Positions 1-64,000 of a stretch of 64,000 nucleotides of DNA are shown one piece after another. The stretch is from Geothrix oryzae. Its GTDB lineage: Bacteria > Acidobacteriota > Holophagae > Holophagales > Holophagaceae. The stretch spans positions 1 to 64,000 of the forward strand of contig NZ_AP027079.1 of NCBI RefSeq assembly GCF_030295385.1, written 5' to 3'. The position numbers and the translations under genes are program-made. Each line of letters opens with the position of its first letter. The first letter of the stretch is position 1. The notes beneath the pieces are model-generated. The model was not told the DNA's origin. It did not search any database and saw only the letters and a list, made by a program, of their open reading frames with translations.

Positions 1-100
1 GCCGATGGCGTCGCAACCCGCCCTCTCGATGCCCGTGCCTGCGCGGAGGCGCCGCGTCGGCGCCAACCCCTCCCGTTCCTCCACCGCATCCGGTGAACCC

Positions 101-1477
101 ATGCCATCCGCCGATCCCGCCGCCCTCTGGGACACCATCCGACTCGGGCTTTCCAAGCAGCTCCCGGAAGCCAGCTTCAAGGAGTGGATCGCCCCCTGCG
201 AGCCGCACAAGGTCGAGGACGGGGCGCTGTGGATCCAGGTGCCGAGCGCCGCGGCGAAGCTCTGGATCGAGCAGCAGCTTCCCGAGGAGTTCAACGACGC
301 CCTGGCCCAGGGCGGGCTGGCGGACCTGCGCCTCGTGTTCCAGGTCAGCGGCGCCCCAGCGGCCCCCAAGGCTCCGGCACGAAAGGGTGCGGCCGCTGGC
401 GGTACGGCGGCCGCCGAGCCGCCCGTGTCCTTTCCGCACCTCTTCAACCGCTACACGCTGGACCGCTTCGTGGAGGGCCCCGGCAGCCAGCTGGCCTTCG
501 CGGCGGCCAAGGCGGTGGTGGACAACTACGGCAAGGCGGCCACGCCCCTCAGCATGAACCCGCTGTTCATCTACGGCGGGGCGGGACTCGGCAAGACGCA
601 CCTCATGGTGGGCATCGGCAAGGGCCTGCTGGCGCGGAGCCCCAAGCTGCGGGTGGCCTACCTCAAGGTGGACCACTTCTTCAACGAGCTCACCGTCGCC
701 ATCCGGGCCAAGAACACCGAGCCCATGCGCAAGAAGTACCAGCAGAACGATGTGCTCCTGCTGGACGATGTGCAGACCCTGGGCAAGATGGAGCGCACGC
801 AGGAGGAGATCTTCTACATCCTCGAGTACCTGCTCCAGAACGGGAAGCAGATCGTCATCACCTCGGACAAGCCGCCCCAGCGCCTGGAGGGCTGCCACGA
901 GCGGCTCATCACGCGCTTCAAGTGGGGTCTCACCGCGGACATCCAGCCCCCGGACTTCGAGACGCGCATCGCCATCCTGAAGAAGAAGCTGGAGGACGCG
1001 GACTTCAAGAATGTGCCGCCCATCCCCGAGGATGTGCTCACCTTCATCGCCCACAAGGCCAAGGGCAGCGTGCGCGACCTGGAGGGCTTCCTCACCCGCG
1101 TCATCTTCCAGGCGAGCCTCGTCGGGGTGCCGCCCTCCCTCGAGGTCGCCCACGCGGCCTTCCAGGGCCAGAGCGGGGAAGAACCCACCGCCGCCATCCC
1201 TCCCGAGCGCATCTTCCGCATGACGGCGGAGACCTTCAATGTGCCCTTCGTAGACCTGATGAAGAAGCGCTCGCGGCAGCAGGCCATCCTGCTTCCGCGC
1301 CAGGTCGCGATGTACCTGGCCCGCGAGATCGCCTCCATTCCCTTCATGGACATCGGCCGCTCGTTCAACATGCACCACTCGACCGTGATGAACGCCATCG
1401 GCTCCGTGCGGGAGCGCATGAAGCGCGATCCCGAATTCCACAGGATGGTCCAGGCTCTGTTGAACAGCATCCATTGA
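101..1477 (+). CDS. dnaA: Chromosomal replication initiator DnaA
   Basis: Binds DnaA boxes at oriC and opens the origin in an ATP-dependent way. From the ATG at 101 the protein is 458 aa, close to family length. Domain I starts at residue 8 (ALWDTIRLGL); the AAA+ core has Walker A GGAGLGKT (about 159-166), Walker B LLLDD (219-223) and GSVRDLEG (322-329); the C-terminal domain IV ends the protein. An upstream ATG at 5 is in frame, but the 32 extra residues are Arg/Ser/Pro-rich and unlike DnaA, while GGTGA lies 5 bases before 101. Odd: the usual GGRDHSTV signature reads NMHHSTV (423-429), one residue shorter and without Arg-Asp. First gene of the dnaA-dnaN-gyrB-gyrA block. Confidence 0.97.
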   Translation: MPSADPAALWDTIRLGLSKQLPEASFKEWIAPCEPHKVEDGALWIQVPSAAAKLWIEQQLPEEFNDALAQGGLADLRLVFQVSGAPAAPKAPARKGAAAGGTAAAEPPVSFPHLFNRYTLDRFVEGPGSQLAFAAAKAVVDNYGKAATPLSMNPLFIYGGAGLGKTHLMVGIGKGLLARSPKLRVAYLKVDHFFNELTVAIRAKNTEPMRKKYQQNDVLLLDDVQTLGKMERTQEEIFYILEYLLQNGKQIVITSDKPPQRLEGCHERLITRFKWGLTADIQPPDFETRIAILKKKLEDADFKNVPPIPEDVLTFIAHKAKGSVRDLEGFLTRVIFQASLVGVPPSLEVAHAAFQGQSGEEPTAAIPPERIFRMTAETFNVPFVDLMKKRSRQQAILLPRQVAMYLAREIASIPFMDIGRSFNMHHSTVMNAIGSVRERMKRDPEFHRMVQALLNSIH

Positions 1478-1691
1478 AGATGCTGGCGTTAGTCGGATCT
1501 CCACAGAACCCCACAACCGCGGTTCCACACCGCGCTCCGGCACCGGGTTCTCGCCCTGCCAAACCCTCCTTCTCCTCAGCCTCCAGGGGGTTGTCCACAG
1601 CCTGTCCCAGGCGGGGAAACTCCGGTAGGATAGGGCTTTGAGTCGTCTTTCCACAGGTTGCCCCGGGCATCAGCATCATCAAGGGTGATTC
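1478..1691. other. Candidate oriC: dnaA-dnaN spacer with clustered DnaA-box-like sites
   Basis: The 214-base spacer carries four sites ending in TCCACA, all on the plus strand: ATCTCCACA (1497-1505), GGTTCCACA (1521-1529), TTGTCCACA (1591-1599) and CTTTCCACA (1647-1655). The E. coli consensus is TTATCCACA, so TTGTCCACA is one mismatch away. Four copies of a 6-mer on one strand of so short a GC-rich spacer is far above chance. No clear AT-rich unwinding element is visible, so part of the origin may lie upstream of dnaA, outside the window. Confidence 0.6.
1626..1631 (+). promoter_or_regulatory. Possible dnaN promoter -10 element (TAGGAT)
   Basis: TAGGATAGGG lies 61-66 bases before the dnaN ATG. 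The same TAGGATAGGG string occurs upstream of glyA on the minus strand (11902-11911). No convincing -35 is seen at the right distance, so this is weak. Confidence 0.25.
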
Positions 1692-5433
<3,742 letters not shown>

Positions 5434-5487
5434 GTTCTGTTTTTGCAGGATGTCGAGCAGAGTTCCACGTAGAACACCGGAAGCCAC

Positions 5488-8094
5488 ATGAACCCGAACC
5501 GTATCGAACCCCTGGAAATCGAAAAAGAAATGCGGAAGTCCTACCTGGACTACGCCATGAGCGTCATCGTGGGCCGGGCCCTGCCCGATGTCCGCGACGG
5601 CCTCAAGCCGGTGCACCGCCGGGTGCTGTTCGCCATGAAGGAGGCCGGCAACGACTGGAACCGGGCCTACAAGAAGTCCGCCCGCACCGTGGGCGATGTG
5701 ATGGGTAAGTACCATCCCCATGGCGACTCCGCCATCTACGACACCCTCGTCCGCATGGCCCAGCCCTTCTCCATGCGCCATGTGCTGGTGGACGGCCAGG
5801 GCAACTTCGGCTCCATCGACGGCGACTCCGCGGCGGCCATGCGCTACACCGAGGCCCGCCTGTCCCGCCTCGCCAACGAGATGATGGGCGACATCGACCA
5901 GGACACGGTGGATTTCGGCCCCAACTACGACGGCAGCATGCAGGAGCCCCTGACCCTGCCGGCCCGCTTCCCTAACCTCCTGGTGAACGGCTCCCAGGGC
6001 ATCGCCGTGGGCATGGCCACCAGTATCCCCCCGCACAACCTGCGGGAGTGCTGCCACGCCCTGGTGGACCTGATCGATCAGCCGAGCCTGGGCCTCGAGG
6101 GCCTCATGGCCCACATCAAGGCTCCCGACTTCCCGGGCGGCGGCATCATGCTGGGCACCGAGGGGGTGCTGGACGCCTACCGCACGGGCCGCGGCCGCTG
6201 CGTGGTGCGCGCCAAGTCCCATGTGGAGCAGATCCGGCGGGCCGGTGACCGCGAGCAGCTGGTCTTCACGGAGCTGCCCTACCAGGTGAACAAGGCCACC
6301 CTCATCGAGAAGATCGCCGAACTGGTGCGCGAGAAGAAGATCGACGGCATCAGCGACCTGCGGGATGAATCCGACCGCGAGGGCATCCGCCTCGTCGTCG
6401 AGCTGAAGAAGAACGAACCCAGCGACATCGTCCTGAACCAGCTCTACCAGCAGACCCAGCTCCAGAACAGCTTCCCCATCACCATGCTGGCCATCGTGAA
6501 CGGCCAGCCCCGGATCTGCACCCTGCGGGAGGTGTTGCAGGAGTTCATCGGCTTCCGCCGCGAGGTGGTGACGCGCCGGACCCTGTTCCAGCTGCGAAAG
6601 GCCGAAGACCGCCACCATGTCCTCATGGGCCTCAAGATCGCCCTGGACCACCTGGACGCGGTCATCAAGCTCATCCGCGGCGCCAAGAGCCCCGAGGAGG
6701 CCAAGGCCGGCCTGATGGCCGGGGCCTTCGCCACCGCCGCCGCCCTCAAGAAGGACCCCAGCCTCTGCCTGTCCGCCGTGCAGGCCCAGGCCATCCTGGA
6801 CATGCGCCTCCAGCGCCTCACGGGGCTGGAGCGCGAGAAGATCCTCGACGAGCTGGCCGAGCTCGAAAAGCAGATCGCCAAGCTCAAGGCCATCCTCGCC
6901 GACGACAAGCTGCTCCTGCAGGTCATCAAGGAGGAGCTGCAGCAGGTGGCCGACCAGTTCGGCAACGACCGTCGCACCGAGATCGTGGGCTACTCCGGCG
7001 AGATCCGCATGGAGGATGTGGTGCCGGACGACCCCATGGTCGTCACCATGTCCAAGGCGGGCTACATCAAGCGCACCGACCTCACCGCCTACCGCCGCCA
7101 GCGGCGCGGCGGCAAGGGCAAGGTGGGCATGAAGACCAAGGACGAGGATTTCGTCGAGCAGCTCTTCATGACCAAGGCCCACGACACCCTGATGGCTTTC
7201 ACAGACAAGGGCATCGTGTACGCCCTCAAGGTTTACGACCTGCCGGAAGCCGCCGCCTCCACCCGGGGCAAGCACATCCGCAACCTCATCTCCCTGAAGG
7301 ACGGGGAGAATGTCGTGACCCTCATGGCCCTGCGGGACTTCCCCGAGGGCGAGACCCTGGTCTTCGCCACCAGCGACGGCACGGTGAAGAAGTCCAGCCT
7401 GGCGGCCTACGCCAACATCCGGACCAATGGCCTCATCGCCCTCAACATCGATGACGGCAACAGCCTGGTGGCCGTGCGCCGCTCCACGGGAACCCAGCAG
7501 ATCGTCCTGGCCACGGCCCAGGGCAAGGCCATCCGCTTCCCCGAAGAGGATGTCCGCGCCACCGGCCGCGCCACCACGGGCGTGCGGGGCATGAAGCTGG
7601 CCAAGGGCGACCACATCGTGGACATGGAAGTGGCCGAGCCCCTGCCGGACCTGCCGGAGGGCGTGGAGCCCGACGAGAGCACCGAGGATCACGGCATGCT
7701 GCTCACGGTCTGCGAGAAGGGCTACGGCAAGCGCAGCCTCCTCCAGGACTACCGCCTCCAGGGGCGCGGCGGCACGGGCGTCATCAACATCCGCGCCGGC
7801 GTCCGCAACGGGCAGGTGGTGGGCTTCAAGCTCGTCAAGCCCGGCGAGGGCTGCCTCCTCATCAGTCAGGAGGGGATGGTCATCCGCTTCCTCATCGACG
7901 AGGTCCGCAAGACGGGCCGCAATGCCCAGGGCGTCAGCCTCCTCAAGCTGGCCAGCGCCGAGGACCGCGTCGTGGGCCTCGCCAAGATCGACGCCAGCGC
8001 CATGGCCCTGGACGAAGAGGAGGATCTCGTCGAAGTCGAGGCGGCTCACCCGGGGCCGGACGAAAACGGCGAGCAGCCGAAACTGGGGCTGTAG
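5488..8094 (+). CDS. gyrA: DNA gyrase subunit A
   Basis: DNA-cleaving subunit of gyrase. 868 aa. Winged-helix/tower region with the catalytic Tyr in RYTEARLS (about residue 120), then a coiled-coil dimer gate (about 370-500). The C-terminal beta-propeller is entered through the GyrA box QRRGGKG (about 538-544), which marks a true supercoiling gyrase rather than topoisomerase IV. The acidic tail ([21 protein letters not shown]) is common in GyrA. GGAAG precedes the ATG. It lies 54 bases after gyrB and is presumably cotranscribed. Confidence 0.97.
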
Positions 8095-8112
8095 CTCCGC
8101 GGATTCTGTCGG

Positions 8113-8156
8113 CTAACGCAGAAGGGCGTGGGCTTGCCCACGCCCTTCTGCGTTAG
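8113..8156. terminator. Long perfect palindrome: bidirectional terminator
   Basis: Two perfectly complementary 21-base arms (8113-8133 and 8136-8156) separated by TT. It sits 19 bases past the gyrA stop between convergent genes; the right arm contains the stop codon of the minus-strand gene (8153-8155). The stem is GC-rich in the middle and ends in CTAACGCAGAAG/CTTCTGCGTTAG. No long T-run follows, but stem strength and placement support a two-way terminator. Confidence 0.8.
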
Positions 8157-8581
8157 AAGTACCGCGCCCAGTCGCCGTCCGGAAGCTCCACGGCCTCCCG
8201 CTCCAGCCGGGGCAGGCGTTCCACATGGAACACATAGACCCAGGCCCGGTACCGGTGGCCCCCCTCCAGGAGGACGGGCAGGATCTGGCGGGAGAAGAGT
8301 CCCTCCTCCACGCCCTCCAGAGAATCGAGGTCCGCCAGGGCGGACTCCAGATCGCCCTCGGAGTCATAGCCCACGAAGTCCCCCCGGACCCAGCCGGGCC
8401 CCGGGGGAGGGACCTCGGGTTCGGCCCCGGCCACCAGGGCGGGATAGCCCGCGGACAGGTGGAAGAGGCGACCGGCGACCCAGGCGCCCGTGAGGCCCTC
8501 GGGATCGGTCCGGCGGAGCCAGGCGTGCCGGGATCCCCCCTCGCGGAGGGTGCCGTAGACGAAGAGGCCGTCAGCGCTCAC
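8153..8581 (-). CDS. Gamma-glutamylcyclotransferase / AIG2-like family protein
   Basis: 142 aa, the size of small bacterial GGCT-fold proteins. It opens with FVYGTLREG, the substrate-binding loop signature (YGTLR.G), and has the ALADLDSLEGVEEGLF segment carrying the acidic residue used for catalysis in active members. The family forms 5-oxoproline from gamma-glutamyl amines or acts on related small molecules; the substrate here cannot be told. Its start overlaps the end of the upstream sensor kinase gene by 11 bases, suggesting coupled translation. Its stop lies inside the palindromic terminator shared with gyrA. Confidence 0.8.
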   Translation of the reverse strand: MSADGLFVYGTLREGGSRHAWLRRTDPEGLTGAWVAGRLFHLSAGYPALVAGAEPEVPPPGPGWVRGDFVGYDSEGDLESALADLDSLEGVEEGLFSRQILPVLLEGGHRYRAWVYVFHVERLPRLEREAVELPDGDWARYF

Positions 8582-10637
8582 GGGAGGAATCCGCCTCGGG
8601 GGTCAACAGACCCAGCTCTTCCATGGCCGCCACCAGGTCGCGGATCCGGAAGGGCTTGGCCAGGAAGCGCTGGTGGGGGCCCTCCAGGAGGCCGGGTCGC
8701 GCCTCGGCGTTGTACCCGCTGATGAGCAGGGCCGGGAGGTTGGGGCGGGAGCCCCGGATGCGGCTGAGCACATCGGCTCCGTGGAGCCGCGGCATGACGA
8801 GGTCGAGAATGACCAGATCCCAGCCCGAGGGATCGGCCTCGAAGGCCTCCAGGGCCTCCTGTCCGTCGGCGGCCTCCACGACCTCGAACCCGTGGTCCCG
8901 GAGGACCTCCTGGGTGAGCTCGCGGATGCCGGCCTCATCGTCGGCCAGAAGGATCCGCCGAGTCCGCAGGGTGGCGAGGGGTGGAACCGAAAGGGACTCC
9001 ATGGCCTTCCCCTGGGGCAGACCCAGCTCGGCGCGGGTCCCCTCCCCGGGGCGGCTGTGGAGGGTGAGCCAGCCCCCCATCTGCCGGGCGAGGGAGAAGG
9101 CGATGGAGAGCCCGAGCCCCCGGTTCCGGCCCACGGAACGGGTCGTGAAGAAGGGGTCGCAGGCCCGCCGCAGCACCTCGGGGGTCATGCCCGGGCCGTC
9201 ATCCTCGAGGATCAGACGGACCCAGGGATCCTCCCGCTCGGCGCGAAGCCGGATCCGGCCGGTGCCCGAGAGGGCCTCCACGGCGTTGGCCACCAGAAGC
9301 TGGAGGGCTTGCCGCAGGAGCTCGGGATCCAGGCCGACCACCAGATCCTCCGGAAGGTCGACCTGGAAGTCGATGCGGTCGGGCAGGGCGGCGGTTTCCA
9401 GGAGGAAGGGCGCGAGGGCCTCGCGGAGGGGCAGCGAGAAGGCCCGGAGGGGAGTCTGGTGGGACAGGGCCTTCAGCTGGTGGACCGTGCGCTCCATGGA
9501 GAGGGTGGCATCCTCCATCCGGCCGGTGACGATGGCGGCCTCCGGGGAGCCCGGGGGCAGCAGCCGCAGGCGGTCCAGGTTGCCCAGCAGGACGGTCAGC
9601 TGGTTGTTGAACCCGTGCACCAGGCCGCCCGCCAGGGTGGCCACGGCCTCCATGCGCTGGCCCTGGAGCTCGCGCGTTTCCAGGGCCCGGCGGGCGGCGC
9701 GGGCCTCCTCGGCGGCGGCGGCCGTGATCAGGGCGGCGAGGGCCAGCACCATGAGGTAGAGCTGGGAGAAGCGGAAGGCTTCCTGGGGAAGCGCCCGGCC
9801 CTGGACCCAGAGGAGCACGAGCATGCTGAGGGAGAGCAGGGCCACGCCCCAGGAGGTGCCGCGGGGGCCGAAGCGGAGGGCCACCCCCAGCATCGGGAGC
9901 ACCAGGGCGAACTGGAGGGCCAGACCCACATCGCGCGAAAGCCCCGGGTTGATCCGGGCCCCGAACAGCAGGAGCAGGCAGAGGCCCGCCAGGGCGAGCC
10001 CCTCCAGAACGGGGTGTCTCAGCCGAAAGAGGGCCGTCTCTTCCGGATCGGCCTCCCGGGGGACGAGGGCATGGAGGAGGGCGGGGCCCAGGCAGAGGAG
10101 GGCGGTGAGATCTCCCAGGAACCAGGAGAGGCTGGTGGCCAGGGGATCCCTGAACCCCCCATCCCGGTGGGCGAGGCCCACCACCTGGGCCCCCAGCCCC
10201 GCCGAGAAGAAGGCGCCGGCCGCCGCCGAGACCCCGAGCCAGCGGAGCAGGTCCCGGACCTGGCGCAGGTCCGGCCGGCCGACCCCCAGGCGCACCAGGA
10301 TCCGCCAGGCGATCAGCGGCTCGAGGGTCTGGAGGACGACCATGGCCAGGGCATGGGGCCAGGGCAGCCAGCCGCCGAGATTCAGGGCCAGGGAGCCCAG
10401 GGCCAGCCCCCAGACGGCGTCGGCGCCCAGGATGAAGAAGGCCGTGTGGGCGACGGCGGCGGCGGGCCAGAAGAGGTAGGCCTGGAAGGGAAGGCCCGAG
10501 GGGAAGGGCGTCTTGGCGGCCCCCAGGTAGACCAGGGCGAGGCCGAGAACGCAGAGGATCCGTTTCCCCGGGCCGAGCCCCCCCGGGCCGCCGAAGCGGC
10601 CTGGGGGAGAACTGGACGAGCGGAGGGGACCCGCCAC
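8571..10637 (-). CDS. MASE1-domain hybrid sensor histidine kinase/response regulator
   Basis: Membrane-bound two-component protein of 688 aa. Residues about 26-300 form a multi-helix MASE1-type sensor (FWPAAAVAHTAFFILGADAVWGLALGSLALNL). The phosphoacceptor His is H341 in GGLVHGFNNQ; HATPase boxes are NAVEAL (451-456), DDGPGM and GLGLSIA. A C-terminal receiver (about 560-675) has acidic residues at 566-568, phospho-Asp D612 (DLVILDLVMP) and K in FLAKPF. There is no DNA-binding domain, so the output partner lies elsewhere. The start is GTG at 10637, 3 bases past glyA, without a clear ribosome-binding site; the true start could be slightly further in. Confidence 0.88.
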   Translation of the reverse strand: MAGPLRSSSSPPGRFGGPGGLGPGKRILCVLGLALVYLGAAKTPFPSGLPFQAYLFWPAAAVAHTAFFILGADAVWGLALGSLALNLGGWLPWPHALAMVVLQTLEPLIAWRILVRLGVGRPDLRQVRDLLRWLGVSAAAGAFFSAGLGAQVVGLAHRDGGFRDPLATSLSWFLGDLTALLCLGPALLHALVPREADPEETALFRLRHPVLEGLALAGLCLLLLFGARINPGLSRDVGLALQFALVLPMLGVALRFGPRGTSWGVALLSLSMLVLLWVQGRALPQEAFRFSQLYLMVLALAALITAAAAEEARAARRALETRELQGQRMEAVATLAGGLVHGFNNQLTVLLGNLDRLRLLPPGSPEAAIVTGRMEDATLSMERTVHQLKALSHQTPLRAFSLPLREALAPFLLETAALPDRIDFQVDLPEDLVVGLDPELLRQALQLLVANAVEALSGTGRIRLRAEREDPWVRLILEDDGPGMTPEVLRRACDPFFTTRSVGRNRGLGLSIAFSLARQMGGWLTLHSRPGEGTRAELGLPQGKAMESLSVPPLATLRTRRILLADDEAGIRELTQEVLRDHGFEVVEAADGQEALEAFEADPSGWDLVILDLVMPRLHGADVLSRIRGSRPNLPALLISGYNAEARPGLLEGPHQRFLAKPFRIRDLVAAMEELGLLTPEADSSRER

Positions 10638-10640
10638 CGG

Positions 10641-11879
10641 TTATTCGGGGATGGGGAACTGATCGGTGAGGTGGAAGACTTCCTGCCGGACGCGGGCGAA
10701 GGTGCTTTCATCGCCGCGATGCCGCAGGGTGACATCGAAGAAGCGGGCGATCTGATCCATTTCCGCCTCCTTCATGCCGCGCGTGGTGAGGGCGGGACTG
10801 CCCAGGCGCACGCCCGAGGGCTTGAGGGGCGGGTTGGGGTCGAAGGGGATGCCGTTCTTGTTGGTGGTCATGCCGGCCCGGTGCAGGCAGTTCTCGGCCT
10901 CGTGGCCCAGCAGCTCGTGGTCGCGCAGATCCACCAGGAACAGGTGGTTGTCCGTGCCGCCGCTGACGATGCGCCAGCCGCGCTCCTGCAGGCCCTTGGC
11001 CAGGGCGTGGGCGTTGCAGATGACCTGGCCGCTGTAGGCCTTGAACTCGGGCTGCATGATCTCGTGCAGGGCCACCGCCTTGGCGGCGATGACATGCATG
11101 AGCGGACCGCCCTGGACGCCCGGGAAGACCGCGCGGTCAAGGTCCTTGGCGTACTGGGACTTGCAGAGGATCAGACCGCCGCGGGGGCCCCGCAGGGTCT
11201 TGTGGGTGGTGGTGGTGACATAATCCGCGTGCGGTACGGGGCTCGGATGGTGGCCCGTGGCCACCAGGCCGGCGATGTGGGCCATGTCCACCATGAGCAG
11301 GGCGCCCACTTCGTCGCAAATCTCGCGGAAGAGGGGGAAGTTCCAGGTGCGGCTGTAGGCCGAGGCGCCCACGACGATCATCTTGGGCTGGTGCTGCCGC
11401 GCCAGGGTGCGGACCTCGTCCATGTCCACCCGCTCGTCTTCCTGGCGCACATGGTAGGGCACGAACTTGTAGAGGATGCCGGAGCTGTTCAGGGGGTGGC
11501 CGTGGGTGAGGTGGCCGCCGTGGGCCAGATCCAGGCCCATCACGGTGTCGCCGGGCTTCAGGGCCGCGAGGTAGACGGCCATGTTGGCCTGGGCGCCGCT
11601 GTGGGGCTGCACATTGGCATGCTCGGCGCCGAAGATCTGCTTGGCCCGGTCGCGCGCCAGGTTCTCGACGATGTCCACCTGGCTGCAGCCGCCGTAGTAG
11701 CGCTTGCCGGGATAGCCTTCCGCGTACTTGTTGGTGAAGTGGGAGCCCATGGCCTGCATGACGGCGCGGGAGGCGTAGTTTTCCGACGCGATGAGTTCCA
11801 GGTGGTGCCGCTGGCGCTGCACCTCCAGCTCGAGGGCCTGGAACACGGCGGGGTCGGAGGTTCGGATGACTTCGTACAT
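10641..11879 (-). CDS. glyA: Serine hydroxymethyltransferase
   Basis: PLP enzyme that interconverts serine and glycine and loads C1 units onto tetrahydrofolate. 412 aa, full length. Conserved segments: [16 protein letters not shown] near the start, [14 protein letters not shown], the PLP lysine in [14 protein letters not shown] (about K227), and [15 protein letters not shown] near the C-terminus. GGGAG precedes the ATG. It is divergent from purB and is probably the first gene of the minus-strand run glyA, hybrid kinase, AIG2-like protein. Confidence 0.97.
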
Positions 11880-11905
11880 GGCGGGGGCTCCCGGGTGATG
11901 CCCCT

Positions 11906-11932
11906 ATCCTAGCCGCGGTGCGCCAAGGCCAA
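11906..11932 (-). promoter_or_regulatory. Candidate glyA promoter
   Basis: On the minus strand, TTGGCC (11932-11927) and TAGGAT (11911-11906) are separated by 15 bases and lie just upstream of glyA. The -10 matches the TAGGATAGGG seen before dnaN. The spacing is a little short for a sigma-70 promoter. Confidence 0.35.
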
Positions 11933-11997
11933 GGAAGCCTCTTCGTGAGCGGAATCACAGGTCCGCGGCCGTGCGACACTGGAGGGCCGGAGTTCTT

Positions 11998-13449
11998 ATG
12001 CCCTTTCTCCCGCCCCACGATGGTCCCGAGCTGGAGCGATTCGAGCACCCCCTGGCCAGCCGGTACGCCAGCAAGGCCATGGTGCGCCTGCTGTCGCCGC
12101 TGTACCGCCAGCGGGTCTGGCGGCGGCTCTGGATCGCCCTGGCGGAAGCCGAATCCGAACTGGGGCTGCCGGTGACGAAGGCCCAGGTCGCCGAGCTGAA
12201 GGCCACCCAGGACGCCGTGGACCTCGAGGCCATCGCCCGCCATGAAGCGGCCCTGCGCCACGATGTCATGGCCGCCATCCACGCCTGGGGCGAGCAGGCG
12301 CCCGGCGCGCGGCCCATCATCCACCTGGGGGCCACCAGCTGCTTCGTGACGGACAACGGGGACCTGCTCATCGCGCAGGAGGCCCTCACCCTGCTGCGGC
12401 GGCGCCTGCAGGACGCGATCGCGGCCCTGTCGGCCTTTGCCGCCCAGTGGCAGGATCAGCCCACGCTGGGCTTCACCCACTTCCAGCCGGCCCAGCCCAC
12501 CACCGTGGGCAAGCGCGCGACCCTATGGATCCAGGACCTGCTGCTGGACCTGGAGGACCTGGACCACCTCATCCGCACCACACCCGTGCGCGGCGTGAAG
12601 GGCACCACGGGCACCCAGGCCAGCTTCCTCGAACTCTTCGAGGGCGACGGCGCCAAGGTGGAAGCCCTGGAACAGCGCTTCTGCGCCAAGGTCGGCTTCC
12701 CGGCCATCCCCGTCAGCGGCCAGACCGCCACTCGGAAGCTGGAGGACCGCATCGGCCAGGTGCTCTGCGGCATCGCGGCCTCCGCCTCGAAGTTCGCCTG
12801 CGACCTGCGCCTGCTCCAGCACCTCAAGGAAGTGGAAGAGCCCTTCGAGTCGAAGCAGATCGGATCCAGCGCCATGCCTTACAAGCGCAACCCCATGCGC
12901 TCGGAGCGCATCAACAGCCTCGCCCGCTTCGTGCTGGGCCTCATGCCCTCCAGCTACCAGACCAGCGCCAGCCAGTGGATGGAGCGGACCCTGGACGACA
13001 GCGCCCATCGCCGCCTCACCATCAGCCAGGGCCTGCTGGCGGTGGACGCCATCCTGGTGCTCTTCCGCAATGTGGCCTCGGGCCTCGTCGTGTATCCGAA
13101 GATGATCGAGGCGCGCCTCAGCCAGGAGCTGCCCTTCATGGCTGCCGAGGTGCTCCTCATGGAGGCCGTCAAGCGCGGCGGCGACCGCCAGGACCTCCAC
13201 GAGCGGTTCCGCGGGGCCGCCCTCGAAGCGGGGCGCCGCATCAAGGCCGAGGGCCGCCCCAACGAGCTGCTGAAGCTGCTGGCGGAGGATCCCGCCTGGG
13301 CCATGACCGAAGCTGAACTGGCATCCCTGCTGGACGCGCGCCGGTTCACCGGCCGCGCCGGAGACCAGGTGCGCCAGTTCCTGGCGGGCCCCGTGGCCGC
13401 CGCCCTGAAGGACCACGCCCCGGCCGACGAAGCCGCCGTGCGCGTTTGA
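11998..13449 (+). CDS. purB: Adenylosuccinate lyase
   Basis: Catalyses two fumarate-releasing steps of purine synthesis (SAICAR to AICAR; adenylosuccinate to AMP). 483 aa from the ATG at 11998. The fumarase/aspartase superfamily signature reads GSSAMPYKRNP (about 289-299); GATSCFVTDNGD and GFTHFQPAQPTTVGKR are the other substrate-loop motifs. The ATG at 11998 has GGAG 5 bases upstream and is preferred over an in-frame GTG at 11971. Start of a plus-strand run with a dehydrogenase-like gene and a ferredoxin gene. Confidence 0.95.
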   Translation: MPFLPPHDGPELERFEHPLASRYASKAMVRLLSPLYRQRVWRRLWIALAEAESELGLPVTKAQVAELKATQDAVDLEAIARHEAALRHDVMAAIHAWGEQAPGARPIIHLGATSCFVTDNGDLLIAQEALTLLRRRLQDAIAALSAFAAQWQDQPTLGFTHFQPAQPTTVGKRATLWIQDLLLDLEDLDHLIRTTPVRGVKGTTGTQASFLELFEGDGAKVEALEQRFCAKVGFPAIPVSGQTATRKLEDRIGQVLCGIAASASKFACDLRLLQHLKEVEEPFESKQIGSSAMPYKRNPMRSERINSLARFVLGLMPSSYQTSASQWMERTLDDSAHRRLTISQGLLAVDAILVLFRNVASGLVVYPKMIEARLSQELPFMAAEVLLMEAVKRGGDRQDLHERFRGAALEAGRRIKAEGRPNELLKLLAEDPAWAMTEAELASLLDARRFTGRAGDQVRQFLAGPVAAALKDHAPADEAAVRV

Positions 13450-13466
13450 CCGCGAAAGGTTTGACC

Positions 13467-14297
13467 ATGCTGAAACTCGCCGTGATCGGTGCCCAGACGA
13501 TGCTGGGCCGGGAACTTGTGGGCGCCCTGGAGGCGCGGGACGCGTCCGTGGTGCCCCTTTCCATTGGCGCGCTCTCCGTGGAGGAGGAGGTGGGCGACCT
13601 GGTGGTCTTCGCGCCGAGCCAGGCCCTCCTGGAGGGGCTGGACGCCGTGATCCTGGCGGACACGCCGGACCCGGCCCTGCTGGCGACCTTCCCGGGCCGC
13701 ATCCTGGATCTGCGTGCGGAACCCAAACCGAAAACCGACCCCATGCCCCTGGCGGGCCCCTGGCCCAAAGGCACGCTGGCCCTCCGGGGCCGGCCGGCCC
13801 TGGAGCAGGTGCTGGCCCTGCTGCCGACCCTGCTGACCGGCCTGGGCGAAGTGGGGGGCACCCACCTGCGCTCGGTGGCCTGGATGGGCGACCGGGGCCT
13901 GGATGGCCTCGTGGAGCAGACCCTCGCCATCCTCAACGGTGAGGATCCGGATCTGGCCAAGCTGGGCTACCGCCAGGCCTTCGAGGTGGTGCCCGTCCCC
14001 CCCATCGCGGGCAAGGGCCGCCTGCTGGAGATCCGCGTCCCCTCCTTCCACGGGGACCTGCTGGTGCTCCAGATCCGCGCCTTGGAGGGCCAGTCCCTGG
14101 CCAGGAAGGACGCCCCCGCCGGCGTGAAGTGGGTGGAGGCCCCGCCCAGCTCCCGCGATGTGGCGGTGAGCGCCGACCTGCTGGCCCACCTGGATCTCAC
14201 GGGCGACGGGAAGGCCGGTGTCCTCACCCTGGGCTTCGACCCCGTCCTGTGGGGCATCCTGAGGCCCGCGATGCGGGTGCTGGGACTGATGGACTGA
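13467..14297 (+). CDS. Aspartate-semialdehyde-dehydrogenase-like (USG-1-type) protein
   Basis: 276 aa. The N-terminus MLKLAVIGAQTMLGRELV resembles the Rossmann start of semialdehyde dehydrogenases (GATGxVG), and the order of segments and the C-terminal SADLLAHLDL region suggest the Asd/USG-1 fold. No Asn-Cys-Thr catalytic motif is present, and indeed no obvious nucleophilic Cys, so it is probably not an active ASADH; a bona fide asd with that motif is at 34410. The ATG at 13467 is chosen over an in-frame TTG at 13446. It lies 17 bases after purB and 7 before the ferredoxin gene. Function unknown. Confidence 0.55.
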   Translation: MLKLAVIGAQTMLGRELVGALEARDASVVPLSIGALSVEEEVGDLVVFAPSQALLEGLDAVILADTPDPALLATFPGRILDLRAEPKPKTDPMPLAGPWPKGTLALRGRPALEQVLALLPTLLTGLGEVGGTHLRSVAWMGDRGLDGLVEQTLAILNGEDPDLAKLGYRQAFEVVPVPPIAGKGRLLEIRVPSFHGDLLVLQIRALEGQSLARKDAPAGVKWVEAPPSSRDVAVSADLLAHLDLTGDGKAGVLTLGFDPVLWGILRPAMRVLGLMD

Positions 14298-14304
14298 CGC
14301 CATC

Positions 14305-14949
14305 ATGGCCAAGAAACTCGACGAACCCCAGGAGCGCGGGGACTTCTTCAAGTCCCTAGGCACCCTGTTCGCGGGGTTCGTGGCCAACCGGATCGAAGAG
14401 GCGGTGACGGGGCTGGGGCCCAAGCTCCTGCGCCCGCCCGGGGCCCTGGACGAGCTGGCCTTCCTCACCAAGTGCACCCGCTGCGACAAGTGCATGCGGG
14501 CCTGCCCCGAAAACGCCATCCTCAAGGCCGGACCCACGGCGGGGCTCGCCCTCGGCACCCCCTACCTCGATCCCCGCAGCGTCCCCTGCTTCCTGTGCAC
14601 AACGCTGCCCTGCGTGGCGGAATGCGAGGACGAGGCCCTGGTCTGGCCGCGGCTCGTCCGGGCCGACGGCACCGAGCTGGAGGGCCCGCGGGCCGTCCGC
14701 ATGGGCACGGCCCGCGTGAAGCCGGGCCTCTGCGCCACCTGGGGCACCCTGGATCGCGAGGCCCGGGCTTGCCGCGTCTGCGTGGACCGCTGCCCCTATC
14801 CGGAGGAGGCCCTGCGGATGGTCACGGAGGAGGGGGAGGCCATCCCCCACCCGGTGGTGGACGCCGACATCTGCACGGGCTGCGGCCTCTGCGTCTTTGC
14901 CTGTCCCGCCGAACCCGCGGCCATCGTCGTGGAACCCCGGCGGGACTGA
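14305..14949 (+). CDS. Multi-cluster 4Fe-4S ferredoxin-type protein (NapG/MauM-like)
   Basis: 214 aa electron-transfer protein. Cysteine groups: CTRCDKCMRACP (about residue 57 on), CFLCTTLPCVAEC, a CRVCVDRCP group and CTGCGLCVFACP, enough for up to four [4Fe-4S] clusters. This spacing pattern is typical of NapG/NapF/MauM-type polyferredoxins. There is no signal peptide or Tat motif, so it is probably cytoplasmic. No nap or mau genes are nearby; the physiological partner is not evident. It follows the semialdehyde-dehydrogenase-like gene by 7 bases and converges with lipA. Confidence 0.8.
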   Translation: MAKKLDEPQERGDFFKSLGTLFAGFVANRIEEAVTGLGPKLLRPPGALDELAFLTKCTRCDKCMRACPENAILKAGPTAGLALGTPYLDPRSVPCFLCTTLPCVAECEDEALVWPRLVRADGTELEGPRAVRMGTARVKPGLCATWGTLDREARACRVCVDRCPYPEEALRMVTEEGEAIPHPVVDADICTGCGLCVFACPAEPAAIVVEPRRD

Positions 14950-14962
14950 GCTCGTCCGAGTC

Positions 14963-15889
14963 CTAGGCGATGCTGATGCCTTCCAGCTCCGCCACCTCGT
15001 GGGCGTTGAAGCTGGAGCGCACCAGGGGACCGGCGTAGACCGTGGCGAAGCCGAAGGCCTTGGCCTTGGCCCCCAGGTCGGCGAACTCGTCCGGGTGCAC
15101 ATAGCGCTTCACGGGCAGTTGGTGGCGCGTGGGGCGCAGGTACTGGCCCAGGGTGAGGATGTCCACCTGGGCCTTGGCCAGGGCCTCGAAGGTGGTCATC
15201 AGCTCGGCCTCGGTCTCGCCCAGCCCCAGCATGAGGCCGCTCTTGGTGCGGAAGGCCGTTCCGTACAGGGCGGTTCCCAGCTCCTTCGCATGCGCCAGCA
15301 CGCGGAGGCTCCGCTCGAACCGGCCCGCGGGGCGCACCTCGGGATAGAGGCTGGGCACGGTTTCCGTGTTGTGGTTGAACACGGCGGGACCGGCGGCCAC
15401 CACGCGGGCCACGGCCTCGAGGTCGCCCAGGAAGTCGGGCACCAGCACCTCCACGCCCACGCCCGGGTTGCGGCGGCGGATGGCGAGGACGGTCTCGGCG
15501 AAGTGGGCTGCGCCGCCATCGGGCAGGTCGTCCCGGTTCACGGAGGTCAGTACCGCGAAGCGCAAGCCGAGCGCCGCCACGCGCTCGGCCGTTTCAAGCG
15601 GCTCTTGAGCGTCCAGCGCCCGGGGCTTGCCGCTCTGGATGCTGCAGAAGCCGCAGGCCCGGGTGCAGACCTCGCCCATGAGCAGGAAGGTGGCCGTGCC
15701 GTGGGTGAAGCAGTGGGTGCGGTTGGGGCAGCGGGCCTCTTCGCAGACGGTGTGCAGGTGCGAGTCGCGGAGGCCCCGCTTCATGCCGTGCAGGTCGCCG
15801 AGCTTCACCCGCTCCTTGGTGATCCATTCGGGCAGCCGGGGATGGCCCTCCAGCACTTCGCGGCCAACGCGCTTCGAGAAACGGGCCAT
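14963..15889 (-). CDS. lipA: Lipoyl synthase
   Basis: Radical-SAM enzyme that inserts two sulfurs into protein-bound octanoyl groups to make lipoate. 308 aa from the ATG at 15889, which has GGAGG 5 bases upstream; an in-frame ATG at 15922 adds 11 unlikely residues and would overlap the divergent gene's leader. Both clusters are visible: auxiliary Cx4Cx5C (C49, C54, C60) and radical-SAM Cx3Cx2C (C75, C79, C82). The C-terminal RSSFNAHE supplies the conserved Ser ligand. No lipB is adjacent. Confidence 0.96.
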   Translation of the reverse strand: MARFSKRVGREVLEGHPRLPEWITKERVKLGDLHGMKRGLRDSHLHTVCEEARCPNRTHCFTHGTATFLLMGEVCTRACGFCSIQSGKPRALDAQEPLETAERVAALGLRFAVLTSVNRDDLPDGGAAHFAETVLAIRRRNPGVGVEVLVPDFLGDLEAVARVVAAGPAVFNHNTETVPSLYPEVRPAGRFERSLRVLAHAKELGTALYGTAFRTKSGLMLGLGETEAELMTTFEALAKAQVDILTLGQYLRPTRHQLPVKRYVHPDEFADLGAKAKAFGFATVYAGPLVRSSFNAHEVAELEGISIA

Positions 15890-15928
15890 CGGGCCTCCAG
15901 ATCCTCCAGTTTTCCGTAACATGCAGGA

Positions 15929-16840
15929 ATGTCCAAGCCGCTATCCAGGTTGCTGCGCCTGGAGCAGACCGCCTTCCTGGCCCGGGACCGTGCCGCCTGG
16001 GGGCCCCACCTGGCGCGGGTGCGGAGCTTCCTGGGCGAGGGGCTGCAGGCGGCGGACCCCGCGCGCCCCGTGCTGATCCTGGGCGCGGGTTCGGGCCTGG
16101 AGGTGCCCTGGGGTCTGGCACCGGCCCGAACCACCGGTTGGGATGCGGATCCCTGGAGCCGTGCCCGCACCATCCTGCGCCACCGGCGCTGGGCCCCCTG
16201 GGTGTTCGAGGACCTGACGGGGGGGTTGGTGGACCTGGGGGCGGCGGCCCGGCGCGCCGTGGCCGAGCCCTGGTCGGGCCGGCACCGGGACCCCCGGACC
16301 GCCGCCCTGCGCCTGGCGGGGCTGGTGCCCTTCCTGCACCCGGATCCCGCAGCGCTCCGGACCTGGATCGAAGCCCACCGGCCCGGGACCATCCTGGCCG
16401 CCAATGTGATGGGCCAGTTCGGCGCCGTGGCCGAGCGCGTGGTGGAGGGGGCCTTCGGGAAGGCCTCGCCCTGGGCGGCGGAGGCGGAGCGGTCCGATCC
16501 CCTGGTGGAGGCCCTGGAGGCCTGGACGCGGCGGGCCCTGGAGGCGTTCCTGGAAACCCTGACGGGGAGCGGGGCGGCGCTCTGGCTGATCCACGACCGG
16601 GGCGCGGCCTTTGGCCCCGGATCGCTGGACCTGGGGCCCTGGGCCGACCCCTGGACGGCCCAGCTGCGGGGAGGCGTGGAGGGTCTGGAGGTGAGCGATC
16701 CCCTGACGGGCCTGGATGTGGGGGCGGCGCTGAGGGCGGCGGGGCGGGATCCGCATCGCCAGGATCGCTGGATCTGGCCCCTGGCGCCGGACCAGCGCCA
16801 TGTGGTGGAGGCCCTGGCCAGCCGGCCGGCCGCCGGGTGA
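15929..16840 (+). CDS. Unknown protein with SAM-methyltransferase-like glycine loop
   Basis: 303 aa, no confident family. ARPVLILGAGSGLEVPWGL (about 46-63) looks like motif I of a class I SAM-dependent methyltransferase, followed by an acidic residue in TGWDADPWS that could bind the ribose. The rest is rich in Ala, Arg, Trp and Leu, with TILAANVMGQFGAVAERVV and LWLIHDRG as hydrophobic strands. It has no signal peptide. The AGGA just before the ATG supports the start. It is divergent from lipA with only 39 bases between. A methyltransferase-like fold is inferred; substrate unknown. Confidence 0.6.
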   Translation: MSKPLSRLLRLEQTAFLARDRAAWGPHLARVRSFLGEGLQAADPARPVLILGAGSGLEVPWGLAPARTTGWDADPWSRARTILRHRRWAPWVFEDLTGGLVDLGAAARRAVAEPWSGRHRDPRTAALRLAGLVPFLHPDPAALRTWIEAHRPGTILAANVMGQFGAVAERVVEGAFGKASPWAAEAERSDPLVEALEAWTRRALEAFLETLTGSGAALWLIHDRGAAFGPGSLDLGPWADPWTAQLRGGVEGLEVSDPLTGLDVGAALRAAGRDPHRQDRWIWPLAPDQRHVVEALASRPAAG

Positions 16841-16920
16841 ATCCGCTGTGGCCTCCGTCAACCCTTGTCCCCACAGACGGCATCCACCGCCATACTGTCT
16901 TTCCTTGGAGATGGAACGGC

Positions 16921-17331
16921 ATGGCGTGGTTGGGATGGGCGATGGCAGCGATGGTCCTCATGGGCCTGGGCAACCTGGGCATGAAGGCCGCGAGCCATCA
17001 CGGGCTCAGTCCGGCGGGCGTGCTGTTCTGGGTGGTCGTGGGCGAAGTGCCGCTGGCCCTGGCCTACTGGCTGTTCCGGGGCCGGCCTTCGACGCCGCCC
17101 GCCGGCGCGGCCTGGGCCGTGGGCGCGGGCCTCTTCACGGCCCTGGCCCTGATCTCGGTCAACGAAAGCTTCGCCCGCGGCGCCAAGGCGGCCGTGGCCG
17201 TCGGCATCATGAACGCGAATTTCGTGGTGGTGGCGCTCCTGGCCTTTCTTCTCTTCCGCGAACAGCTCCAGCCCACCAAGCTGGTGGGGCTCGCCGCCAC
17301 GCTGTCCGGCCTGTGGCTGATGGCCCGCTGA
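16921..17331 (+). CDS. Small EamA-like membrane transporter
   Basis: 136 aa, about four to five transmembrane helices. The C-terminal half (VGIMNANFVVVALLAFLLFREQLQPTKLVGLAATLSGLWLM) matches the EamA/DMT repeat ending in the Glu-containing helix. It is half the size of usual EamA proteins, so it would have to work as a dimer, as small multidrug-resistance-type proteins do. GGAG sits 10 bases before the ATG at 16921. Sixteen bases separate it from the first APC permease. Substrate unknown. Confidence 0.7.
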   Translation: MAWLGWAMAAMVLMGLGNLGMKAASHHGLSPAGVLFWVVVGEVPLALAYWLFRGRPSTPPAGAAWAVGAGLFTALALISVNESFARGAKAAVAVGIMNANFVVVALLAFLLFREQLQPTKLVGLAATLSGLWLMAR

Positions 17332-17346
17332 TGCAGGAATCCTGAA

Positions 17347-19236
17347 ATGCCCAATTTCCGAAGACTCCTCCTGGGCCGCCGCCTTGCCAGCGAGGAAAGC
17401 CACGAAGCCCGGATCAGCAACCCCGTGGCCCTGGCGGTGTTCAGCTCCGATGCGCTCTCCTCCGTGGCCTACGCGACCGGCGAAATCATGGCCGTGCTGG
17501 GCCCCTACATGGCCATGGCGGCCTTCGGGCCGGCGGTGCTGTCCTGGTCCTGGCCCGTGGCCGTGGGCATCGTGCTGCTGCTGACCATCCTGACCGTCAG
17601 CTACCGGCAGACGATCTTCGCCTATCCCAGCGGGGGCGGCGCCTACATCGTCGCGAAGGAGAACCTGGGCGAGGTGCCGGCTCAGGTGGCCGGAGCCTCG
17701 CTGCTGGTGGACTATGTGCTCACGGTGGCGGTGAGCGTGTCCGCCGGCGTCACGGCCATCACCAGCGCCTTCCCCGCGGCCGATGCGCACCGGGTGGCCC
17801 TGGCCTTTGTCGTGGTCACCATCATCGGGCTGATCAACTTGCGCGGGGTGAAGGAGAGCGGCGCGGTCTTCTCCGTGCCGACCTACGGCTTCGTGATCTC
17901 GATGTTCGGCATCATCGGCCTCGGCTTCTGGCGCTATTTCGCGGGCGGCGTCTCCGTCGGCGAGCACCACGCGGCGGCGGCGCCCCCCTTCCCGGGCTGG
18001 CTGGCCATCTGGGTGTTCATGAAGGCCTACAGTGCGGGCTGCACGGCCCTGACCGGGGTGGAGGCCATCTCCAACGGCGTGTCCGCCTTCCGGGAGCCCA
18101 CCGCGCGGAACGCGGGCAAGACCATGGTGGCCATGGTGCTGATGCTGGGGGCCATGTTCCTGGGCATCACCTGGCTGTCGAACCATTTCGGCATCATCTA
18201 CACCGGGGAGGGCGAGTCCCTGCTGTCCATGCTGGAGCGCCGGATCCTCGGGACCGGCCCGGGGCTCCCCCACATCACCTACCTGATCGTGCAGGCCTTC
18301 ACGATGCTGATCCTCTGTCTGGCCGCGAACACCGCCTACGCGGACTTCCCGCGCCTGGCGGCCATGATGGCCCGGGACGGGTTCCTGCCGCGGCAGTTCT
18401 CCAGCCAGGGGGACCGGCTGGTCTTCTCCAACGGCATCTTCATCCTCTCGCTGCTGTCGGGCATCCTGCTGTGGATCTTCAACGCCCGGGAGCACCACCT
18501 GCTGCCGCTGTACGCCGTGGGCGTGTTCCTGGGCTTCACGCTCAGCCAGACGGGCATGGTGCGCCACTGGCTCAAGCTCCGCGGCCACCACTGGGCCCTC
18601 AAGTCGGTCATCAACGGAGCCGGTGCCCTGACGACGCTGGTCGTGATGATGGTCATCATCGTCACCAAGTTCACCCACGGGGCCTGGGTGGTGGTGCTGG
18701 TCCTGCCCCTCATGGTGATGACCTTCTTCAACATCCACCGGCACTACATCCGCGTGAAGTCGATCCTGGCGGGCAGTCGCGCCGACTTCATCAGCCCCCG
18801 CAAGAACCGCGTGGTGGTGCTGGTGTCCGGCATCCACTCGGGCGTGGTGCAGTCCCTGAACTACGCCAAGGTCATCGCGGACCACGGCGAGGTGGAGGCC
18901 CTCACGGTGGACTTCCCCGACGAGAACGGCCGCGACAGCGCCGCCCTGGAGCGCCTGCGCTCGGACTGGCCACGCTACTGCGAAGGCATCCCCCTGCGCT
19001 CCATCCGCAGCCCCTACCGCAAGATCGTCGAGCCCATCGTGGAGGAGCTTGACCGCATGCGGCGCGTGGAGCCGGAGTACACCATCACCGTCATCCTGCC
19101 GGAATTCGTGACGGGCCACTGGTGGGCGAACCTGCTGCACAACCAGACCGCATGGCGCATCAAGGGCACGCTCTTGATGAAGCCCAAGACCGTGGTGATC
19201 TCGATCCCCTACCACCTGGAGCCCATCGTGGAGTAG
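17347..19236 (+). CDS. APC-family amino acid permease (first of a tandem pair)
   Basis: 629 aa. The N-terminal about 450 residues hold the APC-superfamily core (ISNPVALAVFSSDALSSVAYATGE as TM1, YRQTIFAYPSGGGAYIVAKENLG as TM2-3). A cytoplasmic C-terminal domain of about 170 residues follows (VVVLVSGIHSGVVQSLNYAKV...), as in large APC proteins annotated as amino acid permeases. Closely similar over its whole length to the next gene, so the two arose by tandem duplication. Substrate not predictable; potassium or amino acid uptake are both possible. Confidence 0.85.
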   Translation: MPNFRRLLLGRRLASEESHEARISNPVALAVFSSDALSSVAYATGEIMAVLGPYMAMAAFGPAVLSWSWPVAVGIVLLLTILTVSYRQTIFAYPSGGGAYIVAKENLGEVPAQVAGASLLVDYVLTVAVSVSAGVTAITSAFPAADAHRVALAFVVVTIIGLINLRGVKESGAVFSVPTYGFVISMFGIIGLGFWRYFAGGVSVGEHHAAAAPPFPGWLAIWVFMKAYSAGCTALTGVEAISNGVSAFREPTARNAGKTMVAMVLMLGAMFLGITWLSNHFGIIYTGEGESLLSMLERRILGTGPGLPHITYLIVQAFTMLILCLAANTAYADFPRLAAMMARDGFLPRQFSSQGDRLVFSNGIFILSLLSGILLWIFNAREHHLLPLYAVGVFLGFTLSQTGMVRHWLKLRGHHWALKSVINGAGALTTLVVMMVIIVTKFTHGAWVVVLVLPLMVMTFFNIHRHYIRVKSILAGSRADFISPRKNRVVVLVSGIHSGVVQSLNYAKVIADHGEVEALTVDFPDENGRDSAALERLRSDWPRYCEGIPLRSIRSPYRKIVEPIVEELDRMRRVEPEYTITVILPEFVTGHWWANLLHNQTAWRIKGTLLMKPKTVVISIPYHLEPIVE

Positions 19237-19257
19237 CCTGCTGTCCGGGAGTGAGGG

Positions 19258-21180
19258 ATGCAGAGCCTGAGGCGGATCCTGCTGGGGCGGCGGTTATCCA
19301 GCGACGAGACGCAGCACACCAAGATCAGCAACCCGGTGGCCCTGGCCGTGTTCAGCTCGGACGCAATCTCCTCCGTGGCCTATGCCACGCAGGAGATCCT
19401 GGCCTCGCTCTCCGGGGCGCTGGTTCCCGCGGCCGGCGGCCTGGCGCTGGTGGGCGCGGCGATCTTCGGATGGTCCATTCCCGTGGCCCTCGGCATTGTG
19501 GCGCTGCTGGCGATCCTGGCCGTCAGCTACCGGCAGACCATCCTGGCCTACCCGGGCGGGGGTGGCGCCTACATCGTGGCCAAGGAGAACCTGGGCGACA
19601 TTCCGGCCCTGACGGCCGGGGCCTCCCTCCTCATCGACTACATCCTGACCGTGGCGGTGTCGGCCTCGTCGGGCATCGCCGCCATCACGGCCGCCGTGCC
19701 GGCCCTGGCGGGGCACAATGTCGCCCTGACGCTCCTGGCCATCGGGTTCATCGCGATCATGAACCTCCGCGGCATCCAGGAGAGCGGCCACCTCTTCGCG
19801 ATCCCCACCTACGGCTTCGTGGTGAGCATCTTTCTGGTGATGGGCTATGGCCTCGTCCGCCTGCTCCTCGGGGAGGGGCCTTCGCCCGCACAGGTGCAGC
19901 AGGCCGTGGTCCAGGGCACCCATCTGGCGGGGGTGTCGATGGTCTGGATCTTCATGCGGGCCTTCAGCGCGGGCTGCACGGCGCTGACCGGGGTGGAGGC
20001 CATCAGCAACGGCACGACGGCCTTCCGGGATCCCGTGGGGCCCAACGCCGCCAAGACCATGATCTGGATGGTGCTGCTGCTGGGAACGATGTTCCTGGGC
20101 ATCACCCTGCTGGCCCACCAGTACGGGGTGACCTACCAGCACAGCACGAACCCCGCGGTGGTGGCCGAGACGCTGCTGTCCAAGCTGAACAAGGCCATCC
20201 TCGGCGATGTGAGCCACGGCCTTCCGAAGCTGATGTACTACCTGGCCCAGGGCTTCACCTTCGCCATCCTGGTGGTGGCGGCCAACACGGCCTTCGCGGA
20301 CTTCCCCCGTCTGGCGGCCCTCCAGGCCCGGGACGGCTTCCTGCCGCGCCAGTTCGCCAGCCAGGGCGACCGCCTGGTCTTCTCCAACGGCATCCTCATC
20401 CTGTTCTTCTTCTCGGGCCTGCTGGTCTGGCTCTTCCACGCGAATACGGACATCCTGCTGCCCCTCTACGCGGCGGGCGTGTTCATGGGGTTCACCCTCA
20501 GCCAGACCGGCATGGTGGCGCACTGGCGCAAGGTGAAGGGCCCGCGCTGGCATGCCAAGGCGATGGTGAACGGCCTGGGGGCCGTCACGGCCCTGGTGGT
20601 GCTGCTGGACATCGCCATTACCAAGTTCATCCACGGGGCCTGGATCGTGATCCTGCTGGTGCCCCTGCTGGTGGTGGTCCACTTCAGCATCCGCCGCCAC
20701 TATGTGGGCGTGAAGTCCCGGCTGGCGGCCAGCCGTACGGACGCCTTCCTGCCGACCAAGCACCACGCCCTGGTGCTGGTGAACGGCATCCACCGGGGCG
20801 TGGTGCAGTCGCTCCTCTATGCCCGGCTCATCGCCGGAGACCGCGTGGAAGCCCTCACGGTGGACCTGGGCTCTGACGGCGCCCGGGAGAGCCCGGCCAT
20901 GGAGAAGCTGCGGGCCGACTGGATCATCTACGGCATGGGCGTGCCCCTGCGCTGCCTGCCGAGCCCCTACCGCAAGCTCGTGGAGCCCGTTCTGGGGGAG
21001 GTGGACCGGATCCATGCCGCGGAACCGGAGCTGGCGCTCACGGTCATCCTGCCGGAGTTCATCACCTCGAAGTGGTGGCAGCAGTTCCTCCACAACCAGA
21101 GCGCCCTGCGCCTTAAGGCCGCCTTGCTGATGCGGTCGGGCGTCATCGTGACCTCCGTGCCCATGCACCTCCCCCAGTAG
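19258..21180 (+). CDS. APC-family amino acid permease (second of a tandem pair)
   Basis: 640 aa, same architecture as the gene 21 bases upstream: start MQSLRRILLGRRLSSDETQ versus MPNFRRLLLGRRLASEESH, identical ISNPVALAVFSSDA, the same YRQT(I/F)LAYPGGGGAYIVAKENLG block and a matching C-terminal cytoplasmic domain with ILPEFIT. Divergence is concentrated in the loops, for example around ATQEILASLSGALVPAAGG. Both copies look intact, so functional divergence in substrate or regulation is likelier than decay. Probably cotranscribed with the first permease. Confidence 0.85.
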   Translation: MQSLRRILLGRRLSSDETQHTKISNPVALAVFSSDAISSVAYATQEILASLSGALVPAAGGLALVGAAIFGWSIPVALGIVALLAILAVSYRQTILAYPGGGGAYIVAKENLGDIPALTAGASLLIDYILTVAVSASSGIAAITAAVPALAGHNVALTLLAIGFIAIMNLRGIQESGHLFAIPTYGFVVSIFLVMGYGLVRLLLGEGPSPAQVQQAVVQGTHLAGVSMVWIFMRAFSAGCTALTGVEAISNGTTAFRDPVGPNAAKTMIWMVLLLGTMFLGITLLAHQYGVTYQHSTNPAVVAETLLSKLNKAILGDVSHGLPKLMYYLAQGFTFAILVVAANTAFADFPRLAALQARDGFLPRQFASQGDRLVFSNGILILFFFSGLLVWLFHANTDILLPLYAAGVFMGFTLSQTGMVAHWRKVKGPRWHAKAMVNGLGAVTALVVLLDIAITKFIHGAWIVILLVPLLVVVHFSIRRHYVGVKSRLAASRTDAFLPTKHHALVLVNGIHRGVVQSLLYARLIAGDRVEALTVDLGSDGARESPAMEKLRADWIIYGMGVPLRCLPSPYRKLVEPVLGEVDRIHAAEPELALTVILPEFITSKWWQQFLHNQSALRLKAALLMRSGVIVTSVPMHLPQ

Positions 21181-21192
21181 AGCTGCGGACCT

Positions 21193-21915
21193 TCAGCGCA
21201 TCCGGGCGACGGGCCGGGCCAGCAGCTCCTGGCCGCTGAGGAGTTCTCCCAGGGTCTGGTGGCGGGGGCTCAGCACCATACAGAGGAAGCTCAAGGGGAA
21301 GCAGGCCACGGACAGCAGATGGACAAGGGAGAAGGCCATCCGCCGCTCGGGCTGGTTCTCGGGAAGGGTCACGCCGAAGAACCCCATGAGGGGCGTCTGG
21401 CCCGCGAGCACCAGGGGGGCCATGAAGAGGATCCAGGACACGGAGAACAGGTAGGGCAGCACGAGGGGCCAGGCCCCCAGCAGCAGCCGGCCCGGAGCCA
21501 CCCCCAGCAGCCAGGCCGGCAGCGCCAGGGCCAGCGCCTGGACCAGAACCAGGAGCAGGGCCTCGGTGGCCTCCACCTTCACGAGGGGCCAGAAGCTGGC
21601 GACGGGTTCCTGGACACCCAGGGCTGCCTGGGCGGGGCGGCGCGGCGAGATCGAAGGCGCCGCTCCGATCTCGGGGCGTTCCAATTCCTCCGGAGCCACC
21701 TCCACGGCCACGGGCGGGACGCGGCCCAGGGCGGGGGCTGTCAGGGCCCGGGGCGGCGGCGCGAAGGAGGCCTGGGCCAGGGCGGAGGCCTGGAAGAGCA
21801 GGGGGCGGCCCTGCCGGGGCGGTGCCAGGGCCAGCCCGCATTCGGGGCACTCCGCCGCGAGGGGCGAGAGGCGGGTTTGGCAGCTGGGGCAGATGCGCCG
21901 GGAAGGGGCCGTCAT
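21193..21915 (-). CDS. Zinc-ribbon RDD-family membrane protein
   Basis: About 240 aa. The N-terminus has two CxxC pairs (CPSCQTRLSPLAAECPEC), a double-Cys zinc ribbon, then an Ala/Pro-rich linker. About four hydrophobic helices follow, including PLMGFFGVTLPENQPERRMAF and LLSVACFPLSFLCMVLSPRHQTLGELLSG, which match the RDD domain (Arg and two Asp replaced in part here). Role unknown; RDD proteins have been linked to transport or ion exchange. Start uncertain: ATG at 21915 (G-run directly before it) or GTG at 21933. Confidence 0.65.
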   Translation of the reverse strand: MTAPSRRICPSCQTRLSPLAAECPECGLALAPPRQGRPLLFQASALAQASFAPPPRALTAPALGRVPPVAVEVAPEELERPEIGAAPSISPRRPAQAALGVQEPVASFWPLVKVEATEALLLVLVQALALALPAWLLGVAPGRLLLGAWPLVLPYLFSVSWILFMAPLVLAGQTPLMGFFGVTLPENQPERRMAFSLVHLLSVACFPLSFLCMVLSPRHQTLGELLSGQELLARPVARMR

Positions 21916-21957
21916 CCCCCCACTATCGGTCACCCGGCGACCGCAGGGAACCCGCGA

Positions 21958-21991
21958 AACGAGAAGGCGCCCCGCGGGGCGCCTTCTCGTT
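21958..21991 (-). terminator. Rho-independent-type terminator of the M4 protease gene
   Basis: A perfect 16-base stem (21958-21973 with 21976-21991) with a 2-base loop lies 16 bases past the stop of the minus-strand protease gene. On the minus strand it is followed by TTT. GC-rich stem core GGGGCGCC. Confidence 0.8.
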
Positions 21992-22006
21992 GAAGGGCCG
22001 GCGGCC

Positions 22007-23680
22007 CTACTTCACATTCACGGCCAGCCAGGCGTTGTTCACGGTCGTGTAGACCGAGCTGCCCGAGGGGTACCCGAGGGCGGTGCAGGCGTTCAGGGTG
22101 GCCACGCGGGCCCCCGCGTAGTTGGTGCTGCTGGTCATGTAGGCCGTGATGGCCTTGTACCAGATGCGGGCGGCCAGATCGTTGCCGATGCCGGCGATGC
22201 TGGTGACGCCATTGGCCAGGGGGGACTGGAGGTTGCCCGAGAAGGCATCGATCTGGCTGCCGTGGGCGAGGAGGAAGAAGAAGTGGTTGGCCACGCCCGA
22301 GCTGTAGTGGACATCCAGGCGGCCGAGCGTTTTGGACCAGGCATCGGGGCTGGAGCCGTCGAGGCTGGGCTTGTACATGTAGCGCAGGGGCTTGTTGAAG
22401 GCGTTCGTGGCCAGCTGCTCGCCGATGAGGTAGTTGGCGGCGGGCACGGTGCCGTAGTTCACCTGGATGGTGCCCGTGATGCTGGTGTAGTTGGGCACGG
22501 TGCTGGTGCCGCCCCCGTGGGCCATGAACTCGACCATGCTGCCGAAGATGTCCGAGTTGGCCTCATTCAGGCCGCCGGACTCGCCGCGGTAGGTGAGGTT
22601 CGCGGTGCGGGCCATGACGCCGTGGCTCATCTCGTGGCCCGCGACATCGATGGACTCGAGGGACTTGAAGGAGGAGCCATCGCCGTAGGTCATGCAGAAG
22701 CAGCTGTCGGACCAGAAGGCGTTGTCGTAGCTGTTGCTGTAGTGCACGCGGCTGTAGGTGGCGCCGTTGTTTCCGTCGATGCCGTTCCGACCCAGGACAT
22801 TCTTGTAGAAGTCGTAGGTGAGGCCCACGCCGTAGTGGGCATCCACGGCCGCGGTCTGGCCGTTGGCGGTGGTGGTGCTGCCTCCGGCCACATAGTTGGC
22901 GCCGTCACCCCAGGTGTTGTCGGCATCGTTGTAGAGGGTGCCGGTGCCCGTGGTGGCGTGGTTGAGGTTGTAGGTGGCGTAGTTCATGCCGCGCGTGGTG
23001 TCGCGCAGGTCATAGGTCGCGCCGTTGGCGGTGGTGTTGATGGCGACCGTGCCCGAGAACTGGGAGTTGCCGGTGCCGCTGATCGTGTGGAGGGTGCTCC
23101 AGCTTTCCAGGATCGCGCCGGTGTGGGCATCCACGAGGAAGTCGGTGTGCCGGGTCTCCTCGGCGCCGTTCTCCAGCTCGGTGTGGATGTGGTAGGCCAG
23201 GGCCGGGCGGGAAAGGGTGCGGGTGCCGCGGGGGGTCTCGATGTCCCGGGTGAGGGTGGCGACCACGAGCTCGGAGGTGGGAGCGTGGGCGTAGGCGCCC
23301 TTCGGGGCCAGCGACTGGTGGGCCACGGCCAGGGCCTCACCGTGGGCCAGGGTGGGGATGACATTCAGGTTGAGGCCGCGGACCAGCGCGTCGGTGCGGT
23401 CCGTGACCGCGCCCCCGCGCATGTGCACGACCGACTCGCCCTCGAAGACCCGCACGCCCTTGTAGAGCTGGTGCATGCGGATGTGGGCCTCGCCGGTGGG
23501 TTCCTCGAAGACGCTCTTGGGCGCGAACCCGTGGTCGCGATCCAGGCCCAGCTGGTACACCCGGGCATCCAGGTGGCGACGCGCCTCGTCGGCCAGGGGA
23601 CTGTCCACGGGGCGGGCGGCGAAGGCGGGAACCACGAGAACCGCCGCCGCGGCGAGACGAAGGGCGAAACGAGAGGGCAT
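22007..23680 (-). CDS. Secreted M4-family (thermolysin-like) metalloprotease
   Basis: 557 aa zinc endopeptidase. Signal peptide at 1-22 (ALRLAAAAVLVVPAFA), an FTP/PepSY-type propeptide to about 200, then the peptidase domain. The zinc site is HEMSH (349-353; family usually HExTH) with third ligand E373 in GGLNEANSD; RLDVHYSSGVANHFFFLL supplies the second catalytic His. Predicted to be exported, autoprocessed and used for protein scavenging. GGAGG precedes the ATG. Divergent from the MFS gene and closed by a strong terminator, so monocistronic. Confidence 0.93.
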   Translation of the reverse strand: MPSRFALRLAAAAVLVVPAFAARPVDSPLADEARRHLDARVYQLGLDRDHGFAPKSVFEEPTGEAHIRMHQLYKGVRVFEGESVVHMRGGAVTDRTDALVRGLNLNVIPTLAHGEALAVAHQSLAPKGAYAHAPTSELVVATLTRDIETPRGTRTLSRPALAYHIHTELENGAEETRHTDFLVDAHTGAILESWSTLHTISGTGNSQFSGTVAINTTANGATYDLRDTTRGMNYATYNLNHATTGTGTLYNDADNTWGDGANYVAGGSTTTANGQTAAVDAHYGVGLTYDFYKNVLGRNGIDGNNGATYSRVHYSNSYDNAFWSDSCFCMTYGDGSSFKSLESIDVAGHEMSHGVMARTANLTYRGESGGLNEANSDIFGSMVEFMAHGGGTSTVPNYTSITGTIQVNYGTVPAANYLIGEQLATNAFNKPLRYMYKPSLDGSSPDAWSKTLGRLDVHYSSGVANHFFFLLAHGSQIDAFSGNLQSPLANGVTSIAGIGNDLAARIWYKAITAYMTSSTNYAGARVATLNACTALGYPSGSSVYTTVNNAWLAVNVK

Positions 23681-23776
23681 GGGACCTCCGGGGAGCCGAG
23701 GCTCCGGGAAAGAAGGAAAGAGGGTGGGAAAGAAGGGGGATGCTCGAGCTTAGGACGGCCGGCGCCGGGCAGAGGT

Positions 23777-23815
23777 GTTAAGACATGTTAATTTTTATGA
23801 GAATCAGTTCTATTT
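23777..23815. promoter_or_regulatory. AT-rich island in the divergent protease/MFS spacer
   Basis: The 187-base spacer between the divergent protease and MFS genes is GC-rich except for this stretch. It holds a direct repeat GTTAA-N5-GTTAA (10-base period) followed by a T-run and AGAA-TCAG-TTCT, a short inverted repeat. Likely promoter/regulator-binding DNA; which gene it serves is unclear. Confidence 0.35.
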
Positions 23816-23867
23816 GAAGGTCCTCCTGGAGCCGTGTCATCCTCGGGTGAAACCGCCCGGGAGTTGC

Positions 23868-25163
23868 ATGTCCACCGAAGCCTCCACTCGCGCCCTGCCG
23901 GCTCCGCCGGCGGCCTTCCGCTGGCTGGTGCTGGTGGTGATCAGCCTGGCCATGTTCGGCAACTACTATGTCTATGACGCCATCAGCCCCCTGGCCGATG
24001 TGCTTCAGAAGCAGCTGGGCTTCACGGATGGCAACATCGGGCTGCTCCAGGGGATCTACAGCGTGCCCAACATCATCATGGTGCTGGTGGGCGGCATCCT
24101 CATCGACCGCATCGGCGTGAAGAAGGCCACCTTCCTGTTCGCCGTCCTCTGCTTCATGGGGGCCCTCCTCACGGCGCTGAGCCCCAAGCTCTGGGTCATG
24201 GCCTCGGGCCGCCTGGTCTTCGGCCTGGGGGCGGAGAGCCTCATCGTGGCCGTCACGGCGGCGGTGGCCCAGTGGTTCCGCGGCAAGGAACTGAGCTTCG
24301 CCTTCGGCATCAACCTGCTCATCGCCCGTCTGGGCTCCTTCGCGGCCCTGAACAGCCCCACCTGGGCCCGCTGGGCCTTCGGCTCCTGGCGCACGCCGTT
24401 GCTCATCGCCACGGTCTTCGGCGCGGTGTGTGTCATCGCCGCAGGCGTCTACTGGCTCATGGAGAACGGCGCCGCAAAGCGCTACGCCCTGGGCGGCCAA
24501 GGCGGCACGGACAAGGTGGTCTGGGGCGACCTGCTGAAGTTCAGCCCCACCTACTGGTATGTGGTGGCCCTCTGCATCACCTTCTACAGCGGCATCTTCC
24601 CCTTCCAGACCTTCGCCGTGAAGTTCTTCCAGGATGCGCACGGGGTGACCCGCGAAACCGGCGGCTTCCTATCCTCGATGCTCACCCTCTTCGCCATGAT
24701 CGGCACACCGCTCTTCGGCCTGATGGTGGACCGCGTGGGCAAGCGGGCGCTGTTCATGATGCTGGGGAGCCTGCTGCTGATCCCGGTCTACCTGCTCATG
24801 GCCTACACCCATGTGAGCCTCTTCGTGCCCATGGCCATGATGGGCATCGCCTTCAGCCTGATCCCGGCGGTCATGTGGCCCTCCGTGGCCTACCTGGTGC
24901 CGGAGGAGAAGCTGGGCACGGCCTATGGGCTGATGACGCTCATCCAGAATGTGGGGTTGGCGGGCTTCAACTTCCTCATCGGCTGGGCCAACGACCATGC
25001 CGCCGCCAGCGCCGCGCATCCCACGGGCTACCGGCTGGGCATGTGGATCTTCAGCAGCCTCGGCTTCTTCGGCTTCCTCTTCGCCTACCTGCTGCGCCGG
25101 GCGGAGACGGGGCCGGATGCCCACGGGCTGGAAACCATCACCACCGCCAACCAGGCCGGGTAG
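23868..25163 (+). CDS. MFS transporter
   Basis: 431 aa, about 12 transmembrane helices. Recognisable MFS elements: the loop 2-3 motif GGILIDRIGVKKA, the matching motif in the second half (GLMVDRVGKRAL) and long helices with few charges. ATG at 23868 with GGGAG 4-5 bases upstream; 31 in-frame codons further upstream have no family likeness. It lies 35 bases before the RNase gene. Substrate is not identifiable; nitrate, sugar-phosphate and drug carriers all share this form. Confidence 0.85.
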   Translation: MSTEASTRALPAPPAAFRWLVLVVISLAMFGNYYVYDAISPLADVLQKQLGFTDGNIGLLQGIYSVPNIIMVLVGGILIDRIGVKKATFLFAVLCFMGALLTALSPKLWVMASGRLVFGLGAESLIVAVTAAVAQWFRGKELSFAFGINLLIARLGSFAALNSPTWARWAFGSWRTPLLIATVFGAVCVIAAGVYWLMENGAAKRYALGGQGGTDKVVWGDLLKFSPTYWYVVALCITFYSGIFPFQTFAVKFFQDAHGVTRETGGFLSSMLTLFAMIGTPLFGLMVDRVGKRALFMMLGSLLLIPVYLLMAYTHVSLFVPMAMMGIAFSLIPAVMWPSVAYLVPEEKLGTAYGLMTLIQNVGLAGFNFLIGWANDHAAASAAHPTGYRLGMWIFSSLGFFGFLFAYLLRRAETGPDAHGLETITTANQAG

Positions 25164-25197
25164 CAGTACACTTGCAGACCGCAATCCTGGAGGTCGC

Positions 25198-25614
25198 ATG
25201 ACTCGCTGGCGGAGGACCCTCGCGCACCTGGCCGCCGGCCTGGTCGCCCTGGCCGCTCTGTTGCCGCTCACGGCCTGCGGGCCCCAGGGCCCGGCCTCGC
25301 CCCCGCCGGCCCCGACCGCGCAGGTCCAGGTGGCCCCATCGAATCCTCTCCCCCCCCATGCCCGCGAGACTCTGGCCTACATCCGACAGCACGGCTACGC
25401 CCAGCCCGGCTATGTGGGCGGCCGCATCTTCGGCAATTACGAAGGGGCGCTCCCCCGCTACGATGCCCGCCGGAAGCGCATCGAATACCGGGAGTGGGAT
25501 GTGCATCCCCGAGCCGAGGGCCGCAATAGGGGTGCCGAACGCCTGGTCACGGGCAGCGATGGACGGGTCTGGTACACGGTCGACCACTACCGCACCTTCG
25601 TCGAGGTCCGATGA
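25198..25614 (+). CDS. Exported barnase-like ribonuclease (lipoprotein)
   Basis: 138 aa. Lipoprotein signal with lipobox LTAC (Cys27). The mature part aligns with the N1/T1/barnase RNase fold: GGRIFGNYEGALP (barnase GGDIFSNREGKLP), YREWDVH with catalytic-base Glu99, RGAERLVTG with Arg109/Arg115, and catalytic His130 in DHYRTF. Barnase Arg59 is Tyr here (NYEG, 80-83). All other catalytic positions are present, so it should cleave RNA outside the cytoplasm. GGAGG 5 bases before the ATG. Its stop overlaps the start of the barstar-like gene. Confidence 0.88.
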   Translation: MTRWRRTLAHLAAGLVALAALLPLTACGPQGPASPPPAPTAQVQVAPSNPLPPHARETLAYIRQHGYAQPGYVGGRIFGNYEGALPRYDARRKRIEYREWDVHPRAEGRNRGAERLVTGSDGRVWYTVDHYRTFVEVR

Positions 25615-26054
25615 GCGACTGGGCCTTCCTCGCCTCCGCCCAGGGGCCGCACCTCTGCGTGTGGCGCGGGACGGCCGCCGCGCTGGCGGAGGCCGCGCCG
25701 GTCATGCCCCCCCTTCGCTGGCTGCGGGGGAGCCGCATGCGGACCCGGGTGGCGCTCCTGGACGAATGGGCGGCCGCCGCCCAGTTCCCCCCCTACTTCG
25801 GCGGCACCTGGGACAGCCTCCGGGATGGTCTGGCGGACCTGCCCGAGGGCGGCACCTTCCTGGTCTTCGATGCAGACCAGCTGCTCCAGGACGCACCCCC
25901 TTCGGACGGCGTCACGCTCATGGCCGTGCTGGAAGCCGTGGCGGAGGACCTGGCGCCCCGGCCCTTCCACCTGGTGCTCCAGGTGGAGCCCGGCCGCCAC
26001 GGGGACCTGGTGGAGGGCCTGCGCCGGCTCCGGGTGCCCTTCCGCGAGTTGTAG
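25611..26054 (+). CDS. Barstar-like ribonuclease inhibitor
   Basis: 147 aa cytoplasmic protein. PPYFGGTWDSLRDGLADLPEG (about 61-79) matches the barstar inhibitor helix (YGNNLDALWDCL), with both RNase-contacting aspartates kept (Asp68, Asp72). It begins with ATGA overlapping the stop of the RNase gene, so production of enzyme and inhibitor is coupled. Expected role: protect the producer by blocking RNase that has not been exported. A longer N-terminus (about 45 residues before the core) is unlike barstar and unexplained. Confidence 0.85.
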   Translation: MSDWAFLASAQGPHLCVWRGTAAALAEAAPVMPPLRWLRGSRMRTRVALLDEWAAAAQFPPYFGGTWDSLRDGLADLPEGGTFLVFDADQLLQDAPPSDGVTLMAVLEAVAEDLAPRPFHLVLQVEPGRHGDLVEGLRRLRVPFREL

Positions 26055-26063
26055 ACGCGAGGC

Positions 26064-26690
26064 CTAGAACTGGGCCTTGAAGGCTTCGAAAGCCCCCCGG
26101 AGCACTGCCAGTTCGTCGCGCAGGGTGGCGACTTCGGCTTCCAGCTGATCCAGCCGACCGGAGCGGGCGGGGGCAGCGTCATGGGCGAGAGCTTGGGCGA
26201 CCGGCCCTGAGAGCAGGTGGGCCACCCGGGCTTCACGGGCCCCGGGGGCCCGGGGGAGCCGCTGGATGAGGGGCGGCTCGGCCTCGAGGAGCGCGCCCAG
26301 GCAAGCCTCCAGCTCCGCCAGGTCCGGGAAGGCGTACATCCGCCGCGTGTTGGTGCGCAGCTCGCCGGGCGTCTGGGGCCCCCGGAGGAGCAGCTCCGCC
26401 AGCAGGGCCGCCTCCTGAACGGAGAGGTTCCAGGTGGGCTTGGCGGTGTGCGCCACCTTCAGGACCCGGCCCGGCCAGTGCTCAGCCAGCCCGCGGGCGA
26501 GGAGGGCCTCCACGGAGGCCTGGACCTCCGGTTCCGTCACCGCCAGCACCGGGTCGCGGTTGCTGGACTGGTTGCAGGCGTTGAGCAGCGCGTTCATGGA
26601 CAGGGGATACGCATCCGGCGTGCTCAGCTGCTTCTCCAGCAGGCAGCCCAGGATGCGGCATTCCAGGAGCGGGAGGTCGAGGTCGGACAT
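26064..26690 (-). CDS. YceH family protein (DUF480)
   Basis: 208 aa. Two winged-helix-like domains typical of YceH: LECRILGCLLEKQLSTPDAYPLSMNALLNACNQSSNRDPV is the family hallmark, followed by LLLRGPQTPGELRTNTRRMYAF. A C-terminal coiled coil (RLDQLEAEVATLRDELAVLRGAFEAF) ends the protein. Function is not established in the family; a DNA-binding or regulatory role is only suggested by the fold. Convergent with the barstar-like gene and divergent from the lactate permease gene. Confidence 0.88.
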   Translation of the reverse strand: MSDLDLPLLECRILGCLLEKQLSTPDAYPLSMNALLNACNQSSNRDPVLAVTEPEVQASVEALLARGLAEHWPGRVLKVAHTAKPTWNLSVQEAALLAELLLRGPQTPGELRTNTRRMYAFPDLAELEACLGALLEAEPPLIQRLPRAPGAREARVAHLLSGPVAQALAHDAAPARSGRLDQLEAEVATLRDELAVLRGAFEAFKAQF

Positions 26691-26800
26691 GGGGCATTAT
26701 CCCCCAGGTCGAGCCAGGGGTGACCCCTCCCCGGGGCTGGACCTGGGGTCCGAGTCCTCGGGGAAGGGCCCCGAAAAGGCTGAATTCTTTGGCAACAACA

Positions 26801-26824
26801 ATTGACGATAGTCACATCGTTAAT
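26801..26824. promoter_or_regulatory. Operator-like imperfect inverted repeat upstream of lactate permease
   Basis: ATTGACGAT-N6-ATCGTTAAT: arms 26801-26809 and 26816-26824, 8 of 9 positions complementary. It lies 57 bases before the permease ATG in the AT-rich part of the divergent spacer. The dyad suits a dimeric repressor; it does not look like the published LldR/PdhR consensus. Confidence 0.55.
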
Positions 26825-26881
26825 GACTTCGGGCGCTCATAGTGGGTCCCATCCCAACCTCAACGAGAAAGGACCAAGCGT

Positions 26882-28543
26882 ATGCAGTGGAACCAAAACT
26901 ACGCCGCGCTTCAGGGGAGCCTGCTCCTCACCGCCCTGGTGGTGGCCATCCCCATCTTCTTCTTGTTCTGGGCCCTGGCCGTGAAACGCATGAAGGGCCA
27001 TGTGGCGGGGCTGCTCACGCTGCTTCTCACGATCATCATCAGCGTGCTCGTCTACCGGATGCCGCTCAGCGCCGCGTTGTCGGCCTCCGCCCTGGGCATG
27101 GTGACGGGCCTCTTTCCCATCGGCTGGATCATCCTGACGGCGGTCTTCCTCTTCAACCTCACGGTGGAATCGGGACAGTTCGAGATCATCAAGAGCTCGA
27201 TCTCATCCCTGTCCCCGGACCGCCGGATCCAGGCGCTGCTCATCGCCTTCTCCTTCTCCGCCTTCATGGAAGGCGTGGCCGGGCAGGGCGCCCCGGTGGC
27301 GGTGGCCGCGGCCATGCTCATCGGCCTGGGCTTCCCCCCCCTGCCGGCCGCCGTCATCTGCCTCGTGGCCAACACGCCGCCCGTGCCCTTCGGGCCCGTG
27401 GGCGTCCCCACGATGATGATGTCCACCGTGACGGGCATCCCCGCCACGACCATGGCCCGCGCCATCGGCATCGACATGGCCTTCATGGCCCTGATCATCC
27501 CCTTCTTCATGGTGGTGGTCATGGTGGGCTTCAAGCGGGCCCTGGAAGTCATTCCGGCCGCCCTGGTGGCCGGCATCAGCTACGGCGCCACCTCGCTGGC
27601 GATCTCCACCTACTTCGGGCCCGAGCTGCCGGCGATCACGGCCTCCGTGGTGTCGCTGCTCTGCCTGGTGATCTTCATCCGCTTCTGGCAGCCCAAGACC
27701 ACCTGGACCTTCGAGGAGGACAAGGTCGCGAACCCGGCCACGGGTGTCCGCCACACGGCGGGCCAGATCTTCAAGGCCTGGTCGCCCTTCCTCATCCTCA
27801 TGCTCGTCATGGGCCTCTGGGGCACGCCCTTCTTCAAGAACTACGCCGAGAAGACCCACCACTGGTTCCTGGCCGTGCCCCACTGGCCCTGGCTAGACGG
27901 CGTCGTCTTCAAGGCCGCGCCCATCGTCGCCAAGCCCGCCGTCTACGGCGCCAGCTACAAGTGGCAGTGGCTCACGGCCCCGGGCACGGCCATGTTCCTC
28001 TCGTCGCTGATCTCCATGGTCGTGCTGGGCATCAGCCCCGCCACCGGCGCCAAGGTCTTCGCCAAAACCTTCATGCAGCTCCGGTTCGCCCTCGTCACGC
28101 TGGCCTCGGTCATCGGCCTGGGCTTCCTGGCCAACTACTCGGGCATGTCGTTCACCCTGGGACTGGCCTTCGCCGTCCTCACGGGCATGGCCTTCCCGAT
28201 CTTCTCTCCCGTCATCGGCCTGGTGGGCGTGTTCCTCACGGGTTCGGTCACCTCGTCGGCGGCCCTGTTCGGCAAGCTCCAGCAGGTGACCGCCGGGCAC
28301 CTGGGCTTCAACCCCGTGCTCACCACCTCGGCGAACCTGTTCGGCGGCGTCATGGGCAAGCTGATCTCCCCCCAGTCCATCGCCGTGGCCTGCGCCGCGG
28401 TGGGGCTCGTGGGCCGGGAGACGGACATCTTCAGGAAGACCCTCAAATATTCAATGATCCTGCTGGGGATCGTGGTGGTCGTGGTGCTGCTGCAGGCCTT
28501 CGTCATCCCCGGCATCCTGCCGACCGCGCCGGCGGTCAGCTGA
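26882..28543 (+). CDS. lldP: L-lactate permease
   Basis: 553 aa, full-length LctP/LldP family member with about 13 transmembrane helices. Typical segments are IKSSISSLSPDRRIQALLIAFSFSAFMEGVAGQGAPVAVAAAMLIGLGF and LANYSGMSFTLGLAF, and GSVTSSAALFGKLQQVTAGHLG near the end. Imports lactate (and often glycolate) with protons. AAAGGA lies 7 bases before the ATG. It is first in a three-gene unit with a cupin and an aminotransferase; no lactate dehydrogenase or lutABC is in the window, so lactate oxidation must be encoded elsewhere. Confidence 0.93.
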   Translation: MQWNQNYAALQGSLLLTALVVAIPIFFLFWALAVKRMKGHVAGLLTLLLTIIISVLVYRMPLSAALSASALGMVTGLFPIGWIILTAVFLFNLTVESGQFEIIKSSISSLSPDRRIQALLIAFSFSAFMEGVAGQGAPVAVAAAMLIGLGFPPLPAAVICLVANTPPVPFGPVGVPTMMMSTVTGIPATTMARAIGIDMAFMALIIPFFMVVVMVGFKRALEVIPAALVAGISYGATSLAISTYFGPELPAITASVVSLLCLVIFIRFWQPKTTWTFEEDKVANPATGVRHTAGQIFKAWSPFLILMLVMGLWGTPFFKNYAEKTHHWFLAVPHWPWLDGVVFKAAPIVAKPAVYGASYKWQWLTAPGTAMFLSSLISMVVLGISPATGAKVFAKTFMQLRFALVTLASVIGLGFLANYSGMSFTLGLAFAVLTGMAFPIFSPVIGLVGVFLTGSVTSSAALFGKLQQVTAGHLGFNPVLTTSANLFGGVMGKLISPQSIAVACAAVGLVGRETDIFRKTLKYSMILLGIVVVVVLLQAFVIPGILPTAPAVS

Positions 28544-28581
28544 ACCTTGACCCTCAACCCGCAGCGAACGGAGGAATCCCC

Positions 28582-28992
28582 ATGACGACTTGCGAGCTGG
28601 AAACCCTGAAGGGCCTCATCGACTCCACTCCGGATGTGGCCGTCCTGATCAACCTGCGCGACTACTATGCCCAGCGGTCCCTGCCCGAGAAGGGCGTGGA
28701 CAGCGAGGTGGTCTACGAGTGCCCGCGCACGCAGATGATGATCCGGACCGCCGTGAAGGGCACCACCATCGGCCGCCACTTCCACACGGTCTGCGACGAG
28801 TATGTGATCGTGGTCGGCGGCAAGGGCGAGATCATGGTCAACGGCGAGTGGAAACCCGTGAAGGCCGGCGATGTGCATGTCTGCCCCCGGGGCATCGTCC
28901 ACGACACCCGGGCGCTGGAGGAGGATCTCCAGTACCTGTCGATCTTCACGCCGCACCTCCCTGCCGGCACGGACATCAACTGGCTTAAATAG
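28582..28992 (+). CDS. Cupin-domain protein
   Basis: 136 aa, single conserved beta-barrel. Metal-site motif 1 reads GRHFHTVCDEYVIVVGGKGEI (GxHxH...E type) and motif 2 PVKAGDVHVCPRGIVHD (GxxxxxPxGxxH). GGAGG precedes the ATG. It follows the lactate permease gene by 38 bases and precedes the aminotransferase gene by 19. Small cupins with intact His ligands can be metal enzymes or ligand sensors; neither can be chosen from sequence, but the position suggests a part in the same small-acid or amino-acid metabolism. Confidence 0.85.
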   Translation: MTTCELETLKGLIDSTPDVAVLINLRDYYAQRSLPEKGVDSEVVYECPRTQMMIRTAVKGTTIGRHFHTVCDEYVIVVGGKGEIMVNGEWKPVKAGDVHVCPRGIVHDTRALEEDLQYLSIFTPHLPAGTDINWLK

Positions 28993-29011
28993 ATTCCGAG
29001 GAGGACTCGCC

Positions 29012-30163
29012 ATGACTGCACTGCTTCCCAATGTCGACCCGGATGGACTGCTGGAATTCTCCGTGGTCTACACCGACCGCGCGCTCAACCACATGTCTAA
29101 GCGCTTCCAGCAGGTGATGCGGGAGATGAACCGCATCCTCGCGAAGGTCTACCACGCCCAGGCCGCGGTGATCGTCCCCGGCAGCGGCACCTTCGGCATG
29201 GAGGCCGTGGCCCGGCAGTTCGTCACGGGCAAGAAGGCGCTGGTGATCCGGGACGGCTTCTTCAGCTTCCGTTGGTCGCAGATCTTCGACATGGGCGGGA
29301 TTCCCGCCTCCCACACGGTGCTCAAGGCCAAGCGCACCGGCACGGATCGCCAGTCCCCCTGGGTGCCGACGCCCATCGCCGAGGTGGTGGCCGCCATTGC
29401 CGCCGAAAAACCCCAGGTGGTGATCGCCCCGCATGTGGAGACCGCGTCCGGCATCATGCTCCCCGACGACTACATGAAGGCGGTGGCCCAGGCCACCCAC
29501 GCCGTGGGCGGCCTCTTCGTGCTGGATTGCGTCGCCTCGGGCTGCATGTGGGTGGACATGGAGGCCATCGGCGTGGATGTGATCGTGACCGCCCCCCAGA
29601 AGGGCTGGAGCGGCAGCCCCTGCTGCGCCATGGTCATGCTCTCCGAGAAGGCCAAGGGCGTGATGGAGACCACCACCAGCACCAGCTTCGCCTGCGACCT
29701 CAAGAAGTGGTCCGCGATCATGGACGCCTACCTGAAGGGCGGCCACGCCTACCACGCCACCATGCCCACGGACGCCCTGGCGAAGGTGTGTGCGGTGATG
29801 CAGGAGATGGAGGCCTACGGCTTCGACAAGCTGCAGGCCGAGCAGGCGGACTTGGGCGCCAAGGCCCGCATCCTGCTGGAAAGCTGCGGCCTGCCCAGCG
29901 TGGCGGCCGAGGGTTTCAAGGCCCCGGGCGTGGTGGTGAGCTACACCACGGATCCCGACATCCAGTCCGGGAAGAAGTTCCTGGCCGCGGGCCTGCAGGT
30001 GGCCTCCGGCGTGCCGCTCCAGTGTGACGAGCCGGCGGATTTCATGACCTTCCGCATTGGTCTGTTCGGGCTCGAGAAGTTGCACCATGTGGATCGCACC
30101 GTGGCGCACCTGGCCGCGGCCCTGACGGAAGTCGGCCTCCGCGAAGTGGCTCCGGCCCGGTAA
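29012..30163 (+). CDS. Class V aminotransferase (alanine-glyoxylate/serine-pyruvate type)
   Basis: 383 aa PLP enzyme. N-terminal GSGTFGMEAVARQF is the cofactor phosphate loop of AGXT-like enzymes; HVETASGIMLP and FVLDCVASGCMWVDME carry the ring-stacking and Asp contacts; the Schiff-base Lys is in TAPQKGWSGSPC. Likely transfers the amino group of alanine or serine to glyoxylate or a similar keto acid. GAGGAGG precedes the ATG. Cotranscribed with the lactate permease and cupin genes and followed by a strong terminator. Linking pyruvate/lactate carbon with amino acids is plausible but inferred. Confidence 0.85.
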   Translation: MTALLPNVDPDGLLEFSVVYTDRALNHMSKRFQQVMREMNRILAKVYHAQAAVIVPGSGTFGMEAVARQFVTGKKALVIRDGFFSFRWSQIFDMGGIPASHTVLKAKRTGTDRQSPWVPTPIAEVVAAIAAEKPQVVIAPHVETASGIMLPDDYMKAVAQATHAVGGLFVLDCVASGCMWVDMEAIGVDVIVTAPQKGWSGSPCCAMVMLSEKAKGVMETTTSTSFACDLKKWSAIMDAYLKGGHAYHATMPTDALAKVCAVMQEMEAYGFDKLQAEQADLGAKARILLESCGLPSVAAEGFKAPGVVVSYTTDPDIQSGKKFLAAGLQVASGVPLQCDEPADFMTFRIGLFGLEKLHHVDRTVAHLAAALTEVGLREVAPAR

Positions 30164-30181
30164 GACAAGCCTCCCGAACGA

Positions 30182-30215
30182 GAAGCGCCCGGCCGTCGCC
30201 GGGCGCTTCCTTTTT
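30182..30215 (+). terminator. Rho-independent terminator after the lactate permease operon
   Basis: A perfect 12-base GC-rich stem (30182-30193 with 30198-30209) with loop CGTC is followed directly by CTTTTT. It sits 18 bases past the aminotransferase stop and just before the convergent thiG. Confidence 0.92.
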
Positions 30216-30223
30216 GGGGATGG

Positions 30224-31000
30224 CTACCGTCCGATGACGCCCGTCATGGGGCTGCTGGCGCTGGCGTAGAGGCGCTTGGGCATGCGCCCGCTCTCGAAGG
30301 CGAGCCGTCCGGCGATCACGGCGTGATCCATGGCCTGGGCCATCTTGGTGGGCTCGCCGGCCTCGGCCACGGCGGTGTTGAGCAGCACGCCATCGGCGCC
30401 CAGCTCCATGGCCAGGGCCGCGTCGGAGGCCGTGCCGACGCCGGCATCCACGATCATGGGCAGCTGGTAGCTCTCGACCACTTCCTTGATCAGCAGCAGC
30501 GTCATGGGGTTCTGCACGCCCAGGCCCGAGCCGATGGCGCTGCCCAGGGGCATGACGGCGGCGCAGCCCGCATCGCAGAGCTTCTTGGCGAGGATGGGAT
30601 CGGCGTTCACATAGGGCAGTACCGTGAAGCCCTCCTTCACAAGGATCCTGGCGGCTTCCAGGGTTTCCTCGTTGTCGGGATAGAGCGACTTCTGGTCGCC
30701 GATGACCTCGAGCTTCACCCAGTCGGTCTGCAGGGCCTCCCGCGCCAGGCGCGCCACGCGCAGGGCGTCCTCGCGGGTGTAGCAGCCGGCGGTGTTGGGC
30801 AGCAGGGCGATGTCCTTGGGAATCCAGTTGAGGATGTTGTCCTCGCCCTTGGCGCCGAGGTCGAAGCGGCGCACGGCCAGGGTGACCATCTCCACCCGCG
30901 CGGCCCGGTAGCAGGCCTGCATGGTGGCGAAATCTTTGTACTTGCCCGTGCCGAGGACGAGGCGGTTGCTGAAGGTCTTGCCGGCGATGACCAGGGACAT
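30224..31000 (-). CDS. thiG: Thiazole synthase
   Basis: Makes the thiazole phosphate moiety of thiamine from DXP, dehydroglycine and ThiS-thiocarboxylate. 258 aa, full length. [14 protein letters not shown], the Schiff-base Lys in [27 protein letters not shown] and [29 protein letters not shown] are all present. GGAG lies 7 bases before the ATG. Unusual in that no thiS, thiF, thiH/thiO or thiC gene flanks it; it is convergent with the lactate permease operon. No thiamine riboswitch is visible in the short upstream spacer. Confidence 0.95.
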
Positions 31001-31045
31001 GGGGCGCTCCGAACCTTCAGTCTAGCTCCGGCGGACCCCCCTCGT

Positions 31046-31696
31046 TCAGCGGGGCGGAATTCCCGGGCAGGTGAGGTTCAGGGTGCGGTCGCCGGCGGGA
31101 TCCCGGTAGAGGACCCGGATCGGCAGCGGAGCATGGGGATCGCGGCTCCGGATGAACACCAGGCCACGGCGGCTCCGGCCGGGCGGCACGGGCCCGGGTA
31201 CCCAGGCCTCGCCCCGGAAGAAGTCCTCCAGGCGGCGATTGCTCCGGGCGGCCACGACCGCATTCGGGATGCCGGTTCCCAGCCCCACCACCCCCAGGGC
31301 GCCGAAGACCGCCAGACCCAGGCGGTCGCCGCCGCTGCCCACGGCCAGGATTCCCGGGAGGATCGGGTAGAGGAGGTAGGCGGCGCTCCGCTGCCGCACC
31401 AGGAGCAGGGCGGCCTCGGGAGCCAGGCCGCCGGCCTCGTCTGGCAGCTGCAGACCCAGGACCTCAACCCCCTGGTCGGAGGCATTCTCGAGGCTCAGGA
31501 CCGCCACGCGCAGGTGGGCGTCGAGGGCCTTCCGGGCATAGCCCGAGTTGTCCCCCCAGGGCTGGAGGGCGAGGCGTCCCGACAACGCTCCGCCGTGGAC
31601 CTCCACCGGAGGCGCCAGCAGCGCCACGGGCCGATAGATCCGGGCGCAGTCCAGGCTTCCAATTACGAGCAGCAAGGTGCAGAGGAGCGATCGCAT
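31046..31696 (-). CDS. Putative lipoprotein of unknown function
   Basis: 216 aa from the ATG at 31696 (GGGGAGG just before it); longer in-frame extensions upstream have no protein-like character. Signal with lipobox-like GSLDC near residue 17, then a beta-rich N-terminal region (RIYRPVALLAPPVEVHGGALSGRLALQPW). In the middle, LLYPILPGILAVGSGGDRLGLAVFGALGVVGLGTGIPNA is glycine-rich and hydrophobic and could be a membrane segment or hairpin. No family recognised. It is divergent from the TetR regulator gene, which may control it. Confidence 0.65.
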   Translation of the reverse strand: MRSLLCTLLLVIGSLDCARIYRPVALLAPPVEVHGGALSGRLALQPWGDNSGYARKALDAHLRVAVLSLENASDQGVEVLGLQLPDEAGGLAPEAALLLVRQRSAAYLLYPILPGILAVGSGGDRLGLAVFGALGVVGLGTGIPNAVVAARSNRRLEDFFRGEAWVPGPVPPGRSRRGLVFIRSRDPHAPLPIRVLYRDPAGDRTLNLTCPGIPPR

Positions 31697-31834
31697 GGGA
31701 CCTCCCCGGGAGGCCTCGCCCCGGCAGAGCAGAGGGGCGTTCGATCGCAGTTTCCGCGTACGGCCGTCCGACCTCAACCGACGGGCAGGTGGATAGGTCT
31801 CGGTCAAAGAAGAAGCTGCGGTCTCCCCGGAGGG

Positions 31835-31852
31835 CCATACGGATGGGTATGG
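31835..31852. promoter_or_regulatory. Inverted repeat, candidate TetR operator
   Basis: CCATAC-N6-GTATGG, perfect 6-base arms (31835-31840 and 31847-31852), 28 bases before the tetR start and between divergent genes. Position and dyad suit autoregulation by the adjacent TetR-family protein. Confidence 0.5.
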
Positions 31853-31880
31853 TAGGCTGCGGGTCCCGGCCCAGGTCTGC

Positions 31881-32498
31881 ATGCCCGTTCCCCGCAAAAA
31901 GCCCCCTCGCCCCGCGACGCCCCTCTCGCCCGAGGCCTGGGTCCAGGCGGCGCAGGCCCTCATCATCCGGAAGGGGATCTCGGCGGTGGCCGTGGAGCCG
32001 CTGGCGCAGGCGCTGGGCGTCACGAAGGGGAGCTTCTACTGGCACTTCGAGAATCGAGACGCCCTCATCCGCGCGGCCCTGGAGGCCTGGGAGCAGGACC
32101 AGAGTGCCGATGTGGTGGCCCGCTACGGGGGCATCGCGGATCCCCGGCGCCGCCTGCGGGTGCTGCTCTTCGCCGCCTTCGAGGATCTGGAGAACGGGCT
32201 GTTCTTCGCGGCGCTGGCGGTCTCGAGCGGGGACGCCCGGGTGGCCCCCTTCCTCCGCCGCGCCACGGAGCGCCGCCTGGCCTTCGGGGTGGAGGCCTTC
32301 CAGGCCCTGGGGCTCTCCGAGACCGAGGCGCGCCAGCGGGCCCTGCTGGCCTATGCCGCCTACGCCGGCTACTTTCAGCTGCTGCGCACCACCCCGGAAG
32401 CGGTGGCGGCGGTGACGGATCTCAGCGGCTATGTGCGGCGCCTGGCCGATGCCCTGGTGCCCGCTCCTGGCGCTGCGGCGCCCACCCCCAAGGCCTGA
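31881..32498 (+). CDS. TetR/AcrR-family transcriptional regulator
   Basis: 205 aa. N-terminal helix-turn-helix (WVQAAQALIIRKGISAVAVEPLAQALGVTKGSFYWHFENRDALIRAAL, about 21-68) is typical TetR. The all-helical C-terminal ligand domain resembles members carrying LSGYVRRLADAL. Acts as a dimeric, usually repressing, DNA-binding protein released by a small ligand, which is unknown here. The adjacent divergent lipoprotein gene and the downstream hydrolase gene are the natural target candidates. Confidence 0.9.
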   Translation: MPVPRKKPPRPATPLSPEAWVQAAQALIIRKGISAVAVEPLAQALGVTKGSFYWHFENRDALIRAALEAWEQDQSADVVARYGGIADPRRRLRVLLFAAFEDLENGLFFAALAVSSGDARVAPFLRRATERRLAFGVEAFQALGLSETEARQRALLAYAAYAGYFQLLRTTPEAVAAVTDLSGYVRRLADALVPAPGAAAPTPKA

Positions 32499-32571
32499 GC
32501 TTCGGCCTGAGCTTCCGCGCTTGATCTTCAGGATCCAAGGGCGTTCCATGGAGCCATCTTGGGGGGGGAGC

Positions 32572-33096
32572 ATGCCCACGATCCTGACCGTCCCTGGCTA
32601 TCAGAATTCCGGCCCTGGCCACTGGCAGAGCCTGTGGGAGGCCAGCCTGGGCGGCGTGAAGCGGGTGGAGATGTCCAGCTGGGAGCACCCGGTTAAGGCG
32701 GCGTGGGTGGAGGCCCTGGACGAGGCCATCGCCGACTGCCAGGAACCGCCGATCCTGGTGGGGCATTCGCTGGGCTGCCTCGCCATCGTCCACTGGGCGG
32801 AGGGCCATGACCGGGAGATCCGGGGCGCGCTGCTGGCGGCTCCCTCGGATGTGGAGCGACCCGACGCCTTGGCGGTGCTGCGCCCCTTCGGGCCCATCCC
32901 CCGCCTGCGGTTGGCCTTTCCCGCCATCGTGGCCGCTTCCTCGGACGACCCCTTCCTGTCGCCGGCCCGGGCCCGGATCCTGGCGGCCGATTGGGGGGCG
33001 CGCTTCGTGGATCTGGGACCCTGCGGCCACCTGAACCAGGCCTCGGGCCACGGCCCCTGGCCCCGCGGCGAGGCCCTGCTGAGCGACCTCCGGTAG
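32572..33096 (+). CDS. RBBP9/YdeN-family serine hydrolase
   Basis: 174 aa alpha/beta hydrolase. TVPGYQNSGPGHWQSLWE is the family opening, nucleophile Ser in ILVGHSLGC, Asp in SSDDPF, His in CGHLNQASG: a complete triad. Physiological substrate unknown. The ATG at 32572 has a strong GGGGGGGAG; an in-frame ATG at 32548 is possible but less well supported. Lies 73 bases after the tetR gene on the same strand and directly before the lysine leader. Confidence 0.85.
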   Translation: MPTILTVPGYQNSGPGHWQSLWEASLGGVKRVEMSSWEHPVKAAWVEALDEAIADCQEPPILVGHSLGCLAIVHWAEGHDREIRGALLAAPSDVERPDALAVLRPFGPIPRLRLAFPAIVAASSDDPFLSPARARILAADWGARFVDLGPCGHLNQASGHGPWPRGEALLSDLR

Positions 33097-33130
33097 CGGC
33101 TTGCAAAAGGGGGCTTGGCCGTGGGAAGGT

Positions 33131-33326
33131 GGACCTTCCGATGGAGGAGCGATCCCCATCAGTACCGACGGCGAGGGGGATGACCCCGATGACCTGTCGG
33201 GAAAGGGGAGGATCGCCGAAGGGATCGCGAGTCATCGGCGCGGCCCCTGGACGCTGAGGCGAAAGCCCGGCGGCTGTCGTGCCGGTCACCCGGCGCGGAG
33301 GGCCTGAGGAGCGGCGGCGGGAGTCC
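33131..33326 (+). ncRNA. Lysine riboswitch (L-box) leader
   Basis: The spacer before the lysine operon folds like the five-helix lysine aptamer. P1: GGACCTTCCG (33131-33140) with CGGGAGTCC (33318-33326), one bulged C. P2 region: CCCC (33154-33157) with GGGG (33205-33208), with CCGAC/GTCGG (33165-33169, 33196-33200) inside. P3: CGCCGA with TCGGCG (33214-33219, 33235-33240). P4: GCTGAGGC-GAAA-GCCCGGC (33253 on). P5: GCCGG with CCGGC (33281-33285, 33290-33294). Core strings GGAGGAGCGATCCCCATCAGTA and ATCGCCGAAGGGATC resemble the E. coli lysC leader. No covariance search was run. Confidence 0.82.
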
Positions 33327-33372
33327 CTCCCACCGCGTTCCAGATGGCACCGTCGGCCCGCCGAGGTTTCCA
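33315..33372 (+). promoter_or_regulatory. Candidate riboswitch expression platform over the dapE-like start
   Basis: CGGCGGG (33315-33321), which overlaps the 3' strand of P1, is perfectly complementary to CCCGCCG (33357-33363). The latter can instead form TCGG-CCCG-CCGA (33353-33364), which covers the edge of the GAGG ribosome-binding site (33363-33366) before the ATG at 33372. The two pairings are mutually exclusive, which suits translational control. No U-run terminator is seen. Confidence 0.45.
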
Positions 33373-34406
33373 TGAACGCCACCACCGCTGATCTCCGAAG
33401 CTGGCTCACGGGCAGCCTGCGGCAGCTTTGCGACCAGGAGACCACCTCGGGCCGGGAGGACGCGGGCCTGCCGGCGTTGCGGGCCCTGCTGCAGGGGCTC
33501 GGCGCCACGATCCACGAGCAGCCCGTGGCCGAGGGCCGCACCAATGTGCTGGCTGTCTGGGGGCGGCCGAGGGTGCTCTTCTCCACCCACCTGGACACGG
33601 TGCCGCCCTTCCTGCCGCCGAGGCTGGAGGGGGAGGTGCTGCACGGCCGCGGGACCTGCGATGCCAAGGGCCAGATCATGGCCCAGCTCGGCGCCGTGCG
33701 GAGGCTGCTGGCTGAAGGCCGCGAAGGCCTCGCCTGGCTGGGCGTGGTGGGCGAGGAGACCGACAGCGCAGGGGCCACTGCGGCCCTCGGTCTGGCGGAC
33801 CGCCTGCGGGACCTGAGGGTGCTCATCAACGGCGAGCCCACGGAGCTGAAGCTGGCCTCGGGCCAGCGTGGGGCCCAGCACCTCTGCCTCCACTGCGCGG
33901 GCCGCGCCGCCCACAGCGGCAGCCCCGAACTTGGCCACGACGCCACCTGGCCCCTGCTGGACTGGCTCCAGCGGCTGCGCGAACAGCCCCGGCCCGCGGA
34001 TCCCCGGCTGGGTCCCGAGGTGTGGAACCTGGGGTTGCTGCGTGGGGGCGAGGCGCTCAACTCCGTGCCAGCTTCGGCGAGGGCCGACCTGCTGGTGCGC
34101 ACGCTGCCCGGCAGCACCTTTGCCGAGGAGGCCCGCCGCCTGGCGCCGCCCGAAGGCTCCGTGGACCTGCGCCTGGACGAGCCCCCGGATCGCTACCCGG
34201 AGATCCCGGGCTTCGAGCACGCCGCCATGCCCTTCGGCTCGGATGCGCCCACCCTGCGGGCCCTGGTGCCGGATCGCACCGTGGTGCTGGCGGGCCCCGG
34301 CAGCATCCGGGTGGCGCACACGCTGGAGGAATGCCTCGCCCTCGCCGATCTGGAAGCCGGCGTGGATCTGAACCACCGACTGGCCCTGCATTTCCTGGGA
34401 GACTGA
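33372..34406 (+). CDS. M20 metallopeptidase, probable succinyl-diaminopimelate desuccinylase
   Basis: 344 aa. Dinuclear-zinc amidohydrolase motifs: STHLDTVPP (His73, Asp75), GRGTCDAKG (Asp97), GEETDS (Glu128/129), NGEPTE (Glu155) and AAHSGSPE in the lid domain. M20 includes DapE, ArgE and carboxypeptidases; the first place in a lysine operon that contains DapD and a DapC-like enzyme but no other desuccinylase argues for DapE (N-succinyl-LL-DAP to LL-DAP plus succinate). GAGG before the ATG may be masked by the lysine leader. Stop is 3 bases before asd. Confidence 0.8.
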   Translation: MNATTADLRSWLTGSLRQLCDQETTSGREDAGLPALRALLQGLGATIHEQPVAEGRTNVLAVWGRPRVLFSTHLDTVPPFLPPRLEGEVLHGRGTCDAKGQIMAQLGAVRRLLAEGREGLAWLGVVGEETDSAGATAALGLADRLRDLRVLINGEPTELKLASGQRGAQHLCLHCAGRAAHSGSPELGHDATWPLLDWLQRLREQPRPADPRLGPEVWNLGLLRGGEALNSVPASARADLLVRTLPGSTFAEEARRLAPPEGSVDLRLDEPPDRYPEIPGFEHAAMPFGSDAPTLRALVPDRTVVLAGPGSIRVAHTLEECLALADLEAGVDLNHRLALHFLGD

Positions 34407-34409
34407 ACC

Positions 34410-35465
34410 ATGTCCTCGAAAATCCCCGTGACCGTGTTGGGCGCCACTGGCGTCGTGGGCCAGCGCTTCGTTCGGCGCCTGGCGGACCATCCCCTCTTCC
34501 GCGTGGAACACCTCGCAGCCAGCGAGCGCAGCGCCGGCAAGCGCTACCGCGACGCCTGCGCCTGGCGCCTGGACGGCGAGCCCTATGGCGGCCTGGGTGA
34601 CCAGGTGATGGCCGAGGGCACCCCGGAATTCGCCCTGTCGCCGGTGATCTTCAGCGCCCTCGACACGGCGCCGGCCACGGAACTGGAACCGGCCTTCGCC
34701 CGGGCCGGGGCCATGGTGTTCTCCAACGCGGCGGCCTTCCGCATGTCGCCGGAGGTGCCGCTGCTGGTGCCCGAGGTGAACGCCGATCACCTCGGCCTGC
34801 TTGAGGTCCAGCGCCACCACCACGGCTGGAGCGGCGGCATCGTCACCAACGCCAACTGCACGGCCACGGTGCTGGTCATGGCCCTGGCCCCGCTCCAGGA
34901 GGCCTTCGGCGTGGAGGCCGTGCTGATGACCTCCATGCAGGCCATCAGCGGCGCCGGCTACCCCGGCGTGGCCAGCCTGGACATCCTGGGCAACGTGATC
35001 CCCTTCATCCGCAACGAGGAGGCGAAGGTGGAGGAGGAGACGCCCAAGATGCTGGGCCGCTTCACCGGCCGCGAAGTGGAGCTGGCGCCCATGCGGGTGA
35101 GCGCCCTCTGCCACCGGGTGCCCGTCATCGAGGGCCACACGGAGGCCGTCAGCGTGAAGCTGAAAGGCAATCCGTCCCTGGAGGCGGTGCGCGAGGCCTG
35201 GCTGAGCTGGAAGCCCGAACCCCAGCGGCTGAAGCTCTTTTCGGCGCCCCCCGTGCCCGTGCATGTCCACACCCTGGAGGACCGCCCCCAGGTGCGCCGC
35301 GATGTGGAGACGGACGGCGGCATGAGCGTGCATGTGGGCCGCCTGAGGGCCTGCCCCATCCTCGGCGTGAAGTTCGCGCTCCTCGGCCACAACACGGAGC
35401 GCGGGGCGGCGGGCGGCAGCATCCTGAACGCCGAGCTGGCCCATGCGAAGGGGTACCTCCGATGA
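34410..35465 (+). CDS. asd: Aspartate-semialdehyde dehydrogenase
   Basis: Reduces aspartyl-phosphate to aspartate semialdehyde with NADPH, the branch point to lysine, threonine and methionine. 351 aa. Rossmann start PVTVLGATGVVGQRF, catalytic Cys150 in TNANCTATVL, and SALCHRVPVIEGHTEAVSV carrying the substrate His. The length and the NANCTAT form match the archaeal/fungal-like branch rather than the E. coli type. Start 3 bases after the M20 gene; its end overlaps lysC by 4 bases (ATGA). Confidence 0.93.
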   Translation: MSSKIPVTVLGATGVVGQRFVRRLADHPLFRVEHLAASERSAGKRYRDACAWRLDGEPYGGLGDQVMAEGTPEFALSPVIFSALDTAPATELEPAFARAGAMVFSNAAAFRMSPEVPLLVPEVNADHLGLLEVQRHHHGWSGGIVTNANCTATVLVMALAPLQEAFGVEAVLMTSMQAISGAGYPGVASLDILGNVIPFIRNEEAKVEEETPKMLGRFTGREVELAPMRVSALCHRVPVIEGHTEAVSVKLKGNPSLEAVREAWLSWKPEPQRLKLFSAPPVPVHVHTLEDRPQVRRDVETDGGMSVHVGRLRACPILGVKFALLGHNTERGAAGGSILNAELAHAKGYLR

Positions 35466-36802
35466 TCGTCCTCAAGTTCGGCGGCAGCAGCGTGGCCGAT
35501 GCGGCCTGCATGCGCCAGGTGGCGAGCCTGGTGCGGTCGGCCCTGCCCCAGTCGCCCCTGGTGGTGCTGTCCGCCATGGGTAAGACCACCAACGGCCTCT
35601 TCGGGGCGGCGAAGGCCGCGGAAGCGGGCGATCTGGCCGGCGCCATGGACCTGCAGCGGGGCCTCATGGCCGCCCACCGGAAGGCCGCCGCGGAGCTGTT
35701 CGACGGGGCCGTGCCCGAAAGCCTGGATGTGGCCCTGACGGACCTCTTCGGCGAGCTTGAGCTGCTGCTGCGGGGCGTGGCCCTGCTCCGCGAACTGAGC
35801 CCCCGGAGCATGGACGCCATCGCCTCGCTGGGCGAGCGGCTGTCCACGCGCATCTTCGCGGCCTTCGTGGGGGGCGCCTGGGTGGACGCCCGCACGGTTC
35901 TCCGCACGGACGGCGTGTTTGGGGAGGCCGTGCCCCAGCAGGAGGCGATCCGCCCCCTGGCCGCCGACCACCTGAAGCCCCTCCTGGGCCCGGGTCGTGC
36001 CGTGGTGACCCAGGGCTACATCGGCGCCACGGAAGATGGGCTCACCACCACGCTGGGCCGAGGGGGCAGCGACTATTCCGCCGCCCTCTTCGGGGCGGCC
36101 CTGGGTGCGGCGGAGGTACAGATCTGGACGGATGTGGAGGGCGTGCTCACCTGCGACCCCCGCATCGTGCCCGAGGCTCTGCCCATTCCCGAGCTGAGCT
36201 TTGCCGAGGCCGCCGAGCTGGCCGCCTTTGGCGCCAAGGTGCTTCACCCGGCCACCATCCAGCCCGCGGTGGAAGCGCGCATCCCGGTCACGGTGCGCCA
36301 CACGCAGAAACCCGAAGGCCGCTTCACCACGATCTCGGCCGAGGTCCGCACGGGCCGCCCCATCACGGCCCTCGCCAGCCGGGGTCCGGTGACCGTGCTC
36401 ACGGTGAGCAGCTCCCGGATGCTAGCCCAGAGCGGGTTCCTGGCGCGGCTGTTCGAAGTGTTCGGTCGCCGCGGCGTGAGCGTCGACCTCGTGGCCACGG
36501 CCGAGGTGAGCGTCTCCCTCACGGTGGAGGCGGATGTGCCGCTGAAGCCCCTGATCCAGGACCTGTCGGCCTTCGCCACGGTGGAGATCCACGAGGGCCG
36601 GGCCATCATCGCTGCCGTGGGCGAGCGGCTGAAATCTACGCCGGGCCTGGGCGCGCAGCTGTTGTCCTCGCTGGGTGACATCAATGTGGAGATGATCAGC
36701 ATGGGCGCCAACGAGATCAACCTGAGCCTGGTGGTCCGCCAGGACCAGAGCTCCGAGGCCCTGCGCCGCCTGCATCGCGTGCTGGTGGGGGGTGCGGCGT
36801 GA
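35462..36802 (+). CDS. lysC: Aspartate kinase
   Basis: First committed enzyme of the aspartate pathway. 446 aa: amino-acid kinase domain with KFGGSSVAD (5-13), [17 protein letters not shown] and [14 protein letters not shown]-terminal tandem ACT domains (from about 300: [22 protein letters not shown] and [24 protein letters not shown]) for feedback by amino acids. Being in an operon with only lysine genes and behind a lysine-type leader, it is probably the lysine-sensitive isoform. Overlaps asd and dapB by 4 bases each. Confidence 0.95.
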
Positions 36803-37521
36803 CCGTGCCCCGCCTCGGTCTCTTCGGGAAGGGCCGCCTGGGGTCCGCCATCGCCGCGGAAGCCGGTGCGGCCCTGGCCTGGCAGGTGGGCCGCGAAGAG
36901 AGCCCGACCACTCCCGTGGCCGTGGCCATCGATGCCAGCGTGGCGGAGGCTGTCGAGGCCCACCTCGCCTGGGCCCTGGAGACGGGAACCGACCTTGTGA
37001 TCGGCACCACGGGCTGGTCGGTGCCCGACCTCGAAGGTCGCGTGGCGGGGCACATCGGCGTGCTGGCGGCCTCCAACTTCTCGCTCTCGGTCGCCCTCAT
37101 GGCGCGCTTCGCCACGGTGTTGGGGCGCTTCGCCGCCCTCGACCCCGCGCGGGACCCCTTCCTGGTGGAGCGCCACCACCGCCTCAAGGCCGACGCGCCT
37201 TCCGGCACGGCGAAGACCCTGGCTGGGGCCCTCCTGCGGGGCTGCCCCCGCAAGACCGAATGGACGCTCGGCACCCCCGCGCCCCACCAGCTGAGCATCG
37301 GCGTCGTGCGGGCCGGGGCGGAATTCGGTACCCACACGGTGGGGCTGGATGCCCCCGCCGAGCTTCTGGAGCTGACCCACATCGCCCGGTCCCGGGCCCC
37401 CTTCGCCCAGGGCGCCCTGGCGGCGGCCCAGTGGCTCCACGGCCGCAGGGGCGTCTTCACCATGGAAGACCTGGCAGCCGATCTGCTCGACCCCCTCTTC
37501 GCCTTCGGAGGCAAGCCATGA
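36799..37521 (+). CDS. dapB: 4-hydroxy-tetrahydrodipicolinate reductase
   Basis: 240 aa NAD(P)H-dependent reductase forming tetrahydrodipicolinate. N-terminal GLFGKGRLGSAIAAEAG is the nucleotide loop; TDLVIGTTGWSV matches the family VIDFT/TT region; LVERHHRLKADAPSGTAKTLA is the substrate signature (usually E-x-HHxxKxDAPSGTA). GTG start: GTGA overlaps the lysC stop by 4 bases. Ends with ATGA into dapA. Slightly shorter than E. coli DapB (273 aa), as in many bacteria. Confidence 0.93.
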   Translation: MTVPRLGLFGKGRLGSAIAAEAGAALAWQVGREESPTTPVAVAIDASVAEAVEAHLAWALETGTDLVIGTTGWSVPDLEGRVAGHIGVLAASNFSLSVALMARFATVLGRFAALDPARDPFLVERHHRLKADAPSGTAKTLAGALLRGCPRKTEWTLGTPAPHQLSIGVVRAGAEFGTHTVGLDAPAELLELTHIARSRAPFAQGALAAAQWLHGRRGVFTMEDLAADLLDPLFAFGGKP

Positions 37522-38420
37522 CCCTCGAATTCTCTGGACTCGCCGTAGCCCTGGCGACGCCCTTCACCGCCTCGGGCGAGGTGGATCTGCCCGCCTTCCG
37601 CAAGCTGGTGCGGCATGTGGTGGCAGGCGGAGTGGATTTCCTGGTGCCTCTGGGCTCCACGGGGGAAGCGGCCACGATCCTCGAAGCGGAGCGTGATGCC
37701 ATCATCACGGCCTGCCTCGAGGAGAGCAGCGGCCGTCCCGTGGTCGTGGGCACGGGCCACAACGCCACGCGCCAAGCGGCGGCCATGACGAAGCGCGCCC
37801 AGGCCCTGGGAGCCCAGGGCGCCCTGGTGGTGACGCCCTACTACAACAAGCCCACGCCCGCCGGCCTGGTGGCGCATTTCGCCGCGGTGGCCGAGGCGGC
37901 CCCGGGGTTGCCGATCATTGCCTACAATGTGCCGGGCCGCACGGGGCTGAATGTGACGCCCGCCACGCTGGCCCGCCTCTGGGAGAACCCCCAGGTGGTG
38001 GCCGTGAAGGAAAGCAGCGGCAACCTGGCCCAGATCGGGGAGATCGCCCGGCAGCTGCCCAAGGGCAAGCTGCTGCTGTCCGGCGACGACAACCTGGCCC
38101 TGGCCTCCATGGCCGTGGGGGCGTCGGGTCTCATCTCGGTGCTGGGCAATGTGCTGCCCCGGGAGACCGCGGCCATGATCGCCGCGGCCCGACAGGGCAA
38201 CGGGGCCGAGGCCCTGCGCCTGCACCAGCAGCTGCTGCCCCTCATGGACGCCCTCTTCGTGGAGAGCAACCCCATCCCGCTGAAGGCGGTGCTGAAGCTC
38301 CTGGGCCTCTGCGAAGACGGCCTGCGCCTGCCCCTGGTTCCCGCCGAACCCGCCACGCGCACACGCCTGGCCGAAGCCCTCTGCCTCTCGACCGAGGGCA
38401 CCTTCCCTGGAGTGATGTGA
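37518..38420 (+). CDS. dapA: 4-hydroxy-tetrahydrodipicolinate synthase
   Basis: Condenses pyruvate with aspartate semialdehyde, the first lysine-specific step. 300 aa TIM barrel: FLVPLGSTGEAATILEAER, VVTPYYNKPTPAGLVAHF with the catalytic Tyr, IIAYNVPGRTGLNV, and Schiff-base Lys in VVAVKESSGNL. ATG at 37518 overlaps the dapB stop by 4 bases; the reading frame continues upstream only as a shadow. Stop overlaps the dapD start. Confidence 0.96.
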   Translation: MTLEFSGLAVALATPFTASGEVDLPAFRKLVRHVVAGGVDFLVPLGSTGEAATILEAERDAIITACLEESSGRPVVVGTGHNATRQAAAMTKRAQALGAQGALVVTPYYNKPTPAGLVAHFAAVAEAAPGLPIIAYNVPGRTGLNVTPATLARLWENPQVVAVKESSGNLAQIGEIARQLPKGKLLLSGDDNLALASMAVGASGLISVLGNVLPRETAAMIAAARQGNGAEALRLHQQLLPLMDALFVESNPIPLKAVLKLLGLCEDGLRLPLVPAEPATRTRLAEALCLSTEGTFPGVM

Positions 38421-39241
38421 TGGTCGTCGATCTGGATTCCATCCACAGCTTCTTCAACCGCCCGGCGGAAGCCCTGGCGGCGGATCCCGAAGCCCCCGCC
38501 ATGCACCAGGTGCTCCTGGTGGCCCTGGAGACGGGCACCGTCCGGGCCGCCGAGCGCCAGGACGACGGCACCTGGGTGGCCAACGCCTGGGTGAAGCAGG
38601 CCATCCTCTGCGGCTTCCGCCGCACGAATCTGGTGGAGATGCCCGGGCCAGGATTTCCCATGTTCGACAAGACCGCCTATCCGGTCCGCCACTTCGGGCT
38701 GGAGGATGGCGTGCGCCTGGTGCCGGGCGGATCGTCGGTGCGGCGCGGCGCCCACATCGCCCGCAGCGTGGTGCTCATGCCGCCCGCTTATGTGAATGTG
38801 GGGGCTTTCGTGGACGAGGGCACCATGGTGGACAGCCACGCCCTGGTGGGCAGCTGCGCCCAGATCGGCAAGCGGGTGCACCTGTCGGCCGCGGCCCAGA
38901 TCGGCGGCGTGCTGGAGCCCGCCGGCGCCCGGCCGGTGATCGTGGAGGACGACGCCTTCGTGGGCGGGTTGGTGGGGCTCTTCGAGGGCATCGTGGTGCG
39001 CCGGCGGGCGGTGCTGGCCTCGGGTGTGGTCATCACGGGCAGCACCGTGATCTACGACCTGGTGCACGGCCGCGAGCTGCGCCAGGAGGTGCCCGAAGGC
39101 GCCGTGGTGGTGCCGGGCTCCCGACCCGCTTCCGGGGACTACGCCAAGGCCCGCGGACTCCAGGTGTCGGCGCCCTGCATCGTGAAGTACCGCGACGACA
39201 GGACCGATGCGGCCACGGCGCTCGAGCAGGCGTTGCGGTAG
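38420..39241 (+). CDS. dapD: Tetrahydrodipicolinate N-succinyltransferase
   Basis: Succinyl-CoA-dependent acyltransferase that commits the pathway to the succinylase branch. 273 aa, the same length as E. coli DapD. Left-handed beta-helix hexapeptide repeats (GAHIARSVVLMPPAYVNVGAFVDEGTMVDSHALVGSCAQIGKRVHLS) match E. coli nearly position for position; IGGVLEP and the C-terminal RVPAG-like EVPEGAVVVPG are also present. The ATG at 38420 overlaps the dapA TGA by one base; a GTG directly before it is possible. Confidence 0.95.
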   Translation: MVVDLDSIHSFFNRPAEALAADPEAPAMHQVLLVALETGTVRAAERQDDGTWVANAWVKQAILCGFRRTNLVEMPGPGFPMFDKTAYPVRHFGLEDGVRLVPGGSSVRRGAHIARSVVLMPPAYVNVGAFVDEGTMVDSHALVGSCAQIGKRVHLSAAAQIGGVLEPAGARPVIVEDDAFVGGLVGLFEGIVVRRRAVLASGVVITGSTVIYDLVHGRELRQEVPEGAVVVPGSRPASGDYAKARGLQVSAPCIVKYRDDRTDAATALEQALR

Positions 39242-39270
39242 GGCGGTGGTGACGAAATGCAAACCCCCGG

Positions 39271-39328
39271 GACGCGAAGGCGCCAAGAACCGCAAAAACC
39301 CTTTGTCTTTGCTTGGTGCCTGGGTGTC
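39271..39328. repeat. Inverted-repeat element in the dapD-dapC spacer
   Basis: Arms 39271-39287 and 39312-39328 can pair at 13 of 17 positions plus G-U, with GGCGCCAAG against CTTGGTGCC at the tip. The CTTGG(T/G)G-rich right arm (CTTGGTGCCTGGGTGTC, then TTGGTGG) has the look of short intergenic repeats. It breaks an otherwise overlapping operon. Confidence 0.55.
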
Positions 39329-39359
39329 TTGGTGGTGATCTGTTGTTTTTGAGGTCCCG

Positions 39360-40475
39360 ATGAATCCCGCTTCCCGCCTGTCCCTGCTGAAGCCCTCGCC
39401 CATCCGCGCCATCACGGACGGCACGCCGCCCGGGGCCATCCCCCTGGGGCTGGGCGAACCCACCTGGAACCTGCCGGAAGTGGCCCGCAAGGCGCTGCTG
39501 CGCGACCCCGGCCCCTGCGCCTATGTGCCCCATGTGGGCCTGCTGGAGCTGAGGAAGGCCGTGGCCGCCTTCCATGGCGCCCAGGTGGAGGAGGTGCTCA
39601 TCACCACCGGCTCCCAGGGGGCGCTCTTCTCGCTGTTCCAGGCCTGGGTGGAGCCCGGCACGAAGGTGCTCATGCCCGACCCCGGCTTCGTGGCCTATCC
39701 GGCCCTGGCCCGCATGGCGGGCGCCGAGCCCGTGACCTACCCGCTGTCCAAGGACCGGTTCCGGCTCGATGCCGAGGCCCTCATCCGGGTGCTGGACGCC
39801 ACGCCGGAGGCCTCGGCCGTGATCCTCAACCTGCCCTCCAACCCCACGGGCGGCGGGGGCGACCTCGCGGCCCTCAAGCGCGTGGCCGAGGCCTGCGTGG
39901 CCCGGGGCATCCTGCTCATCTCCGACGAGGTCTACCGCGACCTGCACTTCGGCGTGCGGGCGCCGAGCCTGCGCGATGTCACCGATCGCGGCGTGGTGAC
40001 CAGCTCCGTGAGCAAGGGCTGGGGCGCGCCGGGTCTGCGCGTGGGCTGGGCCGTGGGCGATCCCGCCTGGCTCACCCCTGCCCGCGTGGTCCATGGCTAC
40101 GCGGTCACCGGCACGGCCACGCCGGCCCAGTGGGCGGCCCTGGCGCTCCTCGAACACTCGGACGCCATCCTGGCCGAGGCCCGCGCCGCCGTGCAACTGC
40201 GGTGGGAAGCCCTGGCCTCGGCCCTGCGCGAAGACCTGGGCCACACTGTGACGCCCCCCGACGGCACCTTCTACCACTTCATGGCGCTGCCGGACTCCGC
40301 CCATACCGATCCTCTGGCCTTCTGCCTGAAGCTGCGGGACGAGGCCAAGGTGGTGCTCATCCCAGGCCTTGCCTTCGGTGAAGGCGGCCGCGGCCACGCC
40401 CGCCTCAGCTTCGCCGCCACCCCCGAGCAGCTGAGGGAAGGCGTGCGGCGGCTGGCGCCGTACTGGGAAAAGTGA
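39360..40475 (+). CDS. Class I aminotransferase, probable succinyl-diaminopimelate aminotransferase (DapC-like)
   Basis: 371 aa fold-type I PLP enzyme. GLGEPTWNLPE and AYVPHVGLLELRKAVA open the substrate side; NLPSNPTGG, ISDEVYRDLHF and the Schiff-base Lys in SSVSKGWGAPGLRVGW are the standard cofactor contacts; ARLSFA carries the carboxylate-binding Arg. Family-level sequence cannot separate DapC from other aminotransferases; the role is inferred because it fills the one missing step between DapD and DapE in this operon. A 118-base spacer with a repeat-like hairpin precedes it. Confidence 0.82.
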   Translation: MNPASRLSLLKPSPIRAITDGTPPGAIPLGLGEPTWNLPEVARKALLRDPGPCAYVPHVGLLELRKAVAAFHGAQVEEVLITTGSQGALFSLFQAWVEPGTKVLMPDPGFVAYPALARMAGAEPVTYPLSKDRFRLDAEALIRVLDATPEASAVILNLPSNPTGGGGDLAALKRVAEACVARGILLISDEVYRDLHFGVRAPSLRDVTDRGVVTSSVSKGWGAPGLRVGWAVGDPAWLTPARVVHGYAVTGTATPAQWAALALLEHSDAILAEARAAVQLRWEALASALREDLGHTVTPPDGTFYHFMALPDSAHTDPLAFCLKLRDEAKVVLIPGLAFGEGGRGHARLSFAATPEQLREGVRRLAPYWEK

Positions 40476-40503
40476 AAAGGCTCCTGCCGCAGGGGACACA
40501 GAG

Positions 40504-40605
40504 ACCGCAGAGGAAAGCCCGATGAAGCTTGGATACTCACGGATGAATCCGGATGAGGGGTTGGCCCCCAGAACCCAGTCCATCCTTTTCTGCGCTCTCT
40601 GCGGT
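40504..40605. repeat. Second inverted-repeat element, dapC-lysA spacer
   Basis: ACCGCAGAG (40504-40512) is perfectly complementary to CTCTGCGGT (40597-40605), flanked by GGACACAGAG and GCGCTCTCTG. The 141-base spacer holds no reading frame. The CACAGAG/CTCTGCGG theme is that of widespread short intergenic repeats. Confidence 0.5.
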
Positions 40606-40616
40606 TAGAGGTTCTT

Positions 40617-41765
40617 ATGCTTTTCGCTTTTGACGATGCCCAATGCCGCTCCCTGGCCGAGACCCACGGCACGCCCTGCTTTGCCTACTCCGGCGAGGCC
40701 GCGACGGAGCAATTCACCGCTCTGCGCGCGGTGCTGCCCTCCCGGGTGCGCCTCGCCTACGCGGTGAAGGCGAACCCGCATCCGGGGTTGTTGGCGCGCT
40801 TCGCCGCCCTGGGCGCCAGCTTCGACTGCGCCTCCATCGGCGAGCTCGAGCGCGTGGAGGCCTTGAAGCTGCCCCCGGGCCGCACCTTCTTCGCGGGGCC
40901 CGGGAAGCGGGAGACCGAGCTGCTCCGGGCCCTGGTCATGGGCGTACGGGTGCAGGCGGAAGGCTTCGAGGACCTGGCGCGTCTCGACGCGATGGCGGAT
41001 CGCGAAGTGGCCGTGAACTTGCGGGTGCACCCGGCCTTCGACATCGATGAGGGCAACCGCATCATCGGCGGCAGCGGACCTTCCGCGTTCGGTGTGGACG
41101 AGGAGGAGGTCCCGGCCCTGCTTCAGAAGGCCGCGCAGCTCCGCCATGTCCGCATCCGGGGCCTGCATGTCTTCGCCGCCAGCAACCAGCGGGACGCGGC
41201 CAAGCTGCGGACCATCCACGGCGCCGTGCTGAACCTGGCGAAGCACTTGCACGAAGCCCACGGCATGACCTTCGAGCAGATCGACCTCGGCGGTGGACTG
41301 GGCGTGCCCTACGCGCCGGACGAAGCCCCGCTTGATCTGAGAACGTTTGGACAAGGACTGTCCGGACTCCTGGCGGAACACGCCTGGTTCACGGACGAGC
41401 TGATCCTCGAGCCGGGCCGCTTCCTGGCGGGCCCCTGTGGGACCTACCTGGCCCGCGTGGTGCGGATCAAGGAAAGCCGCGGCACCCGCTTCGCCATCCT
41501 GGAGGGCGGCATCAACCACCTGATCCGGCCCCTCCTCACGGGCCAGCCCTTCCCCGTGAGGGCCGTGGGCAAGGGGCACGGGACCCTGTCCTACACGCTG
41601 GCCGGCCCCCTCTGCACCAGCCTCGACCGCCTGGGCGAAGTGCGCCTGCCGGAGTTGGCCCCGGGGGATCTACTGGCCTTCGGCACCACCGGCGCCTACG
41701 GCTTGAATGAGGGGATGACCCACTTCCTGAGCCACCCCGTGCCGCCCGAAGTGTGGGTGGAGTAA
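40617..41765 (+). CDS. lysA: Diaminopimelate decarboxylase
   Basis: Last step of lysine synthesis (meso-DAP to lysine). 382 aa alanine-racemase-fold III PLP enzyme. Schiff-base Lys51 in AYAVKANPHP; ASFDCASIGELE; HVFAASN; IDLGGGLGVPY for the phosphate; LEPGRFLAGPCG; and AYGLNEGM near the C-terminus in place of the more common GAYGFSMAS, which fits divergent members such as pyoverdine/siderophore-type decarboxylases too. Operon context favours LysA. Shortest family lengths are about 380, so it is complete. Confidence 0.82.
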   Translation: MLFAFDDAQCRSLAETHGTPCFAYSGEAATEQFTALRAVLPSRVRLAYAVKANPHPGLLARFAALGASFDCASIGELERVEALKLPPGRTFFAGPGKRETELLRALVMGVRVQAEGFEDLARLDAMADREVAVNLRVHPAFDIDEGNRIIGGSGPSAFGVDEEEVPALLQKAAQLRHVRIRGLHVFAASNQRDAAKLRTIHGAVLNLAKHLHEAHGMTFEQIDLGGGLGVPYAPDEAPLDLRTFGQGLSGLLAEHAWFTDELILEPGRFLAGPCGTYLARVVRIKESRGTRFAILEGGINHLIRPLLTGQPFPVRAVGKGHGTLSYTLAGPLCTSLDRLGEVRLPELAPGDLLAFGTTGAYGLNEGMTHFLSHPVPPEVWVE

Positions 41766-41787
41766 GCCAGGAAACGGGCGTTGGGGT

Positions 41788-43638
41788 CTATCCGAGGAGC
41801 GGGAGCCACGCGGCCTGCTGGGCCTTGGGCAGGGTCTTCACGCGCTCCAGGAGCTTGAGGCGGGACTGCCAGCTCTTGTCGCCGGGGAAGAGAGCGCGGC
41901 CTCGGCGCAGGTCCTCGGCGGCCTCCTCCCACTTGGCCTGCCCGGCATGGGCTGAGCAAAGCAGGAGCTGGAGGCGGGCGGCGCGGGCCCGCAGGTCCGC
42001 GTCGTCGGGCTGGGCCCTCAGCAGGGCGTCCATGACCTTGGCGGCGGCCTCGAGGTCGCCGTTCTGCAGGTGCTTCTGAAACTCCGGGAGGCTGGCGCCG
42101 GTGACGCCGCCGGCCAGGCCGATCCGGGCCTTTTCCAGCAGCTGGGGACCGGCGGCTTCCGCGGGATGCTGGGTCACGAGGGTCTGGGCCCGCAGGTAGG
42201 CGCGGAGGGGATCCCGGTCGAGGGCGGTTTCGGCCTCCTCGCGGATGTCCGTGGGTGTCTCCGCCAGATCCGGCGCCTGGGCCTGCTGGAGCACCGGGGC
42301 CACGGCGGCCGTCCGGGCCGCCTTGACGGCCTCCTTCAACGCCTGGTCCTGACGGTAGCTGCGCAGGCCGACGACCCCCACGATCAGCACCAGCAGTCCG
42401 CCCCCGAGCAGGGCGAGCGTCTTGGGGCTCTTCAACCAGGGCAGCCGGTCTGAGGCGCCCTGGAGGCGGCCGGGCAGGGAGAGGCCCCCCCGCGGCGCCC
42501 GGGCGGCTTTGAGCAGGGAGGCGGGGGGCGCCACCGCGCCGGGGTCGGGAAGGGTGGAGAGGGGCTCCTCCTCGACCATGGTGATGGGATGGGAGGAAAG
42601 GGCCTGGGGCTCGACGACAGGGCCCGGGGGCGGGAGGAGGCTCGGGCTGGGACCCTGCGTGCGACCGGCAGGCTGGCGGCACCGCTGGAGACCCTCCAGG
42701 GCCCTAGGATGGCCAGGCGACAGGCTGAGGGCCTGCTGATAGGTGAAGGCCGCCTCCTCATGGCGTTGGAGGGACAGCAGGTGGTCGGCTTGGCGGAGCT
42801 TGAGGTCGAGGGCCTCGGCCTCCGCCACGGCCGCCCGGACCGTCGAGCCGGTCTGCGCCGCGGGGGACAGGGCGCTCTGGGTCACCTCCTGCCGGGCCTG
42901 GCGCAGGTAATCCTGGATCTCCTCGCGGTGCGGCTCGAGGACGAGGACCCGCTCCCACTTGGAGATGGCCTCCTCGGTGAGCCCCATGTCGTAGAGCTGC
43001 ACGGCCTCGCGGAGGAGCCGGGCCACATCGTCATCCCCGAAGGCGATGGGCGAATCCGCCGGGGGAGGGGCCTCGGGCGCCTGCAGCGGCGGCATTCCCA
43101 ACTCGCGGCGGGCGCCGTTCGCGTAGTTCCGGGCGAGGGCATGGTCGGGGTCGAGGGCCAGGACCTGCTCCCACTTGTGGAGGGCGTCCTCCAGCTGGCC
43201 CATGTCGTAGAGGGTGCAGCCCTCGATCACCAGGCGGTTGAGCTCCACGGGCGCCGAAGCCGGTTCCGGGGCCGGGGGCTGGGCGAGGGTCGGGACGAAG
43301 GCCGGGAGCGGCGCTGCTGAAGGCGCGGGAGAAGGCGCTGGTGAGGGCGCCGGCGAAGGTCTGGGTGGGGGCGGTGCCACGGCCTCCGGCGGGGTCCTGT
43401 CCACGGGTGGTCGGACGGGCTCCGGAGCGGCCACGGCTTCCGGCGGGGGCCCCTGCAGGGCCAGCAGCCGCTTCCGGACGGTCACCAGGCGTTCGCGGGC
43501 CTCGGTGTGGGCGGGCTGCTGCTTGAGGATGGCCTGCCAGATCTGGCCCGCCTTGACGATCTCGTCGCGGGCGAAGAGCTCGTCCGCTTGGCGGAGGTAG
43601 GGCGCATAGGGATCAGGCGGCAGGGCGTCGTTCGGCAT
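41788..43638 (-). CDS. Tetratricopeptide-repeat membrane protein
   Basis: 616 aa. TPR-like helical pairs at about 10-55, 135-175, 205-245 and 285-320 (YDMGQLEDALHKWEQVLALDPDHALARNY, YDMGLTEEAISKWERVLVLEPHREE), separated by a Pro/Ala linker of PSPAPSPAP type. A single transmembrane helix LALLGGGLLVLIVGVVGL (about 422-440) divides it from an alpha-helical C-terminal domain. Probably a membrane-anchored scaffold. It starts a few bases after the FHA gene, and the pair may be one assembly or signalling unit. Function unknown. Confidence 0.8.
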   Translation of the reverse strand: MPNDALPPDPYAPYLRQADELFARDEIVKAGQIWQAILKQQPAHTEARERLVTVRKRLLALQGPPPEAVAAPEPVRPPVDRTPPEAVAPPPPRPSPAPSPAPSPAPSAAPLPAFVPTLAQPPAPEPASAPVELNRLVIEGCTLYDMGQLEDALHKWEQVLALDPDHALARNYANGARRELGMPPLQAPEAPPPADSPIAFGDDDVARLLREAVQLYDMGLTEEAISKWERVLVLEPHREEIQDYLRQARQEVTQSALSPAAQTGSTVRAAVAEAEALDLKLRQADHLLSLQRHEEAAFTYQQALSLSPGHPRALEGLQRCRQPAGRTQGPSPSLLPPPGPVVEPQALSSHPITMVEEEPLSTLPDPGAVAPPASLLKAARAPRGGLSLPGRLQGASDRLPWLKSPKTLALLGGGLLVLIVGVVGLRSYRQDQALKEAVKAARTAAVAPVLQQAQAPDLAETPTDIREEAETALDRDPLRAYLRAQTLVTQHPAEAAGPQLLEKARIGLAGGVTGASLPEFQKHLQNGDLEAAAKVMDALLRAQPDDADLRARAARLQLLLCSAHAGQAKWEEAAEDLRRGRALFPGDKSWQSRLKLLERVKTLPKAQQAAWLPLLG

Positions 43639-43644
43639 GGAGGC

Positions 43645-44301
43645 TCAATTCAGCGGAAACTCGTCGATGTTGCGCACCAACAGCATGAAGGTGCTGTTTC
43701 CGCAGGTGAACTCCTGCTGGCTGGCGAGCTGGACGGGTTCCGAGATGCGTTCCCCGTTCACATGGGTGCCGTTGGTGGACTGCTGGTCCGTGATCCACAC
43801 CGTGCCGTCGGCGTGGATCTCCAGGACCGCGTGGCAGCGCGAGGTCTCGGGATCCCGGGTGATGACATCGCCCTCCTCCCGGCCGATGACGATCCGGGGG
43901 CGGTCCAGCACCTGCACCGTGGAGGCCTGCGGGCCGCTGAGGAAGGCCAGGCTGAAGCGGTAGCCGGAGGGCAGTCCCGGCTTCTGGAGGCCCGCGGCCA
44001 CCAGCATGGCTTCGCGGTCCCGGCGGGCCGTGGTGCGGGCGGGGGGGATCGGAGTCTGCGGGGTGGGTTCGGCGCCCGGCTCGGGGCCCAGGTCGAGCCC
44101 CGGATCAGGGCCCACCTCGGGAACAGGGCCGGTGAAGGGGCGGGTGAGCGTTTCCCCCATCGGCAGGGCCCCCATCGCCGGATTCACCACCTCGAAGACA
44201 TGGCTGCACTTCGGGCACTTGAAACGCTTCGTCCGGACGCCGCCGAAGCGGCTGTCGTCATATTGGAAGCGGGCCTGGCAGGCCTGGCACACCACGATCA
44301 T
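43645..44301 (-). CDS. Zinc-ribbon and FHA-domain protein
   Basis: 218 aa from the ATG at 44301 (GAGGG 5 bases upstream). N-terminal MJ0042-type zinc finger with CxxC pairs (Cys5/8 and 29/32; VCQACQARFQYDD...FKCPKCSHVF), an acidic/proline linker, and a C-terminal FHA domain (RIVIGREEGDVITRD, SRCHAVLEIHADG, TDQQSTNGTHVNG) that binds phosphothreonine. No kinase gene is nearby. Followed directly by the TPR protein gene. Confidence 0.88.
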   Translation of the reverse strand: MIVVCQACQARFQYDDSRFGGVRTKRFKCPKCSHVFEVVNPAMGALPMGETLTRPFTGPVPEVGPDPGLDLGPEPGAEPTPQTPIPPARTTARRDREAMLVAAGLQKPGLPSGYRFSLAFLSGPQASTVQVLDRPRIVIGREEGDVITRDPETSRCHAVLEIHADGTVWITDQQSTNGTHVNGERISEPVQLASQQEFTCGNSTFMLLVRNIDEFPLN

Positions 44302-44333
44302 CGGACCCTCGAAAGCGCCTCTGAAGTGTAGCC

Positions 44334-45014
44334 CTACTTTTTCCGCGTGGCGAAGAAGCTGAAGTCGCTCCGCACGGGGATGCCCTCCGGGAGCTTGAAG
44401 CCCGTGACGGCGGCGGGCAGGGGCTGATTGGTCCGCAGGGGTCCCAGCTCCACCATCCAGGAGTCGCCGCTGCGCTCGATCCACTGGACTTGCCTGGGCA
44501 GCCAGGTCTCCTTGTCCACCCAGAGGTTCAGGGCCTGCATCCGCTTCCGCATGGACAGGGTCCGGGGCGCCATGGCCAGGAACCAGGCTCCGGGCAGGTC
44601 CCGCGTCTCCTCGAGGCGGATTTGGAAATACTCGGAGAGGTAGCTGAGCTTCTGGCCCAGACCGAGGAACTTGCGATCGGCGTTCCGGATGAGGCCGATC
44701 TTCATCAGCTCGCCCTCGCCGGCCCCGGGGCTATAGGAGACGAGGGCCTTGGGGGTGAGATGCAGGATCAGGTCTTCCGGGGGCTGGAAGGCGAAGTGGA
44801 CGAAGTCCGAACCCTGCAGGTAGAGGGTGCCCCTGGTGACCGAGGGGGTCTTCAGCAGGGCGCGGCGCAGGGTGAGCGTGAAGGGGCACTGGAGGGTCTG
44901 CACCTGGGCCTGGGCCGCGTCGAAGCGCTCCACGGCCTCCCGCAGGGGGGGCGGGGCGGCCGGGGCTGTCTGGGACAGGACCAGGCAGAGGAGGAAGGAC
45001 AGGCGTCGGATCAT
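44334..45014 (-). CDS. LolA-like outer-membrane lipoprotein carrier
   Basis: 226 aa with a signal peptide (about 1-19). The body reads as the LolA fold: QVQTLQCPFTLTLRRALLKTPSVTRGTLYLQGSDFVHFAFQPPEDLILHLTPKALVSYSPG, then strand-rich SWMVELGPLRTNQPLPAAVTGFKLPEG. Such proteins shuttle lipoproteins or lipids across the periplasm. It starts where the metallo-hydrolase gene ends (TGATG overlap), so the two are cotranscribed. More divergent than E. coli LolA; it could be one of the LolA-like carriers of lipid. Confidence 0.78.
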   Translation of the reverse strand: MIRRLSFLLCLVLSQTAPAAPPPLREAVERFDAAQAQVQTLQCPFTLTLRRALLKTPSVTRGTLYLQGSDFVHFAFQPPEDLILHLTPKALVSYSPGAGEGELMKIGLIRNADRKFLGLGQKLSYLSEYFQIRLEETRDLPGAWFLAMAPRTLSMRKRMQALNLWVDKETWLPRQVQWIERSGDSWMVELGPLRTNQPLPAAVTGFKLPEGIPVRSDFSFFATRKK

Positions 45015-45799
45015 CAGGCATCCATCAGGGGAGAGGGGAGGGCGAGGGGTTCCCGCTGGTGGGCCAGGTGCAGGGCCGTGGCGGCGCCCCGCAGGGCCTC
45101 CTCGGCGGCGAAGCGGGCCAGGTCGGGGTGGTTGTTCGATTCGCTCAGGTGCGCTAGCACCACCTGCCGCATCCGGGGCGACAGGACCCGGGCCAGCAGC
45201 TCGGCCATGGCGGCGTTGCTGAGGTGCCCCACCCGGCTGAGGATGCGGGCCTTGAGCTGGGGCGGATAGCTGCCTTCCCGCAGCATCTCCACATCGTGGT
45301 TGGCTTCCAGCACCAGGAGGTCCAGTTCCTGGAGGTGGTCGGCCACCAGGGCCGTGGGGTGCCCCAGGTCCGTGACCACCGCCGCCGCCATGCCCCCGGC
45401 CTCCACGCGGTAGGCCACGGGGTCCTCGGCGTCATGGGGCAGGGCGAAGGGCAGCACCCGCCAGCCGTCCCAATTGCAGGGGTGTCCGGCCTCCACCTCG
45501 ATCCAGCGCGAGGCGGGGATCTCGAGACCCTGCGCCCGCTGCACGGCGGCCCGGGTGGCGGCGGTGGCCAGGATGGACCAGTCGGTGCGACGCAGGATCA
45601 CCCCCACGGCACCGATGTGGTCCGAGTGCTCGTGGGTGAGCGCCACGGCGCGCACCAGGCTGGGATCCCAGGCGAGGGCGCCCAGCCGCTGGCGGATCTG
45701 GAGCAGGGAGATGCCCGCGTCGATGAGCAGGGTCCGGCTCCCGTCCGACAGGGCATGGCAGTTCCCCTTGGAACCGGAGGCGAGAGCTGCATAGTGCAT
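45014..45799 (-). CDS. Metallo-beta-lactamase-fold hydrolase (YycJ/WalJ-like)
   Basis: 261 aa. Metal motif LTHEHSDH (about 55-62), TDLGHPT, LEANHDVEMLREGSYPPQLKARILSRVGHLSNAAMAELL and VVLAHLSESNNHP are the signature of the YycJ group of single-domain MBL hydrolases, which are thought to be exonuclease-like or related to cell-wall signalling. Opening MHYAALASGSKGNCHAL is the family start. First gene of the minus-strand cluster with LolA-like, FHA and TPR genes; divergent from the GNAT gene. Confidence 0.88.
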   Translation of the reverse strand: MHYAALASGSKGNCHALSDGSRTLLIDAGISLLQIRQRLGALAWDPSLVRAVALTHEHSDHIGAVGVILRRTDWSILATAATRAAVQRAQGLEIPASRWIEVEAGHPCNWDGWRVLPFALPHDAEDPVAYRVEAGGMAAAVVTDLGHPTALVADHLQELDLLVLEANHDVEMLREGSYPPQLKARILSRVGHLSNAAMAELLARVLSPRMRQVVLAHLSESNNHPDLARFAAEEALRGAATALHLAHQREPLALPSPLMDA

Positions 45800-45827
45800 G
45801 GATCAGGATACCTCCTACACTAGCGCC

Positions 45828-46334
45828 ATGAACGCGACCCTCCGACCCTCCACGCCCGCCGACCTGGAGACCCATGTGGCCCACCGCCTGGCCATGTTCC
45901 GGACCATGAAAGTGGGCACGGAAGAGGGCCTGTCGCGCATGGCCGAGGCCTTCCGCCCCCAGCTCCGCACCTGGCTCCACACGGGCCAGTGCCGCGGTTT
46001 CATCGTGGAGGAGGACGGCCGCGCCGTGGCCAGCGTCCTCCTGCTGATGCGGGACGCGATCCCCACCCCGGTGACGCCGCTGTCCGTGCGGGGCTACCTC
46101 TTCAACATCTACACGGAGCCGACCCACCGCCGCCGGGGCTTGGCGGCGCGTCTGACGGACGCGGTGCTGGAGCTGGCGCGGGAGCTGGGCCTGGAGATCC
46201 TCGAAGTGCACGCCAGCCTGGAGGCCGAGGGGCTGTACCAGCGTCTGGGCTTCATGCCCACGAGCGAGATGCGCCTGGTGATGAGTGCCGGGATCAAGAC
46301 TCCGAAGCAGTGGAAGCACCGGCATCAGCCCTGA
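45828..46334 (+). CDS. GNAT-family N-acetyltransferase
   Basis: 168 aa. Acetyl-CoA site: FNIYTEPTHRRRGLAARLTDAVLELAREL (pyrophosphate loop R/Q-x-x-G-x-A/G) followed by LEVHASLEAEGLYQRLGF. Substrate unknown. The ATG at 45828 fits the first beta-strand (NATLRPSTPADLE); an in-frame ATG at 45798 would overlap the divergent MBL gene start. Its last 41 bases overlap the convergent CPBP protease gene. Confidence 0.82.
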   Translation: MNATLRPSTPADLETHVAHRLAMFRTMKVGTEEGLSRMAEAFRPQLRTWLHTGQCRGFIVEEDGRAVASVLLLMRDAIPTPVTPLSVRGYLFNIYTEPTHRRRGLAARLTDAVLELARELGLEILEVHASLEAEGLYQRLGFMPTSEMRLVMSAGIKTPKQWKHRHQP

Positions 46335-47166
46335 TCCCCTGCCAGCGCCACAGCCCGGAGATGGCCGCCGTGCAGACGAGGGCGCAGATCAGGCTGGCCT
46401 CCAGTCCGAAGGTGCCGCCGGTGAGCCAGTCGGGACGCCCGAGGAAGGTCGGGGTCCACCAGCCCTGGTTGGTGGTGCCGCTCACGCCGAACCCCAGCAG
46501 GTTGCCTTGCGTCCAGTTCCAGCCCAGGTGCACGCCGATGGGCAGAGCCAGGCTGCCCGTGCGCCGCCAGCAGAAGGCCAGCAGCAGGGCCGCCAGGGCG
46601 ATGTTCAGCGTGGCCCAGGCCTTGGTGGCTCCCGCCATGCCGGGGTTGCCCCAGTGGCCGAAGGCGAAGAAGGCGGCGAAGGCCAGCTGGGCCAGGGGGA
46701 AGCCGAGGCCCCGCACCGCCCGCTGGAAGGGGTAGCCGCGGAAGAGGATCTCCTCGAAGCAGGCCACGGCGAGGTACAGCCAAGCCCCCTTCAGGAGGTC
46801 GGCGGGGCCGATGTCGGCGGTCCGGACCCAGTGCACGCCGCCGGCCCCCCAGACGATGGCCGCCGTGATCACCATCAGGGCGAACCCGCCCAGGGAACCC
46901 AGGGCGAGGTCCCGGACGAAGCGCCGATCGAGGCGCAGACCCAGGGAGGTCAGGGTCGCCTCCTCGATCCGCAGGCAGATCCACGAGGCGACCAGCACCG
47001 ACAGGGTGCCGATCCACTGCCCCGGAAGCAGCGCCTTCCAGGGGCCGGGAAGCAGGTGGCGAAGGCCGCCCGTGAGGAGGCTGAACAGCAGCATGAGGGC
47101 GAAAAACCCCAGGACCTTCCAGCCGTTGCGGACGGCACCATGGTCGTCGACGAAGGCTCTGTGCAT
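46294..47166 (-). CDS. CPBP-family intramembrane metalloprotease
   Basis: 290 aa, about eight transmembrane helices. Catalytic motifs of the CAAX/ABI (type II) protease family: EEILFRG (138-144), FGHWGN (about 170) and HLGWNWTQGN (from 213). Cleaves within the membrane; bacterial members are linked to bacteriocin self-immunity or lipoprotein processing, and the substrate here is unknown. Its 3' end overlaps the convergent GNAT gene by 41 bases. Confidence 0.9.
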   Translation of the reverse strand: MHRAFVDDHGAVRNGWKVLGFFALMLLFSLLTGGLRHLLPGPWKALLPGQWIGTLSVLVASWICLRIEEATLTSLGLRLDRRFVRDLALGSLGGFALMVITAAIVWGAGGVHWVRTADIGPADLLKGAWLYLAVACFEEILFRGYPFQRAVRGLGFPLAQLAFAAFFAFGHWGNPGMAGATKAWATLNIALAALLLAFCWRRTGSLALPIGVHLGWNWTQGNLLGFGVSGTTNQGWWTPTFLGRPDWLTGGTFGLEASLICALVCTAAISGLWRWQGIRADAGASTASES

Positions 47167-47241
47167 GGGGATCCCTTTACGGAGTGGGCCTCGGGACCGG
47201 CTCGGAGGTGGCTTGGGGCCGGCTCGAGGTTGGGGCGGCGC

Positions 47242-48321
47242 CTAGCGGTAGGTTTCCGTGGAGCGCATGTCCCACTCCACCTCGAAGGTCACCAGGAGGG
47301 CGGGGCCGGTCTTGGGATCCGCCCCCACCACCCGGGCCGTGAGCGCATTGGTGCCACGCCACCGGTTGGGGTTCTGGGCATCCTGGTGCATGTCCCACAT
47401 CTGTTCCTGGCGGCCCGCATCGCCCGTCGGCCCGCCCTGGGTATCCCGGTAGCCGACGAGGTAGAGCCGGCCCGCGTTGAGGAATCCCGAGACCGGAGGC
47501 TGGGTGCCGCTCTCGATCCAGTGGGCGGCGGCGCCCACCTGGAGGAGATCGACCGTCGAATCGGGCCGGTCCACCCAGTCCTTCGACCAGGATTCGGCCT
47601 CCTTGACGATGGCCTTGTGGCTGCCCGAGATGCCCGTGACCCGGACCCGCCACTTGGAGATCCGATGGCTCTGGACGGAAAGGGGCCCCGCGGGGGCACC
47701 GGGATGCCCGGTCTCGACAGCCTTGAGCAGCGACTCGTAGTCGAACATGGTCAGGGTGTTTTCGGCCGCGGCGTGGAGGCCCTCCAGCTTCCCGCCCTGG
47801 GCGACGAGGGCTTGGCCGTGCTTCTTCATGCCGGCCCAGTCGCCGAGGTGGGCGGCCACGAAGAAGCAATGGGCCAGCTCGCGCATGTTCGGGGAGGGCT
47901 GGGCGGACACGGCCGCGTAGGCGGTCCGCATCCGGTCGAGGTCGAGCAGCCGCCAGGCCAGCTCCAGCCGCAGACCGTCCCGGGCGCGGGCCTGGCCGGC
48001 GCCGACGGTCTCGAGCAGCGTCCAGGCCTTCAGGAGGTCGGCCTGCGTGCGGGCGGCCTGCAGGTAGGTCTGCTCCTTGCCGTGCCGGAAACCCCGGATG
48101 AGGTTGGTGGCCCAGAGCCACGAGGCGGCGGCGAACCGGGCCTGCTCCGTGGCCTTGGCCGGGTTCAGGGCCAGGGCGGCCAGGCGGATGGGGCTGGCGT
48201 CCTCCAGGTCCTTCTTTCCCGCGGGATCCTCCCGTTCGAGCCGGGCCATGGATTCCGCGAAGATCCGCTCATCCTGGGCGACGAGGCTCAGGGCGGCAAA
48301 GGCGAGGAGGGCAGCGCGCAT
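47242..48321 (-). CDS. Secreted protein of unknown function
   Basis: 359 aa. Short signal peptide (MRAALLAFAALSLVAQ). The N-terminal half is alpha-helical and repeat-like (LALNPAKATEQARFAAASWLWA, AARTQADLLKAWTLLETVGAGQ, LRLELAWRLLDLDRMRTAYAAV), suggesting a TPR-like solenoid; the C-terminal half is strand-rich with many Trp and Asp. No family recognised. It lies 7 bases downstream of the carboxylase beta gene on the same strand, so it may share its transcript. Confidence 0.7.
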   Translation of the reverse strand: MRAALLAFAALSLVAQDERIFAESMARLEREDPAGKKDLEDASPIRLAALALNPAKATEQARFAAASWLWATNLIRGFRHGKEQTYLQAARTQADLLKAWTLLETVGAGQARARDGLRLELAWRLLDLDRMRTAYAAVSAQPSPNMRELAHCFFVAAHLGDWAGMKKHGQALVAQGGKLEGLHAAAENTLTMFDYESLLKAVETGHPGAPAGPLSVQSHRISKWRVRVTGISGSHKAIVKEAESWSKDWVDRPDSTVDLLQVGAAAHWIESGTQPPVSGFLNAGRLYLVGYRDTQGGPTGDAGRQEQMWDMHQDAQNPNRWRGTNALTARVVGADPKTGPALLVTFEVEWDMRSTETYR

Positions 48322-48328
48322 GAGGCTC

Positions 48329-49867
<1,539 letters not shown>

Positions 49868-49890
49868 GGAAACTCCGGGGTACCGACGAA

Positions 49891-49918
49891 GGCGACTGAC
49901 CAGGGGGGATCAGTCGCC
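49891..49918. terminator. Hairpin upstream of the carboxylase beta gene
   Basis: GGCGACTGA (49891-49899) and TCAGTCGCC (49910-49918) form a perfect 9-base stem with a 10-base loop. On the minus strand it follows the DUF4410-like gene and precedes the carboxylase gene by 24 bases, so it could terminate the former or shape the leader of the latter. No clear T-run. Confidence 0.45.
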
Positions 49919-49983
49919 AGTTTAGCCGACCCCGGTGACCCGGCGCGGAAGTCTGGGGCCGGCGCCGTCGGCCGGCCGGAGGC

Positions 49984-50685
49984 CTACTTGAGGGCGCGGA
50001 CCGCCACGAAGGAGGCGAACTTGTCCGCCCACTTCACCAGCTTGTCCTGGATGTTGCTCATGGCCGTGCCGCTGATGGCGCGGTGGTGGACGGCCAGGAG
50101 GAGCTCCCCGGTCTTCGGGTCCAGCACCTTCAGATCCCAGGTGGCGGTCTCGCTGCCGGCGCCCAGGCCGATGAGCCACTTGGCCGCCTTGCTGCCCGCG
50201 TTGGCATCCACGAAACGGCCCGTGAGCACCAGGTCGCCATCGGTGCGGCTCACCTTGGCCCGGCCGTTGAAGGCACCCGTCAGGGCTCCCCGCAGCATGC
50301 CCGGAAAACTGTCCGTCAACTCGGTGGCCTTGGCGTTGTCCTTCCCGTCCCGGCCCTTGCGGAGCATGGCGGGATCCTCCCAGGGCCGCATATGGAGGGA
50401 GCGCCCCGTGAGGTCGAGCCCGGGCTTGATCCAGAAGAAGTCCACCTCATCGCCCTTGGTGAAGACGATGCCCTCGCCGAACCAGGAGGGATCGAGCAGG
50501 CCATCGTCCTGCAGGGGCGCCTTCGGGGCCGTCGGCTTGGGCGCCGGAGCAGCCGGGGTCGACGGTGGCGCGGGGGCGACCGCGGGGGCCGCGACCGGGG
50601 CGGCCGGGGCGGGAGCCGGAGGGAGCGGCGCCTGGGCGCACAGGCACAAGGCGGGGCCCATCAACGCGATGAGGGAACGGGGCAT
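49984..50685 (-). CDS. Secreted protein, DUF4410-like
   Basis: 233 aa. Signal peptide (MPRSLIALMGPALCLCAQ), a long Ala/Pro linker (about 19-60), then a C-terminal domain with VVDANAGS-like FVDANAGSKAAKWLIGLGAGSETATWDLKVLDPKTGELL, which resembles the glycine-rich DUF4410 segment, and a final helix. Function unknown; the family is periplasmic or surface-associated. GGAG before the ATG. Confidence 0.6.
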   Translation of the reverse strand: MPRSLIALMGPALCLCAQAPLPPAPAPAAPVAAPAVAPAPPSTPAAPAPKPTAPKAPLQDDGLLDPSWFGEGIVFTKGDEVDFFWIKPGLDLTGRSLHMRPWEDPAMLRKGRDGKDNAKATELTDSFPGMLRGALTGAFNGRAKVSRTDGDLVLTGRFVDANAGSKAAKWLIGLGAGSETATWDLKVLDPKTGELLLAVHHRAISGTAMSNIQDKLVKWADKFASFVAVRALK

Positions 50686-50716
50686 GGGGACTCCAGGGAT
50701 TGGGAAGCCCCCATGC

Positions 50717-50743
50717 TAGCGCAGAACACGGTTAGCGCAGAAC
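50717..50743. repeat. Short tandem direct repeat between DUF4410-like and aspA genes
   Basis: TAGCGCAGAAC occurs twice, at 50717-50727 and 50733-50743, 16 bases apart, in the 68-base spacer after aspA. Meaning unknown. Confidence 0.4.
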
Positions 50744-50753
50744 GGCCCGTGGC

Positions 50754-52613
<1,860 letters not shown>

Positions 52614-52669
52614 GTGAAGGCCTCCGGCCCGGTCCCGGGCCTTCGGCCATGGTATCGGGCCCTTTTTAC

Positions 52670-52685
52670 GATTCGGTCACGAATC
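52670..52685. promoter_or_regulatory. Inverted repeat upstream of aspA
   Basis: GATTCG-GTCA-CGAATC, perfect 6-base arms with a 4-base spacer, 57 bases before the aspA start on the minus strand. Next to it is the run TTTTTA (AT-rich in an otherwise GC-rich spacer). Possible operator or promoter element; it also lies just past the stop of the HIT gene. Confidence 0.45.
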
Positions 52686-52696
52686 CGCCGGATGTC

Positions 52697-53164
52697 TTAC
52701 CGTTCCGCCGGATCTTTCGTGATGGCGTCCTCGCGGAGCTTTTCGCCGCCCACCACATGGAAGTGGAGGTGGAAGACGCTCTGGCTAGCGTCCTTCCCGG
52801 CGTTGGAGATGACGCGGAAGCCCTCGTCCAGGATCCCCTGGTCCCGGGCCACCTTCACGCAGGCACTGAGCAGGGCCGCGCGGGTCTCCACAGGCAGCTC
52901 GTCCAGCTCCTTGAGGCTGGCTACATGTTGCTTGGGGATGACCAGCAGGTGCACCTTGGCGCGGGGCCGGATGTCCCAGAAGGCCAGGACATACTTGTCT
53001 TCGTAAACCTTCCGCGAGGGGGCCGTCCCCGCCACGATCTTGCAGAAGACGCAGGCCGCCGGTGCTGGAGCAGGTGCCGGCGCGGCGGGTTTCGGCGTCT
53101 CCGCCACCGGCGCCTGACAGGCCGTCAGGGCGAGCGTCGCGAGGAGGGCGAGGGCCCGGCGCAT
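52697..53164 (-). CDS. Exported HIT-family lipoprotein
   Basis: 155 aa. Signal peptide with lipobox LTAC (about Cys16) and a Pro/Ala linker precede a complete HIT domain: CVFCKIVAGTAPSRKVYEDKYVLAF, PKQHVAS and the catalytic HLHFHVVGG. HIT proteins are normally cytoplasmic nucleotide hydrolases; this one should sit on the outer side of a membrane. Its ATG overlaps the transaldolase stop (TGATG), so the two are cotranscribed. A 10-base direct repeat (TCCGCCGGAT) flanks its stop codon. Confidence 0.85.
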   Translation of the reverse strand: MRRALALLATLALTACQAPVAETPKPAAPAPAPAPAACVFCKIVAGTAPSRKVYEDKYVLAFWDIRPRAKVHLLVIPKQHVASLKELDELPVETRAALLSACVKVARDQGILDEGFRVISNAGKDASQSVFHLHFHVVGGEKLREDAITKDPAER

Positions 53165-53811
53165 CAGCGGCCGCTCTTCGCCCAGTCGGCGAGGAAGCCT
53201 TCCACGCCCTTGTCCGTGAGGGGGTGCTTCAGCATCTGGTCAAAGACCTTGGTGGGGATGGTGGCCACATGGGCGCCGGCCAGGGCCGCGTCCGTGACAT
53301 GGCGGGGCTGGCGGATGCTGGCGGCCAGGCACTGGGTGGCGAAGCCGTAGTTCTCGAAGATGGCCACGATCTCGCGGATCAGCTCCATGCCGTCCAGGTT
53401 GATGTCGTCCAGCCGGCCGACGAAGGGCGACACATAGGTGGCACCGGCCTTGGCGGCCATGAGGGCCTGGGTGGCGCTGAAGCAGAGCGTCACATTGGTG
53501 CGGATGCCCTCGGCCGTGAGCGCCTTGCAGGCCTTGAGGCCCTCGGCGATCAGCGGCAGCTTCACCACCACATTCTTGTGGATCTTGGCGAGGCGGCGGC
53601 CCTCCTCGATCATGCCGGGGGCCTCCAGGCCGATGACCTCGGCGCTGATGGGACCGTCCACGATGCCGCAGATCTCGGCAATGATCGCCTCGAAGGGCTT
53701 GCCCGTCTCCTTGGCGATGAGGCTGGGGTTGGTGGTCACCCCGTCCAGCACGCCCAGGGCGTTGATGCGCTTGATCTCGTCGATGTTGGCGGTGTCGATG
53801 AAGAACTTCAT
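53164..53811 (-). CDS. Transaldolase-like fructose-6-phosphate aldolase
   Basis: 215 aa, the size of the small (type 3B/FSA) transaldolase group. [36 protein letters not shown] is the family start; the Schiff-base Lys is in [25 protein letters not shown] is the sugar-phosphate segment. Probably a transaldolase linking pentose phosphates and glycolysis; FSA activity is also possible in this group. GGGAG before the ATG. Confidence 0.92.
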
Positions 53812-53890
53812 GGGTCACTCCCGGCCCTGCTCATGCTGGACCCTTCCATTCTCCCAGGGCCCGCGGGAAGCTGGAAGCCCGGAGTCTGTC

Positions 53891-54571
53891 ATGAGCTATT
53901 CCGAAATCAAGGTGCTGGACAAAGGCTTCGTCCGCCTCATCGACCACATGGGGTCGGACCTGTCCGTGGTGAACGCGGCGCGGGTGTCCTTCGGGAAGAA
54001 GAAGGAGGCCTTCGAGGCGGGCGACGCCAAGCTGATCGACTACCTGGCAGAGCACGAGCACACCTCGCCCTTCCGTCACACGGCGCTGACGCTGCATGTG
54101 AAGGCACCCATCTTCGTCTTCCGTCAGTGGATGAAGCACCGCATCGGTTCCGAGTTCAACGAGATTAGCGGCCGGTATGTGGAGTTCCCCGAGGACGAGT
54201 TCTTCGTGCCTGCAGTCTTCCGGCGCCAGGCCAAGGTGAACAAGCAGGGCAGCGAGGGCGAGATCGACGGGGCCGACGGCGCCCGGGCCCTGGAGAGCTA
54301 CCTGGAGAGCTGCCGCGGCGCTGTGGCCCACTACAAGGAGCTGCTCTCCCTGGGCGTCTGCCGGGAGCAGGCCCGCTGCGTGCTGCCCGTGGCGCTCTAC
54401 TCGGAGGTCTACTGGACCGTGAGCCTCCAAGCCGTGGCGCACTTCATCCGCCTGCGGGCCGACAGCCACGCCCAATGGGAGATCCAGCAGTACGCGGCCG
54501 CCGTGCGGTCCGTGGTAGAACCCCTCTACCCGGTGGGTCTGAAGGCCCTGCTGGCCTCAGGGAAGGGATGA
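53891..54571 (+). CDS. thyX: Flavin-dependent thymidylate synthase
   Basis: Makes dTMP from dUMP with FAD and methylenetetrahydrofolate. 226 aa, full length. The ThyX motif region reads KHRIGSEFNEISGRY (82-96), with Lys where the first Arg of RHRxxSxNExSxRY is usual and one extra residue between S and NE. Substrate side residues RQARCVLPVALYSEVYWTVS follow. ATG at 53891 with GGAG 7 bases upstream. Its stop overlaps the start of a class V aminotransferase gene. ThyX instead of ThyA fits an anaerobic or slow-growing lineage. Confidence 0.95.
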   Translation: MSYSEIKVLDKGFVRLIDHMGSDLSVVNAARVSFGKKKEAFEAGDAKLIDYLAEHEHTSPFRHTALTLHVKAPIFVFRQWMKHRIGSEFNEISGRYVEFPEDEFFVPAVFRRQAKVNKQGSEGEIDGADGARALESYLESCRGAVAHYKELLSLGVCREQARCVLPVALYSEVYWTVSLQAVAHFIRLRADSHAQWEIQQYAAAVRSVVEPLYPVGLKALLASGKG

Positions 54572-55794
54572 GCGCGCCGCCCCTCAACCCCGCCCTGTTC
54601 CATCTGGACAGGGAGCACCTCTGGGTCATGCACTGCTCGGAGGGGCCGGTGCCCCGCGCGGGCATGATCGCCGTCCAGGCCTTCCTGCAGAAGGAGCTGC
54701 GGCCCTGGGAAGTGCGCTGGGTGGAGGATTTCCAGGGGATTCCGGCGGCGCTGCGGGCCGAGGCCGCGGCCCTCCTGGGCGGCCGTGTCGACGACATCAG
54801 CCTCCTTCCCAGCACCTCCGCGGGCCTGGTGGCCGTGGCCCAGGGCTTCCCCTGGCAACCAGGCGACGAAGTTCTGGCCCCCCTGGGTGAATTTCCGTCC
54901 AATGCCTGGCCCTGGCTGGCCCTGAAGGCGAGGGGCGTGGGTTTCCGCGAGGTGCCCCTCTGGGAGGGCCACCGGGCCGGGAGCGAGGCTTGGACGAGCC
55001 TGCCGCCCACGGTCGAGGCGGACCCCGAGGCGCGGCTCATCGCCGCCCTGGGGCCGCGCACCCGCATTCTGGCGCTCTCCTGGGTGCGCTTCCAGGACGG
55101 CCTCAAGCTGGACCTGCAGCGCCTGGGCAAGGCCTGCCGCGAGCGCGGCGTGCATCTCGTGGTGGATGGCATCCAGGCGGCGGGCACGGTGCCGGTGGAC
55201 CTGGAGGGCCTCTCGGCCTTCGCCACCAGCGGCCACAAGGGCCTTCTGGCGCCCCAGGGCATGGGCTTCCTGTGGACCGACGCGCGTTTTAGACAGTTGC
55301 TGTCGCCTTCGGGCACCTGGCTGTCGGTGGAGGATGCCACGGACTTCTCCCGTCCCTCCACGGACTTCCATCGGGACTGGCTGCCGGACGGCCGCGCCCT
55401 CGAGCCCGGCGGGCCGAACCTGCTCCAGGCCACGGCCCTGCTGGAGTCCCTGCGCCTGATCAATGGCGCGGGTGTGGCTGCCATCGCGGGTCATGCTGCC
55501 CACCTCCAGAGCCGCCTCCTGGAGGCCCTGTCAGATTCGCCCTGGGCTTCCGAGGCGATCCGGCTCCGAAACCTACTGGTGGCGGGACGGCTAGGATCGT
55601 TCCTGGCTTTCCACCATGGAGGTGGGGGCGACGGCGCGGGCGCGGACCACCTCCAGGCCCTGCTGCAGGCCGGCTACCGGCGGGGCATCTTCGCCTCGGT
55701 GCGCGAGGGTTACCTGCGCGTGGCCTTCCACGGCTTCCACACGGAAGAAGATGGGGACCGCCTGGCCGCCTGGCTCACCGGAACAACCAGCTGA
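54568..55794 (+). CDS. Class V aminotransferase (cysteine-desulfurase/kynureninase-like)
   Basis: 408 aa fold-type I PLP enzyme. LPSTSAGLVAVAQGF (phosphate loop), HLVVDGIQAAGTVPVDLEG (Asp contact) and the Schiff-base Lys in ATSGHKGLLAPQGMGFL are intact; the C-terminal RVAFHGFHTEEDGDRL is the usual Arg-containing strand. No catalytic Cys loop like that of IscS/SufS is obvious, so a cysteine desulfurase role is not supported. ATGA overlap with thyX; its last 20 bases overlap the convergent DUF5916-type gene. Substrate unknown. Confidence 0.82.
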   Translation: MSAPPLNPALFHLDREHLWVMHCSEGPVPRAGMIAVQAFLQKELRPWEVRWVEDFQGIPAALRAEAAALLGGRVDDISLLPSTSAGLVAVAQGFPWQPGDEVLAPLGEFPSNAWPWLALKARGVGFREVPLWEGHRAGSEAWTSLPPTVEADPEARLIAALGPRTRILALSWVRFQDGLKLDLQRLGKACRERGVHLVVDGIQAAGTVPVDLEGLSAFATSGHKGLLAPQGMGFLWTDARFRQLLSPSGTWLSVEDATDFSRPSTDFHRDWLPDGRALEPGGPNLLQATALLESLRLINGAGVAAIAGHAAHLQSRLLEALSDSPWASEAIRLRNLLVAGRLGSFLAFHHGGGGDGAGADHLQALLQAGYRRGIFASVREGYLRVAFHGFHTEEDGDRLAAWLTGTTS

Positions 55795-58213
55795 CCTTGG
55801 CCTGGACCACATCGTCCGAGGGCAGGTGCCGCAGGATGGCGAGATCGGGCCGGGGCGAGAGGGTGGCGCGGTCGTTGATGAGGGCGTCCGTGCTCGCGCC
55901 GTGGGTGTAGACCAGGAAGAAGGCCGATCCGGGGCGGAACTCCCAGCGCGTGATGAGATTCAGGTTCCAGGTGCGGTAGCTGAAGGCGGTCTGGGGCGTG
56001 GTGCCGGCGGGCTGGTCGTCTGGAAGCCCCGGGGCCAGCGTCTGGTCGTCGGCGTAGTGTTTCAGGTCGCGGTGATTCCAGTTGGCGGTCAGCCACTGGC
56101 TGAACACCTGGACCGTGAGGTTGGGGGTGAAGGCGTAGGCCACGCGCAGGGTCTGGTTGAGCTGACTGAGACGCCGGAGGCCCACGATGGGCGTGGCGGC
56201 GGGCGTCTCCAGCCACTTCAGCTCGCCCTCGTCGCGGGTGACGGAAGTGGAAATCTGGACCTCCACCGAGGAGGCCGGCTTGAGGATCTGGAAGAGCGTG
56301 GCGTCCGTGGAGGGGCCGCCCTCCTGCCAGGAGCGGCTGGTGGTGAGCCGGAGATACCAGGGGCGGTTGCCCGGGGTGTCGATGCCGAGGTTCGCCCAGG
56401 GGAGGCTGGGTCGCTCCAGGTACTTCTTCCGGGGGTCGGCGTAGGTGCGCAGCTCCCGGTCGTCCTCGGCGGCCAGGTCCACGCCGCCGCCGCCCCAGAG
56501 GGAGACGAAGTTCGTGAAGTCAGTGCGGGCCCAGGTGTTGAGGCTGCGGAGGAAGGCATGGCCCGCCTGGTCCCGGGCGGCGGTGTAGCCCAGCCCCCAC
56601 TCCCGGCTCCGCAATACGCCGAAGGTCTGGTCCCAGCGGCGGGCCACCTCGGCATACATTTTCTGCTCATCGGAGCGGTTCAGGTAGCCGATGTCATTGG
56701 GGTTGTAGGTCCGCCCGGCGTTGATGGCCTGGAGCTCCATGCTCCAGCCGCTGCGCCATTCCTGGTGGGCCCGCAGGCGGCCGCGCCAGCCCTGCTCCTG
56801 GGCCTCCTTCGGCCCGGCCTGGCTTCGGACTAGGGTGGCCTCCAGGAGGCCGCCGCGGTCTTCGGTGGTGTAGACGCCGTCCAGGGCCTGGACCTGGGCC
56901 AGGCGGCCCTCGGGCCCCGCCTGCCGCATCTCCGAGACGAACCCGCCGAGGTAGCTGCCGCGGGCATCCATCAGCTGCTGGACGCGCATCACCCCGAAAT
57001 TGGTGAGGGGGGAGATCTCGCGGCGGAAGCGGCCCCCGCCGGCATCCTGGATGGTGGCGCGGGCGGGCTCCACGCTGGCGCCCAGCAGGCCAACATTGGT
57101 GCCCGAGGCGTACTTGGCGGTGTACTTCGCCGCGGCGGTGATGTCGGTGGCATTGGGCCGGTCCTGCAGGGACTCGCCGGGATTTAGGTCGGGATCGGAC
57201 AGTCCATGTCCAATGCGGCGGCTGTAGAAGAGGTCGGGTCCCGCCACGCGGAAGATGTCCATGCCCTCGAGGAAGAAGGGGCGCTTCTCCGGAAAGAAGG
57301 TCTCCACGGTGCTCAGGTTCAGCACGGTCTGATCGACCTCCACCTGGCCGAAGTCGGGCCGTACCGAGAGGTCCACCTGGGCATGGGAGTTGAGGCCCCA
57401 GCGGGCGTCCACGCCCACGCGCGCCTCTCCGCGCCGGTCGTCGAAGCTGCGGCTCGTCTCGAACTTCCGCGAGAGTCCCAGGTACGGCATGTATTCCCGG
57501 CGGGGCTGGGGATTCAGGCCCTCCAGGCCCGTGAGCTCGGGAAAGCGGCTCACGAAGCCGTTCTCGCCCCGGGGTACCACCTGCCAGCGGCTGGATTCCC
57601 GCACGATGCCCTGGTCCACGCGGCTGAAGTTGACGCCCCAGGTCTGGGGGCCGCCATCGCCCTTGAAGCGCAGCAGGGAGAGGGGGATCTTCAGCTCGGC
57701 GGTCCAGCCCTTCGCGTCCACGGTCACGGCGCTTTCCCAGACGCCGTCCCAGCTGGGATCGAAGGAGCTGTCGTTGTAGATGACCTGGTCCTTCTGCACT
57801 CCCGCCGCATTCACCTCGAAGACGAGAGCGGTGCGCCGATCGTGGTTGGAGTCCAGGGCCACGCCGAACCAGTCGCCCTGGCTGTCCTGGTCCCGGCGAT
57901 GGAGGCGGCGCACCACGCGGGCCGAGCCGCCCTCCAGGGCGTGGTCGTGGAACATGCGGGCGCCGACATAGAGGTAGTGGTCGTCGTAGAGCACCCGCAC
58001 CTCGGTGCGCTGCCGAGCGGGCTGGCCGCGGAGGGGCCACTCCTGGGTGAAGCCCGAGGCCGCGGGCACTCGCCGCCAGACGGGCTCATCCAGGCGCCCG
58101 TCCAGGTGGATGGCCTCGGTCGTGCGCAGCGCCTGGAGACCCGTGGCGGGGCCGGGGGAGGCCAGGGCCAGCCCGCCGAGCAGGGGAAGCACGAGCGGGG
58201 CGGGTGAGCGCAT
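55775..58213 (-). CDS. DUF5916-type outer-membrane/CBM9-like protein
   Basis: 812 aa from the ATG at 58213 (GGAG 6 bases upstream). A signal peptide is followed by a CBM9-like domain (IHLDGRLDEPVWRRVPAASGFTQEWPLRGQPARQRTEVRVLYDDHYLYVGARMFH) and a long beta-rich part typical of the DUF5916 group (VETFFPEKRPFFLEGMDIF, DLFYSRRIG), probably a membrane barrel. Ends in Phe-Arg after VQAKVSWLF, as barrel proteins do. Role unknown, perhaps substrate binding or uptake at the cell surface. Divergent from the DUF192 gene. Confidence 0.82.
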   Translation of the reverse strand: MRSPAPLVLPLLGGLALASPGPATGLQALRTTEAIHLDGRLDEPVWRRVPAASGFTQEWPLRGQPARQRTEVRVLYDDHYLYVGARMFHDHALEGGSARVVRRLHRRDQDSQGDWFGVALDSNHDRRTALVFEVNAAGVQKDQVIYNDSSFDPSWDGVWESAVTVDAKGWTAELKIPLSLLRFKGDGGPQTWGVNFSRVDQGIVRESSRWQVVPRGENGFVSRFPELTGLEGLNPQPRREYMPYLGLSRKFETSRSFDDRRGEARVGVDARWGLNSHAQVDLSVRPDFGQVEVDQTVLNLSTVETFFPEKRPFFLEGMDIFRVAGPDLFYSRRIGHGLSDPDLNPGESLQDRPNATDITAAAKYTAKYASGTNVGLLGASVEPARATIQDAGGGRFRREISPLTNFGVMRVQQLMDARGSYLGGFVSEMRQAGPEGRLAQVQALDGVYTTEDRGGLLEATLVRSQAGPKEAQEQGWRGRLRAHQEWRSGWSMELQAINAGRTYNPNDIGYLNRSDEQKMYAEVARRWDQTFGVLRSREWGLGYTAARDQAGHAFLRSLNTWARTDFTNFVSLWGGGGVDLAAEDDRELRTYADPRKKYLERPSLPWANLGIDTPGNRPWYLRLTTSRSWQEGGPSTDATLFQILKPASSVEVQISTSVTRDEGELKWLETPAATPIVGLRRLSQLNQTLRVAYAFTPNLTVQVFSQWLTANWNHRDLKHYADDQTLAPGLPDDQPAGTTPQTAFSYRTWNLNLITRWEFRPGSAFFLVYTHGASTDALINDRATLSPRPDLAILRHLPSDDVVQAKVSWLFR

Positions 58214-58323
58214 GAGTCTCCAAGGGCGCGAAGCGGAGCGCTCCGGGCATCCTCGATCATGGTGCCACACCTTGCGAGGTATCATGAACGACCGAACCCC
58301 CGCGTTGCTTCCGGCACTTCATT

Positions 58324-58329
58324 GATAAT
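58324..58329 (+). promoter_or_regulatory. Possible -10 element before the DUF192 gene
   Basis: GATAAT lies 18 bases before the DUF192 ATG with TTGCTT (58305-58310) 13 bases upstream, a shorter spacing than usual. The only AT-rich patch in the 134-base divergent spacer. Confidence 0.25.
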
Positions 58330-58347
58330 GGGTTTCAAGGAGTCGAC

Positions 58348-58830
58348 ATGCGCATGCTGTACGCCGCCCTGCTGTCCCTTCCGTTGCTGGCGGGGGGCGG
58401 GGGCACCGTGGCCTTCAAGCAGACGGCCTTTCTGGCCGAAGTGGCCGCCACGGAGCCGGAGAAGGCCAAGGGGCTGATGTACCGGCAGAGCCTGGCCAAG
58501 GATCGCTGCATGTTCTTTGTCTACAGTGAGGACGGCAGCCACGCCATCTGGATGAAGAACTGCCTCATCGCCCTGGATGTGGCCTGGGTGGATGCCGAGG
58601 GCCGGGTGGTGGAGACCGCCGAGCATGTGCCGCCCTGCAGCCCCATGCGCGGGGACGACTGCCCCACCTATGGCGGCAATGTGCCCGCCCGCCATTTCAT
58701 CGAGTTCGCCGCCGGCACCTTGAAGCGCCTCGGCCTGAAGAAGGGCGACCGCCTGGGCTGGGACCTGGTGCTGGATGACGGCCGGAGCCTCCGGGGCGGC
58801 GCGCCGGTGCCCAAGGCGAAAAAGAAGTAG
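58348..58830 (+). CDS. DUF192 family secreted protein
   Basis: 160 aa. Signal peptide (MRMLYAALLSLPLLAGG), then the DUF192 fold: ATEPEKAKGLMYRQSLAKDRCMFFVYSEDGSHAIWMKNCLIALDVAWVDAEGRVV and PARHFIEFAAGTLKRLGLKKGD. Function of the family is not established. CAAGGAG precedes the ATG. The C-terminal tail is basic (PKAKKK). Convergent with the PdeM-like gene. Confidence 0.88.
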   Translation: MRMLYAALLSLPLLAGGGGTVAFKQTAFLAEVAATEPEKAKGLMYRQSLAKDRCMFFVYSEDGSHAIWMKNCLIALDVAWVDAEGRVVETAEHVPPCSPMRGDDCPTYGGNVPARHFIEFAAGTLKRLGLKKGDRLGWDLVLDDGRSLRGGAPVPKAKKK

Positions 58831-58837
58831 CGACCGC

Positions 58838-59614
58838 CTACTCGCCGCCCTTGGTGGCCTCCCGGCCCTTGCGGGGCGGGCGGGTGAGGGTGCGCAAGGA
58901 TTCGGGCGCCGGGGGCAGCTCCGTCAGGTCCAGGGGGCTCAGGCGGTCGGCCAGCAGCTTCCAGGCCCGGGCCTGGCGGGGCAGGCGCTCGGCCTGGATG
59001 ACCTCGAAGCCTTGGGCGTAGCTCACGAAGGGCGGCATCACCAGGGCGAAGCCCGTGTAGAGGAAGGCCGGCAGGCGCATCCAGTCCGGTTCGCCCGCGG
59101 GCCCGGGGCCCGGCACGGCGAAGAGGGGGTGGACGCCGCCATTGATCCAGAAGCCCTGGGAGGCATCGTGGCGGGGATAGACGAAGATGCGGCGGCGGTG
59201 CATGAGGGTGAAGGGGCCCACCCGGTGCTGCTCCACGGGTTGGATGCCCGTTCCTTCCAGGGCGGGGCCGCTGCTGCGCTCGGGATGGCCCACGATCTGC
59301 ACCACCTGGCGCCCCCCGCCCTTGAGCTTGCGGAAGATGGTGCGGAGTTCCTCGGCCTCGTCACCCTCCACCGCGCCCTGGGCGGGCTTCAGGTCCCCCA
59401 GGAGGGCGATCTGGGCCGGATCGTGATCGTCGATGAGGCTGAAGAGCCGCTCCCAGATCTCCAGGTGGGGCGTGGCGGGCAGAGGATCCGGGCGGCGGCG
59501 GCGGGCCGCCCCCAGGCCGAAGAAGAGGTCTGAGATCACCAGCGTCTTCTGCCGGGGCAGCCATACGGCGCGCCGGCTATCGAGTACCACATCGTCGCTG
59601 AGCTGGACCTGCAC
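58838..59614 (-). CDS. PdeM-like calcineurin-fold protein with degenerate metal site
   Basis: 258 aa from the GTG at 59614 (GGGAGG 5-6 bases upstream); the in-frame GTG at 59644 has no such site. VWLPRQKTLVISDLFFGLGAARRRR resembles the DNA-repair-associated phosphoesterase PdeM (DLHLGK), and ALLGDLKPA and VQIVGHPER sit where GDxxH and GNHD should be. All three metal-ligand motifs are altered (Asp-Phe, no His, GHPE), so catalysis is doubtful. No DNA ligase or exonuclease partner gene is nearby. Convergent with DUF192 and divergent from the esterase gene. Confidence 0.6.
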   Translation of the reverse strand: MQVQLSDDVVLDSRRAVWLPRQKTLVISDLFFGLGAARRRRPDPLPATPHLEIWERLFSLIDDHDPAQIALLGDLKPAQGAVEGDEAEELRTIFRKLKGGGRQVVQIVGHPERSSGPALEGTGIQPVEQHRVGPFTLMHRRRIFVYPRHDASQGFWINGGVHPLFAVPGPGPAGEPDWMRLPAFLYTGFALVMPPFVSYAQGFEVIQAERLPRQARAWKLLADRLSPLDLTELPPAPESLRTLTRPPRKGREATKGGE

Positions 59615-59673
59615 GAAGGCCTCCCGCCTTCCATTGGAACACACGGAAGGTCAGAATCCCGGGAGGGGGACAG

Positions 59674-60519
59674 GTGCAGCACGGCCAGGGCCACTACCTG
59701 AAGCTGGATTGGGAAGGCGAGGCCCGGCGGATCCTGATCCACGATCCGCCCGGGGCCGAGGGCCGCGAGTTGCCCCTGGTGTTGGCGCTGCACGGCACGG
59801 GCGGCACCGGCCGTCTCATGGCCCTGCTCTCGGGTTTGAGCCGCCTGGCGGACGAACGGGGTTTCCGGGTGGCCTATCCCCAGGCTCTGGGCGAGGCCGG
59901 CACGGAGGATCCGGCCCGGGGCGCGGCCTGGAACGCGGGGCCCGGCCTGGGGCACCCTCTGCATCCCGAGGTGGATGATGTGGCGTTCCTGGGCGCGGTG
60001 GTGGACCGGGTGGGCCGCCACGCCCCCGTGGACGCCCGGCGTCTCTTCGTGGCGGGCTTTTCCAACGGGGCGCGCATGGCCTACCGGATGGCCCTTGCCG
60101 CCCCCTGGGTCGCCGCCATCGCGGCCGTGGCCGGGGCGCCGGTCTGGGGCGAGGCTCCGGCGCGTCCCGTACCCACCCTGGCCTTCCACGGCATCGACGA
60201 TCGGCACATTCCCTACCTCGGCGGGGTGGGCCCCCAGGGGCGCCGGCTCCCGGCCCAGCCGGCCCCCGAGGCCCTGGCGCGGTGGGCGGCGCTCATGGGA
60301 TGTGGGTCGGGGCCGGTGCGGGAGGGGCTGGAGCCCCACCACCTGGACCTGTGGTCCGGCGCCGACTGCGAAGTGGGCCTCTGGACCGTGGCGGGCATGG
60401 GCCATGCTTGGCCCGGGGGACGGACCTACGCCCCCGGAGCGGACCGGCCGGTGGCCGACCTCTCCGCCGCCCACCTGATCTGGGCCTTTTTCGAGGCCCA
60501 TGCCCTGGGGGCCCCATGA
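59674..60519 (+). CDS. LpqC/PHB-depolymerase-like esterase
   Basis: 281 aa alpha/beta hydrolase. LVLALHGTGGTG (oxyanion), nucleophile Ser in VAGFSNGARMAY, Asp in HGIDDRHIPY and His in GMGHAWPGG give a full triad. The LpqC group hydrolyses polyesters, feruloyl or other esters; no signal peptide is visible, so it may be cytoplasmic. GTG start at 59674 with GGGAGGGGG just upstream. Its stop overlaps the TauE/SafE start by 4 bases. Confidence 0.85.
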   Translation: MQHGQGHYLKLDWEGEARRILIHDPPGAEGRELPLVLALHGTGGTGRLMALLSGLSRLADERGFRVAYPQALGEAGTEDPARGAAWNAGPGLGHPLHPEVDDVAFLGAVVDRVGRHAPVDARRLFVAGFSNGARMAYRMALAAPWVAAIAAVAGAPVWGEAPARPVPTLAFHGIDDRHIPYLGGVGPQGRRLPAQPAPEALARWAALMGCGSGPVREGLEPHHLDLWSGADCEVGLWTVAGMGHAWPGGRTYAPGADRPVADLSAAHLIWAFFEAHALGAP

Positions 60520-61304
60520 CCTTCGCACCCGGCCACCTCCTGGCGGGCCTCGGTACGGGCCTCTGCGGCGGCCTGCTGTCGGGCCTCTTCGGCGTGGGGG
60601 GCGGCATCGTGATGGTGCCGCTGCTGGGCCTTGTCCTGCACCTGGACCAGCACCGGGCCCAGGGCGCCACCCTGGCCGCCATGCTGCTGCCCACGGGCCT
60701 GCCGGCGGTGCTCCAGTACCGAAGTCGGGGCATCCACACCAGCCTGCGCCTGGTGGGCGTGCTGGTGTTGGCCTTCCTCTTCGGCATCTACGGCGGTTCC
60801 CTGGTGGCCAACCGCATTCCCTCGGAGCCGCTGCGATGGGGGTATGCGGCCTTTCTTGTGCTGCTGGCCTTCAAGACTTTCTTCCGCCACGAACCCGCTC
60901 CGGTGGACCGCACCCTGGAACCCCTGGACCTGTCCACGGGCCTGTGGAGCGCGGGCGTGCCCATCGGCCTCCTGGCGGGCGTGGTGTCGGGGCTCACGGG
61001 GCTGGGTGGGGCTGTGGTGGTGATCCCCCTGCTGGCCTCGCGGTTCCGCATGACCCAGCACGAGGCCCAGCTCACCAGCCTGGTGATGCTGCTGCCGCCC
61101 ATCGGCCTGCCCGGCGTCTATGTCTACGCCAAGGCCCAGGGCGGTCTCCCCTGGGGCGTGATCGCCGGCGTGGCCGTGGGCTTCGCCGTGGGGGCCCTGG
61201 GCGGCGCCCGGGTGGCCACGCGCATCCAGGGCGTGAAGCTGAAGCAGACCTATGCCGTGATCGTGCTGCTGATGGCCCTGCTGGTGGCGCTCCGGGGGCG
61301 CTAG
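60516..61304 (+). CDS. TauE/SafE-family membrane protein
   Basis: 262 aa, eight predicted helices in two repeats. GLLSGLFGVGGGIVMVPLLGLVLHLDQHRAQGATLAAMLLP and VVSGLTGLGGAVVVIPLLASRFRMTQHEAQLTSLVMLLPP are the paired glycine-rich motifs of the sulfite exporter family, transporters of sulfur-containing or organic anions. ATGA overlap with the esterase gene suggests a joint role, perhaps handling of a hydrolysis product, but the substrate is unknown. Confidence 0.88.
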   Translation: MTFAPGHLLAGLGTGLCGGLLSGLFGVGGGIVMVPLLGLVLHLDQHRAQGATLAAMLLPTGLPAVLQYRSRGIHTSLRLVGVLVLAFLFGIYGGSLVANRIPSEPLRWGYAAFLVLLAFKTFFRHEPAPVDRTLEPLDLSTGLWSAGVPIGLLAGVVSGLTGLGGAVVVIPLLASRFRMTQHEAQLTSLVMLLPPIGLPGVYVYAKAQGGLPWGVIAGVAVGFAVGALGGARVATRIQGVKLKQTYAVIVLLMALLVALRGR

Positions 61305-61313
61305 GTTGCTGGA

Positions 61314-62654
61314 TCAGAGGAAGCCGAGCCGGGGATAGCTGGTGCCGAGGAGGCCGTCGGTGGCGGCCGTCACCTGGCCCAGCCAGCGGTCCAGCACCGT
61401 CGCGTAGAGGCTGCGGAAGTCGGTGGTGAACTTCATGTTCCCGTTGGCATCGAGGTTCGAGAGGTCGGGGTAGGCGCCGTAGAGGCCGCCCTTCACGGCC
61501 TTGCCCACGCAGAAGGAGAGGCCGGCCGTGCCGTGGTCCGTGCCCCCGTTGTTCTCCTGGACCCGCCGCCCGAACTCGCTGTAGGCGAGGATCATCACCC
61601 GGTCCTGGGCATTGCCGGAGGGGGTGGTGATGCTGGCCAGGTCGTCATAGAAGGCCTTGATGGAGCCGCCCAGGGTGCGCTGGAGGTTCGGGTGGTCCAC
61701 GGCCTGGTTGCTGTGCGTGTCCCAGCCTCCCAGGCGGGAGAAATAGACCTGGGCTGGCAGCCCGGCCGCGATCATCTGCGCGATGAGCTTGAATTGGCCG
61801 CTGAGGCTGCTGGAAAGCGCGGCGCCATTGAGCCGGGTGACGGGATAGGCTGCATCGCCGGGGTAGGGCACGGAGGGCGTGCGGGCCGTGAGGGATCCCC
61901 CCGCGCCGAAGGCGGTGTTGTTCTGGGCATCGAAGAAGAGCTTTCCGGCCTGGGCCGCGGCCTGAGTGGCGGCGTCCGGGGAGGGGGCGTTGAGCGCCGC
62001 GCCCCAGCCCGCTTCCAGGGTGGCGGCATCCGGCACCGCGCTCCCGCTCAGGAGGTAGGCGGGGAACACATAGCCCCCGGCGCCGGTGATGGAGACGAAG
62101 CTCCGGGTGCTGCCCTTCAGCATCACGGGCAGATCCGAGGTCACCGTGAGCCCCCGGAGCACATCGCCCGCGGGGTTGAAGGCCGCATCCGCGAATCGGC
62201 CCAGCCAGCCCGTCCCCGCGGGCACGGCGGCGCCCTGGCCCCAGAGGTCGATGGAGGTGAAATGCGAGAGATTCGGATTCGGCATGCCGATGCCGGGGAT
62301 CCAGGCCACCCGCCCCAGGCCGTGCAGCTGATCCAGGCCCGTGAGGTCCTTGTTGAGGGCTGCGCCGCTGCCGAGATCCGTGAGCAGGGCCGGATCGGTG
62401 ATGCCCAGGGTCGCCCGCTTCGCCTGGTACACGCTGAGATTGGCCCCGGCGTTGGGCGGCATGACATTCAGCCAGTCGTAGCCGCCGTCGATGTTCACGA
62501 CGACGAGGATGGGCGCCGCCGGGAGGGGGGTGGGCGGCTGGCCGGAGGTGCCTCCGCCCCCGCTGCCCTTCCCCCCGCCTCCGCAGGCGCTGAGACCGGC
62601 CAACGCGGCTCCGGTGGCGCCGAGGGTCTGGATGAACTCGCGTCGCGTGGTCAT
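61314..62654 (-). CDS. DUF1501 family secreted protein
   Basis: 446 aa. Tat-like twin-Arg start TRREFIQTLGA with a following Cys (LSAC) that could be lipidated, then a Gly-rich linker. Body: ILVVVNIDGGYDWLNVMPPNA, VMILAYSEFGRRVQENNGGTDHGTAGLSFCVG, the sulfatase-like metal-binding pattern of DUF1501. Usually paired with a DUF1800 protein, as here (10 bases downstream in its own direction is the DUF1800 gene's stop). Function not established. Confidence 0.88.
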   Translation of the reverse strand: MTTRREFIQTLGATGAALAGLSACGGGGKGSGGGGTSGQPPTPLPAAPILVVVNIDGGYDWLNVMPPNAGANLSVYQAKRATLGITDPALLTDLGSGAALNKDLTGLDQLHGLGRVAWIPGIGMPNPNLSHFTSIDLWGQGAAVPAGTGWLGRFADAAFNPAGDVLRGLTVTSDLPVMLKGSTRSFVSITGAGGYVFPAYLLSGSAVPDAATLEAGWGAALNAPSPDAATQAAAQAGKLFFDAQNNTAFGAGGSLTARTPSVPYPGDAAYPVTRLNGAALSSSLSGQFKLIAQMIAAGLPAQVYFSRLGGWDTHSNQAVDHPNLQRTLGGSIKAFYDDLASITTPSGNAQDRVMILAYSEFGRRVQENNGGTDHGTAGLSFCVGKAVKGGLYGAYPDLSNLDANGNMKFTTDFRSLYATVLDRWLGQVTAATDGLLGTSYPRLGFL

Positions 62655-62664
62655 GGCGCCCCCG

Positions 62665-64000
62665 TCAATAGAGCTGGCCCGAGGGCGAGCAGAGGATGAG
62701 GAAGGCGAGTTCCCGCGCCTTCGTCTGTGAGGTCGCATCCCAGGTGAAGGCCGTGGGCCACAGCGCCGACAGCCAGGCGGCGGAGACCGACGCGGGGATG
62801 GGGCCCGGCTGCAGCAGCGCCAGGAGGCGATCGAGGACGCCCTGGGCGCTGGTGGGGGCCGTGGGGAACCAACCCGTGGTGACCGCCGCGGGGAATAGCG
62901 GGTACGAGGTGCCGTTGTAGCTTCGGGCTTCGCCCAGGGCCAGGGCGGCGGCGAGTTTGGTCCGATAGCGCATGGTGTTGCTGTTGAGCCAGGCGGCATG
63001 CTCCTTCCAGCCGTTGGGGCCGCTGGGATCGAGGAGCTTCATGCCGGCCTGATCGAGGGTGGTGGCGTTGTTGGTGAGGAGGCGCCAGGCCGGGAAGGCC
63101 TTCGGGGCCTGGGCCCCGCCGACGGCCAGAGAGGGGCAGAGGGCCCTGGCTCCTCGCACGAGCCACGAGATGGGGCCTTCGATGAGGGCGTACTGGTTGG
63201 CCGGATCGAAGAAGTACCGGGACTTCAGGAGAGTCTTCATGACGGCGCGGAGATCGAAGTTCGCCGCCTGGATCATGGCGGCCACATCGCTGAGGTCCTG
63301 GGCCGAGTAGGCCGGGGTGACGAAGTGGAGAAGCAGCCGCTTGGCCAGGAACTGCGCGCAGTTGACACCCCTGGCCGAAAGGATGCTGCGCAGGGCGTTC
63401 TCGCCCTTGGCCCAGCCGTTGGCTGTGGTGGTGATGTCGAGGGTCTGGCCGAAGAGGCTGATGGTGCCCGTGCCGTGCATGGAATAGGAGGCGGTCCGGG
63501 CCGTCCCGCTCCAGAGACGCGTATCCGGGGTGATGGCCGAGCCGTCGTAGACCTTGAAGCGGCCGTCCGCCGCGGTCTTCTGGGTGGGGTTGGCGGGGTT
63601 CGCGATGTAGTCGGCCTCGGCGAAGGTGAAGCTCCAGCCGCTGAGGGCCCGGGCGAGCTGCGTGATGTCGGTCTGGTTGTAGCCGTTGTCCGCGCCCAGG
63701 CTGTAGAGCTCCAGGACCTCCCGGGCGTAGTTCTCGTTGGGGATGTTCGATCCCGAGGCGTTGTTGAGCACGGAATCCAGCCAAATGCCCATGGCCGGAT
63801 CCTTGCTGACGGCAACGAGCAGGTCGTCGAACCGGCCCAGGCCGAGGCTGCGGAACAGCTGGATCTGCTTGAGCATCAGGGCCGCGTTGTTGACCTTGTG
63901 GAAGCCCGTGGCGAAGAGGTTGTGCCAGAAGAGCGCCATGCGCTCCTGGAAGGCGTAGGGATTAAACTGCATGCGCCAGAGGCAGAGGGCCTGAGCGGTG
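62665..64000 (-). CDS. DUF1800 family protein (5' end outside the window)
   Basis: The reading frame is open from 62665 to the right edge, 445 codons visible. MQFNPYAFQERMALFWHNLFATGFHKVN, AREVLELYSLGADNGYNQTDITQLARALSGW and LRAVMKTLLKSRYFFDP are DUF1800 hallmarks. An in-frame ATG at 63972 is internal, since the frame stays open upstream (TAQALCLWR) and the family has a longer N-terminus. Located upstream of DUF1501 on the same strand and almost certainly cotranscribed. Confidence 0.88.
   Translation of the reverse strand, partial: TAQALCLWRMQFNPYAFQERMALFWHNLFATGFHKVNNAALMLKQIQLFRSLGLGRFDDLLVAVSKDPAMGIWLDSVLNNASGSNIPNENYAREVLELYSLGADNGYNQTDITQLARALSGWSFTFAEADYIANPANPTQKTAADGRFKVYDGSAITPDTRLWSGTARTASYSMHGTGTISLFGQTLDITTTANGWAKGENALRSILSARGVNCAQFLAKRLLLHFVTPAYSAQDLSDVAAMIQAANFDLRAVMKTLLKSRYFFDPANQYALIEGPISWLVRGARALCPSLAVGGAQAPKAFPAWRLLTNNATTLDQAGMKLLDPSGPNGWKEHAAWLNSNTMRYRTKLAAALALGEARSYNGTSYPLFPAAVTTGWFPTAPTSAQGVLDRLLALLQPGPIPASVSAAWLSALWPTAFTWDATSQTKARELAFLILCSPSGQLY

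Follow-up and report, generated by a model that had tools for sequence, protein, structure and literature searches.

The window analysed here, a stretch of 64,000 nucleotides from the soil bacterium Geothrix oryzae (Holophagaceae, Acidobacteriota), contains a group of lysine biosynthesis genes preceded by a lysine riboswitch aptamer. The genes follow the aptamer in the order dapE-like, asd, lysC, dapB, dapA, dapD, aminotransferase and lysA, and their assignments are as follows.

33372–34406, + strand: dapE-like M20 metallopeptidase, the first gene (PF01546 and PF07687 above cut-off)
34410–35465, + strand: asd, aspartate-semialdehyde dehydrogenase (TIGR00978, 403 bits, above cut-off)
35462–36802, + strand: lysC, lysine-sensitive aspartokinase III type (NF006570, 457 bits, cut-off 455)
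36799–37521, + strand: dapB (TIGR00036, 101.5 bits, below the cut-off of 122; PF05173 above cut-off)
37518–38420, + strand: dapA (TIGR00674, 294.6 bits, above cut-off)
38417–39241, + strand: dapD, tetrahydrodipicolinate N-succinyltransferase (NF008808, 292.8 bits, cut-off 204)
39360–40475, + strand: class I/II aminotransferase, presumed succinyl-DAP aminotransferase (PF00155; no equivalog above cut-off)
40617–41765, + strand: lysA, DAP decarboxylase type (TIGR01048, 245.7 bits, below the cut-off of 297.9; the best lysA match in the genome)

An earlier sequence-only reading had described a full and unusually long succinylase-route operon under a lysine riboswitch. The DapD match bears out the succinylase type, but the operon is not full, as a dapF-like gene lies outside it (91270–91941 of the genome) and four products, namely those of the dapE-like gene, dapB, the aminotransferase gene and lysA, score below the curated NCBIfam cut-offs while containing the expected Pfam domains. 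Nor is its length unusual, since eight-gene lysine-riboswitch operons were already listed for Thermotogae and Macrococcus in a 2017 survey of complete genomes (PMC5584792). The product of the first gene falls below all DapE and ArgE NCBIfam cut-offs (best DapE model 97 bits versus 289), and its presumed identity as DapE rests on the Pfam M20 domains and the gene context. Its closest relatives are from Geothrix species (81–87% identity), and it groups with Planctomycetota proteins in a separate DapE subgroup that has no name of its own. At 240 aa, DapB is short, and its TIGR00036 match begins at model position 71.

The first six genes are tightly packed, with a gap of 3 bases between the dapE-like gene and asd and overlaps of 4 bases at each of asd/lysC, lysC/dapB, dapB/dapA and dapA/dapD. 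This six-gene block, with its adjacent or overlapping starts, is found again in relatives. The aminotransferase gene and lysA are preceded by gaps of 118 and 141 bases, respectively, and lysA lies 0.65–1.9 kb further downstream in some relatives (distances extrapolated from tblastn). Two more aspartokinase genes map elsewhere, at 318.5 and 2768.7 kb of the genome, so that the riboswitch would govern the lysine-type enzyme only.

The leader extends from the stop codon of a serine-hydrolase gene (33096) to the ATG at 33372. Given this start, which homologues indicate, the 275-base non-coding spacer reported earlier corresponds exactly to 33097–33371. It contains the following elements.

33101–33130, + strand: weak candidate promoter seen by eye (TTGCAA, 18 bases, GAAGGT), with a predicted transcript start at about 33135
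33134–33313, + strand: lysine riboswitch aptamer, RF00168 (74 bits, E 1.9e-17, full length; the only genome copy)
33138–33144, + strand: CCGATGG, P1 5' strand and proposed anti-P1 5' arm, partner 33350–33356 (RNAalifold consensus; 99.6% of cells paired, 34 sequences)
33149–33216, + strand: P2 arm, including P2b at 33165–33200 (Rfam alignment; compensatory changes)
33186–33192, + strand: L2 loop CCGATGA, complement of L3 at 33232–33238 (82% of cells paired)
33220–33248, + strand: P3 arm, with L3 TCATCGG at 33232–33238 (Rfam alignment; 34-sequence pairing test)
33249–33275, + strand: P4 arm (Rfam alignment; 34-sequence pairing test)
33277–33298, + strand: P5 arm (100% of cells paired; 3 pairs changed on both sides)
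33303–33308, + strand: P1 3' strand; G-C, G-C and C-G pairs form around three mismatches (GAU/UGA), which are present in 33 of 34 sequences
33314–33336, + strand: G+C-rich spacer hairpin without a U-tract (98% of cells paired; 3 of 7 pairs changed on both sides)
33349–33356, + strand: ACCGTCGG, sequestor anti-Shine-Dalgarno arm, of which 33350–33356 doubles as the anti-P1 3' arm (RNAalifold and pairing tests)
33361–33367, + strand: CCGAGGT, sequestor 3' arm containing the Shine-Dalgarno GAGG at 33363–33366 (94% of cells paired with 33349–33356)

The candidate promoter was not called by a consensus scan of 33101–33130; its TTGC is found at the same place in many relatives.

The aptamer is the sole above-threshold match in a cmscan of the whole window, scoring 74.0 bits (gathering score 30), and it spans model positions 1–182, the full length of RF00168. 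Of the 49 model positions that are conserved most strongly, 43 match, and the aptamer occurs once in the 3.27 Mb genome. This confirms the observation of a lysine riboswitch in the spacer, and the span first proposed, 33131–33326, lies within a few bases of the match; its end is acceptable for the aptamer but not for the functional element, which continues through an expression platform (33314–33371) to the start codon. Lysine and lysine-precursor genes lie downstream, and the aptamer would be expected to bind L-lysine.

Conservation of the structure was assessed in an alignment of 34 Holophagaceae leaders, in which the aptamer, the spacer hairpin and the sequestor were tested together. Sixteen pairs are changed on both sides, compared with a mean of 6.3 in shuffled alignments, none of 500 of which reached 16, and slid versions of the structure gave at most 5. 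The compensatory changes that the sequence-only reading had named as a check on its five helices are thus present in relatives; they lie in P2–P5 and in the post-aptamer hairpin, and do not extend to P1, which in the Rfam register is mismatched at three of its six pairs both in the window and in 33 of the 34 sequences. The P1 pairs that hold are the two inner G-C pairs (GG/CC), which never vary, and one outer pair. A kissing interaction between L2 and L3 is typical of lysine riboswitch aptamers. Here the two loops are complementary in 82% of cells compared with 9–71% in slid controls, and their covariation is not above that of shuffled alignments. Overall, the element resembles the L-box family (RF00168) in its full-length match, five-helix junction, putative kissing-loop complement and position before lysine biosynthesis genes, and differs from it in the conserved 3x3 mismatch of P1 and in a host lineage that is sparsely reported.

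The mismatches in P1 might suggest that the aptamer has degenerated, with lysine binding lost and the leader retained as a fixed RNA structure, and the case of one Geothrix metagenome-assembled genome (L061), which retains the operon with most of the aptamer gone, would lead one in the same direction. This is very improbable, because the window aptamer retains 43 of 49 conserved positions, the other helices still co-vary, and the aptamer scores above cut-off in 59 of the 93 genomes of the class. In L061 (9940–10001) the operon is intact, P1 and the P2 5' arm are joined straight to the Shine-Dalgarno hairpin, and no RF00168 match is present in the genome; the missing part may have been lost naturally, or short repeats may have caused the assembly to collapse there.

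Downstream of the aptamer, ACC(G)UCGG-CCCG-CCGAGGU forms a sequestor hairpin over the Shine-Dalgarno sequence, whose GAGG ends 5 bases 5' of the ATG, and the hairpin is paired in 94% of cells across the 34 sequences. The unconstrained RNAalifold consensus yields a different arrangement, in which CCGAUGG (33138–33144) pairs with CCGUCGG (33350–33356) and encloses the aptamer core and the spacer hairpin. This anti-P1 helix is paired in 99.6% of cells, compared with 14–57% in slid controls, and because it uses one strand of P1 and one strand of the Shine-Dalgarno hairpin, it should exclude both. Few parts of the leader are as well conserved as the sequestor and anti-P1 elements.

These elements are most simply read as a translational OFF switch working through anti-P1. 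We consider it probable that an ample supply of lysine causes the riboswitch to shut down its operon, most likely at the level of translation. In the absence of lysine, CCGAUGG would pair with CCGUCGG, so that anti-P1 would occupy the arm that otherwise masks the Shine-Dalgarno sequence, and the dapE-like gene, and with it the closely coupled asd, lysC, dapB, dapA and dapD, would be translated. Upon lysine binding, P1 would close and free CCGUCGG, and ACC(G)UCGG would then pair with CCGAGGU and hide the ribosome-binding site. With its three conserved mismatches, P1 would be weak enough to lose to anti-P1 unless held by lysine. The P1 strand CCGAUGG resembles the ribosome-site strand CCGAGG, so one anti-Shine-Dalgarno arm could accept either partner. 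We infer the direction of the switch, its action on translation and the coupling of the genes from sequence. The earlier proposal that lysine represses all eight genes would, if control is translational, apply directly to the first gene and to the five coupled to it but not to the last two, which lie beyond the larger gaps.

The proposed arrangement is similar to that of the translational anti-P1 switch known from E. coli, where it was described for thiC and predicted for lysC, in that an alternative helix built on P1 sequence excludes both P1 and a stem sequestering the ribosome-binding site (PMC5234074). There are also differences, as thiC responds to another ligand, the sequences of both E. 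coli leaders differ from that of the window, the window helix is known from comparative sequence only, and the window switch heads a dapE-led operon.

Because anti-P1 scarcely varies within the genus, its conservation alone is no proof. In Holophagaceae its covariation does not exceed chance, and own arms do not out-pair permuted arms (p 0.24). A duplexfold test proved too permissive in these G+C-rich leaders, and a gapless search was used instead. In this search, anti-P1 complementarity gave p 0.08 for the window leader by itself, a combined shuffle p of 0.02 for eight Holophagaceae leaders and 7.7e-4 after five Planctomycetota leaders were added; for 13 Planctomycetota leaders, p was 5e-5 versus 0.78 for a control segment, and for other Acidobacteriota the combined p was 0.76. 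Several Planctomycetota with the same operon and riboswitch carry compensated versions of the helix. Three of these differ in sequence: 13 bp in L146 (GCACAACCGCUGG/CCGGCGGUUGUGU), 10 bp in L151 (CCACCGCUGG/CCGGCGGUGG) and 9 bp in L152 (GACCGCUGG/CCGGCGGUC). The divergent leader L067 also has a 9 bp anti-P1. Among 27 sequences, with arms picked by eye, own arms out-pair permuted arms (p 1e-4); from this test and the gapless search, covariation of anti-P1 is seen only across phyla and within Planctomycetota. A good anti-P1 was not found in leaders L008 and L064 or in four Planctomycetota loci (L143, L144, L145 and L148), and L121 has a short helix only.

The energy model, which lacks tertiary contacts and co-transcriptional folding and does not settle the balance between the two helices, gives anti-P1 an advantage of 7.6 ± 2.8 kcal/mol over the combination of P1 and sequestor, possibly more than lysine binding alone repays; a fold that has the sequestor and lacks P1 comes close to anti-P1 in stability. 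That anti-P1 is the better helix and that the P1 strand is common to both could also be accommodated by an ON switch, in which anti-P1 is the extended P1 of the lysine-bound state and lysine exposes the ribosome-binding site. Such a switch is hardly credible, however: it would be physiologically senseless for lysine to activate the pathway that makes it, and the lysine riboswitches known 5' of biosynthesis genes repress (PMC5584792, PMC5234074).

Control might instead be transcriptional, with lysine causing termination in the leader through the spacer hairpin (33314–33336) or through Rho after a block in translation. We regard this as unlikely, since the hairpin is followed by GUUCC and not by a U-tract, the terminator scan of the + strand found no intrinsic terminator in the leader, and the sequestor and anti-P1 would be left without a role despite their strong conservation. 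Nevertheless, the spacer hairpin is itself conserved with compensatory changes, E. coli riboswitches join masking of the ribosome-binding site with Rho or RNase E (PMC5234074), and other Acidobacteriota carrying the lysine aptamer have what appear by eye to be terminators. In the latter, a terminator-like stem and U-run follow the riboswitches before lysC (L002, L004, L006 and L013) and one before a non-lysC gene (L003). The Holophagaceae platform would thus differ in kind from most in the phylum. Rho action following a translational block may still occur.

A T-box reading of GGUGGCACC near the start codon of some relatives (L062, L064 and L065) was rejected, as there is no space for Stem I, the bulge U varies in Geothrix and cmscan returned no T-box match.

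Besides most Geothrix genomes, the 59 genomes of the class that carry the riboswitch include members of most of the remaining Holophagaceae genera and one genome out of seven from a different family, and a scan of the phylum found the riboswitch in 31 of 297 genomes. Among 26 genomes searched via loci, mostly Planctomycetota, 13 contain RF00168; in all 13 the aptamer precedes a dapE relative, in most cases with lysC or asd next. Planctomycetota lysine riboswitches 5' of dapE-headed operons were observed at L075, L081, L083, L084, L088 and L143–L155. The 2017 survey lists one acidobacterial lysine riboswitch, that of the Ca. Solibacter usitatus asd-lysC operon, and no Planctomycetota in its operon list (PMC5584792). 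A literature search, with subscription papers outside its scope, found no report of a Geothrix lysine riboswitch and none centred on Planctomycetota. The window operon shares with the Thermotogae and Macrococcus operons the placement of as many as eight lysine genes behind a single aptamer, and with Ca. Solibacter an acidobacterial lysine riboswitch; it differs from the surveyed operons in its order, dapE-asd-lysC-dapB-dapA-dapD-aminotransferase-lysA, and in its putative translational platform (PMC5584792).

A midpoint-rooted DapE tree nests the Holophagaceae within the Planctomycetota and separates them from other Acidobacteriota (f66) and from Bacteroidota; the sample of relatives started from the DapE of the window and is biased towards it. 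The aptamer tree, which is short and not settled, likewise joins Holophagaceae and Planctomycetota (95/94 support) apart from other Acidobacteriota. The agreement of the two trees suggests, as the likeliest reading of this distribution, that operon and riboswitch were transferred horizontally together between lineages. A fuller proposal is put forward tentatively: a translational riboswitch, in which the P1 strand mimics the ribosome-site strand and both share one anti-Shine-Dalgarno arm, would have travelled with its dapE-headed operon between Planctomycetota and Holophagaceae, and would now be the common lysine control in the two groups.

The sensor class and the kind of switch are both already known. 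What is added here is a probable mechanism, a platform masking the ribosome-binding site that, together with the genes, would be common to Holophagaceae and the distant Planctomycetota. In Geothrix and the rest of its family, as well as in a number of Planctomycetota missing from the 2017 survey, lysine synthesis appears to be under the standing control of lysine riboswitches. In addition, these leaders form a natural series, with a constant aptamer and a changing switch part, that should be useful for studying the evolution of expression platforms.

Other Holophagaceae have a split operon with the riboswitch before lysC or asd (L114 and L131; L117 and L132; L008, L111–L113 and L115; L133), and in one genus of this set (g168) it occurs twice in one genome, before dapE and before lysC. 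In L008, an open reading frame of about 18 codons lies roughly 50–120 bases 3' of the aptamer, its stop overlapping the lysC start; it may encode a coupled leader peptide or be what is left of a first gene since lost.
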